Source: Actinomycetospora sp. NBRC 106375 (lineage in GTDB: Bacteria > Actinomycetota > Actinomycetes > Mycobacteriales > Pseudonocardiaceae). Taken from it: a stretch of 64,000 nucleotides of DNA. Below the pieces are notes generated by a model, which saw only the letters and a list, made by a program, of their open reading frames with translations, made no database searches and was not told the origin of the DNA. The translations under genes and the position numbers were made by a program. Shown in pieces: positions 1 through 64,000 of the stretch (position 1 is the stretch's first letter; every line of letters starts with the position of its first letter). The stretch covers positions 1-64,000 of the forward strand of contig NZ_BSTS01000013.1 of assembly GCF_030269665.1 (NCBI RefSeq), in the 5' to 3' direction.

Positions 1-98
1 TGCTCCAGCCGCGCGAACCAGTCCCGGCGCCGCGAGCGTTCGGCGACCTGCAGGGCTGCGAGCGCGGCACGTTCCCGCTCCCCCAGGTCGTCGCTCAT
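1..98 (-). CDS. Partial hypothetical protein (N-terminus only)
   Basis: The first 32 codons of a minus-strand gene run off the left edge. The readable start is MSDDLGERER, followed by an Arg/Ala-rich stretch and DWFARLE. The composition suggests a charged amphipathic helix; no family is recognisable from so short a piece. The ATG at 98 is supported by a -10-like hexamer seven bases upstream, the usual spacing of an actinobacterial leaderless start. It diverges from the amidohydrolase at 342. Function unknown. Confidence 0.5.
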   Translation of the reverse strand, partial: MSDDLGERERAALAALQVAERSRRRDWFARLE

Positions 99-105
99 GT
101 GTTCG

Positions 106-111
106 AGTGTA
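106..111 (-). promoter_or_regulatory. Candidate leaderless -10 hexamer
   Basis: On the minus strand TACACT lies exactly 7 nt before the ATG at 98. Actinobacterial leaderless transcripts typically show a TAnnnT hexamer at this distance with the start codon at +1. No convincing -35 was found. The call rests on spacing and hexamer only. Confidence 0.35.
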
Positions 112-341
112 CCCGACACCGGCGACAGACGCGACGCAGGACGACAAACACCTACGTACGCGACAGCGGCGACCACGCGGGCAGCACGTTCCGCACCCCG
201 ATCCACTCTCGGACCTGCCGAACGTGCCGCTCGCGTCCCCGGCGCACCGACAACGCCGCCCGCCACGGCCGCGGCCGGGCAACCGAGCACGAGCCGGACG
301 CCGGCCCTGCCGGACGGTCCGAACGAGCGCAGGGTGGCGTC

Positions 342-1367
342 ATGGAGTTGATCTGCATCGAGGAGCACACCGTCGACGGCGACATCCGGGCGGCCGCCGG
401 GCCGGCGCTGGAGCGCGAGGCGCCTTACCTGGACCGCCAGCTCGGGTCGGGCGCCGGCGACGACACCACGGCGGACCGCCCCGTCCCGGTGCGCATGGAC
501 CTGGCCCTCGAACGGGCGCAGGACCTCGGCGCGGGCCGCATCGCGGCGATGGACGCGCACGGCATCGACGTGCAGGTCGTGTCGTACAGCAGCCCCGCCC
601 AGCTCGTGCCCGACGCCGATGCCGTCCGGTTGACGCGGGCCGCGAACGACCGCCTCGCGGCGGCCGCCGCCGCGTACCCCGACCGGCTCGCCGGCTTCGC
701 CGTCCTGCCATGGCAGCACCCGCAGGCCGCCGCCGACGAGCTCGAGCGCACGGTGCGGGAGCTCGGGATGTGCGGGGCGCTGATCGTCGGACGACCGGGC
801 ACGACGTTCTTCGACGACCCGCGCCACAGCCCCGCCCTCGAGAAGGCCGCGGCCCTCGGCGTCCCGCTCTACCTGCACCCGTTCGCGCCCCTGCCGCAGG
901 TGCAGGAGCCGTACTACGGCGGGTTCGCCGACGAGGTGTCCGCGACCCTCTCGCTCGCCGGCTGGGGCTGGCACCACGAGGCCGGCGTCCACGTCCTGCG
1001 GATGATCCTGGGCGGGGTGTTCGAGCGGATCCCGGGCCTCCAGGTGATCAGCGGCCACTGGGGCGAGATGGTGCCGTGGTTCCTGCCGCGCCTCGACGAT
1101 GCCCTCCCGTCGCGGGCGACCGGTCTCTCCGGGTCGATCAGCGAGATCTACCGCGAGCACGTCTGGGTCACGCCGAGCGGGATGTTCCACGCCGGCCAGC
1201 TCGCGTTCGTCCGCGACGTCGTCGGGCTCGACCGCGTGATGTGGTCGGTCGACCACCCGTACCTGACGATGGACGGCACCCGCGGGTTCCTCGACGGCGC
1301 CGACCTCACCGACGACGAGCGCCACGCCGTCACCCACGGCAACGCGAAGGCCCTGCTCGGGCTCTGA
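342..1367 (+). CDS. Amidohydrolase family 2 protein (ACMSD-like TIM barrel)
   Basis: A 341-residue protein of the amidohydrolase-2 family, metal-dependent TIM-barrel hydrolases or decarboxylases that act on aromatic and ring-cleavage acids. The frame stays open upstream, but ATG 342 follows an AGGGTGG-type ribosome site and begins with the expected strand-1 segment MELICIEEH. Visible metal/active-site positions are the EEH near residue 8, His179 (YLHPF), His239 (ISGHWGE) and Asp304 (WSVDHP). The first-strand DxH is replaced by EEH, as in several decarboxylase-type members. It stands alone, so the substrate is open; an aromatic acid decarboxylase or lactone hydrolase is a reasonable guess. Confidence 0.8.
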   Translation: MELICIEEHTVDGDIRAAAGPALEREAPYLDRQLGSGAGDDTTADRPVPVRMDLALERAQDLGAGRIAAMDAHGIDVQVVSYSSPAQLVPDADAVRLTRAANDRLAAAAAAYPDRLAGFAVLPWQHPQAAADELERTVRELGMCGALIVGRPGTTFFDDPRHSPALEKAAALGVPLYLHPFAPLPQVQEPYYGGFADEVSATLSLAGWGWHHEAGVHVLRMILGGVFERIPGLQVISGHWGEMVPWFLPRLDDALPSRATGLSGSISEIYREHVWVTPSGMFHAGQLAFVRDVVGLDRVMWSVDHPYLTMDGTRGFLDGADLTDDERHAVTHGNAKALLGL

Positions 1368-1393
1368 CCGTCGCCGATGATCGTGGCGGCTTT

Positions 1394-1412
1394 CCTGACG
1401 CTGAGCGTCAGG
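1394..1412. repeat. 19-bp perfect palindrome
   Basis: CCTGACGCT, one G, then AGCGTCAGG: two perfect 9-bp arms with a 1-nt centre in the 197-bp gap between the convergent amidohydrolase and kinase genes. The 1-nt loop makes a simple RNA terminator unlikely. It may be an operator or a dispersed palindromic repeat. No second copy was noticed in the window. Confidence 0.5.
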
Positions 1413-1564
1413 GTGGACGCCAGGCTGACAACCCCGCCGGCGCGCCGACCGCACGAGAGCACGGCGTGTCGCGTCGGCGAGGATGTGGCGATCCTGGCGT
1501 CACACGCCAGCAAAGCCGCATTGCTCGAACACCCCGGGCCTCGCAGACCCCCCCCCGGAACACC

Positions 1565-2137
1565 TCAGGACCCCGCCAGGGCCGCGCGGAGCTGGGGGTC
1601 GAGGGGGGCGGTGGTGTCGACGGCGAGGTGGGGGACCGGCGGGGGCGTGGCGGGGCGCATGCGGGCGACGAAGAGGTCGAACGCGGCGAGCTTGCCGGCG
1701 TCCTGCGCGCGGCCCCGGGCCTCGAGGCGACGGCGCAGGGTGGTGGGGTCGCAGGAGGCCCAGACGAGACGGACGGGGTCGCCGCCGAGCTCGTCCACCC
1801 ACGCCGACCACCGCGCGGGGTCCCGGATGAGGCCCGTGAACGGCGCGCTGAGCAGCACGGGGCACCCGCGCTCGCGGATCTCCCGCGCGACGGACGTCAT
1901 CCCGCCGTACTCGTGGGCCTTGACGTGCTCGTCGTACCAGTCGCCCTCGCGCTCGCCGTCCGGGCGCCCGGCCGCCGCGAGCGTGGCGGCGACGAACCCG
2001 CCGTAGAGCGTGTCCTTGTCGAGCAGCGCCGGCACCGGGCCTCCGACATCCCGCAGCAGGGCCAGCAGCCGGTCGGCCACCGTGCTCTTCCCCGCGCCCG
2101 GCGCCCCGGCCACGACCCACAGGTCCGCGGGCCTCAC
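1565..2137 (-). CDS. P-loop AAA/kinase-like ATPase (zeta-toxin/shikimate-kinase fold)
   Basis: A 190-residue P-loop protein. The Walker A motif GAPGAGKST lies near residues 10-18, followed by a DKD motif, the arrangement of small phosphotransferases (gluconate/shikimate kinase, chloramphenicol phosphotransferase, zeta-like). The true substrate cannot be told. The start chosen is the GTG at 2137, because its GTGA overlaps the TGA of the upstream K+ channel gene by four bases, which implies translational coupling. The frame is open far upstream of this point but is only the complement of other genes there. Confidence 0.7.
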
Positions 2138-2685
2138 GGGCCGGCCTCCGGGCCCTGGCTGCGGCGCCGGCGGCCCCGCTCGACGGCGTCCAGCACGGCG
2201 CGCAGCACCAGGCCGATGATCAGCAGGTCGCCGACCATCTGCACGGTGACGACGATGCGCGTCGACTCGGCGAGCGCCGCGATGTCGCCGAACCCGACCG
2301 TCGCGAACACGGTCACGGCGAAGTAGAGCGCGTCGGTGCGGGTCAGCGGCTCCGTGAACGCCGCCGGGTCGGCATCGGAGGCGAGGACGTAGACCGCCGC
2401 GAAGAGCAGGAGGAAGGCCGGGATCGCCAGCGCGAGCGTCTCGAACGCCCGCAGGCCGGGGTAGGGGGCCCGGACGATGGCCCGCAGCTGCCACACGAGC
2501 ACCACACCGAGCGCGACCAGGCCCGCGACCAGCGTCAGCCCGGTGACCGCGGCGGACTCCAGGGTCAGCGGGAGCAGGTAGTACACGACCACCAGTGCCG
2601 TGACGGTCAGCGTGGCGCGGACCAGCGACAGGGCGGTGTCCCGGCGCGGGGCGAGGGAGAAGGGCGGGTGCCCCGGGCTGCTCAC
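2134..2685 (-). CDS. Two-TM potassium channel family protein
   Basis: An ion channel of the Ion_trans_2 (PF07885) type. A hydrophobic N-terminal half with two or three membrane segments precedes a pore helix, the filter TVGFGD and a last membrane helix. TVGFGD matches the K+ selectivity signature TVGYGD with F for Y, a common bacterial variant. No cytoplasmic RCK/TrkA domain follows; the protein ends in a short Arg-rich tail. The start is uncertain: GTG 2685 (183 aa) follows a GCGGGG site, and an in-frame ATG lies far upstream at 2874 but would add an uncharacteristic Arg/Cys-rich leader. It is coupled to the P-loop kinase downstream. Confidence 0.75.
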
Positions 2686-2812
2686 ACCCCGCAGCGCACC
2701 GCATGCGGACCGTCGACACCAGCAACCGCGGCGGCGCGTGTCGTGACGATCCGGACCCGCAGGATGTCCCGGCACGGGCCGTCGGTGCGCCAGGATCATC
2801 GCCGGAGCAGTC

Positions 2813-2862
2813 GCAGAGAAGTCGCGGAACAGAACGCCAGCCGCAGGGAAATCGCGGACCAG
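2813..2862. repeat. Two 20-bp direct repeats, 30-bp period
   Basis: GCAGAGAAGTCGCGGAACAG (2813-2832) and GCAGGGAAATCGCGGACCAG (2843-2862) match at 17 of 20 positions with starts exactly 30 bp apart, about three helical turns. They lie just upstream of the metallopeptidase start at 2897, in the divergent gap with the K+ channel gene. Same-face spacing suits an activator or repressor that binds tandem sites. Confidence 0.45.
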
Positions 2863-2896
2863 CCGCGAGGACAACGACCGACCCGAGGGACGACGG

Positions 2897-3940
2897 ATGC
2901 GCTACAACGACGACGCCGAGCTCGACGCGTCCGAGGTCACCGACGCGCGGGGCGAGGGCGGCGGCGGCTCGGCCGGGTTCGGCGGCGGGTTCGGCGGCGG
3001 GGGCGGCGGGGGGATGGGCGGCGGCCTGCTCCCGCTGCTCCTCGGGCTGCTCTTCCGCGGGCGCAGCGGCAAGGTCAGCTGGGTCCTCATCGTGGTGGTG
3101 GTCGTCGGCTTCCTCGCGTTCCAGTTCCTCGGCGGGGGCACGGGAAGCACCACCAACTCCACGGGCTCGTCCGTCACGGGCGGCTTCGGCCAGCCCGGCG
3201 GCCCGGCGGTGGCCGGCACCTCGCAGCTCGCGAGCACCTGCCGCACGGGCGCCGACGCGAACCGCAACCCCGACTGCGCGATCGTCGCGGACATCAACTC
3301 GATCCAGGCCTACTGGACCGGCGGTGGCTACGCCGCGGTCGCCCCGACCGTGCGCGGCGCGCAGCCGCGGTACACGAACGTCGACACCAAGTTCTTCACC
3401 GGCACGGTGAACACCCGCTGCGGCAGCGCCGACTCGAGCGCCGGGCCGTTCTACTGCCCGGCCGACGACCTCGTGTACATCGACCTGAGCTTCTACGACC
3501 AGCTGCGCCAGCAGTTCGGGGCCCAGGGCGGCGGGCTCACCAACGCCTACGTCCTGGCCCACGAGTACGGCCACCACGTCCAGGACCTGCTCGGCACCGA
3601 GGCGGCGGTGCGCACTCGGCAGGGCGCGACGTCGGACTCCGTGCGCCTCGAGCTGCAGGCCGACTGCTACGCCGGGGTCTGGATGAACCACGCCGCGCAG
3701 CCCGCGGCCGGCCGGCCGGCGTTCTTCACCGAGATCACCCAGGCCGACCTCGACGGCGCGATCGACGCGGCGCAGCGCATCGGCGACGACTACATCCAGG
3801 GCCGGCTCGGCGGCGGCACCGTCGACCCGGACTCGTTCACCCACGGCACCTCGGCCCAGCGCAAGAAGTGGCTCACGACCGGCTACACGACCGGCGACCC
3901 CACGCGGTGCGACACGTTCCGGACGAACGACCTGGGGTGA
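2897..3940 (+). CDS. Membrane-anchored neutral zinc metallopeptidase (YpfJ family)
   Basis: A 347-residue member of the neutral zinc metallopeptidase family PF04228 (YpfJ-like). A Gly-rich cytoplasmic leader (about residues 20-43) precedes one membrane helix (61-79), so the catalytic domain should be extracytoplasmic. The zinc site HEYGHH is at 222-227, with the downstream Glu in ELQAD (Glu252). Paired Cys in the outer domain may form disulfides. ATG 2897 follows GAGGGACGACGG. It is monocistronic, with a tandem repeat in its upstream region. The in vivo substrate of this family is not known. Confidence 0.88.
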
Positions 3941-4063
3941 CTCCCGCCGATCCGCCGGCTTGACCGATGCGGTGGGGCCATCGGGCGGTAGTCGACCGAC
4001 CACGTCCCGTTGCACCCTCGGGGGTGAGGCGCGTCACGCGCCGGGACGACGAGGAGGACGCCG

Positions 4064-5701
4064 ATGTCCGAGGCCGTGTCCACCGATCTCGACGCCGTGG
4101 TGGTGGGAGCCGGGTTCTCCGGGCTCTACATGCTCCACCGCCTGCGCGACACCCTCGGGATGTCGGCGCTGGTGATCGAGACCGCCGACGACGTGGGCGG
4201 CACCTGGTACTGGAACCGCTACCCGGGGGCGCGCTGCGACTCCGAGAGCTACTTCTACAGCTTCTCCGACCGCCTCTCCGAGGATCTCCTCGAGGAGTGG
4301 ACCTGGACCGAGCGCTTCGCCGGCCAGCCGGAGATCCTGCGCTACCTCCAGACCGTCGCCGAGCGCTTCGACCTGCGCCGTGACATCCGTTTCGGCACCA
4401 CCGTCACCGCCGCGTCCTGGGACGAGGACGCCGGCCGCTGGCAGGTCGACACCGACGCCGGGGACCGCCTCACCGCCCGCTTCCTGATCACCGCGGTCGG
4501 CTGCCTGTCGACGACGAACCTGCCCGAGTTCCCCGGCCGCGACAGCTTCCGCGGCCCGACGTTCCACACCGGGCTCTGGCCGCACGAGGGCGTCGACTTC
4601 ACCGGGCAGCGGGTCGCCGTGATCGGCACCGGCGCCACGGGCGTCCAGCTCATCCCCGAGGTCGCCGAGCAGGCGGCGCACGTCACCGTCTTCCAGCGCA
4701 CCCCGAACTACGACATCGCGGGCGGGAACCACCCGGTCACCCCCGAGTTCGACCGGCGGATCAAGGACGAGTACCGCGCGATCTGGGCGCGCACGCGCGA
4801 CACGGCCTTCGGCTTCCCCTACGACGTGGCCGAGCGGACGGCGCTCTCGGTGCCCGAGGACGAGCGCCGGGAGATCTTCGAGGAGGCGTGGGCGCAGGGC
4901 GGCTTCCGGCTCGGGACGACGTTCAACGACCTGCTCCTCGACGCCGACGCCAACGAGACGGCCGCCGAGTTCCTCCGCAGCAAGATCCGGGAGCGGGTCG
5001 ACGATCCCGAGGTCGCCGAGATGCTCGCGCCGAAGGACCACCCGTTCTTCACCAAGCGCCCGCCGCTGGAGAACGGCTACTACGAGACCTACAACCGGGA
5101 GAACGTGACGCTGGTCGACGCCCGGCGCACGCCGATCGAGGAGATCACGCCCACCGGCGTGCGGACGGCCGACGGTGAGTACGAGGTCGACGCCATCGTG
5201 TACGCGACCGGCTTCGACGCGATGACCGGGACGCTGTTCCGGCTGAACATCACCGGGCGCGACGGGCTGGGCCTGGCCGACAAGTGGGCCGGGGGACCCC
5301 GGACCTATCTCGGGATCGCCAGCCGCGGCTTCCCGAACCTGTTCATGCTGACCGGCCCGCAGAGTCCGTCGGTGCTCTCCAACATGGTGGTGTCGATCGA
5401 GCAGCACGTCGACTGGGTCGCCGACTGCCTGCGCCACCTCCGCGAGCAGGGCGTCGAGCAGATCGAGCCGGTCGCCGAGGCCGAGGACGGCTGGGTCGCC
5501 CACCACGACGAGGTGACCGACGCGACGCTGCTGCCGCGGGCGAACTCGTGGTGGGTCGGGGCCAACATCCCGGGCAAGCACCGCAGCCTGTACCCGTACG
5601 TCGGCGGCGTCGGCGTGTACCGGGGCATCTGCGACGACGTCGCGGCCAAGGGCTACGAGGGGTTCGCGCTCAGCGGGGCGGGCGCGACGGCGGCGGTCTG
5701 A
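4064..5701 (+). CDS. Type I Baeyer-Villiger / flavin-containing monooxygenase
   Basis: A 545-residue FAD- and NADPH-dependent monooxygenase that inserts one oxygen next to a ketone. The FAD Rossmann motif GAGFSG is at residues 15-20, and GTWYWNRYPG follows as in cyclohexanone monooxygenase. The BVMO fingerprint FxGxxxHxxxWP is fully met at 162-173 (FRGPTFHTGLWP), and the NADPH motif GTGATG begins at 188. Length is that of cyclohexanone-type enzymes. ATG 4064 follows GAGGAGG. It stands alone between a protease and a small unknown gene, so the physiological ketone (cyclic, steroid or terpenoid) cannot be read from context. Confidence 0.92.
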   Translation: MSEAVSTDLDAVVVGAGFSGLYMLHRLRDTLGMSALVIETADDVGGTWYWNRYPGARCDSESYFYSFSDRLSEDLLEEWTWTERFAGQPEILRYLQTVAERFDLRRDIRFGTTVTAASWDEDAGRWQVDTDAGDRLTARFLITAVGCLSTTNLPEFPGRDSFRGPTFHTGLWPHEGVDFTGQRVAVIGTGATGVQLIPEVAEQAAHVTVFQRTPNYDIAGGNHPVTPEFDRRIKDEYRAIWARTRDTAFGFPYDVAERTALSVPEDERREIFEEAWAQGGFRLGTTFNDLLLDADANETAAEFLRSKIRERVDDPEVAEMLAPKDHPFFTKRPPLENGYYETYNRENVTLVDARRTPIEEITPTGVRTADGEYEVDAIVYATGFDAMTGTLFRLNITGRDGLGLADKWAGGPRTYLGIASRGFPNLFMLTGPQSPSVLSNMVVSIEQHVDWVADCLRHLREQGVEQIEPVAEAEDGWVAHHDEVTDATLLPRANSWWVGANIPGKHRSLYPYVGGVGVYRGICDDVAAKGYEGFALSGAGATAAV

Positions 5702-5819
5702 GCCCGGGGGAGGCCGCCTGACCGCACGGGAGGAACCGTCGTTGCCTCCGGCCGCGTCGCTCGTTCACCGGGTGACGCCGGTTCGTGCGGGCGTCCTCAC
5801 CCGCGAGGGAGCGTCGGCG

Positions 5820-6182
5820 ATGGGACACCACAGCAAGGGGCGGCCGGGCCGCCGCGCCGTGCCGTCGTCACCCGATCCCGAGCCCGCACCGCCGCCCGCT
5901 CCAGCGCCTGCCCCCGCGGCACCCGCCCGGCCGGCGCCGAGCACGGCGAGCGGCGTGGGCGGCCGCGACCTCGAGGACCTCGCCGACGCCGCCCGCGCGG
6001 CCCGCCGCACGGGCTGGCCGTTCGGCGTCGAGGTGCTGGCCTCGGCGGACACCCGCGGCAACCCGTCGGCGTTCCCGTGCCTGCCCACGACGCCGACGGC
6101 GCAGCCGCCCGCGGGCCCGAAGCCCCGCCGCTTCGCGACCCACCAGCCGACCGCCCCGTTCGAGGCGATCCGCACGGCCTGA
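5820..6182 (+). CDS. Small Pro/Ala-rich hypothetical protein
   Basis: A 120-residue protein with an N-terminal basic segment (MGHHSKGRPGRR), a low-complexity Pro/Ala region near residues 18-45 and a more ordered C-terminal half. There is no signal peptide or membrane helix. The ATG at 5820 is preferred over an in-frame start at 5742, because GAGGGA precedes it and the extra N-terminus looks like leader DNA. It converges on the MFS gene at 6198. Function unknown. Confidence 0.5.
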   Translation: MGHHSKGRPGRRAVPSSPDPEPAPPPAPAPAPAAPARPAPSTASGVGGRDLEDLADAARAARRTGWPFGVEVLASADTRGNPSAFPCLPTTPTAQPPAGPKPRRFATHQPTAPFEAIRTA

Positions 6183-6197
6183 AGAGACAAGGCCTGA

Positions 6198-7577
6198 TCA
6201 GGCCGCTGCGGGCTCCGGCGCCGTCGCCGTACGGCGCAGCTTCGTCCGCGGCCCGAAGAGGGCGACGACGATCGCGCCGACGACCCACGTCGCGGCGATG
6301 AACACGAAGACGCTCTGGTAGCCGCTGCCGTTGTAGAGCGCCGCGATGATCAGCGGCCCGGCGGCGTTGGAGAGCCGGCCGACGCCGTACGAGATGCCGG
6401 TGCCCAGCGAGCGGGTGCGGGTGTCGAACAGCTCGGGCGAGTAGGCGTACGCCAGGGCGGTGTAGCCGCGCTCGACGAGGTTGACCATGAAGCCGAACAC
6501 GACGATGAGCACCGGGTCGAAGGTCAGGCCGTAGAACAGCCCGCAGACCCCGATGACGGCGCCGAACACCGCCAGGCACCACTTGCGCTCGAACCGGTCG
6601 GTGACGGCGGCCGCGAGCAGGCAGCCCAGCGGCGCGCCGACGGTGGTGAGGGCGACGTAGAAGATCGAGTTCTCGACGCTGAAGCCCTGCTTCGCGAGCA
6701 GCGTCGGGGCCCAGCTCGAGTACCCGAAGAAGCCGATGGTCTGCGTGACCCACAGGACGCAGAGCAGCAGCACCGGGAGCAGGACGCGGCGGCGCAGCAG
6801 CACCCGGTACCACGGGTCGCCGTCCGGGGCGGTGCCCGCGGGCTGCTCGGGCAGCGCCGCCGGCTCGGGCAGCGGGCCCTTCTCGGCGGCGACGGAGGAC
6901 TCGATGTCGCGCAGGACGGCGTCGGCGCGCTCGTGCTCGCCGCGGCTCTCCAGCCAGCGCGGCGACTCGCGCAGGTGGCGCAGGAAGAACACGAAGAACA
7001 GCCCGAGCGCGCCCCAGAGGTAGACCAGGCGCCAGGACCAGTCCGACATCGGCACGACGAAGCTCGCGATGAGGCTGGTGGCCGGGGTGCCGCAGATGCC
7101 GATGGCGATCGCGTACGCCTGGTACTTGCCGCGCTTCGCGGCCGGGAACAGCTCGCTGACGTAGATCACCGCGACGACGGTCATGGCCGCGAGCCCGGCG
7201 GAGGTGAGGAACCGGAACACGCCGAGCGAGACGACGTCCCACGAGAACACCGACGTCAGCGAGAAGACGCCGAAGAGGACCACCGTGACGGTCAGCGCGC
7301 GCTTGCGTCCCACGCGGTCGGCGAGCGCGCCGGCGGCGATCGACCCGAGGAACATGCCGACGAACGACGTCGAGGTCACGTAGGCGACCTGGTTGACGGT
7401 GACGCCCCACAGCTTGAGCAGGCGCGGCGCCGTGACGGCGAAGGTGTTGATGTCGGCGAACTCGAAGAAGTACGCGAACGACACCGCCACCAGCGTCACG
7501 AGGTGGAAGCGCCCGATCGGGAGGCGGTCGAGCCGCTGCTGCGCCGTCGGCGCCGCGGGGGAGTCAGGCGTGGTCAT
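6198..7577 (-). CDS. MFS transporter, aromatic/organic-acid type
   Basis: A 459-residue, 12-TM major facilitator. The loop 2-3 signature GALADRVGRKRA is intact and a second copy occurs in the C-half (AVTDRFERKW). A hydrophilic loop of about 50 residues separates the halves. The start ATGA overlaps the stop of the LigI-like gene by four bases, preceded by GGAGGG inside that gene, so the two are translationally coupled. The context predicts uptake of a meta-cleavage pathway substrate or a dicarboxylated intermediate. Substrate class is inference; sugar-porter-like relatives exist. Confidence 0.85.
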   Translation of the reverse strand: MTTPDSPAAPTAQQRLDRLPIGRFHLVTLVAVSFAYFFEFADINTFAVTAPRLLKLWGVTVNQVAYVTSTSFVGMFLGSIAAGALADRVGRKRALTVTVVLFGVFSLTSVFSWDVVSLGVFRFLTSAGLAAMTVVAVIYVSELFPAAKRGKYQAYAIAIGICGTPATSLIASFVVPMSDWSWRLVYLWGALGLFFVFFLRHLRESPRWLESRGEHERADAVLRDIESSVAAEKGPLPEPAALPEQPAGTAPDGDPWYRVLLRRRVLLPVLLLCVLWVTQTIGFFGYSSWAPTLLAKQGFSVENSIFYVALTTVGAPLGCLLAAAVTDRFERKWCLAVFGAVIGVCGLFYGLTFDPVLIVVFGFMVNLVERGYTALAYAYSPELFDTRTRSLGTGISYGVGRLSNAAGPLIIAALYNGSGYQSVFVFIAATWVVGAIVVALFGPRTKLRRTATAPEPAAA

Positions 7578-8491
7578 GACGAGCCCTCCTCGGGCCAGTA
7601 CAGGCGCATCGGGTTGTCGACGAGCAGGCGGCGCCGCGCGTCGGCGTCCGGCGCGAGGTGGGCGACGTGGTCGACGAGCAGCCCGTCGTCGGGCATGTGG
7701 TCGGTGAGGTTCGGGTGGGGCCAGTCGGTGCCCCACAGCACGCGGTCGCCGTGCTCGGCCACGACGCGGCGGGCGAAGGGCACGACGTCGGTGTAGGCGT
7801 GCCGCTCGCCGTCGACGGCGGGCGGCCCGGTGACCGACAGGCGCTCCGGGCAGCCGACCTTGACCCACACGTCGTGGCGCTCGACGAACCGCAGGAAGCG
7901 CGCGAACTCGGGGCCGTCGGGGTCGCCGGTGACGTCGGGGCGGGCCATGTGGTCGACGACGACGGGCACCGGGAGCCGCGCGAGGACGTCCTCCATCCCG
8001 GGCAGGTCGGCCGCCTCGAGGTAGACCACGACGTGCCAGCCCAGCGGCGCGACCGCGGCGGCGACGGCCGCCATCTCGTCGGGCGTGGCGGCGTCGACGA
8101 GGCGCTTCAGGAAGGCGAACCGGACGCCCCGCACGCCGGCGTCGTCGAGCTCGCGCAGCTCGGCCGCGGTGACGTCGGGCCGCACCGTGGCGATCCCGCG
8201 GGCCCGCCCGCTGGCGGCGCGCACGGCGTCGGCCATCGCCCGGTTGTCCGCCCCGTGGCACGTCGCCTGCACGACGACCTGCCGGTCGAACCCGAGGTGG
8301 TCGCGCAGGGCGAACAGCTGCTCGCGGCCCGCGTCGGTCGGGGTGTACTTGCGCTCCGGGGCGTACGGGAAGACGTCGCCGGGCCCGAAGACGTGGCAGT
8401 GCGCGTCGACCGCACCCGGGGGCAGGGCGATCGTCGGACGCGACGGTGTCGGGTCCCAGGTCAGCCAGCCGGGGCTCGGCGTCGTCGGCAT
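7574..8491 (-). CDS. ligI: 2-pyrone-4,6-dicarboxylate lactonase (LigI-like)
   Basis: A 305-residue amidohydrolase strongly reminiscent of LigI of Sphingobium SYK-6, which hydrolyses 2-pyrone-4,6-dicarboxylate (PDC) to 4-oxalomesaconate in the protocatechuate 4,5-cleavage pathway. Recognisable blocks are VDAHCHVFGP, YAPERKYTP, ATCHGADN, FLKRLVDAA, VVVDHMARPDV, WGTDWPHPN and the C-terminal NPMRLYWPEE. Length equals the family's. ATG 8491 is chosen at the first family-like residue. It is the first gene of a minus-strand pair with the MFS gene, divergent from the AAHS transporter. A GntR-type site sits 73 bp upstream. Confidence 0.88.
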   Translation of the reverse strand: MPTTPSPGWLTWDPTPSRPTIALPPGAVDAHCHVFGPGDVFPYAPERKYTPTDAGREQLFALRDHLGFDRQVVVQATCHGADNRAMADAVRAASGRARGIATVRPDVTAAELRELDDAGVRGVRFAFLKRLVDAATPDEMAAVAAAVAPLGWHVVVYLEAADLPGMEDVLARLPVPVVVDHMARPDVTGDPDGPEFARFLRFVERHDVWVKVGCPERLSVTGPPAVDGERHAYTDVVPFARRVVAEHGDRVLWGTDWPHPNLTDHMPDDGLLVDHVAHLAPDADARRRLLVDNPMRLYWPEEGSS

Positions 8492-8563
8492 CGGAGCCAC
8501 TCTGCTCTCCCGTCGTCGTGGTGACCCGGGTGAGCTTCCCTGCCGACCCGGATCGGCGCAAGG

Positions 8564-8575
8564 ATTGTCAACAAT
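8564..8575. promoter_or_regulatory. GntR/FCD operator candidate, site 1
   Basis: ATTGT-CA-ACAAT is an inverted repeat in the gap between ligI and the AAHS transporter. Read on the minus strand it contains a perfect TTGACA, a possible -35 facing ligI, although no good -10 follows. A nearly identical element lies before the aldolase gene at 10698. FCD regulators commonly bind short TTGT..ACAA palindromes. Confidence 0.6.
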
Positions 8576-8588
8576 TTTGTGGTGACTC

Positions 8589-8617
8589 TTGTTGCCGATA
8601 TTGGTGAGCGCTAGCGT
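8589..8617 (+). promoter_or_regulatory. Candidate promoter for the AAHS transporter
   Basis: TTGTTG (8589-8594), a 17-bp spacer and TAGCGT (8612-8617) precede the ATG at 8627 by nine bases, so the transcript would be almost leaderless. This agrees with the lack of a ribosome site before that ATG. The palindrome at 8564 lies just upstream. Weak hexamers, so tentative. Confidence 0.3.
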
Positions 8618-8626
8618 CCCTCGACC

Positions 8627-9922
8627 ATGTCCACCCCGACCGCCCGTCTCGCCACGCGGGTGACGGCCCTGTGCTGGTTCGTCGTCCTGCTCGACGGCCT
8701 CGACCTCTTCGTCTTCGGCGCCGTCCTGCCCCGTCTGCTCTCCGAGCACGCGCTCGGCCTGACCCCGGCCGTGGCCGGGGAGATGGGGAGCCTGACGACC
8801 TTCGGGATGCTGCTCGGCGCCGTCGGGTCGGGGGCGATCGCCGACCGGCTCGGACGCCGCTGGGGGCTGGTCCTGGGCGTCACGGTTTTCTCCCTGGCCT
8901 CGCTCGCGACGGCGCTGGCGCCCTCGATCGCGGTGTTCGGCGCCGCGCGCTTCGTGGCCGGGCTCGGACTGGGTGGGCTGCTGCCGACGGCGATCGCCAT
9001 GGCGATGGAGTACGCGACGCCGCGTCGCCGGGCGCTCAGCGTCGCGGTGGTGATGACGGCGCACCAGGCCGGGGGCGCCCTCGCCGGTGCGCTGGGCCTG
9101 GGGCTCGCGGCGTCGATCGGCTGGCGCGGGGTCTTCCTCCTCGGCGCGGTCCCGCTGGTGGTCGCCGTCCCGGCGCTGCTGGCGTGGCTGCCCGAGTCGC
9201 CGAGCTTCCTGGTCGCCCGCGGTCGTCGCGCCGAGGTGGACGCCATCGCGCGGCGCCACGGCGTCGACGCGGCGTCGCTGCTGCCGGCGGAGGAGGAGCG
9301 CTCCGAGGAGGTCGGTCTGCGCGCGCTGTTCGCCCGCGGCGCGCGCCGGACCACGCTGCTGTTCTGGGTCGCCTCGTTCTTCGGCCTGCTGCTGGTCTAC
9401 GGGATGAGCACCTGGCTGCCGACGATGATGCGCGCGAACGGCTACGAGCTCGGCTCGGCGGTGGCCTTCCTCGTCGTCATCAACATCGGCGGGATCGTCG
9501 GCCTGCTCATCGCCGGTCCCGTGGCCGATCGGGTGGGGCCGCGGCCGGTCGCGATCACCTGGTTCGCGCTCACGGCGGTCGGCGTCGCGCTCATGGCGAT
9601 CAGGATGCCGGTGCTCGCGACGTACGCCGTGGTGTTCTTCGCGGGCACGTGGCTCTTCAGCGCCCAGGTCATGGTCTACGCGTTCGTCGGCAGCTCGTTC
9701 GGCCCCGCCGCGCGCGGCACCGCGCTCGGCTGGACCGCCGGGATCGGGCGGGTCGGCGCCGTCGTCGGGCCGAGCCTCGGCGGGTTCCTCGTCGCGGCCG
9801 GGGCGTCCACGTGGGGGTTCGCCGTCTTCGCGGTCGCCGGCGTCCTCGGGGCCGTCGCGGTCGCCCTCGTGCCCCGGCGCCGCGCCGTCCGCGCGGAGCT
9901 CGCGACACCGGCGCTCGCGTAG
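8627..9922 (+). CDS. Aromatic acid:H+ symporter (AAHS family, PcaK/BenK-like)
   Basis: A 431-residue, 12-TM MFS protein. The TM1 motif DGLDLFVFG matches the D-G-x-D signature of AAHS carriers such as PcaK, where the acidic pair is needed for aromatic acid uptake. The loop signature GAIADRLGRRWG and the mid-protein WLPESPSFL also fit the family. It is divergent from ligI and directly upstream of the GntR regulator gene. Context suggests protocatechuate, 4-hydroxybenzoate, vanillate or gallate as substrate; the exact one is not readable. Confidence 0.88.
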   Translation: MSTPTARLATRVTALCWFVVLLDGLDLFVFGAVLPRLLSEHALGLTPAVAGEMGSLTTFGMLLGAVGSGAIADRLGRRWGLVLGVTVFSLASLATALAPSIAVFGAARFVAGLGLGGLLPTAIAMAMEYATPRRRALSVAVVMTAHQAGGALAGALGLGLAASIGWRGVFLLGAVPLVVAVPALLAWLPESPSFLVARGRRAEVDAIARRHGVDAASLLPAEEERSEEVGLRALFARGARRTTLLFWVASFFGLLLVYGMSTWLPTMMRANGYELGSAVAFLVVINIGGIVGLLIAGPVADRVGPRPVAITWFALTAVGVALMAIRMPVLATYAVVFFAGTWLFSAQVMVYAFVGSSFGPAARGTALGWTAGIGRVGAVVGPSLGGFLVAAGASTWGFAVFAVAGVLGAVAVALVPRRRAVRAELATPALA

Positions 9923-9972
9923 TGTTCGGCGGCACCACAGCGACGGGACACCACGCACCGGGGAGGTCGGCG

Positions 9973-10656
9973 ATGAGCTCCGCACCGGACGCCGCCGGGC
10001 CGGCCGGGGTCCCGAGCGGGCCGGTGGAGGTCGTCGACCTGGTCCGGCGCGCCATCCACGAGGGCGACTTCGCCCCGAACCAACGGCTCGTCGAGGCCGA
10101 CCTCTCGGTGCAGTTCGGCGCGAGCCGTGCGGCCGTGCGCACCGCGCTGGTGCAGCTCGCCGCCGAGGGCCTCGTCGAGCGCGTCCAGAACCGCGGGGCC
10201 CGCGTGCGGGCCGTGTCGCTGGAGGAGGCCATCGAGATCTCCGAGGTCCGCATGGTCGTCGAGGGCCTCTGCGCGGCGAAGGCCGCCCAGCGCGCGAGCG
10301 ACGAGGACCGCGCGGCGCTGCAGGAGATCGCCACCGGCATGCGCGCCGCGGTCGAGCGCGGCGACGTGTTCGGCTACTCGGAGCTCAACCGGCGCCTGCA
10401 CGCCGCCGTACGGTCCGTCGGCGGGCAGGCGGTGGCCGACGGCGTCCTCGAGCGGCTGCGCGGGCAGAACGTGCGCCACCAGTTCCGGCTGGCGCTGCTG
10501 CCGGGACGGGCCTCGGTGTCCCTGCCCCAGCACCTCGAGATCGTCGACGCGATCTGCGCCGGCGACGCCGACCGTGCCGAGGCGGCCATGCGGACGCACC
10601 TCGCCAGCGTCATCGAGACGCTGCCCCAGGTCGCGCAGGGCACCTCCGGCTCCTGA
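9973..10656 (+). CDS. GntR-family regulator, FCD subfamily
   Basis: A 227-residue GntR regulator: an N-terminal winged helix (about residues 18-80, with LVEADLSVQFGASRAAVRTAL as the recognition region) and an all-helical FCD ligand domain. FCD proteins usually bind a carboxylate effector through metal-ligating His residues; a candidate here is the His of RRLHAAV. ATG 9973 follows GGGAGG. It lies inside the island between the transporter and the aldolase. Two copies of one palindrome flank it, so it is the probable local repressor. Effector unknown; a pathway intermediate is likely. Confidence 0.85.
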   Translation: MSSAPDAAGPAGVPSGPVEVVDLVRRAIHEGDFAPNQRLVEADLSVQFGASRAAVRTALVQLAAEGLVERVQNRGARVRAVSLEEAIEISEVRMVVEGLCAAKAAQRASDEDRAALQEIATGMRAAVERGDVFGYSELNRRLHAAVRSVGGQAVADGVLERLRGQNVRHQFRLALLPGRASVSLPQHLEIVDAICAGDADRAEAAMRTHLASVIETLPQVAQGTSGS

Positions 10657-10697
10657 GGTCGACGCCACGCCCATCGCAGCCCTGAACTGTCGCGAAA

Positions 10698-10709
10698 AAT
10701 GTTGACAAT
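10698..10709. promoter_or_regulatory. GntR/FCD operator candidate, site 2
   Basis: AATGTTGACAAT is, on the opposite strand, ATTGTCAACATT; it differs from site 1 (8564) at one of 12 positions. It holds a perfect TTGACA (10702-10707) oriented toward the aldolase gene at 10761. Placement of the same element before both transcription units of the island supports a shared regulator, most simply the FCD protein encoded between them. Confidence 0.6.
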
Positions 10710-10760
10710 CTTGGCGACACATTCGACGCTCGGACCAGAGGCTCGCGGGAGGAGGAACCC

Positions 10761-11444
10761 ATGCGGACGGTGGTCGTGACCGACTCGCCACGCGCCGACG
10801 CCGGCGACGCCGCGGCGCTCGGGGACTACGGGGTCGCGACGGTCCACGAGGCGCTGGGACGGGTCGGGTACCTCGGCCCGGAGTTCCGCCCCGCCTGGGC
10901 CGGCGCCCGCGCCGGGGGGACCGCGGTGACGGCGCTGTGCTGGCCGGGCGACAACCTGATGATCCACGTGGCGGTCGAGCAGTGCCGCCCCGGCGACGTC
11001 CTCGTCGTCGCCACCGCGTCGCCGTCGACCGACGGCCTCTTCGGCGAGCTGCTCGCGACCTCGCTGGCGCAGCGCGGCGTGCGCGGCGTGGTGCTGGCCT
11101 GCGGCGTGCGCGACGTCGCCGACCTGCGGACGATGGGCTTCCCGGTCTGGTCGCGCGCGGTCTCGGCGCAGGGCTCGGTGAAGGCCACAGCGGGCGCGGT
11201 GAACGTGCCCGTCACGGTCGGCGGGCAGGTCGTGCACCCCGGCGACGTCGTCCTCGGCGACGACGACGGCGTCATGGTCGTGCCGCGGGCCGACGTCGGG
11301 CGGGCGCTCACGGCGTCGCAGGCCCGCGTCGAGAAGGAGGCCGCGACCCGGGAGGCGCTCCGGGCCGGCGAGCTCGGGCTCGACCGCTACGGCCTGCGGG
11401 ACCGGCTGAAGGAGCTCGGGATCGAGTACGTGGCGCATGAGTGA
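10761..11444 (+). CDS. ligK: RraA-family aldolase: 4-carboxy-4-hydroxy-2-oxoadipate aldolase (LigK-like)
   Basis: A 227-residue RraA/HMG-aldolase-family protein. These class II aldolases split 4-carboxy-4-hydroxy-2-oxoadipate (CHA) to pyruvate and oxaloacetate, the last step of protocatechuate/gallate meta-cleavage. Conserved features are the early PGDNLMIH segment, GELLATSLAQRG, the substrate/metal CGVRD motif with its Arg-Asp pair, and GDDDGVMVVP. ATG 10761 follows GGGAGGAGG, and the gene overlaps the next by eight bases. RraA relatives that only inhibit RNase E lack this context and are shorter. Confidence 0.85.
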   Translation: MRTVVVTDSPRADAGDAAALGDYGVATVHEALGRVGYLGPEFRPAWAGARAGGTAVTALCWPGDNLMIHVAVEQCRPGDVLVVATASPSTDGLFGELLATSLAQRGVRGVVLACGVRDVADLRTMGFPVWSRAVSAQGSVKATAGAVNVPVTVGGQVVHPGDVVLGDDDGVMVVPRADVGRALTASQARVEKEAATREALRAGELGLDRYGLRDRLKELGIEYVAHE

Positions 11445-12537
11445 TCACGAGGACGGCGTCCGCGTCACGATGATGCGCGGCGGCACGTCGCGCGGGCTCT
11501 ACGTCGAGGCGTCCGACCTGCCCGCGGACCCGGCCGCGCGCGACGACCTGCTGCTGCGCCTCATGGGCACGCCCGACCCGCGCCAGATCGACGGGCTCGG
11601 CGGGGCGACGTCGCTGACGAGCAAGGTCGCCGTCGTCGGCCCGTCGGCGCACCCGGACGCGGACGTCGACTACCTGTTCCTCCAGCTCGGCGTCGACGAG
11701 CCGACCGTCTCCGACCAGCAGAACTGCGGCAACATCCTCGCCGGCGTCGGCCCGTTCGCGATCGGGCGCGGTCTCGTCGCCGCGACCGACGGCACCACCG
11801 ACGTCCGCATCCGCATGGTCAACTCCGACAGTACCGCCGTCGCGACCGTCGCCACCCCCGGCGGGCGGGTCACGTTCGCCGGCGACGTCGCGATCGCCGG
11901 GGTCCCCTGCACCGCCGCCGGGATCACGCTCGCGTTCGCCGACACCGAGGGCTCGGCCACGGGCGCGCTGCTGCCGACCGGCCGCGTGCGCGACACCGTC
12001 GACGGCGTCGAGGTCACGTGCGTCGACAACGGGATGCCGGTGGTGCTCGCGCTCGCCGCGGCCTTCGACCTGACGGGCCACGAGAGCCACGAGGACCTCG
12101 CCGCCGACACCGCCCTCGCCGCGCGCATCGACGGCCTGCGCACCAAGGCCGGCGCGCTCATGGGCCTCGGCGACGTGACGGCGTCGTCGGTGCCCAAGAC
12201 CGTCCTGCTCGCCCCGCCCGCCGACGGCGGCCACGTGGCGACCCGCTCGTTCATCCCGGTCCGCCCGCACACGGCGGTGGGCGTGCTCGCCGCGGTCAGC
12301 GTGGTCACGGGGATGCTGCTGCCCGGCGCGGTCGGCCACGAGATCGCGCAGACGTGGCCCGCGGGCGCGACGCGGATCGACGTCGAGCACCCGACCGGGC
12401 ACTTCCTCGTCGACGTCGCCGTCGACACCTCGGTGAGCCCGCCGCGGGTCGTCCGCTCCGGGGTCGTGCGCACGGCCCGGACGCTCATGGACGGCGTCGC
12501 CTTCCCCCGCCCCGCCCCCGACCACGGAGAGGTCTAG
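11437..12537 (+). CDS. galD: 4-oxalomesaconate tautomerase (PrpF-family, GalD/LigU-like)
   Basis: A 366-residue PrpF-fold isomerase. The family signature MMRGGTSRGLY occurs near the N-terminus, followed by GLGGATSLTSKVAVV and DQQNCGNILAGVGPFAI. GalD/LigU shift the double bond or keto-enol form of 4-oxalomesaconate; other PrpF proteins isomerise aconitate. The tautomerase assignment comes from its position between the LigK-like and LigJ-like genes. ATG 11437 lies inside the aldolase gene, showing translational coupling. Confidence 0.85.
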   Translation: MSDHEDGVRVTMMRGGTSRGLYVEASDLPADPAARDDLLLRLMGTPDPRQIDGLGGATSLTSKVAVVGPSAHPDADVDYLFLQLGVDEPTVSDQQNCGNILAGVGPFAIGRGLVAATDGTTDVRIRMVNSDSTAVATVATPGGRVTFAGDVAIAGVPCTAAGITLAFADTEGSATGALLPTGRVRDTVDGVEVTCVDNGMPVVLALAAAFDLTGHESHEDLAADTALAARIDGLRTKAGALMGLGDVTASSVPKTVLLAPPADGGHVATRSFIPVRPHTAVGVLAAVSVVTGMLLPGAVGHEIAQTWPAGATRIDVEHPTGHFLVDVAVDTSVSPPRVVRSGVVRTARTLMDGVAFPRPAPDHGEV

Positions 12538-12539
12538 CC

Positions 12540-13499
12540 GTGCCGCCCCTGCACGACGTCGCCCACCTCGCCCACCTCGAGCTGCGCACGCCCGTGCTCG
12601 AGGAGAGCGTCGCGTTCTTCACCGACTACCTCGGCCTCACGGTGAACGGCACCGTCGGCGACTCGGTGCTCCTGCGCGCGTTCGACGACTACGAGCAGAC
12701 GACGCTCAAGCTCACCCCGCACGCGACCTCCGGGATCGGGCGCACGAGCCTTCGCGCCGCGAGCCCGGAGGCCCTCGACCGCCGGGTGGCGGCGATCGAG
12801 GCCACCGGGCACGGCCTCGGCTGGGTCGACGGCGACCCCGGCACCGGACCGACGTACCTGTTCACCGACCCCGACGGCCACGAGGTCGGGATCTACTACG
12901 AGAGCGAGTGGTACCGCGCGCCCGCGGAGCTCGCGCCGTCGCTGAAGAACCAGGCCCAGGCCTACCCCGGCCGCGGGGTGTGCGTGCGGCGCCTCGACCA
13001 CGTCAACTACCTCGGTGTCGAGGTGGAGACCAACCGCGACTACCTGCGCGACACGCTCGGCGCGATGGTCACCGAGCAGATCGTGCTCGACGACGGGTCG
13101 GTCGCCGGCAGCTGGACGACCTTCACGAACAAGGGCTACGACGCGGTCTACACCCGCGACCGCACGGGCACCGCCGGCCGCCTGCACCACATCGCCTTCG
13201 CCGTCGACAGCCGCGCCGACATCCTGCGGGCCGCCGACATCGCGATCGACCACGGCGTGTTCATCGAGACCGGCCCGCACAAGCATGCGATCCAGCAGAC
13301 GGTCTTCCTCTACGTCTACGAGCCCGCCGGCAACCGCATCGAGCTGTGCAACGCGGGCGCGCGGCTGGTCCTCGCGCCGGACTGGGAGCCGGTCGACTGG
13401 ACCGAGGCCGAGCGGGCGAAGGGCCAGGCCTGGGGCCTGCAGACGATCGCGTCGTTCCACACCCACGGCACGCCGCCGGTCGAGGGCGTCGCCTCGTGA
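12540..13499 (+). CDS. Type I extradiol (VOC) ring-cleavage dioxygenase
   Basis: A 319-residue, two-module vicinal-oxygen-chelate protein resembling catechol 2,3-dioxygenase (XylE). The Fe(II) triad is readable: His154 (RRLDHVNY), His217 (RLHHIAF) and Glu268 (GNRIEL). Second-sphere His249 and Tyr258 correspond to XylE His246 and Tyr255. The position of XylE His199 appears to be Tyr200 (NKGYD). GTG 12540 follows GGAGAGG. It lies inside a meta-cleavage operon that lacks LigAB, so it is the best candidate for the ring-opening step on protocatechuate or a related catechol acid. Substrate is inference. Confidence 0.85.
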   Translation: MPPLHDVAHLAHLELRTPVLEESVAFFTDYLGLTVNGTVGDSVLLRAFDDYEQTTLKLTPHATSGIGRTSLRAASPEALDRRVAAIEATGHGLGWVDGDPGTGPTYLFTDPDGHEVGIYYESEWYRAPAELAPSLKNQAQAYPGRGVCVRRLDHVNYLGVEVETNRDYLRDTLGAMVTEQIVLDDGSVAGSWTTFTNKGYDAVYTRDRTGTAGRLHHIAFAVDSRADILRAADIAIDHGVFIETGPHKHAIQQTVFLYVYEPAGNRIELCNAGARLVLAPDWEPVDWTEAERAKGQAWGLQTIASFHTHGTPPVEGVAS

Positions 13500-14266
13500 G
13501 CACCGCCGTCGCCGTGCTCGGCCTCGGTGAGGCGGGGTGGGAGATCGCCGCCGACCTCGTCGCCGCCGGCGCCGAGGTGCGCGGCTACGACCCGAAGGTG
13601 ACACCGGCTGACATGATCAGCGCGCGGGTCGACGAGGCCGACGCGGTCCGCGACGCCGACCTCGTGCTGTCGGTCAACAGCTCCCACGACGCGCTCGACG
13701 CCCTGGCGAACGCCGCCGCGGGCCTGCGTCCGGGCACGGTCTGGGCGGACCTCAACACCGCCTCGCCCGGGACGAAGGCGGCGCTCGTCGACGCGGCGCC
13801 GGACGGGGTCGCGGTGGTCGACGTCGCCCTGATGTCGCCGGTGCCCGGCAAGGGCCTGCGCACGCCGATGCTGGTCAGCGGGGAGGGCGCCGCGCGGTAC
13901 GCGCATCTGCTCGGCTCACTCGGCGCCGACGTCACCGTGCAGCCGGGCCCGGCCGGGACCGCGATCTCCCGCAAGCTGCTGCGCAGCGTGTTCTACAAGG
14001 GCCTCGCGGCCGCGGTGGTCGAGGCGCTCGAGGGGGCGCGGGCGGCGGGCTGCGAGGAGTGGCTCGCCGGCAACGTCGCCGCCGAGCTCGCCGGGTTCGA
14101 CGCCGCGACGATCGACCGCCTCGTCGACGGCACCCGCCGCCACGCGCGCCGGCGCGCCGACGAGATGGCCGCGGCCGCACAGCAGCTGCGCGAGCTCGGC
14201 GTCGCGCCCCGCAGCGCCACCGCCGCCCACGACCTGCTCGCCGCGCTGCGGGACGGAGGATCCTGA
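13496..14266 (+). CDS. NAD(P)-binding dehydrogenase with DUF1932 C-terminus
   Basis: A 256-residue member of the 6-phosphogluconate/beta-hydroxyacid dehydrogenase superfamily. The Rossmann start AVLGLGEAGWEIA is at residues 4-16, SVNSSHDALD follows, and an all-helical DUF1932-type domain fills the C-terminus with a conserved Lys in SRKLLRSVFYKG. GTG 13496 overlaps the dioxygenase stop (GTGA). The classical pathway needs LigC, a GFO/IDH-type dehydrogenase, to make PDC from the ring-cleavage semialdehyde, and none is present. This protein is the only oxidoreductase in the operon and may do that job. Confidence 0.8.
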   Translation: MSTAVAVLGLGEAGWEIAADLVAAGAEVRGYDPKVTPADMISARVDEADAVRDADLVLSVNSSHDALDALANAAAGLRPGTVWADLNTASPGTKAALVDAAPDGVAVVDVALMSPVPGKGLRTPMLVSGEGAARYAHLLGSLGADVTVQPGPAGTAISRKLLRSVFYKGLAAAVVEALEGARAAGCEEWLAGNVAAELAGFDAATIDRLVDGTRRHARRRADEMAAAAQQLRELGVAPRSATAAHDLLAALRDGGS

Positions 14267-15285
14267 TGATCATCGACTGCCACGGTCACTACACGACGGC
14301 CCCCGCGGCCCACACCGACTGGCGCGCCGCCCAGACCGCGGCGGCGGACGCGGGAACGCCGGCCCCGCTCTACCCGGAGATCACCGATGAGGAGATCCGG
14401 GAGAGCGTCGAGGGCAGCCAGCTGCGGCTCATGGCCGAGCGCGGCATCGACCTGACGATCTTCTCGCCGCGCGCGTCGGCGATGGGCCACCATGTCGGCG
14501 ACGAGGCCGTCAGCGCCGCGTGGACCCGCGCCTGCAACGACCTGATCGCCCGCGTCGTGGGGCTCTTCCCGCGGCACTTCGCCGGCGTCGGTCAGCTCCC
14601 GCAGTCGCCCGGCGTGCCGATCGAGCACGCGGTGGGCGAGCTGCGCCGCTGCGTCTCCGAGCTCGGGTTCGTGGGCGTCAACCTCAACCCCGATCCCTCG
14701 GGCGGCCACTGGACCGCGCCGCCGCTGACGGACAAGGCCTGGTACCCGTTCTACGAGGCCATGGTCGAGCTCGACGTGCCGGCGATGGTGCACGTCTCGG
14801 CGGTGACCAACCCGAACTTCCACGCCACCGGCTCGCACTACCTCAACGCGGACACCACCGCGTTCATGCAGCTGCTCCAGGCCGACCTGTTCGCCGACTT
14901 CCCCGGGCTGCGGCTGGTGATCCCGCACGGCGGCGGCGCGGTGCCCTACCACTGGGGTCGCTTCCGCGGCCTGGCCGACATGCTCGACCGGCCCGCGGTC
15001 GAGCAGGCCCTGATGGGCAACGTCTTCTTCGACACCTGCGTCTACCACCAGCCCGGCATCGACCTGCTCTTCGGCGTGATCGACCACGCCAACATCCTCT
15101 TCGGCTCCGAGATGGTCGGGGCGGTGCGCGGGATCGACCCGCAGACCGGGCACCACTTCGACGACACCCGCCGCTACGTCGACGCCCTCGACCTCGCCCC
15201 CGACGACCGCGCCCGGGTCTACGAGGGCAACGCCCGCCGCGTCTACCCCCGGCTGGACGCCCTCCTGCGTGAGCAGGGCCGCTGA
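14266..15285 (+). CDS. ligJ: 4-oxalomesaconate hydratase (LigJ-like)
   Basis: A 339-residue amidohydrolase-fold hydratase very like LigJ of Sphingobium, which hydrates 4-oxalomesaconate (or its tautomer) to CHA. Diagnostic blocks include the start MIIDCHGHYTTAP, FSPRASAMGHH, INLNPDPSGGHW without its first two residues here (VNLNPDPSGGHW), HYLNADTTAFMQ, IPHGGGAVPYHWGRFRGL, FFDTCVYHQPGIDLL and the C-terminal EGNARRVYPRLD. The metal residues DxHxH and the later His/Asp are intact. The start overlaps the previous stop (TGATG). It is the last gene of the island operon. Confidence 0.92.
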   Translation: MIIDCHGHYTTAPAAHTDWRAAQTAAADAGTPAPLYPEITDEEIRESVEGSQLRLMAERGIDLTIFSPRASAMGHHVGDEAVSAAWTRACNDLIARVVGLFPRHFAGVGQLPQSPGVPIEHAVGELRRCVSELGFVGVNLNPDPSGGHWTAPPLTDKAWYPFYEAMVELDVPAMVHVSAVTNPNFHATGSHYLNADTTAFMQLLQADLFADFPGLRLVIPHGGGAVPYHWGRFRGLADMLDRPAVEQALMGNVFFDTCVYHQPGIDLLFGVIDHANILFGSEMVGAVRGIDPQTGHHFDDTRRYVDALDLAPDDRARVYEGNARRVYPRLDALLREQGR

Positions 15286-15331
15286 CCCCGGGGCTGGTGC
15301 CCGCGCGGGGCGGGCGGCGAGGCTGGTCGGC

Positions 15332-16363
15332 ATGGCGAGGACGGTGGACTGGGACGAGGGGGACGGCCCGGACCGCGCGGCGGCCGTCCTGGCGATCGAC
15401 CAGCGCGCGCTGCCCGGCGAGTACCGGGTGCGGCGCCTGGCGAGCGTGGACACGCTGATCGACGCGATCGCCGACCTGACGATCCGCGGCGCCCCGGCGC
15501 TCGGCGCCACCGGGGCGCTCGGCGTCGCGCTCGCCGCCCGCCGGCATCCCGGCGACCCCGACACGGTGCGGGCCGAGGCGGAACGGGTCGCCGCGGTCCG
15601 CCCGACGGCGGTGAACCTGCGCCGCGGGGTCGAGCGGGCGCTCGCCCGGCTCGACGACGGCGCCGACGCCGTGGTCGCCGAGGCCTGCGCGGTGCTCGAC
15701 GAGGACGAGGCCACGAACCGCCGCCTCGGTACCCGTGCGGCGGACGTGCTGACCGCGCTCGGTCCCGACTGCCCGCTGCGCCTGCTGACCCACTGCAACG
15801 CCGGCGCGCTGGCCACGGTCACCTGGGGCACCGCGCTGGGGGCGGTCCGCGAGCTCGCCGAGCGGGGCCGCGTCGCGGAGGTCCTCGCGTGCGAGACCCG
15901 CCCGTTGCTGCAGGGCGCGCGGCTGACCGTGTGGGAGCTCCGCGAGATGGGCGTGGCCCACCGCCTGCTCGTCGACGGGGCGGCGGCGTCGGCGATGGCG
16001 CGGGGGCTCGTCGACGCCGTCGTGGTCGGTGCCGACCGCATCGCCGCCAACGGCGACGTCGCCAACAAGATCGGCACCTACGCGCTGGCCTGCGCCGCCG
16101 CGCAGCACGGCGTCCCGGTGGTCGTCGTCGCGCCCGAGGCCACCGTCGACCGCACGACGGCCTCGGGCGCGGACATCGTCATCGAGGAGCGCGCGGCCGA
16201 CGAGGTCCGGGGGTTCGCCGGCGTCGTCACGGCGCCGCCGGACACGCCCGTCTACAACCCCGCCTTCGACGTGACGCCCGCGGCGCTGCTGGCCGCGGTG
16301 GTCACCGAGGGTTCGACCTTCCGCGGCGGGGCCTGGGCGGGGGAGAAGGCGCTGAGTCGGTAG
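15332..16363 (+). CDS. mtnA: S-methyl-5-thioribose-1-phosphate isomerase
   Basis: A 343-residue MtnA, the aldose-ketose isomerase of the methionine salvage pathway, in the eIF2B-like fold. Visible motifs are IRGAPALGATGALG, THCNAGALAT with the catalytic Cys, ETRPLLQGARLT, and GADRIAANGDVANKIGTY with the catalytic Asp. These separate MtnA from ribose-1,5-bisphosphate isomerases. An in-frame ATG at 15269 would overlap ligJ; ATG 15332 is preferred since MARTVDWDEG starts the family-like sequence. No other salvage gene is adjacent, but a MetE-like gene follows nearby. Confidence 0.9.
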   Translation: MARTVDWDEGDGPDRAAAVLAIDQRALPGEYRVRRLASVDTLIDAIADLTIRGAPALGATGALGVALAARRHPGDPDTVRAEAERVAAVRPTAVNLRRGVERALARLDDGADAVVAEACAVLDEDEATNRRLGTRAADVLTALGPDCPLRLLTHCNAGALATVTWGTALGAVRELAERGRVAEVLACETRPLLQGARLTVWELREMGVAHRLLVDGAAASAMARGLVDAVVVGADRIAANGDVANKIGTYALACAAAQHGVPVVVVAPEATVDRTTASGADIVIEERAADEVRGFAGVVTAPPDTPVYNPAFDVTPAALLAAVVTEGSTFRGGAWAGEKALSR

Positions 16364-16385
16364 GAGGCGGGTAGGAAGGCCCGTG

Positions 16386-17180
16386 ATGGCGACTCCCTCC
16401 CTGACGCTCAACGACGGCACCGCGATCCCGCAGTTCGGGCTCGGCGTCTACCACGTGCCCCCGGAGGACACCGCCGCGCTGGTCGCCGCGGCCCTCGCGA
16501 CGGGTTACCGCCACGTCGACACCGCGCAGCAGTACGGCAACGAGGCCGGGGTCGGGCAGGGCCTGCGCGACGCCGGTGTGCCGCGCGACGACGTGTGGAT
16601 CACGACGAAGCTCCACGACGCCGAGCACTCCCACGACGCCGCGATCGCCGCGCTCGAGGCGAGCCTCGAGCGGCTCGGGACCGACCACGTCGACCTCTTC
16701 CTCATCCACCGCCCCGGCCCGGACGGCCCCGACAGCGACGTCGCCGCCTGGCGGGCCATGGCCGCGCTGCGCGCGGACGGGCGTGTGCGCTCGATCGGCG
16801 TCTCCAACTTCGAGCGCCGGCAGCTCGACCACCTCGTCGCGGAGACCGGCGTCGTGCCGTCGGTGCACCAGATCCGGGTCAACCCCCGCACGCCGCACCG
16901 GGCCCTGCGCGCCCACCACCGCCGGCGGGGCATCGCGACCGAGTCGTGGGGGCCGCTGCGCGAGGGCCGCCTCGTCGACCACCCCGTCGCCCGGCGGGTG
17001 GCCGCGCGGGTCGGCCGCACCCCGGCCCAGGTCGTGCTGCGCTGGCACCTCGAGCAGGGGCTGATCGTCTTCCCGAAGGCGTCGAGCCCGGAGCGGCTGC
17101 GCGAGAACCTCGGCGCCACCGAGTTCACGCTCTCGCGCCGCGACGTGCTCGAGCTCAGCGCCATGCGACGGTGGTTCTGA
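16386..17180 (+). CDS. Aldo/keto reductase
   Basis: A 264-residue NADPH-dependent aldo/keto reductase of the AKR5-like prokaryotic group (2,5-diketo-gluconate reductase type). Tetrad residues are visible: Asp in YRHVDTA, Tyr in QQYGNE, Lys in ITTKLHD and His in FLIHRP. The usual NQVE/HP segment reads HQIRVNPRTP and the following loop is Arg/His-rich, so substrate binding may differ. The C-terminal cofactor segment FPKASSPERLRENL is typical. ATG 16386 follows AGGAAGG; an in-frame GTG lies three bases earlier. Converges on the MetE-like gene with a 3-bp gap. Confidence 0.88.
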   Translation: MATPSLTLNDGTAIPQFGLGVYHVPPEDTAALVAAALATGYRHVDTAQQYGNEAGVGQGLRDAGVPRDDVWITTKLHDAEHSHDAAIAALEASLERLGTDHVDLFLIHRPGPDGPDSDVAAWRAMAALRADGRVRSIGVSNFERRQLDHLVAETGVVPSVHQIRVNPRTPHRALRAHHRRRGIATESWGPLREGRLVDHPVARRVAARVGRTPAQVVLRWHLEQGLIVFPKASSPERLRENLGATEFTLSRRDVLELSAMRRWF

Positions 17181-17183
17181 GGG

Positions 17184-18242
17184 TCAGGCCGGCACCAGCC
17201 CCGGCACGGCCCCCAGCTCCGCGCGCACCCGCGCCGTGCCCTCGACCATCGCCCGCAGCTTGGCCGTCGCCACCGCCGTCGGCAGGTGTCGCAGGCCGCA
17301 GTCGGGGTTGATGACCAGACGCTCGGCGGGCACCAGGTCGAGCGCCCGGTGGATGCGCGCCGCGACGAGCTCGGGCGTCTCGACGGTGTGCGACTTGACG
17401 TCGATGACCCCCAGCCCGAGCGCGCGGTCCCACCCGGAGCGGGCGATCACCGGCAGGTCCTCGTCGCCCTTGCGCGCGAACTCCAGCACCAGCTGGTCGA
17501 CGTGCGCGTCGAGCACGGCGGGGAACAGGAAGTCGTAGTGCCCTTCCCACAGGGGGCGGGCGTAGCGGTTGCCGTAGCAGACGTGCAGTGCCCAGGTGAC
17601 GTCCCTGCCGGTCGTGCCGACGTCGCGCGTGACGATGTTGATCGCCTCGACGGCGAGGCCGACCTGCTCGGGGTAGCCGGCGAGGAACGGCTCGTCGATC
17701 TGCAGCACGTCGGCGCCCGCGTCCCGGAGCGCCCCGGCCACCCCGCCGAGCACGCGGGCGATCGCGCGCACCAGCTCCGCCGGGTCGTCGTGGACGGTGT
17801 CGCTGACGCGGTGGGCGAGCGAGAACGGGCCGGTCAGCGAGAACTTCACCGGCCGGTCGGTGCGCGCGCGGGTGAAGGCGAGGTCCGCGTCCAGGCCCAG
17901 CCCGGCGTCGTCGGGCGGGACCGGCGCGACCGGCGAGGTGCGGACCCACGCGTCGTAGTAGTCGTAGTAGAAGTCCTTCGCGGGCTGCGGGATCGCGATG
18001 CCCGGGATGCGCGCGAGCAGGTAGTCGACGTCGTTGTCGCGACGCAGCTCGCCGTCGGTGACGATGTCGAGCCCGGTCAGCTCCTGGTCCTTGATCGCGG
18101 CGGTCACCGCGCAGTCGTGGACCCCGTCGAGCTGGGTGCGGCTCATGCGGCTGCGGAACCAGTCGGTCTTGAGGCGCTCGAGCCACTCCGGCACGGGCCA
18201 GGAGCCGACAACGGTGGTCGGGAGGAGCGAGGTCGGCATCAT
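17184..18242 (-). CDS. Short MetE-like (cobalamin-independent) methyltransferase
   Basis: A 352-residue protein corresponding to the catalytic barrel of MetE without the N-terminal folate-binding repeat, as in archaeal and actinobacterial short forms. Zinc ligands can be placed at His/Cys of LHVCYGN, a Glu near VLEFARKGD and Cys of NPDCGLR. Methyl donor and acceptor are uncertain, since short forms may use methylcobalamin or other donors. Its start overlaps the stop of the methyltransferase gene by one base (TGATG), so the two are one unit. A MetF-like gene diverges at 19870. Confidence 0.82.
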   Translation of the reverse strand: MMPTSLLPTTVVGSWPVPEWLERLKTDWFRSRMSRTQLDGVHDCAVTAAIKDQELTGLDIVTDGELRRDNDVDYLLARIPGIAIPQPAKDFYYDYYDAWVRTSPVAPVPPDDAGLGLDADLAFTRARTDRPVKFSLTGPFSLAHRVSDTVHDDPAELVRAIARVLGGVAGALRDAGADVLQIDEPFLAGYPEQVGLAVEAINIVTRDVGTTGRDVTWALHVCYGNRYARPLWEGHYDFLFPAVLDAHVDQLVLEFARKGDEDLPVIARSGWDRALGLGVIDVKSHTVETPELVAARIHRALDLVPAERLVINPDCGLRHLPTAVATAKLRAMVEGTARVRAELGAVPGLVPA

Positions 18243-19717
18243 CAGTCCCTCACCTGCGCGGTCATCGTGACGATGTTGGTGCCGGTGCGGTGGGCGAACG
18301 GCGCGTAGCTGACGTCGAACCCGCGCCGCCGGCCGATATGGGCGAGCAGCGGACCGTTCACCCAGTTCACGACCGAGCCGTCGTACTTGCCCGGGCCGCG
18401 GAACCCGGTGCGGTACGCGCCCACGTCCCGCGCGAAGAGGTCGTGGCACACGAGCTTGCCGAAGGGGTGGAGCAGCCCGATCGTCTCGGTGAAGCTCGCC
18501 ACCGCCCCGTTGCTGACGTGCATGCGGACGTCCGCGCCGGACTCCAGCAGCGGGCGCAGCGCCTCGCCGTTGACGGTGGGCGAGAGCTCGTAGGTGTCGA
18601 GCCCGGCGAGCCCGGCGTAGCGCTCGGCGAGGCGGACCGCCGACCACGTCCGGCGCCAGAACTCGACCGCGTCCTCCGGGCTGGAGACGTGGTCAGGCCG
18701 CGCCTCGGCGAGCAGGGTCGGGCCGAGGCGCAGCAGCGCGTGGACGAGCCCGCCGAGCTGGTCGGGCCGCGCGTTCACCGACGCGGCGATCTCGGCGGCG
18801 TCCGCGGCGGGCAGGAACGCGCGGGACTCGACGAGGTAGGTGCGCCCGCCGAGCTGGGCGACCTCGTCGGTCGGCAGGTTGTCGTAGACGTTCGAGATGT
18901 AGATCAGGAAGACCCGGAACTGCAGGAATGCCAGCACCGACCGCGGCTTGCAGGCGTCCATGACGAACGAGCTGACGTGCTCGGCGTGCTCGGCGACGGT
19001 CTCGCGGGCGAGGTCGAGGACGTGCGGCGAGTAGTCGCACATGAGGTAGTGCAGGCGCCGGTAGTACCCGCGGCCGTGCTCGACGTCGAGCTCGCGGAGC
19101 TCGTCGAGGAACACCCGGGCCTGCGCGCCGTTGCCGACGCCGATCTCGACGACGTAGAGCTCGGGCGGCAGCGCGCCGCGGTCGGCCAGGCCGTCCCAGA
19201 CCGCGAAGAGCTCGCGGATGACGCCGCGGGCGGCGTCGTGGTTGCGCGCGTCGCTCTCCCCGCCCGGCAGCGCCTGCTCGTAGGCCTGGCCCGTCGCCTT
19301 CTCCCACTGCTCGAGCGCGGTCCAGTACAGGGCGTTGAAGCCCCAGATGCAGCTCTCGCGGGTCGGGCCCCAGTCCTCGAGGACGACGTCCGGCGTCTCG
19401 CGGGTCTCCAGCGCAGCGCGCGTGGTCGCCCGGAGGTCGACGCCGGCAGCGCGGCGCACGTCGACCGCGACCTCGAGGTCGTCGTCGCGCACGCCCTCGG
19501 GGAGCGGTGCGTCCGGCGTCGAGGACAGGATCGGCCGCACCTCCACGACGTCGCGGAAGTTCTGCTTGTACTGCACCCAGTCGCAGACGACGCGGACGCG
19601 CGACAGGTCGGTGTCGCTCTCGCCGAGCGCGCCGACCACCGGGCCGAGCGACTCCTCGACCGTCACCGGGCTCGTGCGGCTGCGCAGGCGGGCGTGCGGG
19701 CGGAAGTCCACGAGCAT
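18242..19717 (-). CDS. SAM-dependent methyltransferase, MidA/PF02636-like
   Basis: A 491-residue protein. The SAM loop VVEIGVGNGAQARVFL lies near the middle, with CDYSPHVLDLAR about 40 residues on and a SNVYDNLPTDEV segment that fits the NE..D.LP motif of MidA-type (PF02636) protein arginine methyltransferases. The N-terminal 150 residues are not recognisable. ATG 19717 follows GAGGAGAC, and further in-frame upstream sequence looks like leader. It is coupled to the MetE-like gene, which suggests methyl donor regeneration. Target unknown. Confidence 0.65.
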   Translation of the reverse strand: MLVDFRPHARLRSRTSPVTVEESLGPVVGALGESDTDLSRVRVVCDWVQYKQNFRDVVEVRPILSSTPDAPLPEGVRDDDLEVAVDVRRAAGVDLRATTRAALETRETPDVVLEDWGPTRESCIWGFNALYWTALEQWEKATGQAYEQALPGGESDARNHDAARGVIRELFAVWDGLADRGALPPELYVVEIGVGNGAQARVFLDELRELDVEHGRGYYRRLHYLMCDYSPHVLDLARETVAEHAEHVSSFVMDACKPRSVLAFLQFRVFLIYISNVYDNLPTDEVAQLGGRTYLVESRAFLPAADAAEIAASVNARPDQLGGLVHALLRLGPTLLAEARPDHVSSPEDAVEFWRRTWSAVRLAERYAGLAGLDTYELSPTVNGEALRPLLESGADVRMHVSNGAVASFTETIGLLHPFGKLVCHDLFARDVGAYRTGFRGPGKYDGSVVNWVNGPLLAHIGRRRGFDVSYAPFAHRTGTNIVTMTAQVRD

Positions 19718-19869
19718 CCGCGTCTCCTCGTCTCCCCGGGCGGTCCTTCCTCGACAGCCTGCGGCCGCGGTGTGGCGTGCGTCATCGTCGGCGACCACAG
19801 GAAACGGGCGTGCGGTGTTGTGGCTGCGCACGACGACGCGGGCGGGTCCCGACGGCGAGACTCGCGACC

Positions 19870-20751
19870 ATGGGAAACGACCCGGTCGCTGCGGCCGCCC
19901 AACGGCTGACGGGTGACGCCAGCATCGAGGTGACCCCGCGGGAGACGGCGACCCTGGACGAGGTGGCCGGTGTGCTCCCGGCCGGCACCTCGGTGTTCGT
20001 CACCGATCTGGCGCCGCTCGGTCTCGAGCCGAGCCTCGACGCCGCCCGCCGGATCGCCGGGCACGGCCTGCGGCCCGTCGTCCACCTGGCCGTGCGGTCG
20101 ATCCCGGACCTGCCCGCGCTCGACCGCACGCTCGGGCGGCTCGCCGACGCGGGGGTCGCGGACCTCCTGCTGATCGCCGGGTCGCGGGCGCCGGCCGGGG
20201 CGGTCGAGAACACGATCCAGGTGCTCGAGTCGGAGGCGTTCCGGCGCCGGCGCTTCGCGAGCGTCGGCGTCGCGGGCCACCCGGAGGGCAACCCCGGCGT
20301 CGACGAGGGCGCCGTCGACCACGCCCTCGCGCGCAAGGACAAGATCGCCCGCGAGGAGGGTCTGCGGCTCTACGTCGTCACGCAGTTCGCCTTCGCCGCG
20401 GACCCCGTCCTGGGGTGGGAGCGCCGGATGCGCGACGCGGGCATCACGCTGCCCGTCCGGGTGGGGCTGCCCGGGCTGACGTCCCCGGCGCGGCTGCTGA
20501 AGTTCGGCCTCTCGTGCGGCGTCGGGCCGTCGCTCGCGGTGCTGCGCAAGCAGACCGGCAGCGTGCTCAAGCTCGCCACCACCCGGACCTACCGACCCGC
20601 GGAGACCCTGCTCGGGCTGGCCAGGGCCGTCGCCGCCGACCCGGAGAACCTGATCTCCGGTGTCCACTTCTTCCCGTTCGGTGCCGTCGTGCCGACGGCC
20701 CGCTGGGCCCGCGCGATCGCGGAGGGCGGGCCCGTCACGGACGGGGAGTGA
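19870..20751 (+). CDS. MetF-like methylenetetrahydrofolate reductase family protein
   Basis: A 293-residue TIM-barrel protein of the MetF fold. The pattern SVFVTDLAP, PVVHLAVRSI, LLLIAGSRAP, VGVAGHPEGNP and VVTQFAFAAD follows MTHFR order, where the HPE and TQF motifs bind substrate and flavin. It is divergent at the N-terminus from classical MetF. It is transcribed away from the MidA/MetE-like pair with a 152-bp shared upstream region, consistent with a one-carbon unit that makes and uses 5-methyl-THF. The ATG at 19870 is the first good start; upstream frame is low-complexity Arg. Confidence 0.75.
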   Translation: MGNDPVAAAAQRLTGDASIEVTPRETATLDEVAGVLPAGTSVFVTDLAPLGLEPSLDAARRIAGHGLRPVVHLAVRSIPDLPALDRTLGRLADAGVADLLLIAGSRAPAGAVENTIQVLESEAFRRRRFASVGVAGHPEGNPGVDEGAVDHALARKDKIAREEGLRLYVVTQFAFAADPVLGWERRMRDAGITLPVRVGLPGLTSPARLLKFGLSCGVGPSLAVLRKQTGSVLKLATTRTYRPAETLLGLARAVAADPENLISGVHFFPFGAVVPTARWARAIAEGGPVTDGE

Positions 20752-20844
20752 GACGCAGAGCGAGCGGTACCGACCACGCACTTCCCGGATCGTCCCGGTC
20801 CCGGCCCGGTCGTCGAGGGCGCCCTGACAGCGGTGTGGCGACCC

Positions 20845-20859
20845 GTGTCCCGAGGACAC
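20845..20859. terminator. Weak hairpin between convergent genes
   Basis: GTGTCC-CGA-GGACAC, a 6-bp stem with 3-nt loop, lies in the 124-bp gap between the converging MetF-like and membrane-protein genes. No T-tract follows on either strand. It may serve as a bidirectional terminator, but short GC stems are common in such DNA. Confidence 0.25.
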
Positions 20860-20875
20860 GCTCCTCCGATGCGGG

Positions 20876-21580
20876 TCAGCCGGTTCGCCGTGCCGCGGCG
20901 CGCCGGCGCGGCAGGACGACACCGACGCCGATCAGCCAGAGCAGCCCGCCGAACCGGACCACCGGCAGCACCGGCGCGAGGGCGGGCAGCACGAGGACGA
21001 GCACCGCGACGACGCCGAGCCCCGCCAGCACCAGCCCGGCGACGGCCACCCAGCGCGGCAGCAGACCGAGCACCAGGCACGGCACCGCGACGCCGGCGAG
21101 CAGCAGCGCGAACGGCACCGCGAAGCCGGGGCCGCCGGCGAGGAAGCTCAGCTGCGCGAGCGCGGCCGCGACGCCCGCGTCGCCGGCCGGGGCCACGGCG
21201 AGGGCGGTCGCGCCGACCAGCCCGCTCGCGGCCATCGCGGCGGCGGCCAGCAGCCCGCCGGCGAGCCCGATGGTCGGGCCGGCGACCCGGACGCCGAGCA
21301 CCTGCAGGCGCTGGTGGAACGCGGCGGCGAGCACGGCGAGCGGAGCGGCGGACGAGAAGAGGAGCAGCGTCGACACCGCGGCGCCGAGACCGCCCGCCTG
21401 GTGCAGCGCCAGCGCCGTCCCCGGCGCCGCCCCGGGGCGCGGGCCGGCGTAGAGCGCCGCCCCCGCCACGGTGAGGACCAGGGAGGCGAGCGCCGGGAGC
21501 CACAGCGGCGGACCGCCCGTGCCGGGGCGCGCCGTGCGGTCTGCGGCGGTGTCGGCCGTCGTCGTGGTCATGGCGACCAT
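20876..21580 (-). CDS. Six-TM integral membrane protein of unknown function
   Basis: A 234-residue, Ala/Val/Leu-rich protein with six or seven predicted membrane segments and a short basic C-terminus (RRRAAARR). A DUF4386-like protein is possible, but no motif proves it. The start is MVAMTTTT at 21580, preceded by ACGGAG. Immediately upstream are a good promoter and a double palindrome (21594-21642), so it is probably tightly regulated, though no regulator gene adjoins it. Confidence 0.6.
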   Translation of the reverse strand: MVAMTTTTADTAADRTARPGTGGPPLWLPALASLVLTVAGAALYAGPRPGAAPGTALALHQAGGLGAAVSTLLLFSSAAPLAVLAAAFHQRLQVLGVRVAGPTIGLAGGLLAAAAMAASGLVGATALAVAPAGDAGVAAALAQLSFLAGGPGFAVPFALLLAGVAVPCLVLGLLPRWVAVAGLVLAGLGVVAVLVLVLPALAPVLPVVRFGGLLWLIGVGVVLPRRRAAARRTG

Positions 21581-21593
21581 CTCCGTTCTTGTG

Positions 21594-21642
21594 TGTCATC
21601 ATGACAAGTTGTCATGATTACGAGGTGAGCACGGTCTGTCAA
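21594..21642 (-). promoter_or_regulatory. Promoter with palindromic operator for the six-TM protein
   Basis: On the minus strand TTGACA (21642-21637), a 16-bp spacer and TAATCA (21620-21615) form one of the better sigma70-type promoters in the window. Directly downstream is ATGACAA-C-TTGTCAT (21601-21615), a perfect 7-bp inverted repeat, with a third half-site TGTCAT at 21594-21599. A repressor here would block initiation. The layout fits a MarR or TetR dimer. Confidence 0.6.
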
Positions 21643-21697
21643 CGTCTCGCCCGTCGCGGGTGATGGCGGGCCGGGTCCGGGCCGCGAGAGTCGCGCC

Positions 21698-23071
21698 ATG
21701 GACCCGGACGGCTCCCCGGCGGACCTGCTCCGCTCGCCCGCCTACCTGCGCCTCCTGCTCGTCGCGGTGCTGCTCGGCATCCCGATCTCGGCGCTCGCGT
21801 ACGGCTTCCTCGCCGCCGTGCACGCGCTGCAGGACCTGCTGTTCACCGACCTCCCATCCGCCCTCGGGTTCGCGGTCGCCCCGCTCTGGTGGCCGCAACC
21901 GTGGCTCGCGGTGGGCGGGCTGCTCGTCGGCGCGACCGTGCGCTACCTCCCCGGCCACGGCGGCGCCTCGCCGGCCGACGGCTTCGGCGAGCACCCGCCG
22001 CCGACCCCGCGGGAGCTGCCCGGCGTCATCCTCGCCGCGTTCGCGACGCTCGTGTTCGGCGCCGTGCTCGGGCCGGAGGCGCCGCTCATCGCCATCGGTG
22101 GCGGGCTGGCCGTGCTGGCCCTGCGCGCCGCCCGCGGGACGCCCGACCAGCGGGTCGTCGCCGTCGTCGCGAGCACCGGCAGCTTCGCCGCGATCAGCAC
22201 CCTGCTCGGCTCGCCGCTGCTCGGCGCCTTCCTGTTGATGGAGGCGGCGGGCATCGGCGGCGGCATGATGGGCCTGGTCCTGCTCCCTGGTCTGCTCGCC
22301 GCCGGCATCGGCTCGCTGATCTTCGTGGGCCTCGGGACGCTCACCGGGTTCGGGCCGGTGTCGCTCGCCCTGCCCGACCTGCCCGCGTTCGCGCGCCCCG
22401 AGCTGGCGCAGTTCGGGTGGGCGGTCGTCATCGGCATCGCGGCCGCCGTCCTGGGCACGGCGATCGCACGGTCCGCGCTGGGCGTGCGCACGATCGTGGA
22501 GCGGTCCCCGGTGCTGCTCACGGGCGCCGTCGGCGTGGTGGTCGCGCTGCTCGCGGGGCTCTACGGCCTGCTCACCGGCAAGCCCGTTGCCGACGTGCTC
22601 TTCTCCGGCCAGGACCAGCTGCCCGGCCTGCTCGCGAGCGCCGCGACCTACTCCACGGGCGCCCTGCTGCTCCTGCTCGCGGCCAAGGCCGTCGGCTACG
22701 CCGTGTCCCTGTCCGCCTTCCGCGGCGGCCCGATCTTCCCGGCGATGTTCCTCGGCGCCGCGGGCGGGATCGCCGTCGCGCCGCTGCCGGGGATGTCGCT
22801 GGTGCCCGCGGTCGCGATGGGGATCGGCGCCATGGCGGTCGCGATGCTGCGGCTGCCGCTGACCTCGGTGCTGCTGGCGGTGCTGCTGCTCGGGGCCGAC
22901 GGGCTCGCCGTCACCCCCGTGGTCATCGTGGCGGTCGTGGTGTCCCATCTGGCGACGGCACGCCTGCGGGCCCCTCGGCCGAGCGCGTCTCGACGGGAAG
23001 ACCCGTCGGCTCCGCCATCAGGTGCTCGACCCGATCCGCGATCCGACGCCTCGCCTCGACCCGCACCATGA
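21698..23071 (+). CDS. CLC-family chloride channel / Cl-/H+ antiporter
   Basis: A 457-residue CLC protein with about 10-12 membrane helices. The anion-pathway motifs are visible: GPEAP (the GxExP loop with the gating Glu), GSPLLGAFLLME and, near the C-terminus, FRGGPIFPAMFLGAAGG. There are no CBS domains; the tail is a short Pro/Arg/Ser-rich cytoplasmic segment. That tail is encoded antisense to the YrhK-like gene over 149 bp. ATG 21698 gives MDPDGSP, with no strong ribosome site. Physiological role (acid resistance or halide/fluoride transport) not determined. Confidence 0.88.
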   Translation: MDPDGSPADLLRSPAYLRLLLVAVLLGIPISALAYGFLAAVHALQDLLFTDLPSALGFAVAPLWWPQPWLAVGGLLVGATVRYLPGHGGASPADGFGEHPPPTPRELPGVILAAFATLVFGAVLGPEAPLIAIGGGLAVLALRAARGTPDQRVVAVVASTGSFAAISTLLGSPLLGAFLLMEAAGIGGGMMGLVLLPGLLAAGIGSLIFVGLGTLTGFGPVSLALPDLPAFARPELAQFGWAVVIGIAAAVLGTAIARSALGVRTIVERSPVLLTGAVGVVVALLAGLYGLLTGKPVADVLFSGQDQLPGLLASAATYSTGALLLLLAAKAVGYAVSLSAFRGGPIFPAMFLGAAGGIAVAPLPGMSLVPAVAMGIGAMAVAMLRLPLTSVLLAVLLLGADGLAVTPVVIVAVVVSHLATARLRAPRPSASRREDPSAPPSGARPDPRSDASPRPAP

Positions 23072-23309
23072 TCTCGCCGAGGACCCCGATCAGCAGGCCC
23101 CACGACGCGACGACGAAGAGCCACGTCCCGGCCCGGGTGAGCGAGGGATAGAGGAAGAAGATGCTGCCGACGACGAAGGCGAAGTTGCCGATGAGCCCGA
23201 TCCCGAGGTGGACCCAGGGCATGTCGTGGGCGGTCCTGCTGATGTGGCGCAGGTACAGGAACAGGAGCACGTGCGGAACGGTCGCCGGATCAGGCCGTTG
23301 GGGCCTCAC
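22923..23309 (-). CDS. YrhK-like small membrane protein
   Basis: A 128-residue protein with two membrane helices in the pattern GIGLIGNFAFVVGSIFFLYP then TWLFVVASWGLLIGVLGEI, like the YrhK domain (PF14145). The last 35 residues are Pro/Gly/Arg-rich and are read antisense to the CLC tail, so they may be readthrough rather than selected sequence. GTG 23309 gives the long form; ATG 23222 would drop about 29 residues, part of which looks domain-like. It lies 25 bp after the P450 stop on the same strand and may be co-transcribed. Function unknown. Confidence 0.6.
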   Translation of the reverse strand: MRPQRPDPATVPHVLLFLYLRHISRTAHDMPWVHLGIGLIGNFAFVVGSIFFLYPSLTRAGTWLFVVASWGLLIGVLGEIMVRVEARRRIADRVEHLMAEPTGLPVETRSAEGPAGVPSPDGTPRPPR

Positions 23310-23334
23310 CCGCGCGGGGTGACACCGGCGCGGA

Positions 23335-24543
23335 TCACCAGGCGACGGGCAGGGCGTGCAGGCCGTAGACCGCCATGTCGTCGCGGAAGGACAGGTCGTC
23401 GACCGGCGCCGTGACGTGCAGGCCGGGGAAGCGGCGCAGCAGGGCCGGGTAGGCGACCTGGAGCTCGATGCGGGCGAGCTGCTGGCCGAGGCACTGGTGG
23501 ATGCCGTGGCCGAAGGCGACGTGCGGGTTCGGCGCGCGGTGGACGTCGAGCCGGTCGGGCTCGTCGAACGTCTCCGGGTCGCGGTTGGCCGCCTCGCCGG
23601 CGGCGATCACGCCCTCGCCCGCGCGCACGGTGACCCCGCGCAGCTCGACGTCCTCGACCGCCACGCGCCGACGCCCGAGGTGCACCACGGTGAGCAGCCG
23701 CGGGAGCTCCTCGACCGCGGTGCGCACGGTCGCGTCCTCGCCGTCGCGGACGACGGCGGCCTGCGCCGGGTCCTGGAGCAGCGTGAGCGTCCCGAGCGCG
23801 ATCATGTTCGCGGTGGTCTCGTGGCCGGCGACGAGCAGGAGCATGCCCATCGCGCCGGCCTCCTCGCGGGTGAGCTCGCCGGCGGCGACCTGCCCCGCGA
23901 GGCGCCCGAGGACGTCGTCGGGCGCGTCCTCCTCGCGGTCGGCGACGAGGCCGGCGAGGTAGTCCTTCAGCTCGACGGCGGCGGCGAGCTGGTCGTCGGC
24001 GGCCGACCGCGTGTCCACCAGGCAGTGCGAGAGCCGCTGGAAGTAGGCGTGGTCGTCGTAGGGCACGCCGAGCATCCGGCAGATCACCAGCGAGGGCAGC
24101 GGCAGCGCGAACGACTCGACGAGGTCGACCGGCTGCGTCGCCGCGGCCATCCCGTCCAGCAGGTCGTCGGTGATCGCGGCGATCGAGGGGCGCAGGGCCT
24201 CGACGCGCCGCACGGTGAACTCCGGGATCAGCATGCGGCGGTAGCGGGCGTGCTCCGGGTCGTCCATCGAGATGAACGACGGCACCGCGCGCCGCCGCGT
24301 GGCGAGACCCGCGGACGTGGCGGGGTAGCCCTCGCGGGTGGCGTCGGAGCTGAGTCGTGGGTCGGCGAGCACCGCCCGGACGTCGTCGTGCCGCGTCACC
24401 AGCCACGGCGTGCTGCCGTCCCACAGCCGCACCCGGCGCACCGGCTCCTGCTCCCGGATCGTGTCCAGCTCGGCCGGCGGGTCGAACGGGCACTGCCGGG
24501 CCATCGGGTAGGCCGGCGTGTCGACCTGCGCCTCGACGCTCAT
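23335..24543 (-). CDS. Cytochrome P450 (bacterial class I, CYP105/107-like)
   Basis: A 402-residue soluble P450. The I-helix oxygen motif is AGHETT, and the heme loop FGHGIHQCLGQ holds the axial Cys. The ExxR region reads EELPRLL where most actinobacterial P450s have EELLR. No ferredoxin or reductase gene is adjacent, so it must use redox partners from elsewhere. ATG 24543 follows GGAGGTG. The upstream region carries a CTATG-N2-CATAG palindrome. Substrate cannot be inferred from the neighbours. Confidence 0.92.
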   Translation of the reverse strand: MSVEAQVDTPAYPMARQCPFDPPAELDTIREQEPVRRVRLWDGSTPWLVTRHDDVRAVLADPRLSSDATREGYPATSAGLATRRRAVPSFISMDDPEHARYRRMLIPEFTVRRVEALRPSIAAITDDLLDGMAAATQPVDLVESFALPLPSLVICRMLGVPYDDHAYFQRLSHCLVDTRSAADDQLAAAVELKDYLAGLVADREEDAPDDVLGRLAGQVAAGELTREEAGAMGMLLLVAGHETTANMIALGTLTLLQDPAQAAVVRDGEDATVRTAVEELPRLLTVVHLGRRRVAVEDVELRGVTVRAGEGVIAAGEAANRDPETFDEPDRLDVHRAPNPHVAFGHGIHQCLGQQLARIELQVAYPALLRRFPGLHVTAPVDDLSFRDDMAVYGLHALPVAW

Positions 24544-24563
24544 GGCACCTCCACCGCTCGCGA

Positions 24564-24575
24564 CTATGTGCATAG
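24564..24575. promoter_or_regulatory. Operator-like inverted repeat upstream of P450
   Basis: CTATG-TG-CATAG lies 21 bp upstream of the P450 start, in an unusually AT-rich patch (24564-24592) that also holds TAGCGATTAGTTAGC on the minus strand. This is the only AT-rich promoter-like DNA near the gene. Regulator not identified. Confidence 0.4.
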
Positions 24576-24629
24576 GCTAACTAATCGCTAGGGGTGACGT
24601 CGAGGGTGCGGTGGGTGACGAGGCTCAGT

Positions 24630-24694
24630 AAGATCCGGAGCTGGTGAGCGAACGCTCCGCTCAGCGGAACGTCTGCTCACCAAATCTGGATCTT
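24630..24694. repeat. 65-bp near-perfect palindrome
   Basis: Starts AAGATCC and ends GGATCTT. 26 of 32 arm positions are complementary around a single central base at 24662; inner arms GGTGAGC/GCTCACC and TCCGCT/AGCGGA are perfect. It lies between the NmrA-like stop and the P450 start, both on the minus strand, leaving it 8 bp past the NmrA-like stop. It could act as a terminator or mRNA-stabilising hairpin, although no U-tract follows, or be a dispersed REP-like element. Confidence 0.75.
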
Positions 24695-24702
24695 GCCCGT
24701 CC

Positions 24703-25560
24703 TCACTTCGCGTGGGCGAGCCGGAAGTCGTCGGCGTGATCACGGGTCCAGGCCGCGTAGGTGCGCGCCGGACGGCCGAGGACGCGCTCGACGTCGTCGC
24801 TCACGCGCTCCGGCGAGGCCTCCAGCGTGGCCCAGTACGCCAGCGCCGCGCTCGCGTACTCCCGCCCCATGATCGTGGCCATCTCCGCCTCGGCCTCCGC
24901 CCGTGCCTGATGGCGGACGATGCCACCCGGGGCGACGATCTCGGCCTGGCGGCGCATCGTGAGCTGCTCGGGTCCGGTGATCTCGTAGGCCGTCCCCGCG
25001 TGGCGCGGGTCCTGCAGTGCGGCCGCGGCGACGTCGGCGATGTCGCGCTCGTGCACCGGCGACCGCACGGCCTCGGGGAAGGGCAGGGCGACGGGCTCGC
25101 CCGCGCGGATCGCCGGCGCCCACCCGAGGGTGTTGGCGGCGAACCCGCCGGCGCGCAGGAACGTCGCGCCGACCCCCGTCGCCCGGAGGGCGGCCTCGAC
25201 GTCGGCCCAGGCGCCGTCCTTCGGGCCCACCCGATCGTCCTGCAGTTCGGCGGCCGACAGGTACACGACGCGGTCGACGCGCGCGGCGAGGGCACCGGCG
25301 ACGGCGTCCGCGCCGGTGCCGTCGAGCCCCGGCCAGAGCAGGAACGCGGCGTTGGCGCCGGCGGCCGCGCGGGCCACGTCGTCGGGGACCAGGAGGTCGC
25401 CGCGGACGACCTCGACGGCGGCGGGGAACCGGGCGGTGCCGGGGTGCCGGACGAGCGCACGGACCCGCACGTCGGCGTCCAGCAGAGCGGTGACGAGGTG
25501 CCGGCCGACGGTGCCCGTCGCGCCGGTGACGAGGACGGTCCGTGGCTGCTGTCCGTTCAT
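24703..25560 (-). CDS. NmrA/SDR-a5-type NAD(P)-binding protein
   Basis: A 285-residue atypical SDR of the NmrA/QOR2 type. The cofactor loop VTGATGTVGRHLV occurs at the N-terminus, after the leader MNGQQPRT. The catalytic YxxxK of classical SDRs is not evident, as expected for this group, which may act as quinone or NADPH sensors. ATG 25560 is the only sensible start. It is followed by the 65-bp palindrome and lies 33 bp downstream of the DyP gene on the same strand. Confidence 0.82.
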   Translation of the reverse strand: MNGQQPRTVLVTGATGTVGRHLVTALLDADVRVRALVRHPGTARFPAAVEVVRGDLLVPDDVARAAAGANAAFLLWPGLDGTGADAVAGALAARVDRVVYLSAAELQDDRVGPKDGAWADVEAALRATGVGATFLRAGGFAANTLGWAPAIRAGEPVALPFPEAVRSPVHERDIADVAAAALQDPRHAGTAYEITGPEQLTMRRQAEIVAPGGIVRHQARAEAEAEMATIMGREYASAALAYWATLEASPERVSDDVERVLGRPARTYAAWTRDHADDFRLAHAK

Positions 25561-25593
25561 GCCCCGACCCTCGGAGGCGAACGGAGGTTCAGG

Positions 25594-26538
25594 TCAAGGG
25601 CTCGGCGGGTCGTCGAGGAAATCCGCGGTCGGCACGAAGTAGAGGTTGCCGGTGGTCGCGGTGGAGAAGTCGAGGATCCGGTCGTGGTGGGCGTCGGCCG
25701 TCCCGAGGAACATGTTCTCGAGCATCTTCTCGATCACCGCGGGGTCGTGGGCGTAGCCGACGAAGTAGGTCCCGTACTCGTCGGTGCCGACGTGCCCGAA
25801 AGGCATGTTGAACCGCAGGATCTGCAGCTGCTGGCCCTTGTCGTCCTCGATCACGTTCAGGGCGATGTGCGAGTCCGGCGGCTTGCGGTCCTCGGGCATC
25901 TCGATGTCCTGCAGCTTCGTGCGCCCGATCGCGTTCTCCTGCTCCTCGGTCGACAGGGCGTTCCAGCCGGCCATGTCGTGGAGGTACTTCTGGGTCACGA
26001 CGTAGCTGCCGCCCGCGAAGCCGGGGTCCTCGTCGCCGACGAGGACGGCGCGGGCCGCGGCGGCGCCGTCGGGGTTCTCGGTGCCGTCGACGAAGCCGAG
26101 CAGGTCGCGCTCGTCGAAGAACCGGAACCCGTGCACCTCGTCGACGATCCGGGCGTGGCCGCGCAGCCGCGTCGTCAGCAGCTGGGCGAGCTCGAAGCAC
26201 ATGTCGAGGCGGCGGGCGCGCAGGTGCACGTGCAGGTCGCCGGGCGTCGACGGCGCGTGGTGGTCGCCGTCGAGCGCCCGGAACTCGTGCAGCCCGGCGG
26301 GCCGGGGGGTGCCGAACAGGCGGTCCCAGACGGCCGCACCGACGCCGACGACGCATGTGAGCGCGCCCTCGGGGAGCCGGAAGCCGACGGAGCGCTTGAG
26401 GCCCGACACGTCGGCGAGGACGTCGCGCACCGCGTCCTCCGCGCCGGGCTCGACGACGAAGGTGAGGAAGATCGAGGCCTCGGTCAGCGGGGTGAGGATC
26501 GCCTGGGGCTCGGGTGAGCTCGTGGTGGGTGAACCCAT
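25594..26538 (-). CDS. DyP-type heme peroxidase (class P/B, YfeX-like)
   Basis: A 314-residue dye-decolourising peroxidase. The signature GFVDGTENP contains the distal Asp, and a distal Arg is in ILRFNMPFG. The proximal His is probably in DSHIALN. No Tat signal is present, so it is cytoplasmic. No clear encapsulin-targeting tail is visible (it ends DDPPSP) and no encapsulin gene is nearby. ATG 26538 follows AGGGTGAG. It is downstream of dgdA by 40 bp. Possible roles are peroxide detoxification or porphyrinogen/aromatic oxidation. Confidence 0.9.
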   Translation of the reverse strand: MGSPTTSSPEPQAILTPLTEASIFLTFVVEPGAEDAVRDVLADVSGLKRSVGFRLPEGALTCVVGVGAAVWDRLFGTPRPAGLHEFRALDGDHHAPSTPGDLHVHLRARRLDMCFELAQLLTTRLRGHARIVDEVHGFRFFDERDLLGFVDGTENPDGAAAARAVLVGDEDPGFAGGSYVVTQKYLHDMAGWNALSTEEQENAIGRTKLQDIEMPEDRKPPDSHIALNVIEDDKGQQLQILRFNMPFGHVGTDEYGTYFVGYAHDPAVIEKMLENMFLGTADAHHDRILDFSTATTGNLYFVPTADFLDDPPSP

Positions 26539-26578
26539 GGCGCTCACCCTGCCCGATCTCGGGCGGTGATCCCAGGCG

Positions 26579-28137
<1,559 letters not shown>

Positions 28138-28184
28138 CACGGCACTACGCCCTTTCTCCAGGGTTCGGGTTGCTCGGGTACAGC

Positions 28185-29309
28185 TCAGTCGTCGAGGGGG
28201 ACGCCGCCGAAGGACACGAGGCTGGTGATGAAGTAGATGACGTACAGGCCCAGCAGGACGAACCCGTGCCAGCGCAGGAGCCGCCCGCTCGAGATGAACA
28301 GCGCGGCGATCAGCGTCATGGCGATGAGCGCCGGCAGGTGCCAGACCAGCACGGACTGGTCGACGGTGATCGCGCCGCCGACGAGCAGGATGATGCCGAG
28401 CTTGCCGGTCACGGAGAACACGACGCTGCCGACGACGTTCGCCATCGCGATCTCCGGCGCGCCGCGGCGCTGCGGCTCGGCGGTGAGGAAGATGTCCTCG
28501 ATCGAGAGCGCGAGCGTCGCGATGGTGACCCCGAAGACGGTGCCGTCGATGGCGAACTCGTCGAGGATCCCCTCGGTGCCCTGCCCGGCGACCACGGCGC
28601 CGACGACGAGGCCGATCAGCGCGATCACAGCGAACAGGATCGTCACGGCGGGCGACTGCGCCCGGGCCTTGAGGAAGCCCTGGTCGACCTTGAGGTCCTC
28701 CGGCAGGTCGAAGCCGCGGTGCCCGCCGCCGGTGCTCGACGGAGCGTCGTCGCTGCTGCGGTCGCCGCCCCCGGTCAGCGTCGCCGTGGCCGTCCCGCCG
28801 CCACCGGTGGCGGCGCCGACCTTGACGTTGTCGATCTGCTCGTAGAGCTCCGCGTTGCGCCACACCGGTCGCCGCGAGGAGTACTCGCGGTACGCGACCC
28901 AGCCGACGAACGCGACGAACAGCAGCACCAGCACGACGCCGGTGAGGATGGTGAGCACGCCGGCGAGCGCCAACGCGTACATCACCACCGGCGCGGCGAC
29001 GAACAGGACGAGGTAGCTGGTCGGTACGTCGACCGGCGTCGGCGCGACGATCGCGGCGATGGCGAGCACGACGCCCGTCATGGCGACCGTTGTGCCGATG
29101 ACCGTGCCGAGGGCGACGTTGCTGAGGTCCTCGAGGTTCAGCACGATGCCGAAGGCCAGGTCGTCGAACTCGATGCCGGTGAAGACCACGGCGATGAGGA
29201 AGAGCGAGATGGCCCATCGGCTCGCGACGCCGACGAGATAACCGATGAGCTTCTCGGCGCTGTAGACCAGCACCGCGATGCCGAGGACGAACTCGAGCAC
29301 AGGTATCAC
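28185..29309 (-). CDS. CaCA-superfamily sodium/calcium exchanger-like protein
   Basis: A 374-residue protein with about 10 membrane helices and two inverted alpha repeats. Repeat 1 contains GIEFDDLAFGIVLN and repeat 2 SIEDIFLTAE followed by NVVGSVVFSVTGKLG. Normal members carry Pro-Glu in these spots (SLPE); here they are Asp-Asp and Glu-Asp, so ion selectivity may differ. The central cytoplasmic loop (about residues 140-210) is Gly/Thr/Ser-rich. GTG 29309 follows GGGAGTGG and starts at the first helix. First gene of a minus-strand run through dgdA, DyP and NmrA-like. Confidence 0.8.
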   Translation of the reverse strand: MIPVLEFVLGIAVLVYSAEKLIGYLVGVASRWAISLFLIAVVFTGIEFDDLAFGIVLNLEDLSNVALGTVIGTTVAMTGVVLAIAAIVAPTPVDVPTSYLVLFVAAPVVMYALALAGVLTILTGVVLVLLFVAFVGWVAYREYSSRRPVWRNAELYEQIDNVKVGAATGGGGTATATLTGGGDRSSDDAPSSTGGGHRGFDLPEDLKVDQGFLKARAQSPAVTILFAVIALIGLVVGAVVAGQGTEGILDEFAIDGTVFGVTIATLALSIEDIFLTAEPQRRGAPEIAMANVVGSVVFSVTGKLGIILLVGGAITVDQSVLVWHLPALIAMTLIAALFISSGRLLRWHGFVLLGLYVIYFITSLVSFGGVPLDD

Positions 29310-29407
29310 GGGCCACTCCCAGCTACGCCGATGTCGGATGAGATCGCGTCGGGCACGATGGTGATCGGGACCACCCGAACGCGCAACAGGTCGACCCTGG
29401 TCCATCC

Positions 29408-29421
29408 TTCGCCCGGGCGAA
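29408..29421. promoter_or_regulatory. 14-bp palindrome in divergent gap
   Basis: TTCGCCCGGGCGAA is a perfect palindrome in the 175-bp gap between the exchanger (minus) and the M20 peptidase (plus), about 64 bp upstream of the latter. Plausible operator; no regulator gene adjoins. Confidence 0.35.
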
Positions 29422-29484
29422 ACTCTCCGTTCGGACCGTGACGATCACGGGCTCGATGAGGCAGGCGAATCTAGGCTGGCGGGC

Positions 29485-30855
29485 ATGTCCTCCCTCCCGG
29501 AACCGCCCGCCGGCCTGCGCGCCGCGGTGGATGCGGTGCTGCCCGGCGCCCGCACCGACCTCGAGGCGCTGGTGCGCATCCCGAGCATCTGGGCCGACCC
29601 GGCGCACGCCGACGACACCCGGCGCAGCGCCGACGCCGTCGCGACGCTGGCGCGGGAGGCGGGCGCGGCGACGGTCGACGTCCTCGAGGCCGAGGCCGAG
29701 GGCGGGGCGCCGGCGGTGGTCGCGCACTGGCCCGCGCCCGACGGCGCGCCGACGGTGATGCTCTACGCCCACCACGACGTCCAGCCCACCGGCGGCGACG
29801 AGCTGTGGACGACGGCGCCCTTCGAGCCGGACGAGCGCGGCGGCCGCCTCTACGGGCGCGGCGCCGCCGACGACAAGGCCGGCGTGATGACCCACCTCGC
29901 CACGCTGCGCGCGTTCGGCGGGACGCCACCGGTCGGCGTCGTGCTGTTCGTCGAGGGCGAGGAGGAGTCCGGCTCGCCGACGCTGTCGGCGCTGCTCGCC
30001 GAGCACGGCGCGTCGCTGGCCGCGGACGTCATCGTCATCGCCGACGCCGCGAACGCCGCGGTCGACGTCCCCGCGCTCACCACGAGCCTGCGCGGCCTGG
30101 CCAACATCGTCGTCGAGGTCTCGATGCTCGAGCGCGCGGTGCACTCGGGCATGTGGGGCGGCCCGGCCGGCGACGCCCTCACCGCACTGTGCCGCCTGCT
30201 CGCCACCCTGCACGACGACAAGGGCTCGGTCGCGGTGCCCGGGCTCGTCGAGGGCTCCTCCGACGCCCCGGACACCGAGGAGGACACGTTCCGCGGGGAC
30301 GCCGGCCTGCTCGACGGCGTCGAGCTGCTCGGCACCGGCACGATCCCCGAGCGTCTCGCCCACAAGCCGGCGATCGCCGTCCTCGGCATCGACGCGCCGG
30401 CGGTGGACGGCTCGGCGAACGTGCTGCTGCCCCGCGCCCGCGCGATGGTCAGCGTCCGGCTCGCGCCGGGCGACGACGCCGGGCGCGCCGTGGAGGCCGT
30501 CACCGAGCACCTGCGCCGCCACGTGCCGTGGGGCGCGCACCTCGCGGTGTCGACGAAGGCGTCGGCGGAGCCGTTCGCGCTCGAGCCCACCGGTGACGTC
30601 TACGACCTCGCGCGTGACGCCCTGGCGGCGGCGTTCGGCAACGATGTCGTGGAGATGGGGATGGGCGGGTCGATCCCGTTCATCGCCGAGTTCGCGCGGA
30701 CCTTCCCCGGGGCGAGCGTCATGGTGACGGGGGTCGGGGACCCGGCAAGTCGCTGGCACGGGGTGGACGAGAGCCTGCACCTGGGGATGTTCGGACGCTG
30801 CGTGCTCGCCGAGACCATGCTGCTGCATACGCTGGCCGGGGGCGCGACGCGATGA
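29485..30855 (+). CDS. M20-family metallopeptidase (dipeptidase)
   Basis: A 456-residue M20/M28-fold peptidase with catalytic and lid domains. Metal motifs are visible: YAHHDVQPTGG (His and the Asp two residues on), GRGAADDKAG (bridging Asp), and EGEEESGS (general base Glu-Glu). The lid contains AVHSGMWGGPAGD. Family members cleave dipeptides or N-acylated amino acids. ATG 29485 is at the start of the conserved region. The last 137 bp are overlapped antisense by the next gene; the M20 C-terminal block (GVGDPASRWHGVDES) is conserved, so this frame is the real one there. Confidence 0.9.
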   Translation: MSSLPEPPAGLRAAVDAVLPGARTDLEALVRIPSIWADPAHADDTRRSADAVATLAREAGAATVDVLEAEAEGGAPAVVAHWPAPDGAPTVMLYAHHDVQPTGGDELWTTAPFEPDERGGRLYGRGAADDKAGVMTHLATLRAFGGTPPVGVVLFVEGEEESGSPTLSALLAEHGASLAADVIVIADAANAAVDVPALTTSLRGLANIVVEVSMLERAVHSGMWGGPAGDALTALCRLLATLHDDKGSVAVPGLVEGSSDAPDTEEDTFRGDAGLLDGVELLGTGTIPERLAHKPAIAVLGIDAPAVDGSANVLLPRARAMVSVRLAPGDDAGRAVEAVTEHLRRHVPWGAHLAVSTKASAEPFALEPTGDVYDLARDALAAAFGNDVVEMGMGGSIPFIAEFARTFPGASVMVTGVGDPASRWHGVDESLHLGMFGRCVLAETMLLHTLAGGATR

Positions 30856-31810
30856 TCTGGACGATGCCGACGAGCAGCACGATGATCGTCAGCAGCCGCT
30901 CCGCGGCGGGCAGGGGCCGGAACCAGCCGTAGACCTGCGTGGCCACGGCGACCACCTGCGCGCCCAGCGGCAGGGCGATCGCCCCCCAGCCGGTGATCTC
31001 GCGGGGCGGCCGGGCCCCGGCGGGCAGCCGGGTCGCGCCGACGGCGAACGCGAGCGCGCCGGCGCTCCACAGGAAGTCGTAGGGCCCGTCGTGGGACACG
31101 ACGTCGGCGGCCGTGAGGCTGTAGGCGGCGTCGGCGACGGTCAGGCAGATCAGCCCGGTGCTCACCCACGGCCAGCTGCCCGCCAGGCGCCACGACATCA
31201 GCGGGAGCGTGCCGAGCATCGCGCCGAGCAGCAGCACGTCGCCGAGGGGGTAGGCGACGGTCACGACCTTGCCCAGGGTATCGATCGGCGCGGCCTGGAG
31301 CACCGGCACGATCACGACCAGGACGCCGGGCGTCGCGACGACGAGCACGAGGATGAAGCCGTCGAGCCAACGGTGCCACGGGATGCCGCCGTCCACCCGC
31401 GCCCGGATCATCATCACGAGGCCGGCCATGAACAGCGGGTAGGTGGCGAGGTAGAGCGGGTCGGTGGGGTTCGGCGTCGGCACGTCGCCGCCGTCGGCGT
31501 ACAGCACGCTCCACAGGACCTCGGCGAGGCCGAACAGGACCAGCGCGGCACTGAAGCACCACCACGCCGCCCGGGCCGCGCTCGTGCGCCGCCGGCGGGC
31601 GCCCCGCACGCAGACCGCGGCCGAGGCGAGGATGAGCGCGCTGTGCAGCCAGTCGTCGACGATCGGCAGGTCGGCCGGGTGGGGCCCGGAGACGATCTGG
31701 TGGGTGGCCTCGACGACGAGCCCGAGCGCGAGGACGCCGATGACGACGCGGTGCGCGGCGGTCCCCTCGGTGCGGGCGCGGAGGCGGGCGAACCTGGCCG
31801 TGGGTGCCAT
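30719..31810 (-). CDS. Polytopic membrane protein, possibly a truncated GGDEF-type sensor
   Basis: A 363-residue protein with about nine membrane helices up to residue 325. The pattern (IVDDWLHSALILASAAVC, PTDPLYLATYPLFMAGL, YPLGDVLLLGAMLG) resembles the membrane input region found in front of GGDEF/EAL domains in many actinobacteria. Here the frame runs past the last helix into about 40 Arg/Pro/Ser-rich residues that are purely antisense to the M20 gene's conserved end. That suggests loss of the output domain, with the stop supplied by chance. ATG 31810 fits. Function unknown. Confidence 0.6.
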   Translation of the reverse strand: MAPTARFARLRARTEGTAAHRVVIGVLALGLVVEATHQIVSGPHPADLPIVDDWLHSALILASAAVCVRGARRRRTSAARAAWWCFSAALVLFGLAEVLWSVLYADGGDVPTPNPTDPLYLATYPLFMAGLVMMIRARVDGGIPWHRWLDGFILVLVVATPGVLVVIVPVLQAAPIDTLGKVVTVAYPLGDVLLLGAMLGTLPLMSWRLAGSWPWVSTGLICLTVADAAYSLTAADVVSHDGPYDFLWSAGALAFAVGATRLPAGARPPREITGWGAIALPLGAQVVAVATQVYGWFRPLPAAERLLTIIVLLVGIVQIIASRPRPAYAAAWSRRARSVRTSPGAGSRPPRASDLPGPRPPSP

Positions 31811-31831
31811 GCGACCGCCCCTCCCGCGTCG

Positions 31832-32332
31832 TCAGGGCACCACGGTGACGGGCCAGCCGCAGTTGCGCACCAGCCGAATGGCGATGGATCCCGCGAGACG
31901 GTGCCCGAGGCGGGTCGAGGAGCCGACGACCACGTGGTCGGCGTGCTCCCGGTCGGCGACCTTCGCCAGCTCCTTCGCCGGGTCGCCGGTGCCGAGCACG
32001 AGCGTGCCGGCGACGTGCCAGGCCCGCGCGAGGTGCGCGACCTCGGCGCGCAGCTCCGCCGCGATCTCCTCCTGGGTCACCAGCGCGGCCGTGGCCATGT
32101 CCGCCTGGTTGACCAGGCCCGCCTCGAACCCGCAGCCGCCGGCGTGGGAGCGCACGTAGACCACCACCAGCCGCCCGTGCTGGCGGCGGGCCTGTCCGGC
32201 GGCGTAGGCGAGCGCGCGGTGGGAGGTCGGTGAGCCGTCCACCCCGACGACCACCGTGCCGTGGCCGTCGGTGCCCAGCTCGAACTCGGCCGGGTCGGGG
32301 GACCACGAGCCGTCGGGCGTGGAGCGGGTCAC
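31832..32332 (-). CDS. Universal stress protein (UspA family)
   Basis: A 166-residue, single-domain Usp. After a 25-residue tail comes VVVGVDGSPTSHRALAYA and the C-terminal nucleotide loop VVVGSSTRLGHRLAGSIA, which follows the G-x2-G-x9-G(S/T) ATP-binding pattern with one altered spacing residue (GSST for GxxG). GTG 32332 is preferred; upstream frame overlaps unrelated DNA. It is 21 bp upstream of the polytopic membrane gene and may be co-transcribed. Role probably persistence or stress adaptation. Confidence 0.82.
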   Translation of the reverse strand: MTRSTPDGSWSPDPAEFELGTDGHGTVVVGVDGSPTSHRALAYAAGQARRQHGRLVVVYVRSHAGGCGFEAGLVNQADMATAALVTQEEIAAELRAEVAHLARAWHVAGTLVLGTGDPAKELAKVADREHADHVVVGSSTRLGHRLAGSIAIRLVRNCGWPVTVVP

Positions 32333-32424
32333 GGGAGCACCGGTTTCGTGGTCGCGTGTCGTCGACGGCAACGCTAGACCCCGGCAGGCCGGTGTCGGGG
32401 CGCGGTGAGGTCGTGCGCCGGCCC

Positions 32425-33207
32425 TCAGCGGGCGCTCTTGCGGCGGAACGCCTCGAACCCCTCCTGCGCGGGCCGGGACCGCAGCGCCGCGGCCTGGGTG
32501 ACGGCCTCGCGCTCGAGCGAGCCGCGCAGGTCGTCGTCCGCGGAGTGGTTGAGCAGCTTCTTGCCCAGGCTGACGGTGTAGGGCGGTAGGGCGGCGAGCT
32601 GCTCGGCCAGCGCGACCGCCCGCTCGAGCGCGGCCTCCGCGTCGGGCTCGACGGCGTTCGCGAGGCCGAGCCGGGCGGCGTGGTCGGCGTCGATCTCGGG
32701 CGCGAGCAGCATCAGCTCCTTCGCCTTCTGCAGGCCCACCAGGCGCGGGAGCAGCCAGGCGCCGCCGACGTCGGGCACGACGCCGCGCCGGACGAAGACC
32801 TGGCACAGGCGGGCGTCCGCGCTGAGCACCACGAGGTCGCAGGCCAGCGCGAGGTTCACCGCGCCGCCGTAGGCGACCCCGGACACCGCGGCGACGATCG
32901 GCAGGCGGCTCTCCCAGATCTCCACCACCAGGCGGTGGAAGGCGCGCATCAGCGCCAGGAGCTCCGGGTCGTCCTCGGCGATGTGGGTGAGGATGTCGTC
33001 GGCGTCGCCGCCCGCGGAGAAGTGCCCGCCGGTGCCGGTGAGCACGACCGCGCGCACCGCGGGGTCGTCGCCGGCGGCCCGGACGGCGGCCTCGAGCTCC
33101 GCGGCGGTGCCGGTGCTCAGGGCGTTGCGGCGGGCGGTGCGGTCGATCGCCAGCACACGGACGGGTCCGCGGTCGGTGATCTGCAGGTCGGTCGTGGCGG
33201 GTCTCAT
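32425..33207 (-). CDS. Enoyl-CoA hydratase/isomerase family protein
   Basis: A 260-residue crotonase. The oxyanion segments are GHFSAGGDADD and SGVAYGGAVNLALACD. At the two catalytic Glu positions of classical hydratases the sequence reads VRRGVVPDVGG, so only an Asp remains; the protein may be an isomerase, hydrolase or ring-modifying crotonase rather than a plain hydratase. ATG 33207 overlaps the CoA-ligase stop (ATGA). It is the last gene of the long minus-strand operon that begins at 44551. Confidence 0.85.
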   Translation of the reverse strand: MRPATTDLQITDRGPVRVLAIDRTARRNALSTGTAAELEAAVRAAGDDPAVRAVVLTGTGGHFSAGGDADDILTHIAEDDPELLALMRAFHRLVVEIWESRLPIVAAVSGVAYGGAVNLALACDLVVLSADARLCQVFVRRGVVPDVGGAWLLPRLVGLQKAKELMLLAPEIDADHAARLGLANAVEPDAEAALERAVALAEQLAALPPYTVSLGKKLLNHSADDDLRGSLEREAVTQAAALRSRPAQEGFEAFRRKSAR

Positions 33208-34775
33208 CCCACGTACTCCTCCGCGGTCGCGCCCCGCTCGGCGAGGACGTGGCGCTGCAGCTTGCCGGTCGTGCTGCGCGGCAGCTCCTCGGCGGCGAGG
33301 AACTGCACGTAGTGCGGCCGCTTGAAGCCCGCGAGCCGCTCGCGGCACCGTGCGGCCACCTCGTCGACGCTCATCTCGCCGCCCGGGGCCAGCACGATCG
33401 CGACCTTCACGGTCTCGCCCCAGCGCGGGTCGGGGACGCCGAACGCGCAGACCTCCTGCACCGCGGGGTGGCCGGCGAGCGCCTGCTCCACCTCGGCCGG
33501 GTAGACGTTCTCGCCGCCGGTCTTGATCAGGTACTTCACGCGGTCGACGAAGGCGAGGGTGCCGTCCTCGGCGCGCGCGAGCACGTCGCCGGTGTGCAGC
33601 CAGCCCCCGCGGAAGACGTCGGCCGTGGCGTCGGGATCGTCGAGGTAGCCGGCCATCAGCCCGGGACCGCGGACGACGCACTCGCCGGGGACGCCGACGT
33701 CCACCTCGGCCATGTCCGCGTCGACGAGCCGGACCTCGACGAGCGGGGTGGGCGTCTTGCGCAGGTGGGGCGTCTCGCCGGGCCCGCTCCACCCGTGAAC
33801 GAGGACGTAGCTGGTCTCGGTCTGGCCGAACGCGTCGACGAAGTCGATGTCGTACTTCGCGGTCAGCTGGGTGACGACGCCGGGCATCATGTTCGCGTAG
33901 CCGATCGCGAACCGGAACGACGAGACGTCGCGGTCGCCGACCGGCTCGGCGAGGACGTCGGTGATCACGCCGGGCAGCAGCAGCGTCCAGGTGAGCCGGT
34001 CGCGCTCGACGAGGTCGAGGATGCGGGCGGGGTCGGCGCGGCGCAGGCAGGCGAAGCGGCCGCCGGTGAGCAGCGTGCCGTACAGCGACTCGTCCCCGGC
34101 GCAGTGGAACATCGGCAGCCACCCGATGAACCCGTCGTCGGGGGTCAGGGCGAACCACTGGGCCAGCCGGAGCCCGCGGACCGCCGCGGCCTGCTGGGTG
34201 ATCATCGCGCCCTTGGGCGGCCCGGTGGTGCCCGAGGTGTAGAGCACGACGTGCAGGTCGTCGGGCCGGGCCGCGGGCTCGGGGACGGGCGCGCCGGCGG
34301 TGCGCAGCTCCGCGAGGTCGCGGAACCCGGACCGCGGCTCGGTGCAGAACCACGCCTTCACCGACGGCGTGCGGTCGCGGATCGCCGCGGCGGCGTCGGC
34401 GAGCGCCCCGGTGGTCACGACGGCGACCGGGCCGGCGGAGCGCACGATCGCGGTGAGCTCGTCGGGGTGCAGCCGGACGTTCAGGGTGATCAGCGCGACG
34501 CCGAGCCGCGCGGCCGCGACGTAGAGCTCCACGTACTCGGGCCGCGTCTCCGACAGGACCGCGAGCCGGTCGCCCCGGCGCAGCCCGGCGTCGTGCAGGC
34601 CGGCCGCGAGGGCGTCGGCGCGCTCGCCGAGCTCGCGGTAGGTCCACGGCGTCCCGTCCTCGGGCCGGTCGGAGGTGACCGCGACCCGGTCGGCGAACAC
34701 CCGGATCGCGCGCCGGAAGAGGGCGTCGACGGTGATGCCGGTGGCGGCCTCGACGTCACCGGGCCCGACGGTCAC
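33204..34775 (-). CDS. Acyl-CoA synthetase (class I adenylate-forming)
   Basis: A 523-residue ANL-family ligase that activates a carboxylic acid through an acyl-AMP to its CoA thioester. Motifs: P-loop LYTSGTTGPPKG, GQTE in the A5 region, GWLHTGDV (A7), and STTGKLQRH with the catalytic Lys (A10). GTG 34775 overlaps the upstream ligase stop (GTGA), so two ligases are coupled in series. Substrate unknown; the operon suggests a branched or terpenoid acid. Confidence 0.88.
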   Translation of the reverse strand: MTVGPGDVEAATGITVDALFRRAIRVFADRVAVTSDRPEDGTPWTYRELGERADALAAGLHDAGLRRGDRLAVLSETRPEYVELYVAAARLGVALITLNVRLHPDELTAIVRSAGPVAVVTTGALADAAAAIRDRTPSVKAWFCTEPRSGFRDLAELRTAGAPVPEPAARPDDLHVVLYTSGTTGPPKGAMITQQAAAVRGLRLAQWFALTPDDGFIGWLPMFHCAGDESLYGTLLTGGRFACLRRADPARILDLVERDRLTWTLLLPGVITDVLAEPVGDRDVSSFRFAIGYANMMPGVVTQLTAKYDIDFVDAFGQTETSYVLVHGWSGPGETPHLRKTPTPLVEVRLVDADMAEVDVGVPGECVVRGPGLMAGYLDDPDATADVFRGGWLHTGDVLARAEDGTLAFVDRVKYLIKTGGENVYPAEVEQALAGHPAVQEVCAFGVPDPRWGETVKVAIVLAPGGEMSVDEVAARCRERLAGFKRPHYVQFLAAEELPRSTTGKLQRHVLAERGATAEEYVG

Positions 34776-36358
34776 GACCCCTCGCCCTCGTAGTGGCCGG
34801 CGTAGCGCTCGCGCAGCACGTTCTTCTGGATCTTGCCGGTTGACGTGCGCGGGAGCTCGTCGACGACGATGACCGACTTCGGCAGCTTGTAGCGGTCGAG
34901 CCGGCCGCCCAGCTCCTTCACGAGCGTCTCGGGGTCGACGTCGGCGCCGGTCGCCGGCACGACCACCGCGGTGATCGCCTCGCTCCACCGCTCGTGGGGC
35001 AGGCCGAGGACCGCGACCTCGCCGACGACCGGGTCGGCGTAGAGCGCGCGCTCGACCTCGAGCGACGCGACGTTCTCGCCGCCGGTCTTGATGACGTCCT
35101 TCGACCGGTCGGTGAACCAGAGGATGCCGTCGTCGTCGACCCGGCCGATGTCGCCGGAGTGGAACCAGCCGTGGGCGAAGACCTCCGCGGTGGCCTCGGG
35201 CCGGTGCAGGTAGCCGGTCATCGTGTGCGGCCCGCGGTAGACGATCTCGCCCTCCTGGCCGCGGGGGAGGAGCTCGCCGTCCGGGCCCATGATCGCCATC
35301 TGGACGTTGACCACCGGCGTGCCGACGGCGCCGGGGTGCGTGAGCTGGTGCTCGGGCCGGAACAGGGTGGCGGTCGGGCTCATCTCGGTCTGGCCGAACA
35401 GCAGGTAGAAGTCGCAGCCGAACGCCTCGATGGCGCGCCGGACCTGCGCCTCGGGCATGGGCGCCATCGCGTAGCACGCCCGGCGCAGGCTGGAGACGTC
35501 GCGCGTGGCGAGGTCGGGGTGGTCGAGCATCGCCCGGTACATCATCGGCAGCCCGAAGATCTGGGTGATGCGCTCGCGCTCGATCATCGCGAGCAGCGTC
35601 GCCGGGTCGAAGGCCCGCAGGACGTGGATGGTCGCGCCGACCATGATCGCGGGCGTGCAGTGGGTGTTGAGCTGCGCGGTGTGGAACATCGGCAGCATCG
35701 CGACGAAGCGGTCGTTCTCGTCGAACTTCGCCTCGAGGGCCATCGTGATCGACTCGAGGTAGATCGCGAGGTGGTTGCCGATCACACCCTTCGGCGCCGA
35801 CGTCGTCCCGCTGGTGTAGAGGTACGTGATGGGGTCGCGGTCGCCGACGAGGACCTCCGGCGCGCCGTCGTCGGCGTCCAGGACGTCCTCGAGGAGCAGG
35901 TGACCGCCGGCCGGGGCGCCGGTGCCCGGCGCGACGATCACGTCCGCGACGCCCGGCGACTGCTCGACGGCGGACGCGAGCGCGTCGACCAGCTGCGCCT
36001 CGACGACGATCCCGCGGGCCCCGGAGTCCTGCAGGACGTAGGCGACCTCGTCGCAGCGCCACCCGAGGTTGACCGGCACGCAGACGACGCCGAGCTTGGC
36101 GCACGCGTAGTAGGTGACCAGGAACTCGGCACTGTTGCCCGCGGCGAGGGCCAGAGCGTCACCGCGGCCGTACCCCCGGGCCGCGAGGCCCCGGGCGAGG
36201 CGGTTCACCCACGCGTCGAACGCCGCGTAGGTCCAGCTCCGCTCCCCGTCCACGATCGCCGTCCGGTCGGGGTGCCGCGACGCGGTGCGGGTCAGCGAGT
36301 CGCCGACGTTGACGCGGTGGACGAGGTTCTCGGCGATCTCGGGGGCGAGGGGCGTCAT
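34772..36358 (-). CDS. Acyl-CoA synthetase (class I adenylate-forming)
   Basis: A 528-residue ANL ligase. Motifs: YLYTSGTTSAPKG, FGQTEMSPTA, GWFHSGDIG and the C-terminal TSTGKIQKN with the catalytic Lys. It is about equal in length to the next ligase but clearly different in sequence, so the pair is not a recent duplication. It sits 3 bp after the AtuA stop. In Pseudomonas the atu cluster ends in a ligase (AtuH) for citronellate or geranate, a comparison that supports but does not prove a terpenoid acid substrate. Confidence 0.88.
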   Translation of the reverse strand: MTPLAPEIAENLVHRVNVGDSLTRTASRHPDRTAIVDGERSWTYAAFDAWVNRLARGLAARGYGRGDALALAAGNSAEFLVTYYACAKLGVVCVPVNLGWRCDEVAYVLQDSGARGIVVEAQLVDALASAVEQSPGVADVIVAPGTGAPAGGHLLLEDVLDADDGAPEVLVGDRDPITYLYTSGTTSAPKGVIGNHLAIYLESITMALEAKFDENDRFVAMLPMFHTAQLNTHCTPAIMVGATIHVLRAFDPATLLAMIERERITQIFGLPMMYRAMLDHPDLATRDVSSLRRACYAMAPMPEAQVRRAIEAFGCDFYLLFGQTEMSPTATLFRPEHQLTHPGAVGTPVVNVQMAIMGPDGELLPRGQEGEIVYRGPHTMTGYLHRPEATAEVFAHGWFHSGDIGRVDDDGILWFTDRSKDVIKTGGENVASLEVERALYADPVVGEVAVLGLPHERWSEAITAVVVPATGADVDPETLVKELGGRLDRYKLPKSVIVVDELPRTSTGKIQKNVLRERYAGHYEGEGS

Positions 36359-36361
36359 CGT

Positions 36362-38131
36362 CTACTCCTGGTGGGCGGGAAGGAGGTCCTCCGGGACGTC
36401 GACGACCCGGGAGCGGAGGTACTCGCCGAGGCCCTTGGCCTGGGGGTCGGGTCGGGTGGCGGAGGCGACGCCCTCGCCGAGGATCCCGACGACCACGACG
36501 TTGACCGCCCGCAGGTTGGGCAGCGCGTGGACCTGGACGGCCAGGTCCCGGGCCTCGGGCAGCAGCTCGCGCACCCGCTCGGGCGTGACGAAGGAGCGCA
36601 GCCAGGCGTACTCCGCGTCGGTGCGGGTCCAGAGCCCGACGTTGGCGTTGCCGCCCTTGTCCCCGGAGCGGGCGGCCGCGACCGCGCCGAGCGGGGCGCG
36701 GCGCGTGGGGCCGCTCGGCGCCGGGGCCGCCGGCGCCGTCGGCGCGGGGGCCGTGGCCGCCGCCGACGGCGGGGTCGGGTCGATCGTGACGACGGTGCCG
36801 TCGGGCCGCGTGACCCGGTGCTCGACCTCGGTGGCCGGCACCAGGGTCGGCCAGTAGACGCCGAACGCGCTCGCGTCCGAGGGCGGGGTGGTGGTGTGGA
36901 AGCCGGGGTAGCCGCCGAGGGCGAGCTCCATGGTGGTGTTGGAGAACGCGCGCCCGACCTTGGTCCGGTCGGGGTCCTTGACGGTGATCTTGAGGTGGGC
37001 GGTGGCCTGCTCGTTGCCTCCGGCGTCGGGGTGGTCGAAGCGCAGCAGCCGCACGTCGACCTCGGCGAAGCGGTCCTGGCCGCCGAGCAGCTCGAAGAGC
37101 TCCTGCTCGGCCCACGCGGCCTTGCCCTCGATGTCGAGGCCGGTCAGCACCATGGTCATGGTGTTGCGGTAGCCGCCCTCGTGGTTGAGCGCGACCTTGA
37201 GCGTCTCCGGCGGCGCGCTGCCGCGGGTGCCCGCGATCCGCACCCGGTGCTCGCCCTCCTGGGTGAGCGCGAGGCTGTCGAAGTGCGCGACGGCGTCCGG
37301 GCCGGCGTAGGCGGGGTCGGCGATCTCGTAGAGCAGCTGGGCGGTGACGGTGCCGACGGAGACCAGCCCGCCGGTGCCCGGGTGCTTGGTGATCACGCTC
37401 GAGCCGTCGGCGGCGACCTCGGCGATCGGGAAGCCGGGGTAGCGGCGGTCGGTGACCTCGTCCATGAACGCGTAGTTGCCGCCGGTGGCCTGGGGACCGC
37501 ACTCGATGACGTGCCCGGCGGCCATCGCTCCGGCGATCGCGTCGAGGTCGGTGCGCGCCCAGCCGTGCCACCACGCGGCCGGTCCGACGACCACCGACGC
37601 GTCGGTGACCCGCCCGGTGACCACGACGTCGGCGCCCGCGCCCAGCGCGTCGGCGATGCCGAAGCCGCCGAGGTAGGCGTTGGCGGTGACCGGGTGCACG
37701 GCGCTCTCGCCGAGCTTGCGGCCGGTGTCGAGGTGGGCGAGGTCGTGGCCGGCGGCCTGCAGCTCCTCGAGCCGGTCGACGATGTCGTCGCCGTCGACGT
37801 GGGCCACCCGGGGGTGCAGGCCCAGGCGCTCGGCGAGCGCGGTCACCTCGCCCGCGAGCCCGCCCGGGTTGAGCCCGCCGGCGTTGGCGACGATCCGGAT
37901 GCCGCGGTCCAGGCAGGTGCCCAGGACTTCCTCGAGCTGGGTGAGGAAGGTCTTCGCGTAGCCCGCCGAGGGGTCCTTCCGCCGCGCCTTGTCCAGGATC
38001 AGCATCGTCAGCTCGGCGAGGTAGTCGCCGGTCAGGAGGTCGATCGGACCGCCGTCGACCATCTCCCGGGCGGCGGCGAGGCGGTCGCCGTAGAACCCGG
38101 AGCAGTTGCCGATGAGGACGGGCCGGGTCAT
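36362..38131 (-). CDS. atuA: AtuA family protein (acyclic terpene utilization)
   Basis: A 589-residue DUF1446/AtuA protein. The N-terminal domain starts VLIGNCSGFYGDR and carries TGDYLAELTMLIL, VANAGGLNPGG, DVVVTGRVTDAS and NHEGGYRNTMTMVL. An Ala/Pro linker near residues 460-485 leads to the C-terminal AtuA-like domain with GDKGGNANVGLW. In Pseudomonas atuA is part of citronellol/geraniol catabolism, but its biochemical step is unproven. It overlaps the TIGR03084 gene by 4 bp. Confidence 0.88.
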   Translation of the reverse strand: MTRPVLIGNCSGFYGDRLAAAREMVDGGPIDLLTGDYLAELTMLILDKARRKDPSAGYAKTFLTQLEEVLGTCLDRGIRIVANAGGLNPGGLAGEVTALAERLGLHPRVAHVDGDDIVDRLEELQAAGHDLAHLDTGRKLGESAVHPVTANAYLGGFGIADALGAGADVVVTGRVTDASVVVGPAAWWHGWARTDLDAIAGAMAAGHVIECGPQATGGNYAFMDEVTDRRYPGFPIAEVAADGSSVITKHPGTGGLVSVGTVTAQLLYEIADPAYAGPDAVAHFDSLALTQEGEHRVRIAGTRGSAPPETLKVALNHEGGYRNTMTMVLTGLDIEGKAAWAEQELFELLGGQDRFAEVDVRLLRFDHPDAGGNEQATAHLKITVKDPDRTKVGRAFSNTTMELALGGYPGFHTTTPPSDASAFGVYWPTLVPATEVEHRVTRPDGTVVTIDPTPPSAAATAPAPTAPAAPAPSGPTRRAPLGAVAAARSGDKGGNANVGLWTRTDAEYAWLRSFVTPERVRELLPEARDLAVQVHALPNLRAVNVVVVGILGEGVASATRPDPQAKGLGEYLRSRVVDVPEDLLPAHQE

Positions 38132-38937
38132 GCGGGGCTCCCGTGGGTCGGTGCGGCGGGGGCGCGTCCGTCGGCGGGGGCGCCGGCGAACGCCTGGGCG
38201 ATGGACATCCACTCCGTGGCGACCGGGCCGCGGACGCGCAGGCCCGTGTCGTCGCGGTGGCGGCGCTGGGTGACGAGGAGACAGAAGTCCAGGGCCGTGC
38301 CCTCGACGCGGTCGGCGGCGTTCTCGGGGCCCCAGGTCCAGCGGTCGCCGGACGGGGCGTCCAGCTCGATGCGCACCGGCGCCTCGGGCACCGGGCGGTC
38401 GCGCAGCGCGAACGCGAAGCCGGCGGTCCGGACACCGAGGTGGGCGACGTGGCGCAGCCGGTCGGTGGGCTCGCGGACCGCACCGAGGGCGTCGGCGACG
38501 TCCTGGCCGTGGGCCCAGGTCTCCATCAGCCGGGCGGTGGCCGACGACGCGGCGCTCATGTCCGGGCCGTACCAGGGCAGCCGCGTCGAGGGGTCGAGGC
38601 CGGCGAAGACGTCGATGTAGCCCGCCCGAGCCCGGACGAGCCACGCGCGCACGGCGTCCGCGGCGAGGTGCGCGTGTTCCGCGGCGACCTGGTCGGGGAA
38701 GTCGTCGCCGCGCTCCACGAGCGCCGCGGACTCGCGGCGGAACCGCTCGGGGTCCGTGGCCGCGAGCGCGGCGGTCTCGTCGAAGTAGGCGAGGTGGGTG
38801 AGCTGGTCGCGGATCGACCAGCCCGCGGCCGGGGTCGCCGTGCCGAGGGCGTCGTCGTCGAGGGGCTCGACGAGCGCGAGGACGACGTCGGTCTCGGCCT
38901 GCAGGTCCGCGAGCAGCGCGGTCATGTCGACGGCCAC
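38128..38937 (-). CDS. TIGR03084-family DinB-like metal-binding protein
   Basis: A 269-residue protein with an N-terminal DinB/mycothiol maleylpyruvate isomerase-like four-helix bundle. Likely metal His residues are in RDQLTHLAYFDE and METWAHGQDV. TIGR03084 genes are often found next to AtuA and acyl-CoA carboxylases in actinobacteria; a mycothiol-linked reaction is possible but unproven. GTG 38937, one base after the crotonase stop and 8 nt from AGGGG, is preferred to the in-frame ATG 38925, which has no ribosome site. Confidence 0.8.
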   Translation of the reverse strand: MAVDMTALLADLQAETDVVLALVEPLDDDALGTATPAAGWSIRDQLTHLAYFDETAALAATDPERFRRESAALVERGDDFPDQVAAEHAHLAADAVRAWLVRARAGYIDVFAGLDPSTRLPWYGPDMSAASSATARLMETWAHGQDVADALGAVREPTDRLRHVAHLGVRTAGFAFALRDRPVPEAPVRIELDAPSGDRWTWGPENAADRVEGTALDFCLLVTQRRHRDDTGLRVRGPVATEWMSIAQAFAGAPADGRAPAAPTHGSPA

Positions 38938-38938
38938 G

Positions 38939-39700
38939 TCAGCGCCCCTGCCAGACGGGCGTGCGCTTCTCGGCGAAGGCGCTGGGCCCCTCCTGGGCGT
39001 CGGCCGAGAGGTAGACGAGCTCCCAGATCTCCTCGGCGCGGGCGTAGGCCTCCTCGCGCGGGTGCGTCGCGGAGAGGTACGCGGTGCGCTTGCCCGCGAG
39101 CACCGACAGCGGGGCGTTGCCCGCGATGCGCTCGGCGAGCTGCTGGGTGTGGGTCGCGAGGTCGGCGCCGGGCACCACGTGGTTCACGAGGCCGGCCTCC
39201 CGGGCGCGCTGCGCGTCGAGCGGGTCGCCGGTGAGCAGCAGCTCCAGCGCGATCCGCGGTGGCACCAGCCACGACAGCGGCGCCGCCCACGGCGACCCCC
39301 GCCCCACCTTGACCTCGGTGATGGCGAAGCGGGCGTGGTCGGCGGCGACGACGAGGTCGCACTGCTGGGCGAGCAGGAACCCCCCGGCGTAGGCGACGCC
39401 GTTGACCGCCGCGATCGTCGGCTTGGCGACGTCGACGTTGCGCCCGAACTGGGGCAGGAAGTCCGGCGGGGGCACCTGCAGCGCGCTCGCGGACATCTCC
39501 TTGAGGTCGCCGCCCGCGCAGAACGCCTTGTCCCCGGCGCCGGTGAGCACCAGGACCCTCGCCTCGGCGTCGGCGTTGAACCGGTGCACCCCGTCGAACA
39601 GCCCGTCGCGGACGTCCTTCGAGAGCGCGTTGCGGGCCTCGGGCCGGTCGATCGTCAGCCAGGCCACGCCGTCCGTGACCTCGTAGCGCACGGCACTCAT
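38939..39700 (-). CDS. Enoyl-CoA hydratase (AtuE/LiuC-like position)
   Basis: A 253-residue crotonase with FCAGGDLKEM and VNGVAYAGGFLLAQQCD oxyanion segments and the Glu-containing ITEVKVGRGSPWAA. It starts with ATGA inside the end of the biotin carboxylase gene. In atu and liu clusters the crotonase next to the carboxylase hydrates the 3-methylglutaconyl-type product, so a glutaconyl-CoA hydratase role is the best inference here. Confidence 0.85.
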   Translation of the reverse strand: MSAVRYEVTDGVAWLTIDRPEARNALSKDVRDGLFDGVHRFNADAEARVLVLTGAGDKAFCAGGDLKEMSASALQVPPPDFLPQFGRNVDVAKPTIAAVNGVAYAGGFLLAQQCDLVVAADHARFAITEVKVGRGSPWAAPLSWLVPPRIALELLLTGDPLDAQRAREAGLVNHVVPGADLATHTQQLAERIAGNAPLSVLAGKRTAYLSATHPREEAYARAEEIWELVYLSADAQEGPSAFAEKRTPVWQGR

Positions 39701-41727
39701 GCGGCCGCCTCCTCCTCGGTGATCACGGCGAGCACCTCGCCCGTGTCGACGGTGTCGCCGAGGGACACCAGCAGATCGGCCACCACGCCGTCCACCGGCG
39801 CCTTCACCTGGTGCTCCATCTTCATCGCCTCGAACACGAGCACGGTGGTGCCCGCGCTGACCGGCTGCCCCGTCTCGGCGAGGACCCGGACCACGGTGCC
39901 GGGCATCGGGGCGAACAGGGAGCCCGGCGCGGCCTCGGTGCCGGGGACCGGCAGGCGCTCGACGTCGTCGAAGTCGGTCGCGCCGAGCGGGCTGTCGACG
40001 TGGACGGCGGCGCCGACCCGGTGCAGCCGCACGGTGCGCCGGACGCCGTCGACCGCGAGGTCCACGGCGTCCGCGGCGGCGTCGTGGACGAGCAGGCCGG
40101 TCAGCGGCTCCCCGTCGACCGAGGCCCACCACCCGCGGCGCGTGCGGCGGTAGGCGACGACGACCTCCTGCTCGCCGAGCTGGAACGTCGCCACCTGGGG
40201 CGCGCTGACGACGTTGCGCCAGCCGCTGGGGACCGGGCGCTGCACGCGGGGGTCGGCGCGGCGGCCCGCCTGGTCGGCCAGCGCGGCGGCGACCGCGTGC
40301 ACCCGGCGGCGGGTGGCGGCCACGTCGGCGGGGCCGGCGGCGAGCGCCGCGGGGTCGTGCCGCGTGAGGTAGCCGGTGTCGGTGCGCCCGGCGAGGAACT
40401 CGGGCTCGCGCAGGACGCCGACGAGCAGGTCGCGGTTGGTGACCAGCCCGTGCACCTCGGCCTCGGCCAGCGCCCGCGCCAGCCGCCGGGCGGCCTGGCC
40501 GCGCGTGGCGCCGTGCGCGATGACCTTCGCCAGCATCGGGTCGTAGTGGGTGCCGACCATCGAGCCGCTGCGCACCCCGGTGTCGACGCGCACGCCCGGG
40601 AGGTCGGGCACCGTGAAGCGGTGCAGCGTGCCGCTGCCCGGCTGGTAGTCGCGCGCCGGGTCCTCGGCGTAGAGCCGGGCCTCGATGGCGTGCCCGTGCA
40701 GCGACGCGCCCAGGACGTCGGCGGGCAGCGGGTCGCCCTCGGCGACCTGCAGCTGCAGGGCGACCAGGTCGAGCCCCGTGACCTCCTCGGTGACGGGGTG
40801 CTCGACCTGCAGGCGGGTGTTGACCTCGAGGAAGAAGAACCCTCGGGGGGCTCCGCCCCCCGAGTCCCCCCCGGACGAACCTTCGAGGACGAACTCGACC
40901 GTCCCGGCGCCGGTGTAGCCGATGGCCTTGCCGGCCGCGACGGCGGCGCTGCCGAGCTGGTCGCGCAGCGCGTCGTCGACGGCCGGCGACGGCGCCTCCT
41001 CGATGATCTTCTGGTAGCGGCGCTGGATGGAGCACTCGCGCTCGAAGAGGTGCACGACGGTGCCGTGGGTGTCGCCGAAGATCTGGACCTCGACGTGGCG
41101 CGGATTCTCGACGAACCGCTCGAGGAACACGGTGCCGTCGCCGAACGCCGACGCCGCCTCCCGCCGGGCGCCCTGGACCGCGTCGGCGACCTCGCCGGCG
41201 TCGCGGACGATGCGCATCCCGCGCCCGCCGCCGCCGAACGCGGCCTTGACCAGCACCGGGAACCCGATGCCCTCGGCCATCTCCCGCAGGGCGTCGGCGG
41301 AGGGCTCGTCCCCGGCGTCCACGACCGCGCCGGGCAGCACCGGCACGCCGGCCCTCGCCATCAGCTCCTTTGCCGCGATCTTGGAGCCCATCGCCTCGAT
41401 CGCCTCGACCGGCGGCCCGACGAAGCACAGGCCGGCCTCGGCGCAGGCGCGCGCGAAGCCGGCGTTCTCCGAGAGGAAGCCGTAGCCGGGGTGGACGGCG
41501 TCGGCGCCGGTGGCCCGCGCCGCGGCGACGATCGCGTCGACCCGCAGGTAGGTCTCCGACGGCGCGGCGCCGGGCAGGTGCACCGCCTCGTCGGCCAGGG
41601 CGACGAAGGGCGCGTCGGCGTCGGGGTCGGAGAAGACCGCGACGGTCGCGACGTCGAGCGCGCGGGCCGACCGGATCACGCGCTCGGCGATCTCGCCGCG
41701 GTTGGCCACGAGCAGCTTGGTGATCAT
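39697..41727 (-). CDS. Biotin carboxylase + BCCP alpha subunit of acyl-CoA carboxylase
   Basis: A 676-residue alpha subunit: biotin carboxylase (1-about 450, with KAAFGGGGRGM, HVEVQIFGD, FLEVNTRLQVEHPVTE), a linker domain, and a C-terminal biotinyl domain with FEAMKMEH. It carboxylates biotin for the beta subunit encoded upstream. One oddity: between EFVLEG and FFFLEVN, where the family normally has three or four residues, there is a Gly/Ser-rich insertion of about 13 residues encoded by a perfect GC hairpin (40842-40864). The carboxylase most resembles methylcrotonyl/geranyl-CoA types by context. Overlaps the crotonase by 4 bp. Confidence 0.9.
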   Translation of the reverse strand: MITKLLVANRGEIAERVIRSARALDVATVAVFSDPDADAPFVALADEAVHLPGAAPSETYLRVDAIVAAARATGADAVHPGYGFLSENAGFARACAEAGLCFVGPPVEAIEAMGSKIAAKELMARAGVPVLPGAVVDAGDEPSADALREMAEGIGFPVLVKAAFGGGGRGMRIVRDAGEVADAVQGARREAASAFGDGTVFLERFVENPRHVEVQIFGDTHGTVVHLFERECSIQRRYQKIIEEAPSPAVDDALRDQLGSAAVAAGKAIGYTGAGTVEFVLEGSSGGDSGGGAPRGFFFLEVNTRLQVEHPVTEEVTGLDLVALQLQVAEGDPLPADVLGASLHGHAIEARLYAEDPARDYQPGSGTLHRFTVPDLPGVRVDTGVRSGSMVGTHYDPMLAKVIAHGATRGQAARRLARALAEAEVHGLVTNRDLLVGVLREPEFLAGRTDTGYLTRHDPAALAAGPADVAATRRRVHAVAAALADQAGRRADPRVQRPVPSGWRNVVSAPQVATFQLGEQEVVVAYRRTRRGWWASVDGEPLTGLLVHDAAADAVDLAVDGVRRTVRLHRVGAAVHVDSPLGATDFDDVERLPVPGTEAAPGSLFAPMPGTVVRVLAETGQPVSAGTTVLVFEAMKMEHQVKAPVDGVVADLLVSLGDTVDTGEVLAVITEEEAAA
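40842..40864. repeat. In-frame palindromic element inside biotin carboxylase gene
   Basis: CTCGGGGGGC-TCC-GCCCCCCGAG, a perfect 10-bp stem with 3-nt loop, lies within the carboxylase coding sequence and encodes part of a Gly-rich insertion (GGGAPRG). Its core is the reverse complement type of the hairpin at 41747. It looks like a REP-type palindrome tolerated in a surface loop. Confidence 0.65.
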
Positions 41728-41746
41728 GGATGGCCTTTCGGGGGTT

Positions 41747-41767
41747 CACGGGGGCGGAGCCCCCGTG
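41747..41767. repeat. Intergenic palindrome, twin of the 40842 element
   Basis: CACGGGGGC-GGA-GCCCCCGTG, a perfect 9-bp stem with 3-nt loop, fills most of the 45-bp gap between carboxylase beta and alpha genes. Both palindromes share the core GGGGGC-N3-GCCCCC with complementary loops (GGA and TCC). Here it may tune translation or mRNA stability of the alpha subunit. Confidence 0.6.
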
Positions 41768-41772
41768 GGTCC

Positions 41773-43374
41773 TTACATCCGGTAGACGCCGTAGCCGCGC
41801 TGGCCGGCGACGTGGTTGGAGTGCGCGGCCGACAGGGCGATGCCCAGGACCGTGCGCGTGTCACGGGGGTCGATCAGCCCGTCGTCGTAGAGGCGGGCGG
41901 TGACGAAGAAGGAGTGCGACTCCTCGGCGATCTGGGCCTCGATCGCCGCGCGCTGGCGCTCGTCGGCCTCGGCGTCGAACTCGCGTCCGCTCGCGGCCGC
42001 CGACTGCTTCGCCACGATCGAGAGCACGCCGGCGAGCTGGGCGGCGCCCATGACGGCGAGCTTCGCGCCGGCCCACGAGAACATCAGGCGCGGGTCGTAG
42101 GCCCGCCCGGACATCCCGTAGTTGCCCGCCCCGAACGACGCGGCCATGTTCACCGTGATGTGCGGGACCTGGCTGTTGGCCACCGAGTTGATCATCTTGG
42201 AGCCGTCCTTGATGATCCCGCCCTGCTCGTACTGCTTGCCGACCATGTAGCCGGTGGTGTTCTGCAGGAAGATCAGCGGCGTGTCGGTCTGGTTGGCGAG
42301 CTGGATGAACTCGCTGGCCTTCTCGGCCTCCTCGCTGAACAGCACCCCCCGGGCGTTGGCGAGGACCCCGACCGGGTAGCCGTGGATCGAGGTCCAGCCG
42401 GTGACGAGGCTCGTGCCGTAGAGCGGCTTGTACTCGCCGAACCGCGAGCCGTCGACGACGCGGGCCAGCACCTCGCGCGGGTCGAACGGCACCTTGATGT
42501 CGGCGGGCGCGATGCCCAGCAGCTCGTCGGGGTCGTAGAGCGGTTCGTCCGCGGGCAGCGACGGGCCGGGCCCGAGCTTGCGCCAGTGCAGCTCCGCGAC
42601 GATCTGGCGCCCGATCCGGATGGCGTCGCGCTCGTCGACGGCGAAGTGGTCGGCGAGGCCCGAGACCCTGGCGTGCATCGCGGCGCCGCCGAGCTCCTCG
42701 TCGTCGGCGTCCTCGCCGGTGGCCATCTTCACCAGCGGCGGACCGCCGAGGAACACCTTGGCCTGCCGGTCGACCATGACCGCGTAGTCGCACATCCCGG
42801 GCACGTAGGCGCCGCCCGCGGTGGAGTTGCCGAAGACCAGCGCGACGGTCGGGATCGCCATCGACGACAGCTCGGTGAGGTCGTGGAAGATCTTGCCGGC
42901 GTGCACGAAGAGCTCGGACTGGCTCGGCAGGTCGGCGCCGCCGGACTCCACGAGGTTGATCACCGGGAGCCGGTTGACCCGCGCGATCTCGAGGGCGCGC
43001 AGCGTCTTCTTCAGCGAGTACGGGTTCATCGCCCCGCCGCGCACCGTCGGGTCGTGGGCGATGAGGACGCACTCGACGCCGGAGACCACCCCGATGCCGG
43101 TGATGATGCTGGCGCCGACGACGAACTGCGAGCCCCACGCGGCGAGCGTCGAGAGCTCGAGGAAGGACGCGTCCCGGTCGAGCAGCAGCTCGATGCGTTC
43201 GCGTGCCAGCAGGCGCCCGCGGTCGTGGTGGCGCTGCTGGTAGCGCGGGCCGCCGCCCGCGATCGCGGCCGCGACCTGCTCGTCGAGCTCGTCGAGGATC
43301 TGCTCCTGGGCCTTGCGGTTCTGGACGTACGTCTCGTCGGACGTGCGCAGCTGGGAGGACAGGACGGTGGTCAC
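41773..43374 (-). CDS. Acyl-CoA carboxylase beta (carboxyltransferase) subunit
   Basis: A 533-residue carboxyltransferase with N- and C-terminal crotonase-like halves. Typical blocks are RHHDRGRLLARERI, FGNSTAGGAYVPGMCDY, FLGGPPLVKMATGE, IFLQNTTGYMVGKQYEQGGIIKDG and MFSWAGAKLAVMG. The TTGYMVG stretch and the length are those of methylcrotonyl/geranyl-CoA carboxylase beta subunits (LiuB/AtuC), rather than propionyl-CoA carboxylases. GTG 43374 starts with TTVLSSQL. Between the dehydrogenase gene and the alpha subunit gene. Confidence 0.9.
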   Translation of the reverse strand: MTTVLSSQLRTSDETYVQNRKAQEQILDELDEQVAAAIAGGGPRYQQRHHDRGRLLARERIELLLDRDASFLELSTLAAWGSQFVVGASIITGIGVVSGVECVLIAHDPTVRGGAMNPYSLKKTLRALEIARVNRLPVINLVESGGADLPSQSELFVHAGKIFHDLTELSSMAIPTVALVFGNSTAGGAYVPGMCDYAVMVDRQAKVFLGGPPLVKMATGEDADDEELGGAAMHARVSGLADHFAVDERDAIRIGRQIVAELHWRKLGPGPSLPADEPLYDPDELLGIAPADIKVPFDPREVLARVVDGSRFGEYKPLYGTSLVTGWTSIHGYPVGVLANARGVLFSEEAEKASEFIQLANQTDTPLIFLQNTTGYMVGKQYEQGGIIKDGSKMINSVANSQVPHITVNMAASFGAGNYGMSGRAYDPRLMFSWAGAKLAVMGAAQLAGVLSIVAKQSAAASGREFDAEADERQRAAIEAQIAEESHSFFVTARLYDDGLIDPRDTRTVLGIALSAAHSNHVAGQRGYGVYRM

Positions 43375-43396
43375 GCGCGGTCTCCTCGGGGACTTC

Positions 43397-44551
43397 TCAG
43401 TACGACCGGGCCAGGCCGAGGCTGTGCTGGGCGACGTAGTTGAGGACCATCTCCCGGCTCACCGGGGCGATCTGGAGCAGGCGGGCGAGGCCCCAGTAGG
43501 GCAGCAGCCCGTACTCGGTGGCGAGCCCGTTGCCGCCGTGGGTCTGGATCGCGGCCTCGGCCGCGCCGTGCGCGGCCTCGGCGGCGGCGTACTTGGCCAT
43601 GTTCGAGGCCTCGCCCGCGGGCAGCCCGCGGTCGTGGGACCAGGCGGCCTTGGTGGTCATCAGCGCGGCCAGCTCGGTCTCGATCTTCGTCTTCGCCAGG
43701 GGGTGGGCCACGCCCTGGTGCGCGGCGATCGGGGTGGACCACACGCTGCGGGTGTTGGCGTAGTCCGCGGCCTGCTCGAGCACGTGGCGGGCGATGCCGA
43801 CGCAGAGCGCCGCGCCCGTGACCCGCTCGGGGTTCAGGCCGTGGAACACCTGCCGCAGCCCGCCGCCCTCCTCGCCGACCACGGCGTCGGCGGGCACCCG
43901 GACGTCGTCGAAGTGCAGGACGAACTGCTTCTCGGGCAGGGTCACCGACACCGGCAGCGGGGTGGCGACCAGACCCGGGGCGTCGGTGGGCACGATCAGC
44001 AGCGAGAGCTGCGCGCGCCCGGATCCCTCGTCGGTGCCGGTGCGCGTCACGAGCAGCACCGCGTCGGCCTCGTCGATGCCGGAGATGTAGTGCTTGGTGC
44101 CGGTGACGACGTACTCGTCGCCGACCCGCCGGGCGGTGGTGCCGATCCGGTGGCTGTTCGAGCCCGCCTCGGGCTCGGTGATCCCGAAGACGACCTTGGA
44201 CTCGCCCGAGGCCATCCGCGGCAGCCACGTGCGCTGCTGTTCGGGGGTGCCGAAGGCGCCGATGACCTCGCCCGAGATGGCCGCCGACACGAGCAGCAGC
44301 AGCAGGGGGCAGCCGGCGGCGGCGGTCTCCTCGACCACCATCGCGAGCTCGAGGAGCCCGGCGCCGCCGCCCCCGTGCTCCTCGGGGAGATTGATCCCCA
44401 GGAAGCCGCTGTCGCCGAGGGCCTGCCACAGCTCGGTGCAGGGCTCGCCGGCCTCGGCGCGCTCGACGTAGTAGCGGGGGCCGAACTTCCCGGCGATGTC
44501 GCGGACCGTCGCGCGCAGCGCCCGGTGCTCGTCGGTCTCCTGCAGGTCCAC
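43397..44551 (-). CDS. Acyl-CoA dehydrogenase (AtuD-like position)
   Basis: A 384-residue FAD acyl-CoA dehydrogenase with FGITEPEAGSNS, KHYISGIDEAD, an AIQTHGGNGLATEYGL block and the C-terminus LGLARSY shared with the paralogue at 56405 (LGLPRSY). First gene of the long minus-strand operon; GTG 44551 follows GAGGGAG. In citronellyl- or isovaleryl-CoA pathways a dehydrogenase precedes the carboxylase step, which agrees with gene order. Faces the TetR gene across a 104-bp gap with an inverted repeat. Confidence 0.9.
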   Translation of the reverse strand: MDLQETDEHRALRATVRDIAGKFGPRYYVERAEAGEPCTELWQALGDSGFLGINLPEEHGGGGAGLLELAMVVEETAAAGCPLLLLLVSAAISGEVIGAFGTPEQQRTWLPRMASGESKVVFGITEPEAGSNSHRIGTTARRVGDEYVVTGTKHYISGIDEADAVLLVTRTGTDEGSGRAQLSLLIVPTDAPGLVATPLPVSVTLPEKQFVLHFDDVRVPADAVVGEEGGGLRQVFHGLNPERVTGAALCVGIARHVLEQAADYANTRSVWSTPIAAHQGVAHPLAKTKIETELAALMTTKAAWSHDRGLPAGEASNMAKYAAAEAAHGAAEAAIQTHGGNGLATEYGLLPYWGLARLLQIAPVSREMVLNYVAQHSLGLARSY

Positions 44552-44586
44552 GCCGGACGCTCCCTCGCTGTCGTTGACGGCCGCGA

Positions 44587-44606
44587 TAGTGCATCATCGT
44601 TCACTA
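44587..44606. promoter_or_regulatory. TetR operator candidate
   Basis: TAGTG-N10-CACTA, an inverted repeat in the divergent gap between the acyl-CoA dehydrogenase operon and the TetR gene. The minus-strand half reads TAGTGAAC, and the same octamer recurs at 45341-45348, 80 bp before the next acyl-CoA synthetase gene. Placement fits autoregulation plus control of the catabolic operon. Confidence 0.5.
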
Positions 44607-44655
44607 CGGCCACGCAAGAGGCGGTCGTGGGACGACGGGACACCGAGGAGGCGCC

Positions 44656-45357
44656 GTGCCGGAACCCGAGGGAGGTCCCCCGGGCCCCGAGCGCCCCGGG
44701 GGCGAGGTCGCCGAACTGCCCCGCGACGTCCCCGGCGAGACACGGCCGCGGCGGCGGCGCGACCCCGCCCGCAAGGACCGCATCCTGGCCGCGGCCGCCG
44801 ACCTGGTCGGGCGCCACGGCTACCACGCGGTCGGCATGGCCGACATCGGCGCGGCCGCCGGCATCGTCGGCTCGGGGATCTACCGGCACTTCCCGAGCAA
44901 GTCCGCGCTCCTCGCGGCCCTGCTGGGCCAGGTCATGGACGAGCTGGAGAGCACCGCCGCCGCGATCGTGACCGAGGCCGCGGACGACCGGGAGGCGATC
45001 GAGCGGCTCGTCGTCAACCACGTGCGCATCGCCATCGAGCAGCGCCGGGTGCTGCAGGTCTACCACCGCGAGGCGCACAACCTGCCCGAGGAGGATCTCC
45101 GGCGCCTGCGCCGCGCGCAGCGGCACTACGTCGAGGAGTGGGTCGTGGTGCTCGCCCCCCTGCGCCGCGACCTCTCCGACGCGGAGGTCCGGCTGACCGT
45201 GCACGCGGCCATCGGGACCACCCAGGCCGTGCTCTTCCACCACAGCGGCCTGCCCGCGGAGCGCATCGCCGAGCTCCTCGAGCGGATGGGGCGCGAGTGC
45301 CTCGGCCTCACCCCCGACGTGGCGGTCGCCCCACCGGTCGTAGTGAACCGCGGATGA
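44656..45357 (+). CDS. TetR-family transcriptional regulator
   Basis: A 233-residue TetR protein. After a disordered Pro/Glu-rich 35-residue leader comes the helix-turn-helix (RILAAAADLVGRHGYHAVGMADIGAAAGI in two parts, then GIYRHFPSKSALLAAL). The C-terminal ligand domain is helical and non-conserved, with VYHREAHNLPEED, a motif seen in KstR2-like and other acyl-CoA-responsive regulators. GTG 44656 follows GAGGAG. It is divergent from the AtuA-type operon, so it is the likely repressor of that operon and perhaps of the synthetase gene at 45428. Confidence 0.88.
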   Translation: MPEPEGGPPGPERPGGEVAELPRDVPGETRPRRRRDPARKDRILAAAADLVGRHGYHAVGMADIGAAAGIVGSGIYRHFPSKSALLAALLGQVMDELESTAAAIVTEAADDREAIERLVVNHVRIAIEQRRVLQVYHREAHNLPEEDLRRLRRAQRHYVEEWVVVLAPLRRDLSDAEVRLTVHAAIGTTQAVLFHHSGLPAERIAELLERMGRECLGLTPDVAVAPPVVVNRG

Positions 45358-45427
45358 CTCGGGTCTTGCGCCGGCAGGCGCGCTCCCGGAATGCTGCGGA
45401 TCACACCCGGCGGCAGGGAGGCCTCTC

Positions 45428-47086
45428 GTGGAGTTCGACGTCACGACACTGCGCGGGCGCCGCGCGGTGCAGCGCTGGGAGCGCACCTCGATCGGCGACG
45501 TCTTCGAGCGGCTCACGTGGAGCTACCCGGACAAGACCGCGATCGTGGGGCGGCCGGGCGCCCACGCCGACGAGCGCTTCGCGTCGCTGACCTACCGCGA
45601 GGCCGACCGGGTGGCCAACGCGGTGGCGCACGCCCTGGCCGACCTCGGTCTGCAGCCGGGGGACCGGGTGCTGCTGTTCTGCGAGAACTCCGTCGAGGCG
45701 TACCTTGCCAAGATCGGGATCGCGAAGGCCGGGATGGTGGCGATGCCGCTGAACCCGAACCTCGCCCAGGACGTCGTCGAGTACCTCATCGGGTACGCCG
45801 AGCCCGCGCTCGCGATCGTCGACGCGGAGCTGTGGCCGCGCGCCGAGGCCGCGTTCACCGCCACCGGTCTCGCGGTCGGCGCGACGATCACCCTCGGCGG
45901 CGGCCCGGTGGCGGGCAGCCCGTCGTTCACCGACCTCGTTGGCGACGGCCGCGACGACGAGCCCGACGTCGAGATCCACGGTGACGACATCTGGGAGATG
46001 CTCTTCACCTCGGGCACCACGGCGATGCCCAAGGGCGTGATGACCTCGCACGCCTCGAGCCACCTGGCGGCGATGAACTTCGCGCTCTCGCTGTCCCGCG
46101 GCGCGCGCCTCGAGGGCGACCTGCGGGTGGGCACCTACCTGCCGATCATCTACCACGTCGGCGACCTGATCTTCACGTTCTCGGCGTTCCTGTCCGGCGG
46201 CTCGCTGGTGCTGGGCCGCCGCCCGGTGCCCGACCAGGTCGCCGCCGCCGTCGCCGAGGAGCGGATCACCGCCCTCTGGGCCGGGTCCCCGCAGTTCGTG
46301 ACGGCGCTGACCGGCGAGATCGCCGCCCGGGGCCACGACGTCACGTGCCTCGACGTGCTCGTGTACGGGTGGGGAGCGCTGCCACCCAAGACCTACCGCT
46401 CGCTGCTCGACCAGGCGGGCGAGGACCTGGTGGTGCTGGGCATCTTCGGCCAGACCGAGGCGATCGCCTGCCACCGGTTCTGGCCGAGCCGGTGGCCCGA
46501 CACCTACGAGCGCACCGCCCCCGCCACCAACTACGTCGGCCTGCCGAGCCCGCTGCTCGCCTCGGACGTCGTCGACGAGGTCGGGGAGTCGCTGCGCGAC
46601 CAGCCGGGGGTCGCGGGGGAGGCGGTCTACCGCAGCCCGATCATCACCGCCGGCTACTACAAGAACGAGGAGGCCACCCGCGAGGCCTTCCGCGGCGGAT
46701 GGTTCCACTCCGGGGACAGCGCGGCGGTCGACGAGGACGGCCTGCGCATCGCGGTCGACCGGATCAAGGACATCGTCAAGTCCGGGGGCGAGAACGTCTC
46801 GAGCCTGCGGGTGGAGGCCGTGCTCTACGAGCACCCCGGCGTGGCCCGCGCCGCGGTGATCGGGCTCCCGCACGACCGGTGGGGCGAGGCGGTCACGGCC
46901 GTGGTCGTGCCCGCGCCCGGCGCGGAGGTCACCGAGGACGAGCTCGTCGCCCACTGCCGGTCCCGCCTCGCCGGCTACGAGACGCCCAAGGCGGTCGTCC
47001 TCGCCGACGCCCTGCCCGAGACCGTCGGCGGCAAGATCCTCAAGTACAAGCTCCGGGCCGCCCACGCCGGGCACTACGGGAGCTGA
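45428..47086 (+). CDS. Acyl-CoA synthetase
   Basis: A 552-residue ANL ligase, MLFTSGTTAMPKG, FGQTEAIACHRFWP, GWFHSGDSA and VGGKILKYKL as core motifs; the A10 Lys is in a GGKI context instead of TGKI. It has a distinct N-terminal segment (RRAVQRWERTSIGDVFERL). GTG 45428 follows GGGAGG. Lies 70 bp downstream of the TetR gene and may be read with it. Substrate not inferable. Confidence 0.86.
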   Translation: MEFDVTTLRGRRAVQRWERTSIGDVFERLTWSYPDKTAIVGRPGAHADERFASLTYREADRVANAVAHALADLGLQPGDRVLLFCENSVEAYLAKIGIAKAGMVAMPLNPNLAQDVVEYLIGYAEPALAIVDAELWPRAEAAFTATGLAVGATITLGGGPVAGSPSFTDLVGDGRDDEPDVEIHGDDIWEMLFTSGTTAMPKGVMTSHASSHLAAMNFALSLSRGARLEGDLRVGTYLPIIYHVGDLIFTFSAFLSGGSLVLGRRPVPDQVAAAVAEERITALWAGSPQFVTALTGEIAARGHDVTCLDVLVYGWGALPPKTYRSLLDQAGEDLVVLGIFGQTEAIACHRFWPSRWPDTYERTAPATNYVGLPSPLLASDVVDEVGESLRDQPGVAGEAVYRSPIITAGYYKNEEATREAFRGGWFHSGDSAAVDEDGLRIAVDRIKDIVKSGGENVSSLRVEAVLYEHPGVARAAVIGLPHDRWGEAVTAVVVPAPGAEVTEDELVAHCRSRLAGYETPKAVVLADALPETVGGKILKYKLRAAHAGHYGS

Positions 47087-47149
47087 CGTGTCCGCGCTCG
47101 CCGCGGCACTGCTGTAGCCCCCGCTGTCGTCACGGACGAGAGGCCGGAG

Positions 47150-48670
47150 ATGAACATCGCGACCCTCCTGCGGCGCGCCGCGCGCGACCACGCCGACCGC
47201 GTCGCGCTGCGTCTCGGCGACGAGGAGCTGACCTACCGGCGGTTCGCCGACGACGCGGCGCGCTTCGCCGGCTTCCTGCTCGGCGAGGGCGCCGCGCCGG
47301 GGCAGCGCGTCGGCTTCTTCCTGCCCAACGGCCCGGAGTACCTGGTCGGGCTGCTCGGGGTGTGGCAGGCGGGCGGGGTCGGCGTCCCGCTCAACCACCT
47401 GTTCGGCGACGCCGCGCTGCGGCACGCGATCGCCGACTCGGGCGCCACCCACCTCGTCGTCCCGCCCGGGGACGTCCCCCGGCTGACAGCGCTGCTCGAG
47501 GGCCTGCCCGTGGCCGGCCACCTGCTGACCACCGGTCCGGGCGGCGGGTTCCCGGCCGCGGTGGCCGGGCACGAGGCGGTCGGGCCGGTCGTCCCGCGGC
47601 TCGACGGCGACGACGCGCTGATCATGTACACGTCAGGGTCGACCGGCGTCCCCAAGGGCGTGCGGCAGACGCACCGCAACGTCGTCGCCCAGGTCGAGGC
47701 GGTGATCGACCTCTACGGGATCGGCCCGGACGACCACGCCCTCAACTGCGCCCCGCTGTTCCACGTCGGCGGGCTGCAGCTCGTGAGCCTGCCGGTCCTG
47801 CTGCGGGGCGGCGAGATCACGATGATGGCCCGCTGGGACCCGGTCGCGTGGCTCGAGCTGGCCGCCCGCCTGCGGCCCACCTACGGGATCGCGGTCGCGA
47901 CGATGGCCGTCGACATCGGCAACCGCACCGCCGGGAGCCCGGTCGTGCTCGACTCCTTCCGGGTCTTCATGTACGGCGGGTCGCGCACGCCCAGCGCTGT
48001 CGTCCGCCGCCTCGAGGAGGGCATCGGGGTCCCGCCGATCGAGATCTACGGCCAGACCGAGCAGAACGGGCTGGCGGTGTCGCGCGGGTCCGGCGAGCCC
48101 CGCCGGGCGGGCGCGATGGGCCACCCGCTGGAGCAGATCGTCCAGGTCCGGGTCGTGCCGCCCGGCGGCGACGACGTCCCGCCCGGCTCGGACGAGGTCG
48201 GCGAGCTCTGGGTGCGCGGCGACGCCGTGACGCCCGGCTACTGGAACGGCGGCGACCCCGGTGCCGCGACGGGGGCGGAGAAGTGGGTCGACGGCTGGTT
48301 CCGCACCGGCGACCTCGTGCGCCGTGACGCCGACGGCTGGCTGTCCTACGTCGACCGGATCGACGACATGATCGTCTCCGGCGGGGAGAACGTCTTCCCG
48401 CAGATGGTCGAGGAGCACCTCGCCGACTGCCCCGACCTCGCCGAGGTCGCCGTCGTCGGGACGCCCCACGAGCGCTGGATCGAGCAGGTCACCGCCGTCG
48501 TCGTCCCCACCCGGCCCGGCGTCACCGTCGACGACGTGCTCGGCTGGTGCGCGACCAACGCGAACCTGCGCGGCATGCTCACGCCGCGACGCGTGGAGAT
48601 CGTCGAGGCGCTGCCGCGCACCGGCAGCGGGAAGCTCGACCGGCCGGCGCTGCGGCGGTCGCTCGGCTAG
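47150..48670 (+). CDS. Acyl-CoA synthetase
   Basis: A 506-residue ANL ligase with IMYTSGSTGVPKG, YGQTEQNG, GWFRTGDLV and TGSGKLDRPAL motifs. It is shorter at the N-terminus than its neighbours and starts NIATLLRRAARDHADR, similar to long-chain or benzoate-type ligases. It is separated from the previous gene by 63 bp and converges on the thioesterase gene, with stop codons overlapping by four bases (48667-48670). Confidence 0.86.
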   Translation: MNIATLLRRAARDHADRVALRLGDEELTYRRFADDAARFAGFLLGEGAAPGQRVGFFLPNGPEYLVGLLGVWQAGGVGVPLNHLFGDAALRHAIADSGATHLVVPPGDVPRLTALLEGLPVAGHLLTTGPGGGFPAAVAGHEAVGPVVPRLDGDDALIMYTSGSTGVPKGVRQTHRNVVAQVEAVIDLYGIGPDDHALNCAPLFHVGGLQLVSLPVLLRGGEITMMARWDPVAWLELAARLRPTYGIAVATMAVDIGNRTAGSPVVLDSFRVFMYGGSRTPSAVVRRLEEGIGVPPIEIYGQTEQNGLAVSRGSGEPRRAGAMGHPLEQIVQVRVVPPGGDDVPPGSDEVGELWVRGDAVTPGYWNGGDPGAATGAEKWVDGWFRTGDLVRRDADGWLSYVDRIDDMIVSGGENVFPQMVEEHLADCPDLAEVAVVGTPHERWIEQVTAVVVPTRPGVTVDDVLGWCATNANLRGMLTPRRVEIVEALPRTGSGKLDRPALRRSLG

Positions 48671-49500
48671 CCGATCGCCGCGGCCGTGACCGTGGCGGCG
48701 GCGCACTGCCTCCCGTCGCCGCCGACGACGTCGACGCGTGTCAGCGCCGAGGTGCGCCCACGGTGGACGACGCGGGCGTCGAGACACATCGGGCCGTCGA
48801 GCACCGCCGGGCGGAGGTAGGCGACCCGCAGGCCCGCGGTGCGCAGGGGCCGGGCGTCGTCGGCGACCGCCGCGGCGGCCACCACGTCGGCGAGTGCGGC
48901 GAGGACGCCGCCGTGCCCGTGGCCGGCCGTGTTGGCGAGGGCGGGACCCGGCGGTGCCGTCAGCCGCGCGTCGCGCCCGGGCCGGCTGCCGACGGTCGCG
49001 CCGAGGACGTCCGGGAGGCGCCGCCCGGACGCGGCCGTCCCGTCGCCGCCGTCGGCGGCCTCGGTCAGCTCCGGCACCCCCGGCACGTACTGCACCGCGA
49101 CGGTGGCGACGGCGACCACGGCGCCCGAGGCGTCCCGGACCTCGCCCCGCGCGGAGCCGGTGCGGGCTCCGGCGGCCAGCAGCCGGCTCTCCGCGGTGAG
49201 GACCGTGCCGTCGGCGGGCAGCTCGGAGACCACGTCGACGGACAGCTCGGTCGTCACCGGCCAGTGCGCGTCGGGGCGGGCGGTGAGCGTGGCCTGCCCG
49301 ACCACGTCGTCGACCAGCACGCCGACCATGCCCGCGCACGGACGGCCCCGGGCGTCGGTCATCCACGGCGCGGTGCGCATGCTGCCGCGGGCGACGTCGC
49401 CGTCGGCCTCCACCGGCGCGAGCCCGAACAGCACCTCCGGCGTCCCGCGCGGGGTGATGAGCAGCGGCCCGCGGACCGGGATCGTCGCGTCGCCGCCCAT
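48667..49500 (-). CDS. Tandem hotdog-fold thioesterase
   Basis: A 277-residue protein with two hotdog-like halves. The second half has the PaaI-type pattern NTAGHGHGGVLAALADVVA and AYLRPA; the first half reads CAGMVGVLVDDVVGQATL. Such proteins hydrolyse acyl-CoA thioesters. ATG 49500 follows a perfect AGGAGG. Its leader overlaps a 16-bp element identical to one at 53235, so it probably belongs to the FadR-like regulon centred on 54458. Confidence 0.75.
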   Translation of the reverse strand: MGGDATIPVRGPLLITPRGTPEVLFGLAPVEADGDVARGSMRTAPWMTDARGRPCAGMVGVLVDDVVGQATLTARPDAHWPVTTELSVDVVSELPADGTVLTAESRLLAAGARTGSARGEVRDASGAVVAVATVAVQYVPGVPELTEAADGGDGTAASGRRLPDVLGATVGSRPGRDARLTAPPGPALANTAGHGHGGVLAALADVVAAAAVADDARPLRTAGLRVAYLRPAVLDGPMCLDARVVHRGRTSALTRVDVVGGDGRQCAAATVTAAAIG

Positions 49501-49508
49501 GCGGCCTC

Positions 49509-49524
49509 CTTTGGCCTGACCATT
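49509..49524. promoter_or_regulatory. FadR-like GntR site, copy A
   Basis: On the minus strand AATGGTCAGGCCAAAG, identical over 16 bp to the site at 53235-53250. It contains TGG-N5-CCA, the general form of FadR operators (TGGTCNGACCA). It lies between the thioesterase start and the divergent 49579 gene, overlapping the thioesterase ribosome-binding region. Confidence 0.65.
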
Positions 49525-49578
49525 CGCCGTTCGTACGGTAGCGTCCCGACCCTGGCACACCACGCCGCGGGAGGTCCG

Positions 49579-50493
49579 GTGGCGATCTTCGGCACGCGCG
49601 ACGACCTGCGCCACCGGCCCGCCGCCGCGGGCGGCCGGATGCGCGACTCCCTGTTCTGGGAGGTGGTCCTCCCGGAGGAGCGGCTCGGCCTGCAGGTCTA
49701 CCTGTACCTCACCGACCGGGGCCGCACCGGCTACAACGTCACGGTCTGGGGCCCGGAGCCCGAGCCGCTGGCCCTGGAGCTGGGCGGCGGCACCGTCGAC
49801 GCGGCGGCCGACCTCGACGACCTCACGATCGACGGGCTGCACGTCACGCAGCCCGAGCTGCGCCGCACGGCCGTCGTCACCTACGCCTCCGACGCGCTGC
49901 GGCTGCACTACGCCTTCGAGGCCGTCCACGACGCCTTCAGCTACCACGAGAACCCCGACGGGCTCCCGGCGTGGTTCGCGATCAACCGGCTCGAGCAGAG
50001 CGGGCGGGTCCACGGCGACCTCGAGGTCGGGGGACGGCGGATCGCCCTCGACGGCCGGATGGGCCACCGCGACCACTCGTGGGGTCCGCGGGACTGGGGC
50101 GTGCCCCAGCACTGGAAGTGGTTCGTCGCCTACACGCCCGGCGGCCGCGCGGTGAACGGCTGGCTCTGGATCGCGCGGGGCGAGTGGGGCTTCGCGGGCT
50201 ACGTCGCGCGCGACGGCGTCACCACCCCGATCGCGCACATCGAGCAGCACGCCACCTACGACGACGACATGACGCAGCGGCGCCTGGACGCGACGGTCGT
50301 CGACGTCTCCGGGGGCCGGACCGAGGTCGTCCTCGAGCGCTTCGGGCTCGTGAAGCTCCCGACGAACGAGCGCACCGGCACCGAGATCTGGGAGTCGGCC
50401 TGCGACGCCACCATCGACGGCGAGCCGGGCGCCGGGCAGTGGGAGACCCAGTGGTCCCGAGCCTACCTCGCCCACCTGGTCGGCGACCGGTGA
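49579..50493 (+). CDS. Lipocalin-like domain protein with RDHSWG motif
   Basis: A 304-residue soluble beta-rich protein. The segment GRMGHRDHSWGPRDWG is the signature of lipocalin-like/AttH-related proteins (DUF7064/7065-type), which include hydratases of hydrophobic ligands and many unassigned actinobacterial proteins next to acyl-CoA genes. GTG 49579 follows GGGAGG; upstream frame is open but is thioesterase antisense. The stop overlaps the start of the kinase-like gene (GTGA). May bind or hydrate a steroid- or terpenoid-like acid; inference only. Confidence 0.6.
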   Translation: MAIFGTRDDLRHRPAAAGGRMRDSLFWEVVLPEERLGLQVYLYLTDRGRTGYNVTVWGPEPEPLALELGGGTVDAAADLDDLTIDGLHVTQPELRRTAVVTYASDALRLHYAFEAVHDAFSYHENPDGLPAWFAINRLEQSGRVHGDLEVGGRRIALDGRMGHRDHSWGPRDWGVPQHWKWFVAYTPGGRAVNGWLWIARGEWGFAGYVARDGVTTPIAHIEQHATYDDDMTQRRLDATVVDVSGGRTEVVLERFGLVKLPTNERTGTEIWESACDATIDGEPGAGQWETQWSRAYLAHLVGDR

Positions 50494-51512
50494 GCCGCTG
50501 GTCGGCCGCGGAGCACGACGCGCTCACCGGGTTCCTGCGCCGCCACGGCCTGGTCGACGGGCCGGTGACGACGCGGCCGATCGGCGACGGTCACTCCAAC
50601 CTCACCGACCTCGTCGACGACGGCACCCGCCGCGTCGTCGTGCGCCGCCCGCCGCCGCCACCGGTCCCGCCCGGAGCCCACGACGTGCTGCGCGAGGCGG
50701 CCCTGATGCGGGGTCTCGCGGGCACCGGCGTCCCGGTGCCGGCCGTGCTCGCCACCGCGGGGCCCGGGGAGGTGGTCGACGCCCCGCTGCTGGTGATGAG
50801 CCACGTCGCGGGCCCGGTCGTCACCACCGCGACGCCGGACGCGCTCGCGGCACCCCGCACCCGCCGGGAGCTCGGCGAGGCCGTGGTCGACGCGCTCGTG
50901 GGCCTGCACGCCGTGCCGTGGCGCGGGACGCCGCTGGCGGAGCTCGGACGGCCGAAGGGCTTCGCCCGGCGTCACCTGCACCGGATGGCCCGGCTGGTGG
51001 CCGACGACGACGGCCGCCTCCCGGACCCGTTCGCCGGGCTCCACGCGTGGCTCGACGCCCGGGCGCCCGCCGACGGCGAGGCGACGGTGATCCACAACGA
51101 CTTCCGTCTGGGCAACCTGGTCCTCGCCCCGGAGCCGCCGGGCCGGGTCGCCGCGGTGCTCGACTGGGAGCTCGCGACGCTCGGCGACCCGCTGCTCGAC
51201 GTCGCATACCTCCTCGCCTGCCACCCCGTCGCCGGCGAGCCGCTCACGCCGACGGCCGCGATGGCGACCGCCGTGCTCGAGCCGGGGTGGCCGGCCCGCG
51301 ACGAGCTCGCCGCGCGCTACGCGGCCGCGACGGGACGGGACCTCTCCGGCCTCGCCTGGTACACCGCCCTGGTCTCCTGGAAGCTCGCCGTGCTCTACGA
51401 GTACAGCCGCCGGCGGCTCGGCGACGGCATCGGCGACCCGTACTATGCCGACCCCGCGCTGGTCCGGTCGTTCCTCGACGCCGGGCGTGCGGCCGCCGGG
51501 CTCACGTCGTGA
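50490..51512 (+). CDS. APH-like phosphotransferase (ACAD10/11 kinase type)
   Basis: A 340-residue aminoglycoside-phosphotransferase-fold kinase. The catalytic loop is VIHNDFRLGNL and the metal motif LDWELATLGDP; the ATP-binding N-lobe has VVVRRPPPPPVPPG then REAALMRGL. This FRLGN/ATLGDP pattern is shared with the kinase domain of ACAD10/11 and LvaA-like enzymes, which phosphorylate 4-hydroxyacyl-CoAs before C-O elimination. It is coupled to the lipocalin-like gene and near several acyl-CoA dehydrogenases. An antibiotic resistance role is unlikely. Confidence 0.82.
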   Translation: MSRWSAAEHDALTGFLRRHGLVDGPVTTRPIGDGHSNLTDLVDDGTRRVVVRRPPPPPVPPGAHDVLREAALMRGLAGTGVPVPAVLATAGPGEVVDAPLLVMSHVAGPVVTTATPDALAAPRTRRELGEAVVDALVGLHAVPWRGTPLAELGRPKGFARRHLHRMARLVADDDGRLPDPFAGLHAWLDARAPADGEATVIHNDFRLGNLVLAPEPPGRVAAVLDWELATLGDPLLDVAYLLACHPVAGEPLTPTAAMATAVLEPGWPARDELAARYAAATGRDLSGLAWYTALVSWKLAVLYEYSRRRLGDGIGDPYYADPALVRSFLDAGRAAAGLTS

Positions 51513-53187
51513 CCGGCTCCCGGTCGGCGGGCTCCACCTTCTGCGCGATGTCCTGGCGCAGCACGTGCTTCTGGACCTTCCCGGTGGCCGTCATCGGCAG
51601 CGTGTCGACCACCTCGACGCGCTCGGGCACCTTCTGCAGCGCCACGCCCTTGTCCAGCAGGTAGTCCTTCAGCGCGTGCAGGCTCGGCGGGGCCGCCGGG
51701 TCGGCCGGGACGAGGTAGACGCACACCCGCTCGCCGAGGCGCCGGTCGGGCATGCCGACCGCGGCGGCGCGCGCGATGCCCGGGTGGTCGGCGAGCAGGT
51801 CCTCGATCTCGCGGACGCTGATGTTCATGCCGCCGCGGATGATGATGTCCTTGGTGCGCCCGGTGACGCGGACGTAGCCGTCGGCGTCCATGCGCCCGAG
51901 GTCGCCGGAGCGGGAGAACCCGCCGGGGGTGAACAGCTCCGCGGTCTCCTCGGGACGGTTGAGGTATCCCAGCATGTGCGACGGGCCGCGGTAGGCGATG
52001 TCGCCCTCCTCGCCGCGTGGCGCCTCGGCGCCGAGCTCGTCCACGACCTGGACCTCGCTGAACGGCAGCGCGGCGCCGTCGGAGGTCAGGGCACGCTCCG
52101 GGTCGTCGACCGCGGTGCACGTCGTGGTGCAAAGGTTCTCGCTGCGGCCGTAGAGGCTGAGGATCCCGGCCCCGGGCAGGAGCCGCCGCGCGCGCTCGAC
52201 GACGGCGCGGGGGATCGGGGCGCCGGCCGACACCCAGAGCCGCAGGCTCGACGCGTCGTGGCGCTGCGGGTCGTAGGCGTCGAGCAGCATCTGGAGGAAC
52301 GCGGTGGCCGTGACGCTCGCCGTGCAGCGGTAGCGCTCGATCTCCTCCAGGCCGCGGACCGGATCCCAGTCGGGCATGAAGTGCGTGGCCGCGCCGTGGA
52401 TCAACGGGAGGAGCACGCTCGTCACCAGGCCCGTGGTGTGCGTGACCGGCGACGGGCCGAACTGCACGTCGTCCTCGGTGTAGGCGAAGGCGACGCCGAG
52501 CGCGCGCGCCCCGGAGACGTAGGTGTTGAACGTGTGCACGCAGCCCTTGGGGTGGGCCGTGGTGCCCGAGGTGTAGACGATGACGAAGGGGTCGTCCGCC
52601 GTGACCGGCGCGCCGAGGTCGTCCGGGACCGCGGCGGCGGTGACCTCGGTGAGGCTGCGGACCGTCTCCCCACCGGTCGCGCGGGCCTCCGCGACCGCCG
52701 CGTCGTCGCGGACCACGACGACCGTGTGGATCGCCGGGCGGTGGGCGGCCAGGGCCCGGTACATCGCCAGGAAGTCGAAGTCGCGGAACGTCCCCGGCGT
52801 CACGACCGCGGTCACCTCGGCGTCGTCGAGGACGTGCCCGACCTCCTCGCGGCGGTAGATCGGCATGATCGGCACGGTGATCGCCCCGAGCCGGGCCAGG
52901 GCGGCGACCACCACGACGAACTCCGCCCAGTTCGGGAGCTGCACCGCGACGCGGTCCCCGGCGCGCACCCCGGCGTCGCGCAGGCCGCCGGCGAGGCGCA
53001 GCGAGCCCTCGTGCACCGCCCGGTAGGTCATCGACTCCCGGCCGTCGGTCACGAAGACCTTGTCGCCCCGCTCGCCGGCGGCGCGCGCCAGGAGGTCGTC
53101 GAAGAGCTCCGGGGCCCACAGGCCCGAGGAGTAGTAGCTCTCGATGTCCGCCGCCGAGAAGCGGTCGTTGACGGTGGGAATCCCCAT
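51502..53187 (-). CDS. Acyl-CoA synthetase (cyclohexanecarboxylate/AliA-like type)
   Basis: A 561-residue ANL ligase with IVYTSGTTAHPKG, an unusual A5 YGRSEN where GQTE is normal, SRSGDLGRMDADG and TATGKVQKH. The YGRSEN and GGMNISVREIEDLL patterns are typical of a branch that includes cyclohexanecarboxylate-CoA ligases. ATG 53187 follows GGGGACG. The 3' end overlaps the kinase gene by 11 bp, tail to tail. Divergent from the acyl-CoA dehydrogenase at 53274, with a FadR-like site between. Confidence 0.85.
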   Translation of the reverse strand: MGIPTVNDRFSAADIESYYSSGLWAPELFDDLLARAAGERGDKVFVTDGRESMTYRAVHEGSLRLAGGLRDAGVRAGDRVAVQLPNWAEFVVVVAALARLGAITVPIMPIYRREEVGHVLDDAEVTAVVTPGTFRDFDFLAMYRALAAHRPAIHTVVVVRDDAAVAEARATGGETVRSLTEVTAAAVPDDLGAPVTADDPFVIVYTSGTTAHPKGCVHTFNTYVSGARALGVAFAYTEDDVQFGPSPVTHTTGLVTSVLLPLIHGAATHFMPDWDPVRGLEEIERYRCTASVTATAFLQMLLDAYDPQRHDASSLRLWVSAGAPIPRAVVERARRLLPGAGILSLYGRSENLCTTTCTAVDDPERALTSDGAALPFSEVQVVDELGAEAPRGEEGDIAYRGPSHMLGYLNRPEETAELFTPGGFSRSGDLGRMDADGYVRVTGRTKDIIIRGGMNISVREIEDLLADHPGIARAAAVGMPDRRLGERVCVYLVPADPAAPPSLHALKDYLLDKGVALQKVPERVEVVDTLPMTATGKVQKHVLRQDIAQKVEPADREPVTT

Positions 53188-53231
53188 CGATCGTCCCCAG
53201 GTGTCGCAGATCACTGGTTTCGGTCGTAAGA

Positions 53232-53250
53232 TACAATGGTCAGGCCAAAG
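53232..53250 (+). promoter_or_regulatory. -10 element and FadR-like site, copy B
   Basis: TACAAT (53232-53237), a good -10, is overlapped by AATGGTCAGGCCAAAG (53235-53250), identical over 16 bp to the site at 49509. A bound GntR dimer would mask the -10 of the dehydrogenase gene at 53274 and lie near the start of the divergent ligase gene. Confidence 0.65.
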
Positions 53251-53273
53251 TGGCAACGATCCCGGGAGGCGCG

Positions 53274-54452
53274 ATGGAGCTCGCCGACTCGCCGGAGGAG
53301 TCCGCCTTCCGCGCCGGCGTCCGCGCGTGGCTCGCCGAGGCGCTCCCGCGGCTCCCGTGGCCCGAGCCCGTCGACCTCGTCGGGAAGGTGCCGTTCTGGC
53401 GGCAGTGGCAGCGGGCGCTGTCCGACGCCGGGTACGCCGGCCTCACCTGGCCGCGGGAGCACGGCGGCCAGGGGCTCGACGCGAGGTTCCGCGCGGTCTT
53501 CACCGAGGAGGCCGACCGCGCCGGGGCGCCCGAGCGGCTCAACACCATCGGCGAGGACTTCGCCGGCCCGACCCTCGCGGCCTTCGGCACCGACGCCCAG
53601 AAGGAGCGCTTCCTGGCGCCGATCCTGCGCGGCGACGACCTGTGGTGCCAGCTGTTCTCCGAGCCGGAGTCGGGCTCCGACCTCGCCTCGCTGCGCAGCC
53701 GGGCCGCGCGGGTCGACGGCGGGTGGCGCATCTCGGGCCAGAAGATCTGGACCAGCCGTGCGCACCTCGCGGCGCACGCCATCCTCTTGGCGCGCACCGG
53801 AGGCGAGGACAAGCCGCGGCACCGGGGGATCACGTACTTCGTGCTGCCCATGGACACTCCCGGCGTCACCGTGCGGCCGCTGCGGCACATGCTCGGCGAG
53901 GCCGAGTTCAACGAGGTCTTCCTCGACGACGTGTTCGTGCCCGACGACCTGGTCGTCGGCGAGGTCGACGGCGGGTGGGCGGTCGCCATGGCCACCCTCG
54001 GGTTCGAGCGGGTCGGCATCGCCACGGGGCGGGTCAACACGCGCCGGGCCGTCGAGGACATCGTGGCCGAGGTGCGCGCGATGACCGACGCGGCCGGGCG
54101 TCCGCTCGGCGCCGACCCGGCGGTCCGGCAGCGCGTCGCCGATCTGTACGGCCGCGCGCTCGTGCACCACGCCATCGGCCAGCGCGTGCTCACCGCGGCC
54201 GCCGACGGCAGCGCGCCCGGACCCGCCACCTCCATCGGCAAGCTGTACTTCTGCCCGCTGGTGGAGGACCTGGCCGACTTCCGCCAGTCGCTCTCGCCCC
54301 TGGGCGGGCAGCTGGCCCCCGAGGAGCAGACGGCGGCCGAGAGCCGCTGGCAGCGGCTCGCCTACCAGGCCCGCGGCACCGCGATCGCCGGCGGATCGAC
54401 CTTCATCCAGCGCAACATCCTGGCCGAGCGGCTCCTCGGCATGCCGCGATGA
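53274..54452 (+). CDS. Acyl-CoA dehydrogenase, large subunit type
   Basis: A 392-residue dehydrogenase with LFSEPESGSDLA, KIWTSRAHLAAH and the C-terminal IAGGSTFIQRNILAERLLG. In classical enzymes the catalytic base is the Glu of YEGT near this place; here that spot reads AGG, so the Glu is absent. Heteromeric actinobacterial dehydrogenases (ChsE-type) often have one such subunit with the base elsewhere. ATG 53274 follows GGGAGG. The regulator and the 353-aa dehydrogenase are the next genes, a likely partner. Confidence 0.88.
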   Translation: MELADSPEESAFRAGVRAWLAEALPRLPWPEPVDLVGKVPFWRQWQRALSDAGYAGLTWPREHGGQGLDARFRAVFTEEADRAGAPERLNTIGEDFAGPTLAAFGTDAQKERFLAPILRGDDLWCQLFSEPESGSDLASLRSRAARVDGGWRISGQKIWTSRAHLAAHAILLARTGGEDKPRHRGITYFVLPMDTPGVTVRPLRHMLGEAEFNEVFLDDVFVPDDLVVGEVDGGWAVAMATLGFERVGIATGRVNTRRAVEDIVAEVRAMTDAAGRPLGADPAVRQRVADLYGRALVHHAIGQRVLTAAADGSAPGPATSIGKLYFCPLVEDLADFRQSLSPLGGQLAPEEQTAAESRWQRLAYQARGTAIAGGSTFIQRNILAERLLGMPR

Positions 54453-54457
54453 GGGGC

Positions 54458-55216
54458 CTACTCCCCGTCGGGGAGCGTGATCGCCGTCCGGTCGTCGACC
54501 GCGAGGGCGGCCTCGGCGTAGGCGTGCACGTGCCGGGTCATCCGCCGCGCCGCCGCGTCCGGGTCCTTGTCGCGGATCGCGCGGGTGACCGACCGGTGGG
54601 CCCGCACGGTGATCAGGCGGACGTCCTCGTCGACGAAGCCCTCGTTGTGCGTCGTGGTGTAGATGGCCCGCGAGAGCGCCATCATGATCCCGGTCAGGAT
54701 CTCGTTGTGGCCCGCCGTGGCGACGGCGACGTGCCAGTCGACGTTGGCCTGCAGGAACTCCTCGAGGCTCGCGCTGGCGGCGATGGTCTCGTTCGCGGCC
54801 GTGAGCGCGCGGAGGTCGTCCGCGGTGCGGTGCTGGGCCGCGAGGCGGGCGCAAGACGGCTCGATGGCCTCGCGCGTCTCGTGCACCGACGCGAGCCGCA
54901 GCCGCCGCCCGCGGATGAGCAGCTCGAGGGAGTCGGCCACCGACTCCTCGCCGGGGTGTTGCACGAAGGCACCACCCGCGCGGCCGGCCTTGATGCGGAT
55001 CAGGCCCTGGACCTCGAGGATGCGCAGGGCCTCGCGCACCGTCGTGCGGCTCATGCGGGTCTGCACCACGAGCTCGCGCTCGGGCGGGAGCGGCGTGCCC
55101 TCGGGGTACTCGCCGGAGAGGATGCGCTCGCGCAGCTCGTTCGCGAGGACGTCCGACGCCTTCGGCACCTCCATCGGCGACAGCCGGATCGAGGGGCGGG
55201 CCTCGCTCGACGTCAT
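54458..55216 (-). CDS. GntR-family regulator, FadR/FCD type
   Basis: A 252-residue GntR regulator. The winged helix carries LPPERELVVQTRMSRTTVREAL and LIRIKAGRAGGAFV. The FCD domain has probable metal His residues in VDWHVAVATAGHNEIL and a further His in TRHVHAYAEAA. ATG 55216 follows GGGAGC. Its own promoter region carries the TGGTCCAAAGGTCAGACC element, so it is probably autoregulated. Repeated sites at the promoters of neighbouring genes mark it as the regulator of the block from about 48667 to 62989. Effector likely an acyl-CoA or acid. Confidence 0.88.
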   Translation of the reverse strand: MTSSEARPSIRLSPMEVPKASDVLANELRERILSGEYPEGTPLPPERELVVQTRMSRTTVREALRILEVQGLIRIKAGRAGGAFVQHPGEESVADSLELLIRGRRLRLASVHETREAIEPSCARLAAQHRTADDLRALTAANETIAASASLEEFLQANVDWHVAVATAGHNEILTGIMMALSRAIYTTTHNEGFVDEDVRLITVRAHRSVTRAIRDKDPDAAARRMTRHVHAYAEAALAVDDRTAITLPDGE

Positions 55217-55231
55217 CGGGCTCCCGTTCAC

Positions 55232-55256
55232 TGGTCCAAAGGTCAGACCCAATTTA
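55232..55256. promoter_or_regulatory. FadR-like site, copy C, in divergent promoter
   Basis: TGGTCCAAAGGTCAGACC (55232-55249) contains the perfect palindrome GGTC-A-GACC. TAAATT (55256-55251, minus strand) is a candidate -10 for the GntR gene, and TAGCAT (55255-55260) one for the dehydrogenase at 55284. Both would be blocked by binding here. Confidence 0.6.
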
Positions 55257-55283
55257 GCATCGAGACGTCGACGGGAGCGCGCC

Positions 55284-56345
55284 GTGCGCTGGGAACTCTC
55301 GCAGGAGCAGTCCGACTTCCGGGACGTGCTCGCAGGCTGGCTGACCGACCGGTGCGGCGCGGCCGAGGTCCGGGCGTGGCTCGACGCCGGCGACCCGGCG
55401 GCCTTCGAGGACCGGTTCCTCGCCGAGGGCTGGTTCGGCGTCGGGGCGCCCGAGGACGTCGGCGGCCAGGGCGGCGGCCTCGTCGAGACGGTGCTGGCCG
55501 CCGAGGAGCTGGGGCGGGTGACCGCCCCCACCGCCGGCTGGCTCGGGGCGATGGCCGCGCTGCCCGGGCTGCTCGCCGTGCCGGAGGAGGCGAAGGCGCT
55601 GCTCGCCGACGGTGTGGTCACCGTGCTCGGCGTCCCGGCCGACGCGGTCCCGGGCGCGGCGCCGGCGGTCGCGGCGGACGGGGGAGCGGTCACGGGCGTG
55701 ATCGCGGGGGTGCTCGGCGCCGACCGGGCGCGGCGGCTCCTCGTCCCGGTCGCCGGCGGGTCGCTCGTGCTCGTCGAGGCCGACGCCGCGGGTGTCGAGG
55801 TGCGCCCCCGCGTGCTCACCGACCGGAGCCGGTCGGTGGCCGACGTCGTGCTCGACGGTGCGCGGGGCCGGTCGGTGCCCGGGGACGCGGCGGTCGCCCT
55901 CGAGGCGGGCGCGCTGCGGGCCGCGGTGCTGGTGGCGGCCGACGCCCTCGGCGCCGCGGAGCGGATGCTCGACGCGGCCGTCTCCCACGCCGGGCAGCGC
56001 CGGCAGTTCGGGGTGCCGATCGGCTCGTTCCAGGCCGTCAAGCACGCGGCGGCCGAGATGCTCGTGACCGTCGAGTCGGCACGCTCGATCGTCTACCTGG
56101 CCGCGGCGTCGCTGGAGGCCGGGCACCCGGACGCGTCGGCCCACGTGGCCGCGGCCAAGGCCCAGGTCACGGCAGGCGCGTCACGCGCCGCGGACACGGC
56201 GCTGACCCTGCACGGCGCGATCGGCTACACCTGGGAGCACGACCTGCAGCTGTCCTACAAGCGCGCCAAGCTCGACGAGCACCTGTTCGGCGCGCCCGCG
56301 GCCTGGAACGAACGCCTGGCGGCGTCGCTGGACCTCGTGCCCTGA
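55284..56345 (+). CDS. Acyl-CoA dehydrogenase, small subunit type
   Basis: A 353-residue dehydrogenase. It starts VRWELSQEQSDFRDVL, lacks the strong EPEAGSD substrate motif in its middle domain, and ends with HGAIGYTWEHDLQLSYKRAK, typical of the small or beta subunits of heteromeric steroid-type acyl-CoA dehydrogenases. Length is below the 380-390 of homomeric enzymes. GTG 55284 follows GGGAGC. It is divergent from the regulator gene; the likely partner is the product of 53274. Confidence 0.85.
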   Translation: MRWELSQEQSDFRDVLAGWLTDRCGAAEVRAWLDAGDPAAFEDRFLAEGWFGVGAPEDVGGQGGGLVETVLAAEELGRVTAPTAGWLGAMAALPGLLAVPEEAKALLADGVVTVLGVPADAVPGAAPAVAADGGAVTGVIAGVLGADRARRLLVPVAGGSLVLVEADAAGVEVRPRVLTDRSRSVADVVLDGARGRSVPGDAAVALEAGALRAAVLVAADALGAAERMLDAAVSHAGQRRQFGVPIGSFQAVKHAAAEMLVTVESARSIVYLAAASLEAGHPDASAHVAAAKAQVTAGASRAADTALTLHGAIGYTWEHDLQLSYKRAKLDEHLFGAPAAWNERLAASLDLVP

Positions 56346-56356
56346 TCTCGCCTTTT

Positions 56357-56387
56357 TGGTCAGTCCTTTGTTAGTGTTGGTCCAAAG
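56357..56387. promoter_or_regulatory. FadR-like sites, copy D
   Basis: TGGTCAGTCC (56357-56366) and TGGTCCAAAG (56378-56387) lie in the 59-bp gap before the dehydrogenase gene at 56405. TGGTCCAAAG is identical to the first ten bases of copy C. The second element ends three bases before the GAGGAGG ribosome site. Confidence 0.55.
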
Positions 56388-56404
56388 CGAGGAGGTGTGG
56401 CGCG

Positions 56405-57571
56405 GTGGACTTCGACCTCACCGACGACCAGGCGACCATCCGAAGTGCGGTCGCGGAGCTCGCCGGCAAGTTCGACGACGAGTACTGGATGTCCAAGGAC
56501 CGCGACCACGCGTTCCCGACCGAGTTCTACGACGCGCTGGCCACGGGCGGCTGGCTGGGCATCACGAGCCCCGAGGAGTACGGCGGCCACGGGTTCGGGA
56601 TCACCGAGGCCTGCCTGCTGATCGAGGAGGTCGCGCGCTCGGGCGGCGGCATGAACGCCGCGAGCTCGATCCACCTGTCGATCTTCGGGATGCACCCCGT
56701 CATCAAGCACGGCTCCGCGGAGCTCAAGGCGCGCACGATCCCCCGCATCGTCGACGGCAGCCTCCACGTGTGCTTCGGGGTGACCGAGCCCGAGGCCGGG
56801 CTGGACACCACGCGGATCACGACCTACGCGAAGCGCGAGGGCGACCACTACCGGGTCAACGGCCGCAAGGTCTGGATCTCCAAGGCCCAGGAGTCCGAGA
56901 AGATCCTGCTGCTGACCAGGACGCAGAAGCTCGACGAGGTCGCGAAGAAGACCGACGGCATGACGCTCTTCCTCACCGACCTCGACCGCGCGCACGTCGA
57001 CATCCGCCCGATCCCGAAGATGGGCCGCAACGCGGTCTCGTCCAACGAGCTGTTCATCGACGACCTGATGGTGCCGGTGGAGGACCGGGTCGGCGAGGAG
57101 GGCAAGGGCTTCACCTACATCCTCGACGGGCTCAACCCGGAACGGATGCTCATCGCCGCCGAGGCGCTCGGGATCGGGCGCGTCGCGCTCGACCGCGCGG
57201 TGCGCTACGGCAACGACCGCGAGGTGTTCGGCCGCCCCATCGGCCAGAACCAGGGGCTGCAGTTCCCGCTCGCCGACTCGCTCGCGCGCCTCGACGGCGC
57301 CGAGCTGGCGCTGCGCAAGGCCACCTGGCTCTACGACCGGGGCGAGCCGTGCGGACGTGAGGCCAACACCGCGAAGTACCTGTGCGCCGACGCCGGGTTC
57401 GAGGCCGCCGACCGCGCGCTGCAGACCCACGGGGGCATGGGCTACTCCGAGGAGTACAACGTCGCGCGCTACTTCCGCGAGGCGCGGCTGCTCAAGATCG
57501 CCCCGCTGAGCCAGGAGATGGTCCTGAACTACCTCGGGTCCCACGTCCTCGGCCTGCCGCGCAGCTACTGA
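56405..57571 (+). CDS. Acyl-CoA dehydrogenase
   Basis: A 388-residue dehydrogenase with FGVTEPEAGLDTT, KVWISKAQESEK, and the C-terminal TDLDRAHVDIRP, QTHGGMGYSEEYN and LGLPRSY blocks. The start DFDLTDDQATIRSAV is the family norm; GTG 56405 follows GAGGAGG. It resembles the 43397 gene product more than its immediate neighbours. It is the first gene of a plus-strand run of seven catabolic genes ending at 62989. Probably a short/branched-chain or dicarboxylyl-CoA dehydrogenase. Confidence 0.9.
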   Translation: MDFDLTDDQATIRSAVAELAGKFDDEYWMSKDRDHAFPTEFYDALATGGWLGITSPEEYGGHGFGITEACLLIEEVARSGGGMNAASSIHLSIFGMHPVIKHGSAELKARTIPRIVDGSLHVCFGVTEPEAGLDTTRITTYAKREGDHYRVNGRKVWISKAQESEKILLLTRTQKLDEVAKKTDGMTLFLTDLDRAHVDIRPIPKMGRNAVSSNELFIDDLMVPVEDRVGEEGKGFTYILDGLNPERMLIAAEALGIGRVALDRAVRYGNDREVFGRPIGQNQGLQFPLADSLARLDGAELALRKATWLYDRGEPCGREANTAKYLCADAGFEAADRALQTHGGMGYSEEYNVARYFREARLLKIAPLSQEMVLNYLGSHVLGLPRSY

Positions 57572-57587
57572 TGGGGAGCTACTGATG
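57563..57587 (+). repeat. 14-bp tandem duplication at a gene junction
   Basis: AGCTACTGATG occurs at 57563-57573 and again at 57577-57587, period 14. The first copy holds the dehydrogenase stop, the second the SDR start; between them is a ribosome-site-like GGGGAG. Each copy has its own ATG, and the first ATG reads only MGSY then stop. Confidence 0.7.
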
Positions 57588-58340
57588 CCGGGGCTGGACG
57601 TCTTCTCCCTCGACGGGCGGACCGCGCTCGTCACGGGCGCCGGCAGCGGCATCGGCGCCGCGGTCGCGTCGGCCTTCGCCGCCGCGGGCGCCGCGGTGCT
57701 GGTCACCGACGTCGACGGGGACGCCGCGGCAACGGTCGCCGCGGAGATCGGGGACGGGGCGCGCAGCGCCGCCCTCGACGTCCGCGACCGCGCCGCCGCC
57801 GACGCCGCGGCCGCCCTCGCCGCCGAGATGGGCGGCGGGACGGTGCACGTGCTGGTCAACAACGCCGGGGCGATCGCGCCCGCGATGTTCGACAAGCTGG
57901 CCGAGGACGACTTCCGGCGCATCATCGACATCCACCTCCTGGGCGCCTACACCTGCTCGCAGGCCGTCCTGCCCCACCTGCCCGACGACGGCACCGGGCG
58001 GATCCTCAACGTCACCTCGGCCGCCGGGCTCGTCGGCACCATCGGCCAGGCCAACTACGGCGCCGCCAAGGCCGGGGTCGTCGGACTGACCATGTCCCTG
58101 GCCCGCGAGCTCGCCCGGCGCCGCGTCACGGTGAACGCGCTCGCCCCGCTCGCGGCGACGCCGATGACCGAGAACATCCGCAGCCACGAGAAGCTCGCCG
58201 CGAAGACCCTCGAGCGCGTGCCGCTCGGCCGCTGGGCCGAGCCCGCGGAGATCGCCCCGAGCTTCGTCTTCCTCGCCTCCGACGCCGGCTCCTACATCAC
58301 CGGGCAGGTGCTGCCGGTGGACGGCGGGACGGTGATCTGA
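57585..58340 (+). CDS. SDR-family oxidoreductase (FabG-like)
   Basis: A 251-residue classical SDR. NAD(P) loop VTGAGSGIGAAVA, NNAGAIAP, the catalytic Ser in NVTSAAG and YGAAKAG (Tyr-x-x-x-Lys) are all present, and the C-terminus reads YITGQVLPVDGG. Likely a 3-hydroxyacyl-CoA dehydrogenase of the beta-oxidation-like route encoded around it. The start ATG 57585 lies in the second copy of a 14-bp duplication; in the ancestor it probably overlapped the dehydrogenase stop. Confidence 0.9.
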   Translation: MPGLDVFSLDGRTALVTGAGSGIGAAVASAFAAAGAAVLVTDVDGDAAATVAAEIGDGARSAALDVRDRAAADAAAALAAEMGGGTVHVLVNNAGAIAPAMFDKLAEDDFRRIIDIHLLGAYTCSQAVLPHLPDDGTGRILNVTSAAGLVGTIGQANYGAAKAGVVGLTMSLARELARRRVTVNALAPLAATPMTENIRSHEKLAAKTLERVPLGRWAEPAEIAPSFVFLASDAGSYITGQVLPVDGGTVI

Positions 58341-58345
58341 CCCCG

Positions 58346-59611
58346 ATGGACCTGCGCGCCCACGTCCGTGCCGGCGACGGCGTCTGGTGGAGCCAGGCCG
58401 GCGCCGAGGCGACCCCGCTGGTCGACGCGCTGCTCGACGGCCTCCCCGCGATCGGCCCCGTCCGCGCCTTCGGCGGGCTGACGTTCAACCCGCGCCTGCG
58501 CGAGCCCCCGCCGCAGCTCGCGCTGACGTCGTACGGCGCGATGGGGGAGCTGCGCGCGGCGCACGCGGCCGGGCGGCTCGACGTCGTCCCCGCCCACTAC
58601 TCCGCGCTCCCGCGGCTGTTCGCCGAGCACCGGCTGCCCGGCGACGTCGGGCTCCTGCAGGTGTCGCCCCCGGGACCCGACGGCCGCTGCTCCCTGGGGA
58701 TCGGGGCCGACTACGCGGCCGACGCGCTGCGCCACAGCCGCGTCCTGCTCGGCGAGATCAACCACCGGATGCCGGTGACGGCCGGCACCCCGGGCGTGCC
58801 GCGGGAACGGTTCGCCGCCGTGGTGGAGACCGACCGCGCGCTGCCGACCGCGCCGGAGCGGGCGCCCGACGCCGTCGACGAGGCGATCGCCGCCCGGGTC
58901 GCGGAGCTCGTCGACGACGGCGACACGGTCCAGATCGGCGTCGGGTCGCTGCCGTCGGCGGTCCTCGACGGCCTCGCGGGCCACCGGGACCTCGGGTTCC
59001 ACGCGGGCATGCTCACCGACCCCGTGCTGCGCCTGGTCGAGAAGGGCGTGATCACGGGCGCGCGCAAGGAGATCGACACCGGGCTCGTCGTCACCGGCAC
59101 GGCGATCGGGAGCGCGGACCTCTACGCGCGGCTCGGCGAGACGCCGGTGGAGTTCCGCCCCGCGAGCCACACGCACCACCCCGGCGTCCTCGCGCGCCTC
59201 GGCGGCCTCGTCGCGATCAACTCCGCGCTCGCGGTCGACCTCACCGGGCAGATCGGGGCCGAGGTCGGGGGCACCGGGCGCTACCTCGGCGGGGTCGGCG
59301 GCCAGGCGGACTTCTCGTCGGCGGCGGCGCGCACCGGCGCGCGGTCGCTGATCGCGCTGCGGGCGCGGACCCCCGACGGCGGCTCGGCGATCGTCCCCGC
59401 GCTGCCCGGCGGGGTGGTGACGACGGCCCGCGCCGACGTCGACGTCGTCGTCACCGAGCACGGCACCGCGTGGCTGCGGGGGGTGCCGCTGGCCGACCGG
59501 CCCGGCCGCCTCGCGGCGATCGCCGCCCCGGAGCACCGGGAGGCGCTGCGGCGGGCGGACGCGCGGCGCAGCGGAGCTGGACCATCGGGTTCGACAGGAG
59601 GATCACCGTGA
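58346..59611 (+). CDS. Acetyl-CoA hydrolase/transferase family CoA-transferase
   Basis: A 421-residue class I CoA-transferase of the Cat1/4-hydroxybutyrate type. It carries VRAFGGLTFNP, LLQVSPPGPDGRCSLG, LLGEINHRMP, VQIGVGSLPSAVL, FHAGMLTD and GGVGGQADFSSAA blocks. Family members move CoA between acetyl- or succinyl-CoA and a carboxylic acid. Its C-terminal 20 residues are Arg/Ser/Gly-rich and overlap the next gene. Likely activates the pathway acid or recycles CoA. Confidence 0.85.
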   Translation: MDLRAHVRAGDGVWWSQAGAEATPLVDALLDGLPAIGPVRAFGGLTFNPRLREPPPQLALTSYGAMGELRAAHAAGRLDVVPAHYSALPRLFAEHRLPGDVGLLQVSPPGPDGRCSLGIGADYAADALRHSRVLLGEINHRMPVTAGTPGVPRERFAAVVETDRALPTAPERAPDAVDEAIAARVAELVDDGDTVQIGVGSLPSAVLDGLAGHRDLGFHAGMLTDPVLRLVEKGVITGARKEIDTGLVVTGTAIGSADLYARLGETPVEFRPASHTHHPGVLARLGGLVAINSALAVDLTGQIGAEVGGTGRYLGGVGGQADFSSAAARTGARSLIALRARTPDGGSAIVPALPGGVVTTARADVDVVVTEHGTAWLRGVPLADRPGRLAAIAAPEHREALRRADARRSGAGPSGSTGGSP

Positions 59612-60366
59612 GCAGCAGGACCGCGTTCGTCACCGGCGGTGCCCAGGGCATCGGCCGGGGCATCGCCACGACCCTGGGCGCCCAGGGATTCCGGGTCGCG
59701 GTGGTCGACCTGAACCAGGAGGCCGCGCAGGCGACGGCCGCGGCGATCGCCGAGGCCGGCGGCACGGCGACCGCGGTGGTCGCCGACGTCACCGACACCG
59801 CCTCGGTGCAGGCCGCGGTCAAGGCCGTCACCGAGGAGCTCGGCCCGGTCGAGGTGGCGGTCAACAACGCCGGGTGGGACGACTTCATGCCGTTCCTCGA
59901 CACCACCGAGGACTTCTGGGACCGCATCCTGGACATCAACTTCAAGGGCGCGCTGCGCGTCGCGCAGGCCGTGGTGCCGGGCATGGCGGAGCGGGGGTTC
60001 GGGCGCGTCGTGACCATCGGCTCGGACGCCGGCCGGGTGGGCTCCTCCCTCGAGGCCGTCTACTCCGGGGCCAAGGGCGGGATCATCGCCTTCACCAAGA
60101 CCCTCGCCCGCGAGGTCGCGACGCAGGGCGTCACGGCCAACACGGTCTGCCCGGGCCCGACCGACACCCCGGCGCTGCGCACGTTCACCGCGAGCTCCGG
60201 CCAGGATGCGGAGAAGGTCCTCGCCGGGATGACGCGGGCGGTCCCGATGCGCCGGCTCGCGCAGCCCGCCGACGTCGCGGCCGCGGTCGCCTTCTTCGCC
60301 TCCGACGCCGCCGGGTACGTCACCGGCCAGACGCTGTCGGTCTCCGGCGGCCTGACGATGGCCTGA
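59608..60366 (+). CDS. SDR-family oxidoreductase (BadH-like)
   Basis: A 252-residue SDR with VTGGAQGIGRGIA, NNAGWDDFMPFLDTT, Ser in TIGSDAG and YSGAKGG. NNAGW with the following PFLDTTEDFWDRI resembles 2-hydroxycyclohexanecarboxyl-CoA dehydrogenase (BadH). That is one of two hints, with the YGRSEN-type ligase at 51502, that an alicyclic acid may be degraded here. GTG 59608 overlaps the CoA-transferase stop (GTGA) and follows AGGAG. Confidence 0.85.
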   Translation: MSSRTAFVTGGAQGIGRGIATTLGAQGFRVAVVDLNQEAAQATAAAIAEAGGTATAVVADVTDTASVQAAVKAVTEELGPVEVAVNNAGWDDFMPFLDTTEDFWDRILDINFKGALRVAQAVVPGMAERGFGRVVTIGSDAGRVGSSLEAVYSGAKGGIIAFTKTLAREVATQGVTANTVCPGPTDTPALRTFTASSGQDAEKVLAGMTRAVPMRRLAQPADVAAAVAFFASDAAGYVTGQTLSVSGGLTMA

Positions 60367-60369
60367 CCG

Positions 60370-61146
60370 ATGAGCGACTCCCCCGTCACCTGGGACGACG
60401 CCGCCGACGGCGTCCTGAGGGTCACCCTCGCCCGGCCGCCCGCCAACGCGCTCGGACCACCGCTGATCGAGGGCCTCGACGCGGCCCTCGACGCGGCCGC
60501 CGCGCGCGGGACCCGCGTGCTCGTCCTGACCTCGGCGATCCCCGGCTTCTTCGTCGCGGGCGCCGACATCAAGCACCTCGGCGCCGTCGACGCCGCCTCG
60601 TTCACGGCGTACGGCGACCGTCTGCGCGCCGTCGTGGAGCGGCTGGCCGCCGCCGACCTCGTCAGCATCGCCGCGATCGAGGGCGTGGCCCTGGGCGGCG
60701 GGCTGGAGCTGGCGATGGCCGCGACGATGCGCGTGGCCGGCGCCGACGCGCGCTGCGGTCTCCCGGAGGCGCGGCTCGGTCTGATCCCGGGCGCGGGGGG
60801 CACCCAGCGGCTGCCGCGGCTCGTCGGCCGGGGCCGGGCGATCGACATCATGGCCACCGCCCGGCAGGTGCCCGCCGCCGAGGCCGCCGCGATCGGGCTG
60901 GTGGACCGGCTGGTCGAGGCGGGAGCGGCGTGCGACGCCGCGCTGGAGCTCGCGGGCACGCTGGCGGCGTCGTCGCGCCCTGCGCTCGCGGCGGTCGTCC
61001 GGACCGTCGACGCCGCGTCCGACCGGCCCCTGGCCGAGGGACTGCGCTACGAGGTGGCGCAGATCCAGGAGCTGTTCGAGCACGGCGAGGCCACCGAGGG
61101 GATCACGGCGTTCCTCGAGAAGCGCCCCCCGGAGTTCGCCCGATGA
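60370..61146 (+). CDS. Enoyl-CoA hydratase
   Basis: A 258-residue crotonase with the classical residues: FFVAGADIKHL, EGVALGGGLELAMA and GLPEARLGLIPGAGGTQRLP, where the first Glu is conserved. Probably a genuine hydratase. It starts 3 bp after the SDR stop and overlaps the F420-type gene by 4 bp (ATGA). Confidence 0.9.
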   Translation: MSDSPVTWDDAADGVLRVTLARPPANALGPPLIEGLDAALDAAAARGTRVLVLTSAIPGFFVAGADIKHLGAVDAASFTAYGDRLRAVVERLAAADLVSIAAIEGVALGGGLELAMAATMRVAGADARCGLPEARLGLIPGAGGTQRLPRLVGRGRAIDIMATARQVPAAEAAAIGLVDRLVEAGAACDAALELAGTLAASSRPALAAVVRTVDAASDRPLAEGLRYEVAQIQELFEHGEATEGITAFLEKRPPEFAR

Positions 61147-62195
61147 GCGGCCACGCCCGTCTCGGCCTGACGATCTTCGCCGGGGGCCGCGGCCGGGAGC
61201 GGTTCCGGCGGGCCGGCGACCTCGCCCGCCGGGCGGAGGCCGCCGGGCTCGGCGCGGTGTGGACCGGCGAGCTCTACAGCCGCTCGGCCACGATCCCGAT
61301 GGCCGCGCTCGGACTCGCGACCGAGCGCGTCACGGTCGGCTCGAACATCGCCTACGGGGTGGGACGCGCGCCGATGGTGTGGGCCGTCGAGGCCCGCGAC
61401 CTCGACGAGCTCACCGAGGGCCGCCTCGTGCTCGGCCTCGGCAACGGCACCAGCGGGATGATGGAGAACTGGCTGTCCACCGACGGCGCGTCGCCGGCCG
61501 TCCGGATGGAGGAGCTGGTCACCGTGCTGCGGGCCCTGTGGCGGCTGCACGAGGGGCCGGTGCACCACGACGGCCGGTTCTACCGCGTGCACCTCGCCCC
61601 GCCGGCCACGGTCGCGCCGCCGTTCCGCGAGCACCTCCCGATCTGGACCGCCGGCGTCGGCCCGGCGATGGTGCGCGTCGCGGGACGGGTCGCCGACGGT
61701 CTCGTCGGCCACCCGATGATGACGCCGGCGTACGTCGAGGAGGTCCTGCGCCCGGAGCTCGCGCGGGGCGCCGAGCAGGCAGGCCGCTCGCTCGACGGGT
61801 TCGTCGTCAAGGGCATGCGGATGTGCGCGGTCGACGACGACGTCGAGGCCGCCCGGTGGCGGATCGCCGTCGCGATCGCCCAGTACGCCGCCTCGCGGGT
61901 CTACGACCGCCTGTTCGCGATCCACGGGTGGGAGGCCGCCCAGCAGCGCATCCGCGCCGCCGCGAAGGACGGCGACCCGCAGGCGATGGCGGCCGCGGTG
62001 CCCGACGAGGCGATCGACACGATCGCCGTCGCGTGCCGGCCCGCCGAGCTGCCGGCACTCGTCGCCCGGCACGCCGCCCCCTTCGACCACCTCGACCTCT
62101 GCGCCCCGCCGTGGGGGCTGGACGACGACCAGCTCGAGGACGCCACGGGACGGATCGTCGACGCCCTGACGCCCGCCCTGGCGGGGGCGTCGTGA
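61143..62195 (+). CDS. LLM-class F420-dependent oxidoreductase
   Basis: A 350-residue luciferase-like (LLM) barrel. GLTIFAGGRGRERF, GLGAVWTGELYSRS, VTVGSNIAYGVGRAP, LVLGLGNGTSGMMENW and PIWTAGVGPAMVRVAG follow the F420-dependent actinobacterial subgroup. These enzymes do hydride transfer on ketones, enones or alcohols using F420, seen often in steroid and terpenoid degradation clusters. FMN use cannot be excluded. Overlaps neighbours at both ends, so part of the operon. Confidence 0.85.
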   Translation: MSGHARLGLTIFAGGRGRERFRRAGDLARRAEAAGLGAVWTGELYSRSATIPMAALGLATERVTVGSNIAYGVGRAPMVWAVEARDLDELTEGRLVLGLGNGTSGMMENWLSTDGASPAVRMEELVTVLRALWRLHEGPVHHDGRFYRVHLAPPATVAPPFREHLPIWTAGVGPAMVRVAGRVADGLVGHPMMTPAYVEEVLRPELARGAEQAGRSLDGFVVKGMRMCAVDDDVEAARWRIAVAIAQYAASRVYDRLFAIHGWEAAQQRIRAAAKDGDPQAMAAAVPDEAIDTIAVACRPAELPALVARHAAPFDHLDLCAPPWGLDDDQLEDATGRIVDALTPALAGAS

Positions 62196-62989
62196 CGCCG
62201 ACGACGCTGCGCCTCGACCGCCCGCGCGAGGGCGTCGTCGTGCTGACCCTCGACCGCCCGGACCGCCTCAACGCGATGACCGCGACGATGTTCGCCGAGC
62301 TCGAGGAGACGGCGCGCGCGTTGGACCGGGAGGACGGCCTGCGGGCCGTCGTGGTCACCGGCGCCGGCCGCGCGTTCTGCGCCGGCTACGACCTCGCCGA
62401 CGCCGCGGAGCTACCGACCCTCGGCGCGCTCGGCATGCTCGACCTGCAGGAGCGGGCCGCGCGCGCCCTCGTGGCCGTGCGGGGCATGCGGCTGCCGGTC
62501 ATCGCCGCGGTCAACGGCGCGGCCGCGGGCGGCGGCCTGGCGCTCGCCCTGGCGGCCGACATCCGGCTCGGCGCGCCCACCGCCCGGTTCAACGCCGCCT
62601 TCGTGACGATCGGGCTCTCCGCGGGCGACCTCGGCACGTCGTGGCTGCTGCCGCGCCTGGTCGGCCCGGCGGTGGCCGCCGAGCTCGTCTTCACCGGGCG
62701 CACCGTGGAGTCCGCCGAGGCGGAACGGACGGGGCTGGTCAACCGCGTCGTCCCGGCCGAGGAGCTGCTCGACGCGGCGCTGGACCTCGCCGGGCAGATC
62801 GCCGCCAACTCGCCCGGCGGCGTCATGCTGTCCAAGCGCGCGCTGCAGGCGAACGCGGAGATCCCCTCCTACGCCGCGGCGCTCGAGCTGGAGAACCGCG
62901 GCCAGGCGCTGCTCACCCGCACCGAGGACATGGCCGAGGCGCTCGCCGCGATGCGCGAACGCCGCCCCCCGACGTTCGTCGGCGACTGA
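62192..62989 (+). CDS. Enoyl-CoA hydratase/isomerase family protein
   Basis: A 265-residue crotonase. FCAGYDLADAAELP and VNGAAAGGGLALALAAD form the oxyanion hole; in the catalytic region FNAAFVTIGLSAGDLGTSW the first Glu is Ala/Val and the second position is Asp, so it may be an isomerase or C-C hydrolase rather than a plain hydratase. GTG 62192 overlaps the F420-type stop (GTGA). Last gene of the plus-strand run; it ends 2 bp before the convergent SDR stop. Confidence 0.85.
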   Translation: MTPTTLRLDRPREGVVVLTLDRPDRLNAMTATMFAELEETARALDREDGLRAVVVTGAGRAFCAGYDLADAAELPTLGALGMLDLQERAARALVAVRGMRLPVIAAVNGAAAGGGLALALAADIRLGAPTARFNAAFVTIGLSAGDLGTSWLLPRLVGPAVAAELVFTGRTVESAEAERTGLVNRVVPAEELLDAALDLAGQIAANSPGGVMLSKRALQANAEIPSYAAALELENRGQALLTRTEDMAEALAAMRERRPPTFVGD

Positions 62990-62991
62990 CG

Positions 62992-63882
62992 CTAGCCGCG
63001 CTGGGCCTTGCTCGCCGCCGAGGCCGCCGTGCTCCTCTCCCGCGCCTCGGCCCAGTCCTCGGCGCTCATCGCGGTGAGGCCGGCGAACGTGCCGGGGCCG
63101 GCGAGCATCTGCCCGCCGTCCATCGCGATCGTCTGGCCGGTGAGGTAGTCGCACGCGTCGGAGAGCAGGAACATCGTGAGGTTCGCCAGCTCGGCGACGG
63201 TGCCGGCGCGGCCCATCGGGATCCGGTCGGTCTGGGTCGCGCCGACCGAGCTCTGGTCGGTGGGGTTGAGCATCTCCCAGGCGCAGTCGGTGGGGATCGG
63301 GCCCGGCGCGACGGCGTTGAGACGGATCCCGTACCGGGCCCACTCCACCGCCAGCGACATGGTCATCGAGTGCACCGCGGCCTTGGCCATCGCCGAGGGC
63401 GTCACGAACGCCGACCCCGTCCACACCCACGTCGTCAGCGTCGACAGGACCGCGCCCGGGAGCCCCGCCGCGATCCACCGACGGCCGGCGGCGTGGGTGG
63501 TGTGGAAGCTGCCCTTCATCACCGTCGAGGTGACCGCCTCGAGCGCCCGCGGGCTCAGCGACTCGGTCGGCGCGATGAAGTTGGCCGCGGCGTTGTTGAG
63601 CACGCCGGTGAGCGGTCCGTGCGCGTCCCACAGCGCGCCCATCGCCGCGTCGATGCCGTCGCCGTCGCGGACGTCGACGGTCTGGGTGTGCACCGACCCG
63701 GGCCGCGACGCCGACGCCTCGTCGGCGGCCTCCGCGAGCACCGCGGCCCGCCGGCCCCACAGGTGCACCTCCGCGCCGTGCGCGACGAGGTGACCCGCGA
63801 CGCCGCGGCCGAGCCCGGTGCCGCCCCCGGTGACGAGGATGCGCGCACCGGCGAGCAGGTCCGGCCGGAAGGGGCTGGTCAC
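62992..63882 (-). CDS. SDR-family oxidoreductase (2,4-dienoyl-CoA reductase-like)
   Basis: A 296-residue SDR with ILVTGGGTGLGRGVAG, NNAAANFIAP and the C-terminal YLTGQTIAMDGGQML. NNAAANF with no Tyr in the usual place (SAMAKAAVHSM, where YxxxK would be) matches the SDR group of peroxisomal-type 2,4-dienoyl-CoA reductases, in which the Tyr is replaced. A C-terminal extension of about 35 residues follows. GTG 63882 overlaps the stop of the acyl-CoA dehydrogenase (GTGA). Confidence 0.85.
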   Translation of the reverse strand: MTSPFRPDLLAGARILVTGGGTGLGRGVAGHLVAHGAEVHLWGRRAAVLAEAADEASASRPGSVHTQTVDVRDGDGIDAAMGALWDAHGPLTGVLNNAAANFIAPTESLSPRALEAVTSTVMKGSFHTTHAAGRRWIAAGLPGAVLSTLTTWVWTGSAFVTPSAMAKAAVHSMTMSLAVEWARYGIRLNAVAPGPIPTDCAWEMLNPTDQSSVGATQTDRIPMGRAGTVAELANLTMFLLSDACDYLTGQTIAMDGGQMLAGPGTFAGLTAMSAEDWAEARERSTAASAASKAQRG

Positions 63883-64000
63883 AGGCCCAGGCTCCGGCTG
63901 ATGATCTCGCGCTGGATCTCGTTGGTGCCGCCGTAGATCGGCGGCGCGAGCGCGGCGCGGACCTGGCGCTCCATCCCGTACTCGCGGGCGTAGCCGTAAC
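63879..64000 (-). CDS. Acyl-CoA dehydrogenase, C-terminal fragment (gene runs off the window)
   Basis: The last 39 codons of a minus-strand acyl-CoA dehydrogenase: YGYAREYGMERQ, IYGGTNEIQREII and the end SRSLGL. The TNEIQRE motif is the usual C-terminal substrate/FAD segment. It is coupled to the SDR gene by a 4-bp overlap, making a second, opposite-facing catabolic operon that continues beyond the window. Confidence 0.85.
   Translation of the reverse strand, partial: YGYAREYGMERQVRAALAPPIYGGTNEIQREIISRSLGL

Follow-up and report, generated by a model that had tools for sequence, protein, structure and literature searches.

A probable GntR-controlled gallate meta-cleavage module with a type I (VOC) ring-cleavage enzyme in Actinomycetospora

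Gallate (3,4,5-trihydroxybenzoate) is a building block of tannins and lignin. In Pseudomonas putida, its breakdown is carried out by the gal pathway (GalA, GalB, GalC and GalD), in which the dioxygenase, GalA, is of type II (LigB) and the hydratase, GalB, is of the PIG-L family. The gene island described here shares the proposed lower chemistry of the gal pathway, as it holds genes for a 4-oxalomesaconate (OMA) tautomerase, an OMA hydratase and a 4-carboxy-4-hydroxy-2-oxoadipate (CHA) aldolase. It differs from the gal pathway in having a type I (VOC) dioxygenase instead of the GalA/DesB type, and in using LigJ as hydratase. With the lig, pmd and pcm systems for protocatechuate 4,5-cleavage, the island has homologues of LigI, LigU, LigJ and LigK in common, but it lacks LigAB and LigC and has a GntR regulator and the VOC dioxygenase. 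A kinship with the pcm system of Arthrobacter keyseri, raised as one possibility in a first-pass annotation, was not borne out: the pcm/pca system of Arthrobacter and Pseudarthrobacter has a type II enzyme made of one chain (PcaA in Pseudarthrobacter) and a regulator of the LysR type (PMC8431788). AromaDeg counts gallate dioxygenases among the LigB superfamily, and in the available part of its description gallate is not named among the examples of type I substrates (PMC4250580). Searches of mostly open-access literature turned up no description of a gallate dioxygenase of the VOC type. The 283-residue enzyme BLC23O of Bacillus ligniniphilus was considered as a possible known gallate-active VOC enzyme; the accessible part of its description reports no gallate activity (PMC9925492).

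The island lies at positions 6198-15285 of the window, i.e., the whole stretch of 64,000 nt that was analysed, on contig NZ_BSTS01000013.1 of Actinomycetospora sp. NBRC 106375 (assembly GCF_030269665.1; genome of 6.79 Mb, 97% complete). It encodes LigI-, LigJ-, LigK- and LigU-like enzymes, two MFS carriers, a GntR-FCD regulator, a VOC dioxygenase and a DUF1932 dehydrogenase. Every gene is open, in the high-GC codon frame and placed as in the first-pass annotation, and the full lower pathway proposed there was confirmed at the OMA level by profile and PDB matches. From ligK to ligJ, each gene either overlaps the next or is separated from it by 2 bp, and the layout is that of a tight operon on the plus strand. 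The LigK-like CHA aldolase (10761..11444) scores above the cut-off of NF006731 (314.8 vs 179) and below that of the TIGR model ligK_PcmE (283.4 vs 304.5). It is followed by the LigU/GalD-like OMA tautomerase (11437..12537), which exceeds the NCBIfam OMA_tautomer cut-off (485.9 vs 440), by the VOC dioxygenase (12540..13499), by the DUF1932 dehydrogenase (13496..14266) and by the LigJ-like OMA hydratase (14266..15285; 560 bits to the OMA hydratase PDB 6dxq). The LigI-like 2-pyrone-4,6-dicarboxylate (PDC) hydrolase is encoded on the minus strand (7574..8491). It belongs to Amidohydro_2 and matches the PDC hydrolase PDB 4d8l with 337 bits; its sole NCBIfam match, 4-sulfomuconolactone hydrolase, is under the cut-off (222.7 vs 500).

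Both carriers are nearest to the aromatic acid/H+ symport family (TIGR00895), each below the cut-off of 418.55: the AAHS-type carrier (8627..9922, plus strand) with 275.9 bits and MFS1 (6198..7577, minus strand) with 215.4 bits. MFS1 adjoins LigI in all ten LigI contexts examined, and the two together are a candidate PDC uptake arm, in which MFS1 would transport PDC or an acid like it. The regulator (9973..10656, plus strand) was recognised by domain profile search as a GntR protein with an FCD domain. A conserved operator, TTGTTGACAA, appears to tie the parts of the island together. Putative copies are found between the divergent LigI and AAHS genes (TTGTCAACAA, 8565..8574) and upstream of the ligK operon (ATGTTGACAA, 10699..10708, one mismatch to TTGTTGACAA). 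The motif is present in 53 of the 118 intergenic regions of the island type, compared to 12 of the 502 others, and also ahead of four of eight DesA/LigM-like genes and of VanB at one locus (L045). Since the operator is conserved, the GntR-FCD protein is the probable repressor of the island.

In agreement with the first-pass annotation, the island encodes neither the classical LigAB nor LigC. The LigA profile (PF07746) has no match in the genome; its built-in control was also without a match, but of 50 other genomes, 19 gave matches above the cut-off in the same search. Seven matches to LigB (PF02900) are present, and no LigA-like gene was seen by eye within roughly 1.5 kb on either side of them. 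A LigC-type (Gfo/Idh/MocA) CHMS dehydrogenase is likewise missing from the island, and a sphingomonad LigC-type query gave two partial genome matches of 29-32% identity. PcaH and PcaG are both encoded elsewhere in the genome, at C46, with scores above the cut-off (355.0 and 184.5 bits). PcaH, of protocatechuate 3,4-dioxygenase, exceeds its cut-off in 46 of 50 genomes with the VOC gene; therefore, protocatechuate already has a route in these organisms.

The assignment of the ring-cleavage enzyme to the non-orthologous type I (VOC) dioxygenases, made in the first-pass annotation, was upheld by its Pfam Glyoxalase match and by a structural model with the two-domain VOC fold (mean pLDDT 81.8). The best NCBIfam model is catechol_2_3 (TIGR03211), with a score just under the cut-off (299.4 vs 320.2 bits). 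The fold is shared with AphC, the alkylcatechol 2,3-dioxygenase of Rhodococcus jostii RHA1 (PDB 3lm4 and 7q2a; TM-score to the model 0.84-0.87), the metal-ligand residues of which align with those of the VOC enzyme. These residues, H154, H217 and E268, are invariant in the clade alignment and, by their correspondence with HPCD, presumably form the 2-His-1-Glu metal site. AphC differs from the enzyme in sequence (35-36% identity), in having His at position 200 and in lacking H247, R275 and R292. At position 200, where HPCD has the second-sphere acid/base His, all 87 clade sequences have Tyr. The complete signature Y200, H247, R275 and R292 is found in 87/87 clade sequences and in none of six others; it is absent in five of these outside relatives and partial in PDB 9wgj. 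The latter, which scores highest among the PDB sequence matches (383 bits), has Y200, K198 and R292 in common with the VOC enzyme, but its residues at 247 and 275 are Ser and Tyr. This nearest solved structure, which is not among the 50 fold matches listed, is labelled catechol 1,2-dioxygenase, an observation against gallate.

The same gene set recurs in other actinobacteria: the VOC gene is at most eight genes from LigK or LigU in 75 of 80 sequences. Within this distance, LigU was found at 73 loci, LigK at 70 and a GntR gene at 61. The hydratase is PIG-L at 39 loci and LigJ at 22, never both together; neither is present at 19 (13 of 58 among loci flanked on both sides by 8 kb or more). LigK and LigU are both missing within eight genes at five loci, one of which (L079) has a LigU-like fragment and another (L105) is at a contig end, the remaining three (L056, L059 and L061) being those with a C-glycoside deglycosidase module. 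These missing hydratases (19/80) and missing LigK and LigU (5/80) speak against gallate. The DUF1932 gene is absent within eight genes of the VOC gene at 35 loci and LigI at 76. LigI with at least 70% identity is lacking in 41 of 50 genomes with the VOC gene, and any LigI match at E<=1e-30 in 36; weaker relatives (36-47%) that might serve as LigI are present in five more genomes. The frequent lack of DUF1932 and LigI alongside the VOC gene thus fits a substrate that gives OMA directly. Tannase-family genes are found within eight genes at seven of the 80 loci, compared to about 0.15 expected in 1.52 Mb (based on 42 matches >280 bits in about 423 Mb). DesA/LigM-like O-demethylases occur at six loci and PurU at 12, with MetF and FolD also present, and VanAB is near the VOC gene at two (L045 and L055). 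VanAB could equally make protocatechuate from vanillate, and the genome of the window has no DesA/LigM match over the cut-off; both observations count against gallate. As for the C-glycoside, bergenin is suggested as a possible candidate; a search of the open-access literature listed no account of its bacterial breakdown. Beyond actinobacteria, plasmids of alphaproteobacteria and of Thermus carry the VOC gene next to LigK genes, mostly with a PIG-L or LigJ hydratase. The linkage of the VOC gene to OMA genes spans three phyla. Four alphaproteobacterial plasmids carry PIG-L-VOC-LigK-LigU, and in one of them a tannase gene comes next.

The island is probably a GntR-controlled gallate meta-cleavage module. 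Gene families, operon layout, operator, neighbourhoods and active-site signature were read from the sequence, and from these we infer all the substrates and the reactions of the VOC enzyme, the DUF1932 enzyme and the carriers. The AAHS carrier would import the aromatic acid, and the VOC enzyme would open gallate next to a hydroxyl to give the tricarboxylic OMA directly, and therefore no aldehyde dehydrogenase would be needed. OMA would then be tautomerised by LigU and hydrated by LigJ to CHA, which LigK would split into pyruvate and oxaloacetate. LigI and MFS1 would form a separate side arm for the uptake and hydrolysis of PDC, and the DUF1932 dehydrogenase would be an accessory enzyme. Gallate is favoured over mainly protocatechuate because of the linkage to LigK and LigU, the tannase, O-demethylase and C-glycoside-cleaving neighbours, and the presence of PcaH in nearly all VOC genomes. 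The tight operon, the operator ahead of O-demethylase genes and the residue signature of the clade also count in favour of this reading.

The DUF1932 enzyme exceeds the cut-offs of both of its domains (PF09130, 48.6 bits vs 25; NAD_binding_2, 29.0 vs 21). Its GxGxxG motif and the invariant D32 and K160 are consistent with an NAD-dependent dehydrogenase. Homologues occur in four sphingomonad lig clusters. In three of these (L160, L161 and L163; 34-36% identity) the gene is directly upstream of ligJ, and a Gfo/Idh/MocA gene, by its position probably of the LigC type, comes right after ligAB. No such gene was seen beside the DUF1932 gene at L125 and L159. Among 298 genomes, 19 have both VOC and DUF1932 genes, four VOC only and ten DUF1932 only, a strong association, although kinship makes the test over-confident; a pure gallate route leaves this association unexplained, an observation against gallate. 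In 14 of 50 VOC genomes there is no DUF1932 homologue at E<=1e-25 (at most 53 candidates scored per genome), and one genome (L098) labelled positive by clustering has no match on the same terms. LigI as an obligatory partner was ruled out, as LigI (at least 70%) is found in 6 of the 29 genomes that carry the label of DUF1932 near VOC and in 3 of the 21 without that label.

In ten genomes, the dehydrogenase (at least 55% identity) occurs without the VOC gene. Four of these regions contain LigK, LigU, LigJ or PIG-L genes: L146, which has a VOC remnant, and L145, L151 and L153, without a dioxygenase gene in the same region. At L152, a distance of 4.8 kb separates the gene from LigA-LigB with their hydrolase. 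Four others (L147-L150) are without lig genes, which ruled out that DUF1932 is tied solely to OMA genes. Two of the latter (L148 and L149) have it 0.2-2.7 kb from shikimate dehydrogenase-like genes (448.9 and 434.2 bits, cut-off 235) and genes like that of the 3-dehydroshikimate dehydratase QuiC (573.6 and 540.6 bits, under the cut-off of 1200). As the contexts reach such regions, it is possible that the enzyme acts upstream, on a shikimate-type acid leading to gallate or protocatechuate. Regions L154-L158, at which the gene caller missed the dehydrogenase and its place is known from the homology search, were left out as evidence on it; at L154, the last of the ten genomes, a GntR gene alone is recognisable. 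That the DUF1932 enzyme stands in for LigC, as initially proposed, was first favoured in view of the Roseomonas and TomTYG64 clusters. It was dropped as the leading idea because the gene occurs beside LigJ where a LigC-type gene is present and in dioxygenase-free regions, and it is absent from the 14 VOC genomes mentioned. The enzyme may act on an OMA- or CHA-level acid, which we judge to be more likely than a role as CHMS dehydrogenase.

Protocatechuate 4,5-cleavage, the view of the first-pass annotation, is an unlikely alternative with several points in its favour. The VOC enzyme would yield CHMS, which the DUF1932 enzyme would convert to PDC (or, as the hydrated aldehyde, to OMA), and LigI, LigU, LigJ and LigK would finish the pathway; every needed step, LigI included, is present in the window, and the DUF1932 residues suit a dehydrogenase. 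In Roseomonas, LigI-DUF1932 adjoins LigAB and VOC without a Gfo/Idh/MocA gene in the fetched 17 kb. In Thermus oshimai, 4-hydroxybenzoate 3-monooxygenase (PobA), a producer of protocatechuate, is encoded beside the VOC cluster, and a DUF1932 enzyme of 53% identity is present; this monooxygenase, and the lack of LigU in the fetched 14.6 kb, are observations against gallate. Nevertheless, the co-occurrence of DUF1932 with LigC-type genes, its dioxygenase-free regions, the 23 of 29 genomes with DUF1932 near VOC that lack LigI (at least 70%) and the frequency of PcaH argue against this reading. Gallate as the main substrate agrees better with the neighbourhoods and with those pathway variants that lack the dehydrogenase or LigI.

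It is quite improbable that the VOC enzyme is a 3-O-methylgallate dioxygenase, the methyl-ester product or PDC of which is hydrolysed by LigI. O-demethylase and C1-folate genes do adjoin VOC genes, and LigI is present in the window. On the other hand, seven fetched LigA-LigB regions have O-demethylase genes (DesA/LigM-like or VanAB), which makes LigAB the better candidate for methylgallate; six of them also have an alpha/beta hydrolase and an MIase-like gene. However, one LigA of these regions passes the protocatechuate LigA cut-off (110.6 vs 108.6), so the methylgallate reading of LigAB is uncertain too. Most VOC genomes lack LigI, and tannase genes as neighbours suggest gallate itself as the substrate. 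An ordinary catechol or alkylcatechol 2,3-dioxygenase, in the operon by chance, would agree with the best NCBIfam model and with AphC, solved with 4-ethylcatechol, as the closest fold among the matches listed. This is very improbable given the OMA-gene linkage in three phyla and a residue signature that is absent in the five other outside relatives and incomplete in 9wgj.

With gallate as the preferred reading, the chances are about even that a widespread, undescribed VOC clade of many actinobacteria and several alphaproteobacteria, reaching Thermus, is a gallate-opening enzyme with Tyr in place of the acid/base His200 and with H247, R275 and R292 holding the acid, and that DUF1932 is a further enzyme of the OMA pathway, overlooked so far and found even where sphingomonad lig clusters retain LigC. 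If the VOC clade opens gallate, the annotation as catechol 2,3-dioxygenase is wrong for many genes, and the central step missing from the actinobacterial catabolism of tannins, syringate and perhaps bergenin is supplied. The H200 variants of homoprotocatechuate dioxygenase in the PDB would then have a counterpart in nature, the Tyr200 clade, and the DUF1932 enzyme poses a directly testable question in the well-studied lig pathway. A compact gene set of a soil actinobacterium thus probably breaks down gallate by means of a ring-opening enzyme of an unexpected family.

The island described in the first-pass annotation is real and was exactly placed; 6198-15285 comprises nine genes plus two operator sites. 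The genes for the aldolase (ligK), the 4-oxalomesaconate (OMA) tautomerase (ligU), the type I extradiol dioxygenase (VOC; 12540-13499, forward strand), the DUF1932 dehydrogenase (13496-14266, forward strand) and the OMA hydratase (ligJ) are co-directional and tightly packed: three of the junctions overlap (by 8, 4 and 1 bp) and one leaves a 2-bp gap, so that they are very probably transcribed as one unit. The genes for the 2-pyrone-4,6-dicarboxylate (PDC) hydrolase (ligI) and the MFS1 carrier overlap by 4 bp and have the opposite orientation, leading away from the promoter of the AAHS carrier. Just 3' of the island, 15344-18242 encodes MtnA (S-methyl-5-thioribose-1-phosphate isomerase), which exceeds its cut-off, and a MetE-like protein, which falls short of its cut-offs. 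The genome comprises 6.79 Mb in 104 contigs (completeness 97%) and also encodes PcaH and PcaG above cut-off. On contig C1 (533312-534882; regions L005/L007), two neighbouring LigB-type genes adjoin a BMC-domain shell protein (PF00936), reminiscent of the actinobacterial ARO microcompartment (PMC10470539).

A single scan of a species-level genome collection gave at least 554 VOC relatives, distant ones included; among the matches listed, the best came from Actinomycetospora (87-88% identity). The best 80, all actinobacterial going by their titles, were analysed, which biases the sample toward close relatives, and the loci share phylogenetic kinship. Genes were predicted with a simple in-house codon-based caller, which missed the VOC frame of one locus (L076), and clustered. 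Within eight genes of VOC, the 80 loci contained LigU (73), LigK (70), a GntR gene (61), DUF1932 (45), the alternative hydratase PIG-L (39), LigJ (22), AAHS (13) and LigI (4). LigK or LigU was found at this distance in 75 of the 80 called sequences (the window and 79 loci), and both in 69. The hydratase and accessory genes occurred as PIG-L only (20 loci), PIG-L with DUF1932 (19), LigJ with DUF1932 (17), DUF1932 only (6), LigJ with DUF1932 and LigI (3), LigJ only (2), LigI only (1) or none of the four (12). Among the 58 loci flanked by 8 kb or more on both sides, 45 have a hydratase of either type. These counts therefore define a stable core of aldolase, tautomerase and VOC, which one of two unrelated hydratases joins in most loci.

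The association extends to other phyla. Six alphaproteobacterial plasmids were inspected. Those of Agrobacterium tumefaciens, A. vitis, Rhizobium Q54 and Thioclava (VOC identity 55-57%) carry PIG-L-VOC-LigK-LigU and a divergent DUF1932 gene, with ABC-transporter genes intervening in the two Agrobacterium plasmids; in A. tumefaciens, a tannase (PF07519, 437.9 bits) follows the operon. In Roseomonas (VOC 62%), the fetched stretch has LigK at its border, then a LigI-like gene (45%), DUF1932, LigAB and VOC, and Methylobacterium (VOC 62%) has DUF1932-VOC-MFS-LigJ with ligK 7 kb further on; no LigU was seen in these two stretches. Thermus oshimai has VOC-GntR-DUF6282-PIG-L-LigK-DUF1932 with PobA alongside, unlike T. 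thermophilus, whose VOC (43.6%) has catechol-pathway-type neighbours. For the R. rhizogenes K84 VOC (34%), no such partners were seen in a stretch of 12.9 kb. In the alignment of 87 clade sequences (80 actinobacterial, including the window, six alphaproteobacterial and T. oshimai), Y200, H247, R275 and R292 are invariant. None of six outsiders (T. thermophilus, K84, AphC, LapB, homoprotocatechuate dioxygenase HPCD and PDB entry 9wgj) combines all four; 9wgj has Y200 and R292. Counted along the printed alignment, HPCD has H200 in column 200, presumably its acid/base residue; going by entry titles, H200 variants exist in the PDB. Of the 34 sequences in a tree, 28 belong to the clade, which is supported at 88/85; the grouping of the clade with 9wgj has 95/89.

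From its context, the VOC of the island is proposed, with somewhat better than even confidence, to open gallate. Gallate opened next to a hydroxyl yields a tricarboxylic acid directly; protocatechuate gives an aldehyde requiring LigC. In a subset of 50 genomes drawn from the 80 loci, no DUF1932 homologue was found in 14 (E<=1e-25) and no LigI of at least 70% identity in 41, consistent with a substrate whose cleavage would give OMA directly. PcaH, being widespread (over cut-off in 46 of the 50), also favours gallate, as do genes for preceding steps near VOC, which point to tannase, O-demethylase/C1-folate and C-glycoside cleavage functions. Tannase-family genes occur in 7 of the 80 loci, against about 0.15 expected, DesA/LigM-like genes in six (one scoring 581.7 bits against the syringate O-demethylase model, cut-off 800) and PurU in 12, with MetF and FolD also present. 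In Actinomycetospora TBRC 11914, ligJ is followed by VanB and VanA, preceded by the island operator. In three Amycolatopsis loci (L056, L059, L061), with neither LigK nor LigU within eight genes, a C-glycoside deglycosidase and GMC oxidase module and a DesA/LigM-like O-demethylase adjoin VOC; profile matching, applied to L059, identified a PF19906 beta subunit, a TIM-barrel partner akin to deglycosidase-type chains of known structure and a GMC oxidase. Bergenin is a C-glucoside of 4-O-methylgallate, and its catabolism is a possible natural function of this module. LigA exceeds cut-off in 19 of the 50 genomes, and all seven fetched actinobacterial LigA-LigB regions (L133-L139) include DesA/LigM-like or VanAB genes. 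Six of these regions additionally encode an alpha/beta hydrolase together with a small protein, an MIase (PF02426) in the single case tested. These regions could represent a 3-O-methylgallate branch supplying the same OMA pool, but one of their LigA proteins exceeds the protocatechuate LigA cut-off, which counts against it.

The DUF1932 dehydrogenase has invariant GxGxxG, D32 and K160 (25 sequences) and a confident structure model (pLDDT 94.6); D32 suggests NAD as cofactor. Its linkage to VOC is strong (Fisher p ~3e-19 across 298 genomes from this order, uncorrected for kinship; DUF1932 >=55%, VOC >=57% identity). Three regions carrying DUF1932 have no dioxygenase gene, namely L145 (LigK-LigU-DUF1932-GntR-LigJ), L151 (LigK-PIG-L-DUF6282, DUF1932 divergent) and L153 (LigJ-LigI-MFS1-DUF1932-LigK-LigU), and VOC was not found in their genomes (E<=1e-60). 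In L146 (7096-7485), a truncated VOC frame of 129 residues sits between intact LigU and DUF1932 genes. In two genomes without VOC, genes resembling those for shikimate dehydrogenase and 3-dehydroshikimate dehydratase lie near a close DUF1932 relative of 64-65% identity (L148:7427-11300; L149:3758-8099). Among sphingomonads, Novosphingobium US6-1, KA1 and Croceicoccus have a homologue (34-36%) directly upstream of ligJ (L160:8162-8998; L161:8129-8998; L163:8201-8998), and their protocatechuate 4,5-cleavage clusters also contain a LigC-type Gfo/Idh/MocA gene after ligAB. In Sphingobium TomTYG64, the homologue (34-36%) precedes fldW, and no Gfo/Idh/MocA gene was seen in 19 kb. A DUF6282 protein, possibly a non-LigI lactonase, accompanies GntR, DUF1932 or LigK/PIG-L genes in L145, L151, L156 and L164. 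The first three regions include an ABC transporter and no VOC, which the L156 genome carries elsewhere; in L164 (T. oshimai), VOC lies inside the DUF6282 cluster.

The motif TTGTNNACAA mostly takes the form TTGTTGACAA or the reverse complement of that sequence. Of 118 intergenic regions of the island type, 53 contain the motif, a count including the window, where it was first spotted, against 12 of 502 others. It precedes PIG-L, LigK, AAHS, DesA/LigM, LigI and ABC genes; in the window, motif matching places putative operators at 8565 (full site) and 10699 (one mismatch). LigI adjoins MFS1 in all ten contexts examined (window 6198-8491, L046, L112, L117, L128-L132 and L153; the LigI of the L045 genome is left out), seven of them reading LigJ-LigI-MFS1. 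LigI-MFS1 may thus be a portable module for the uptake and degradation of PDC, which is of interest as a building block for polymers.
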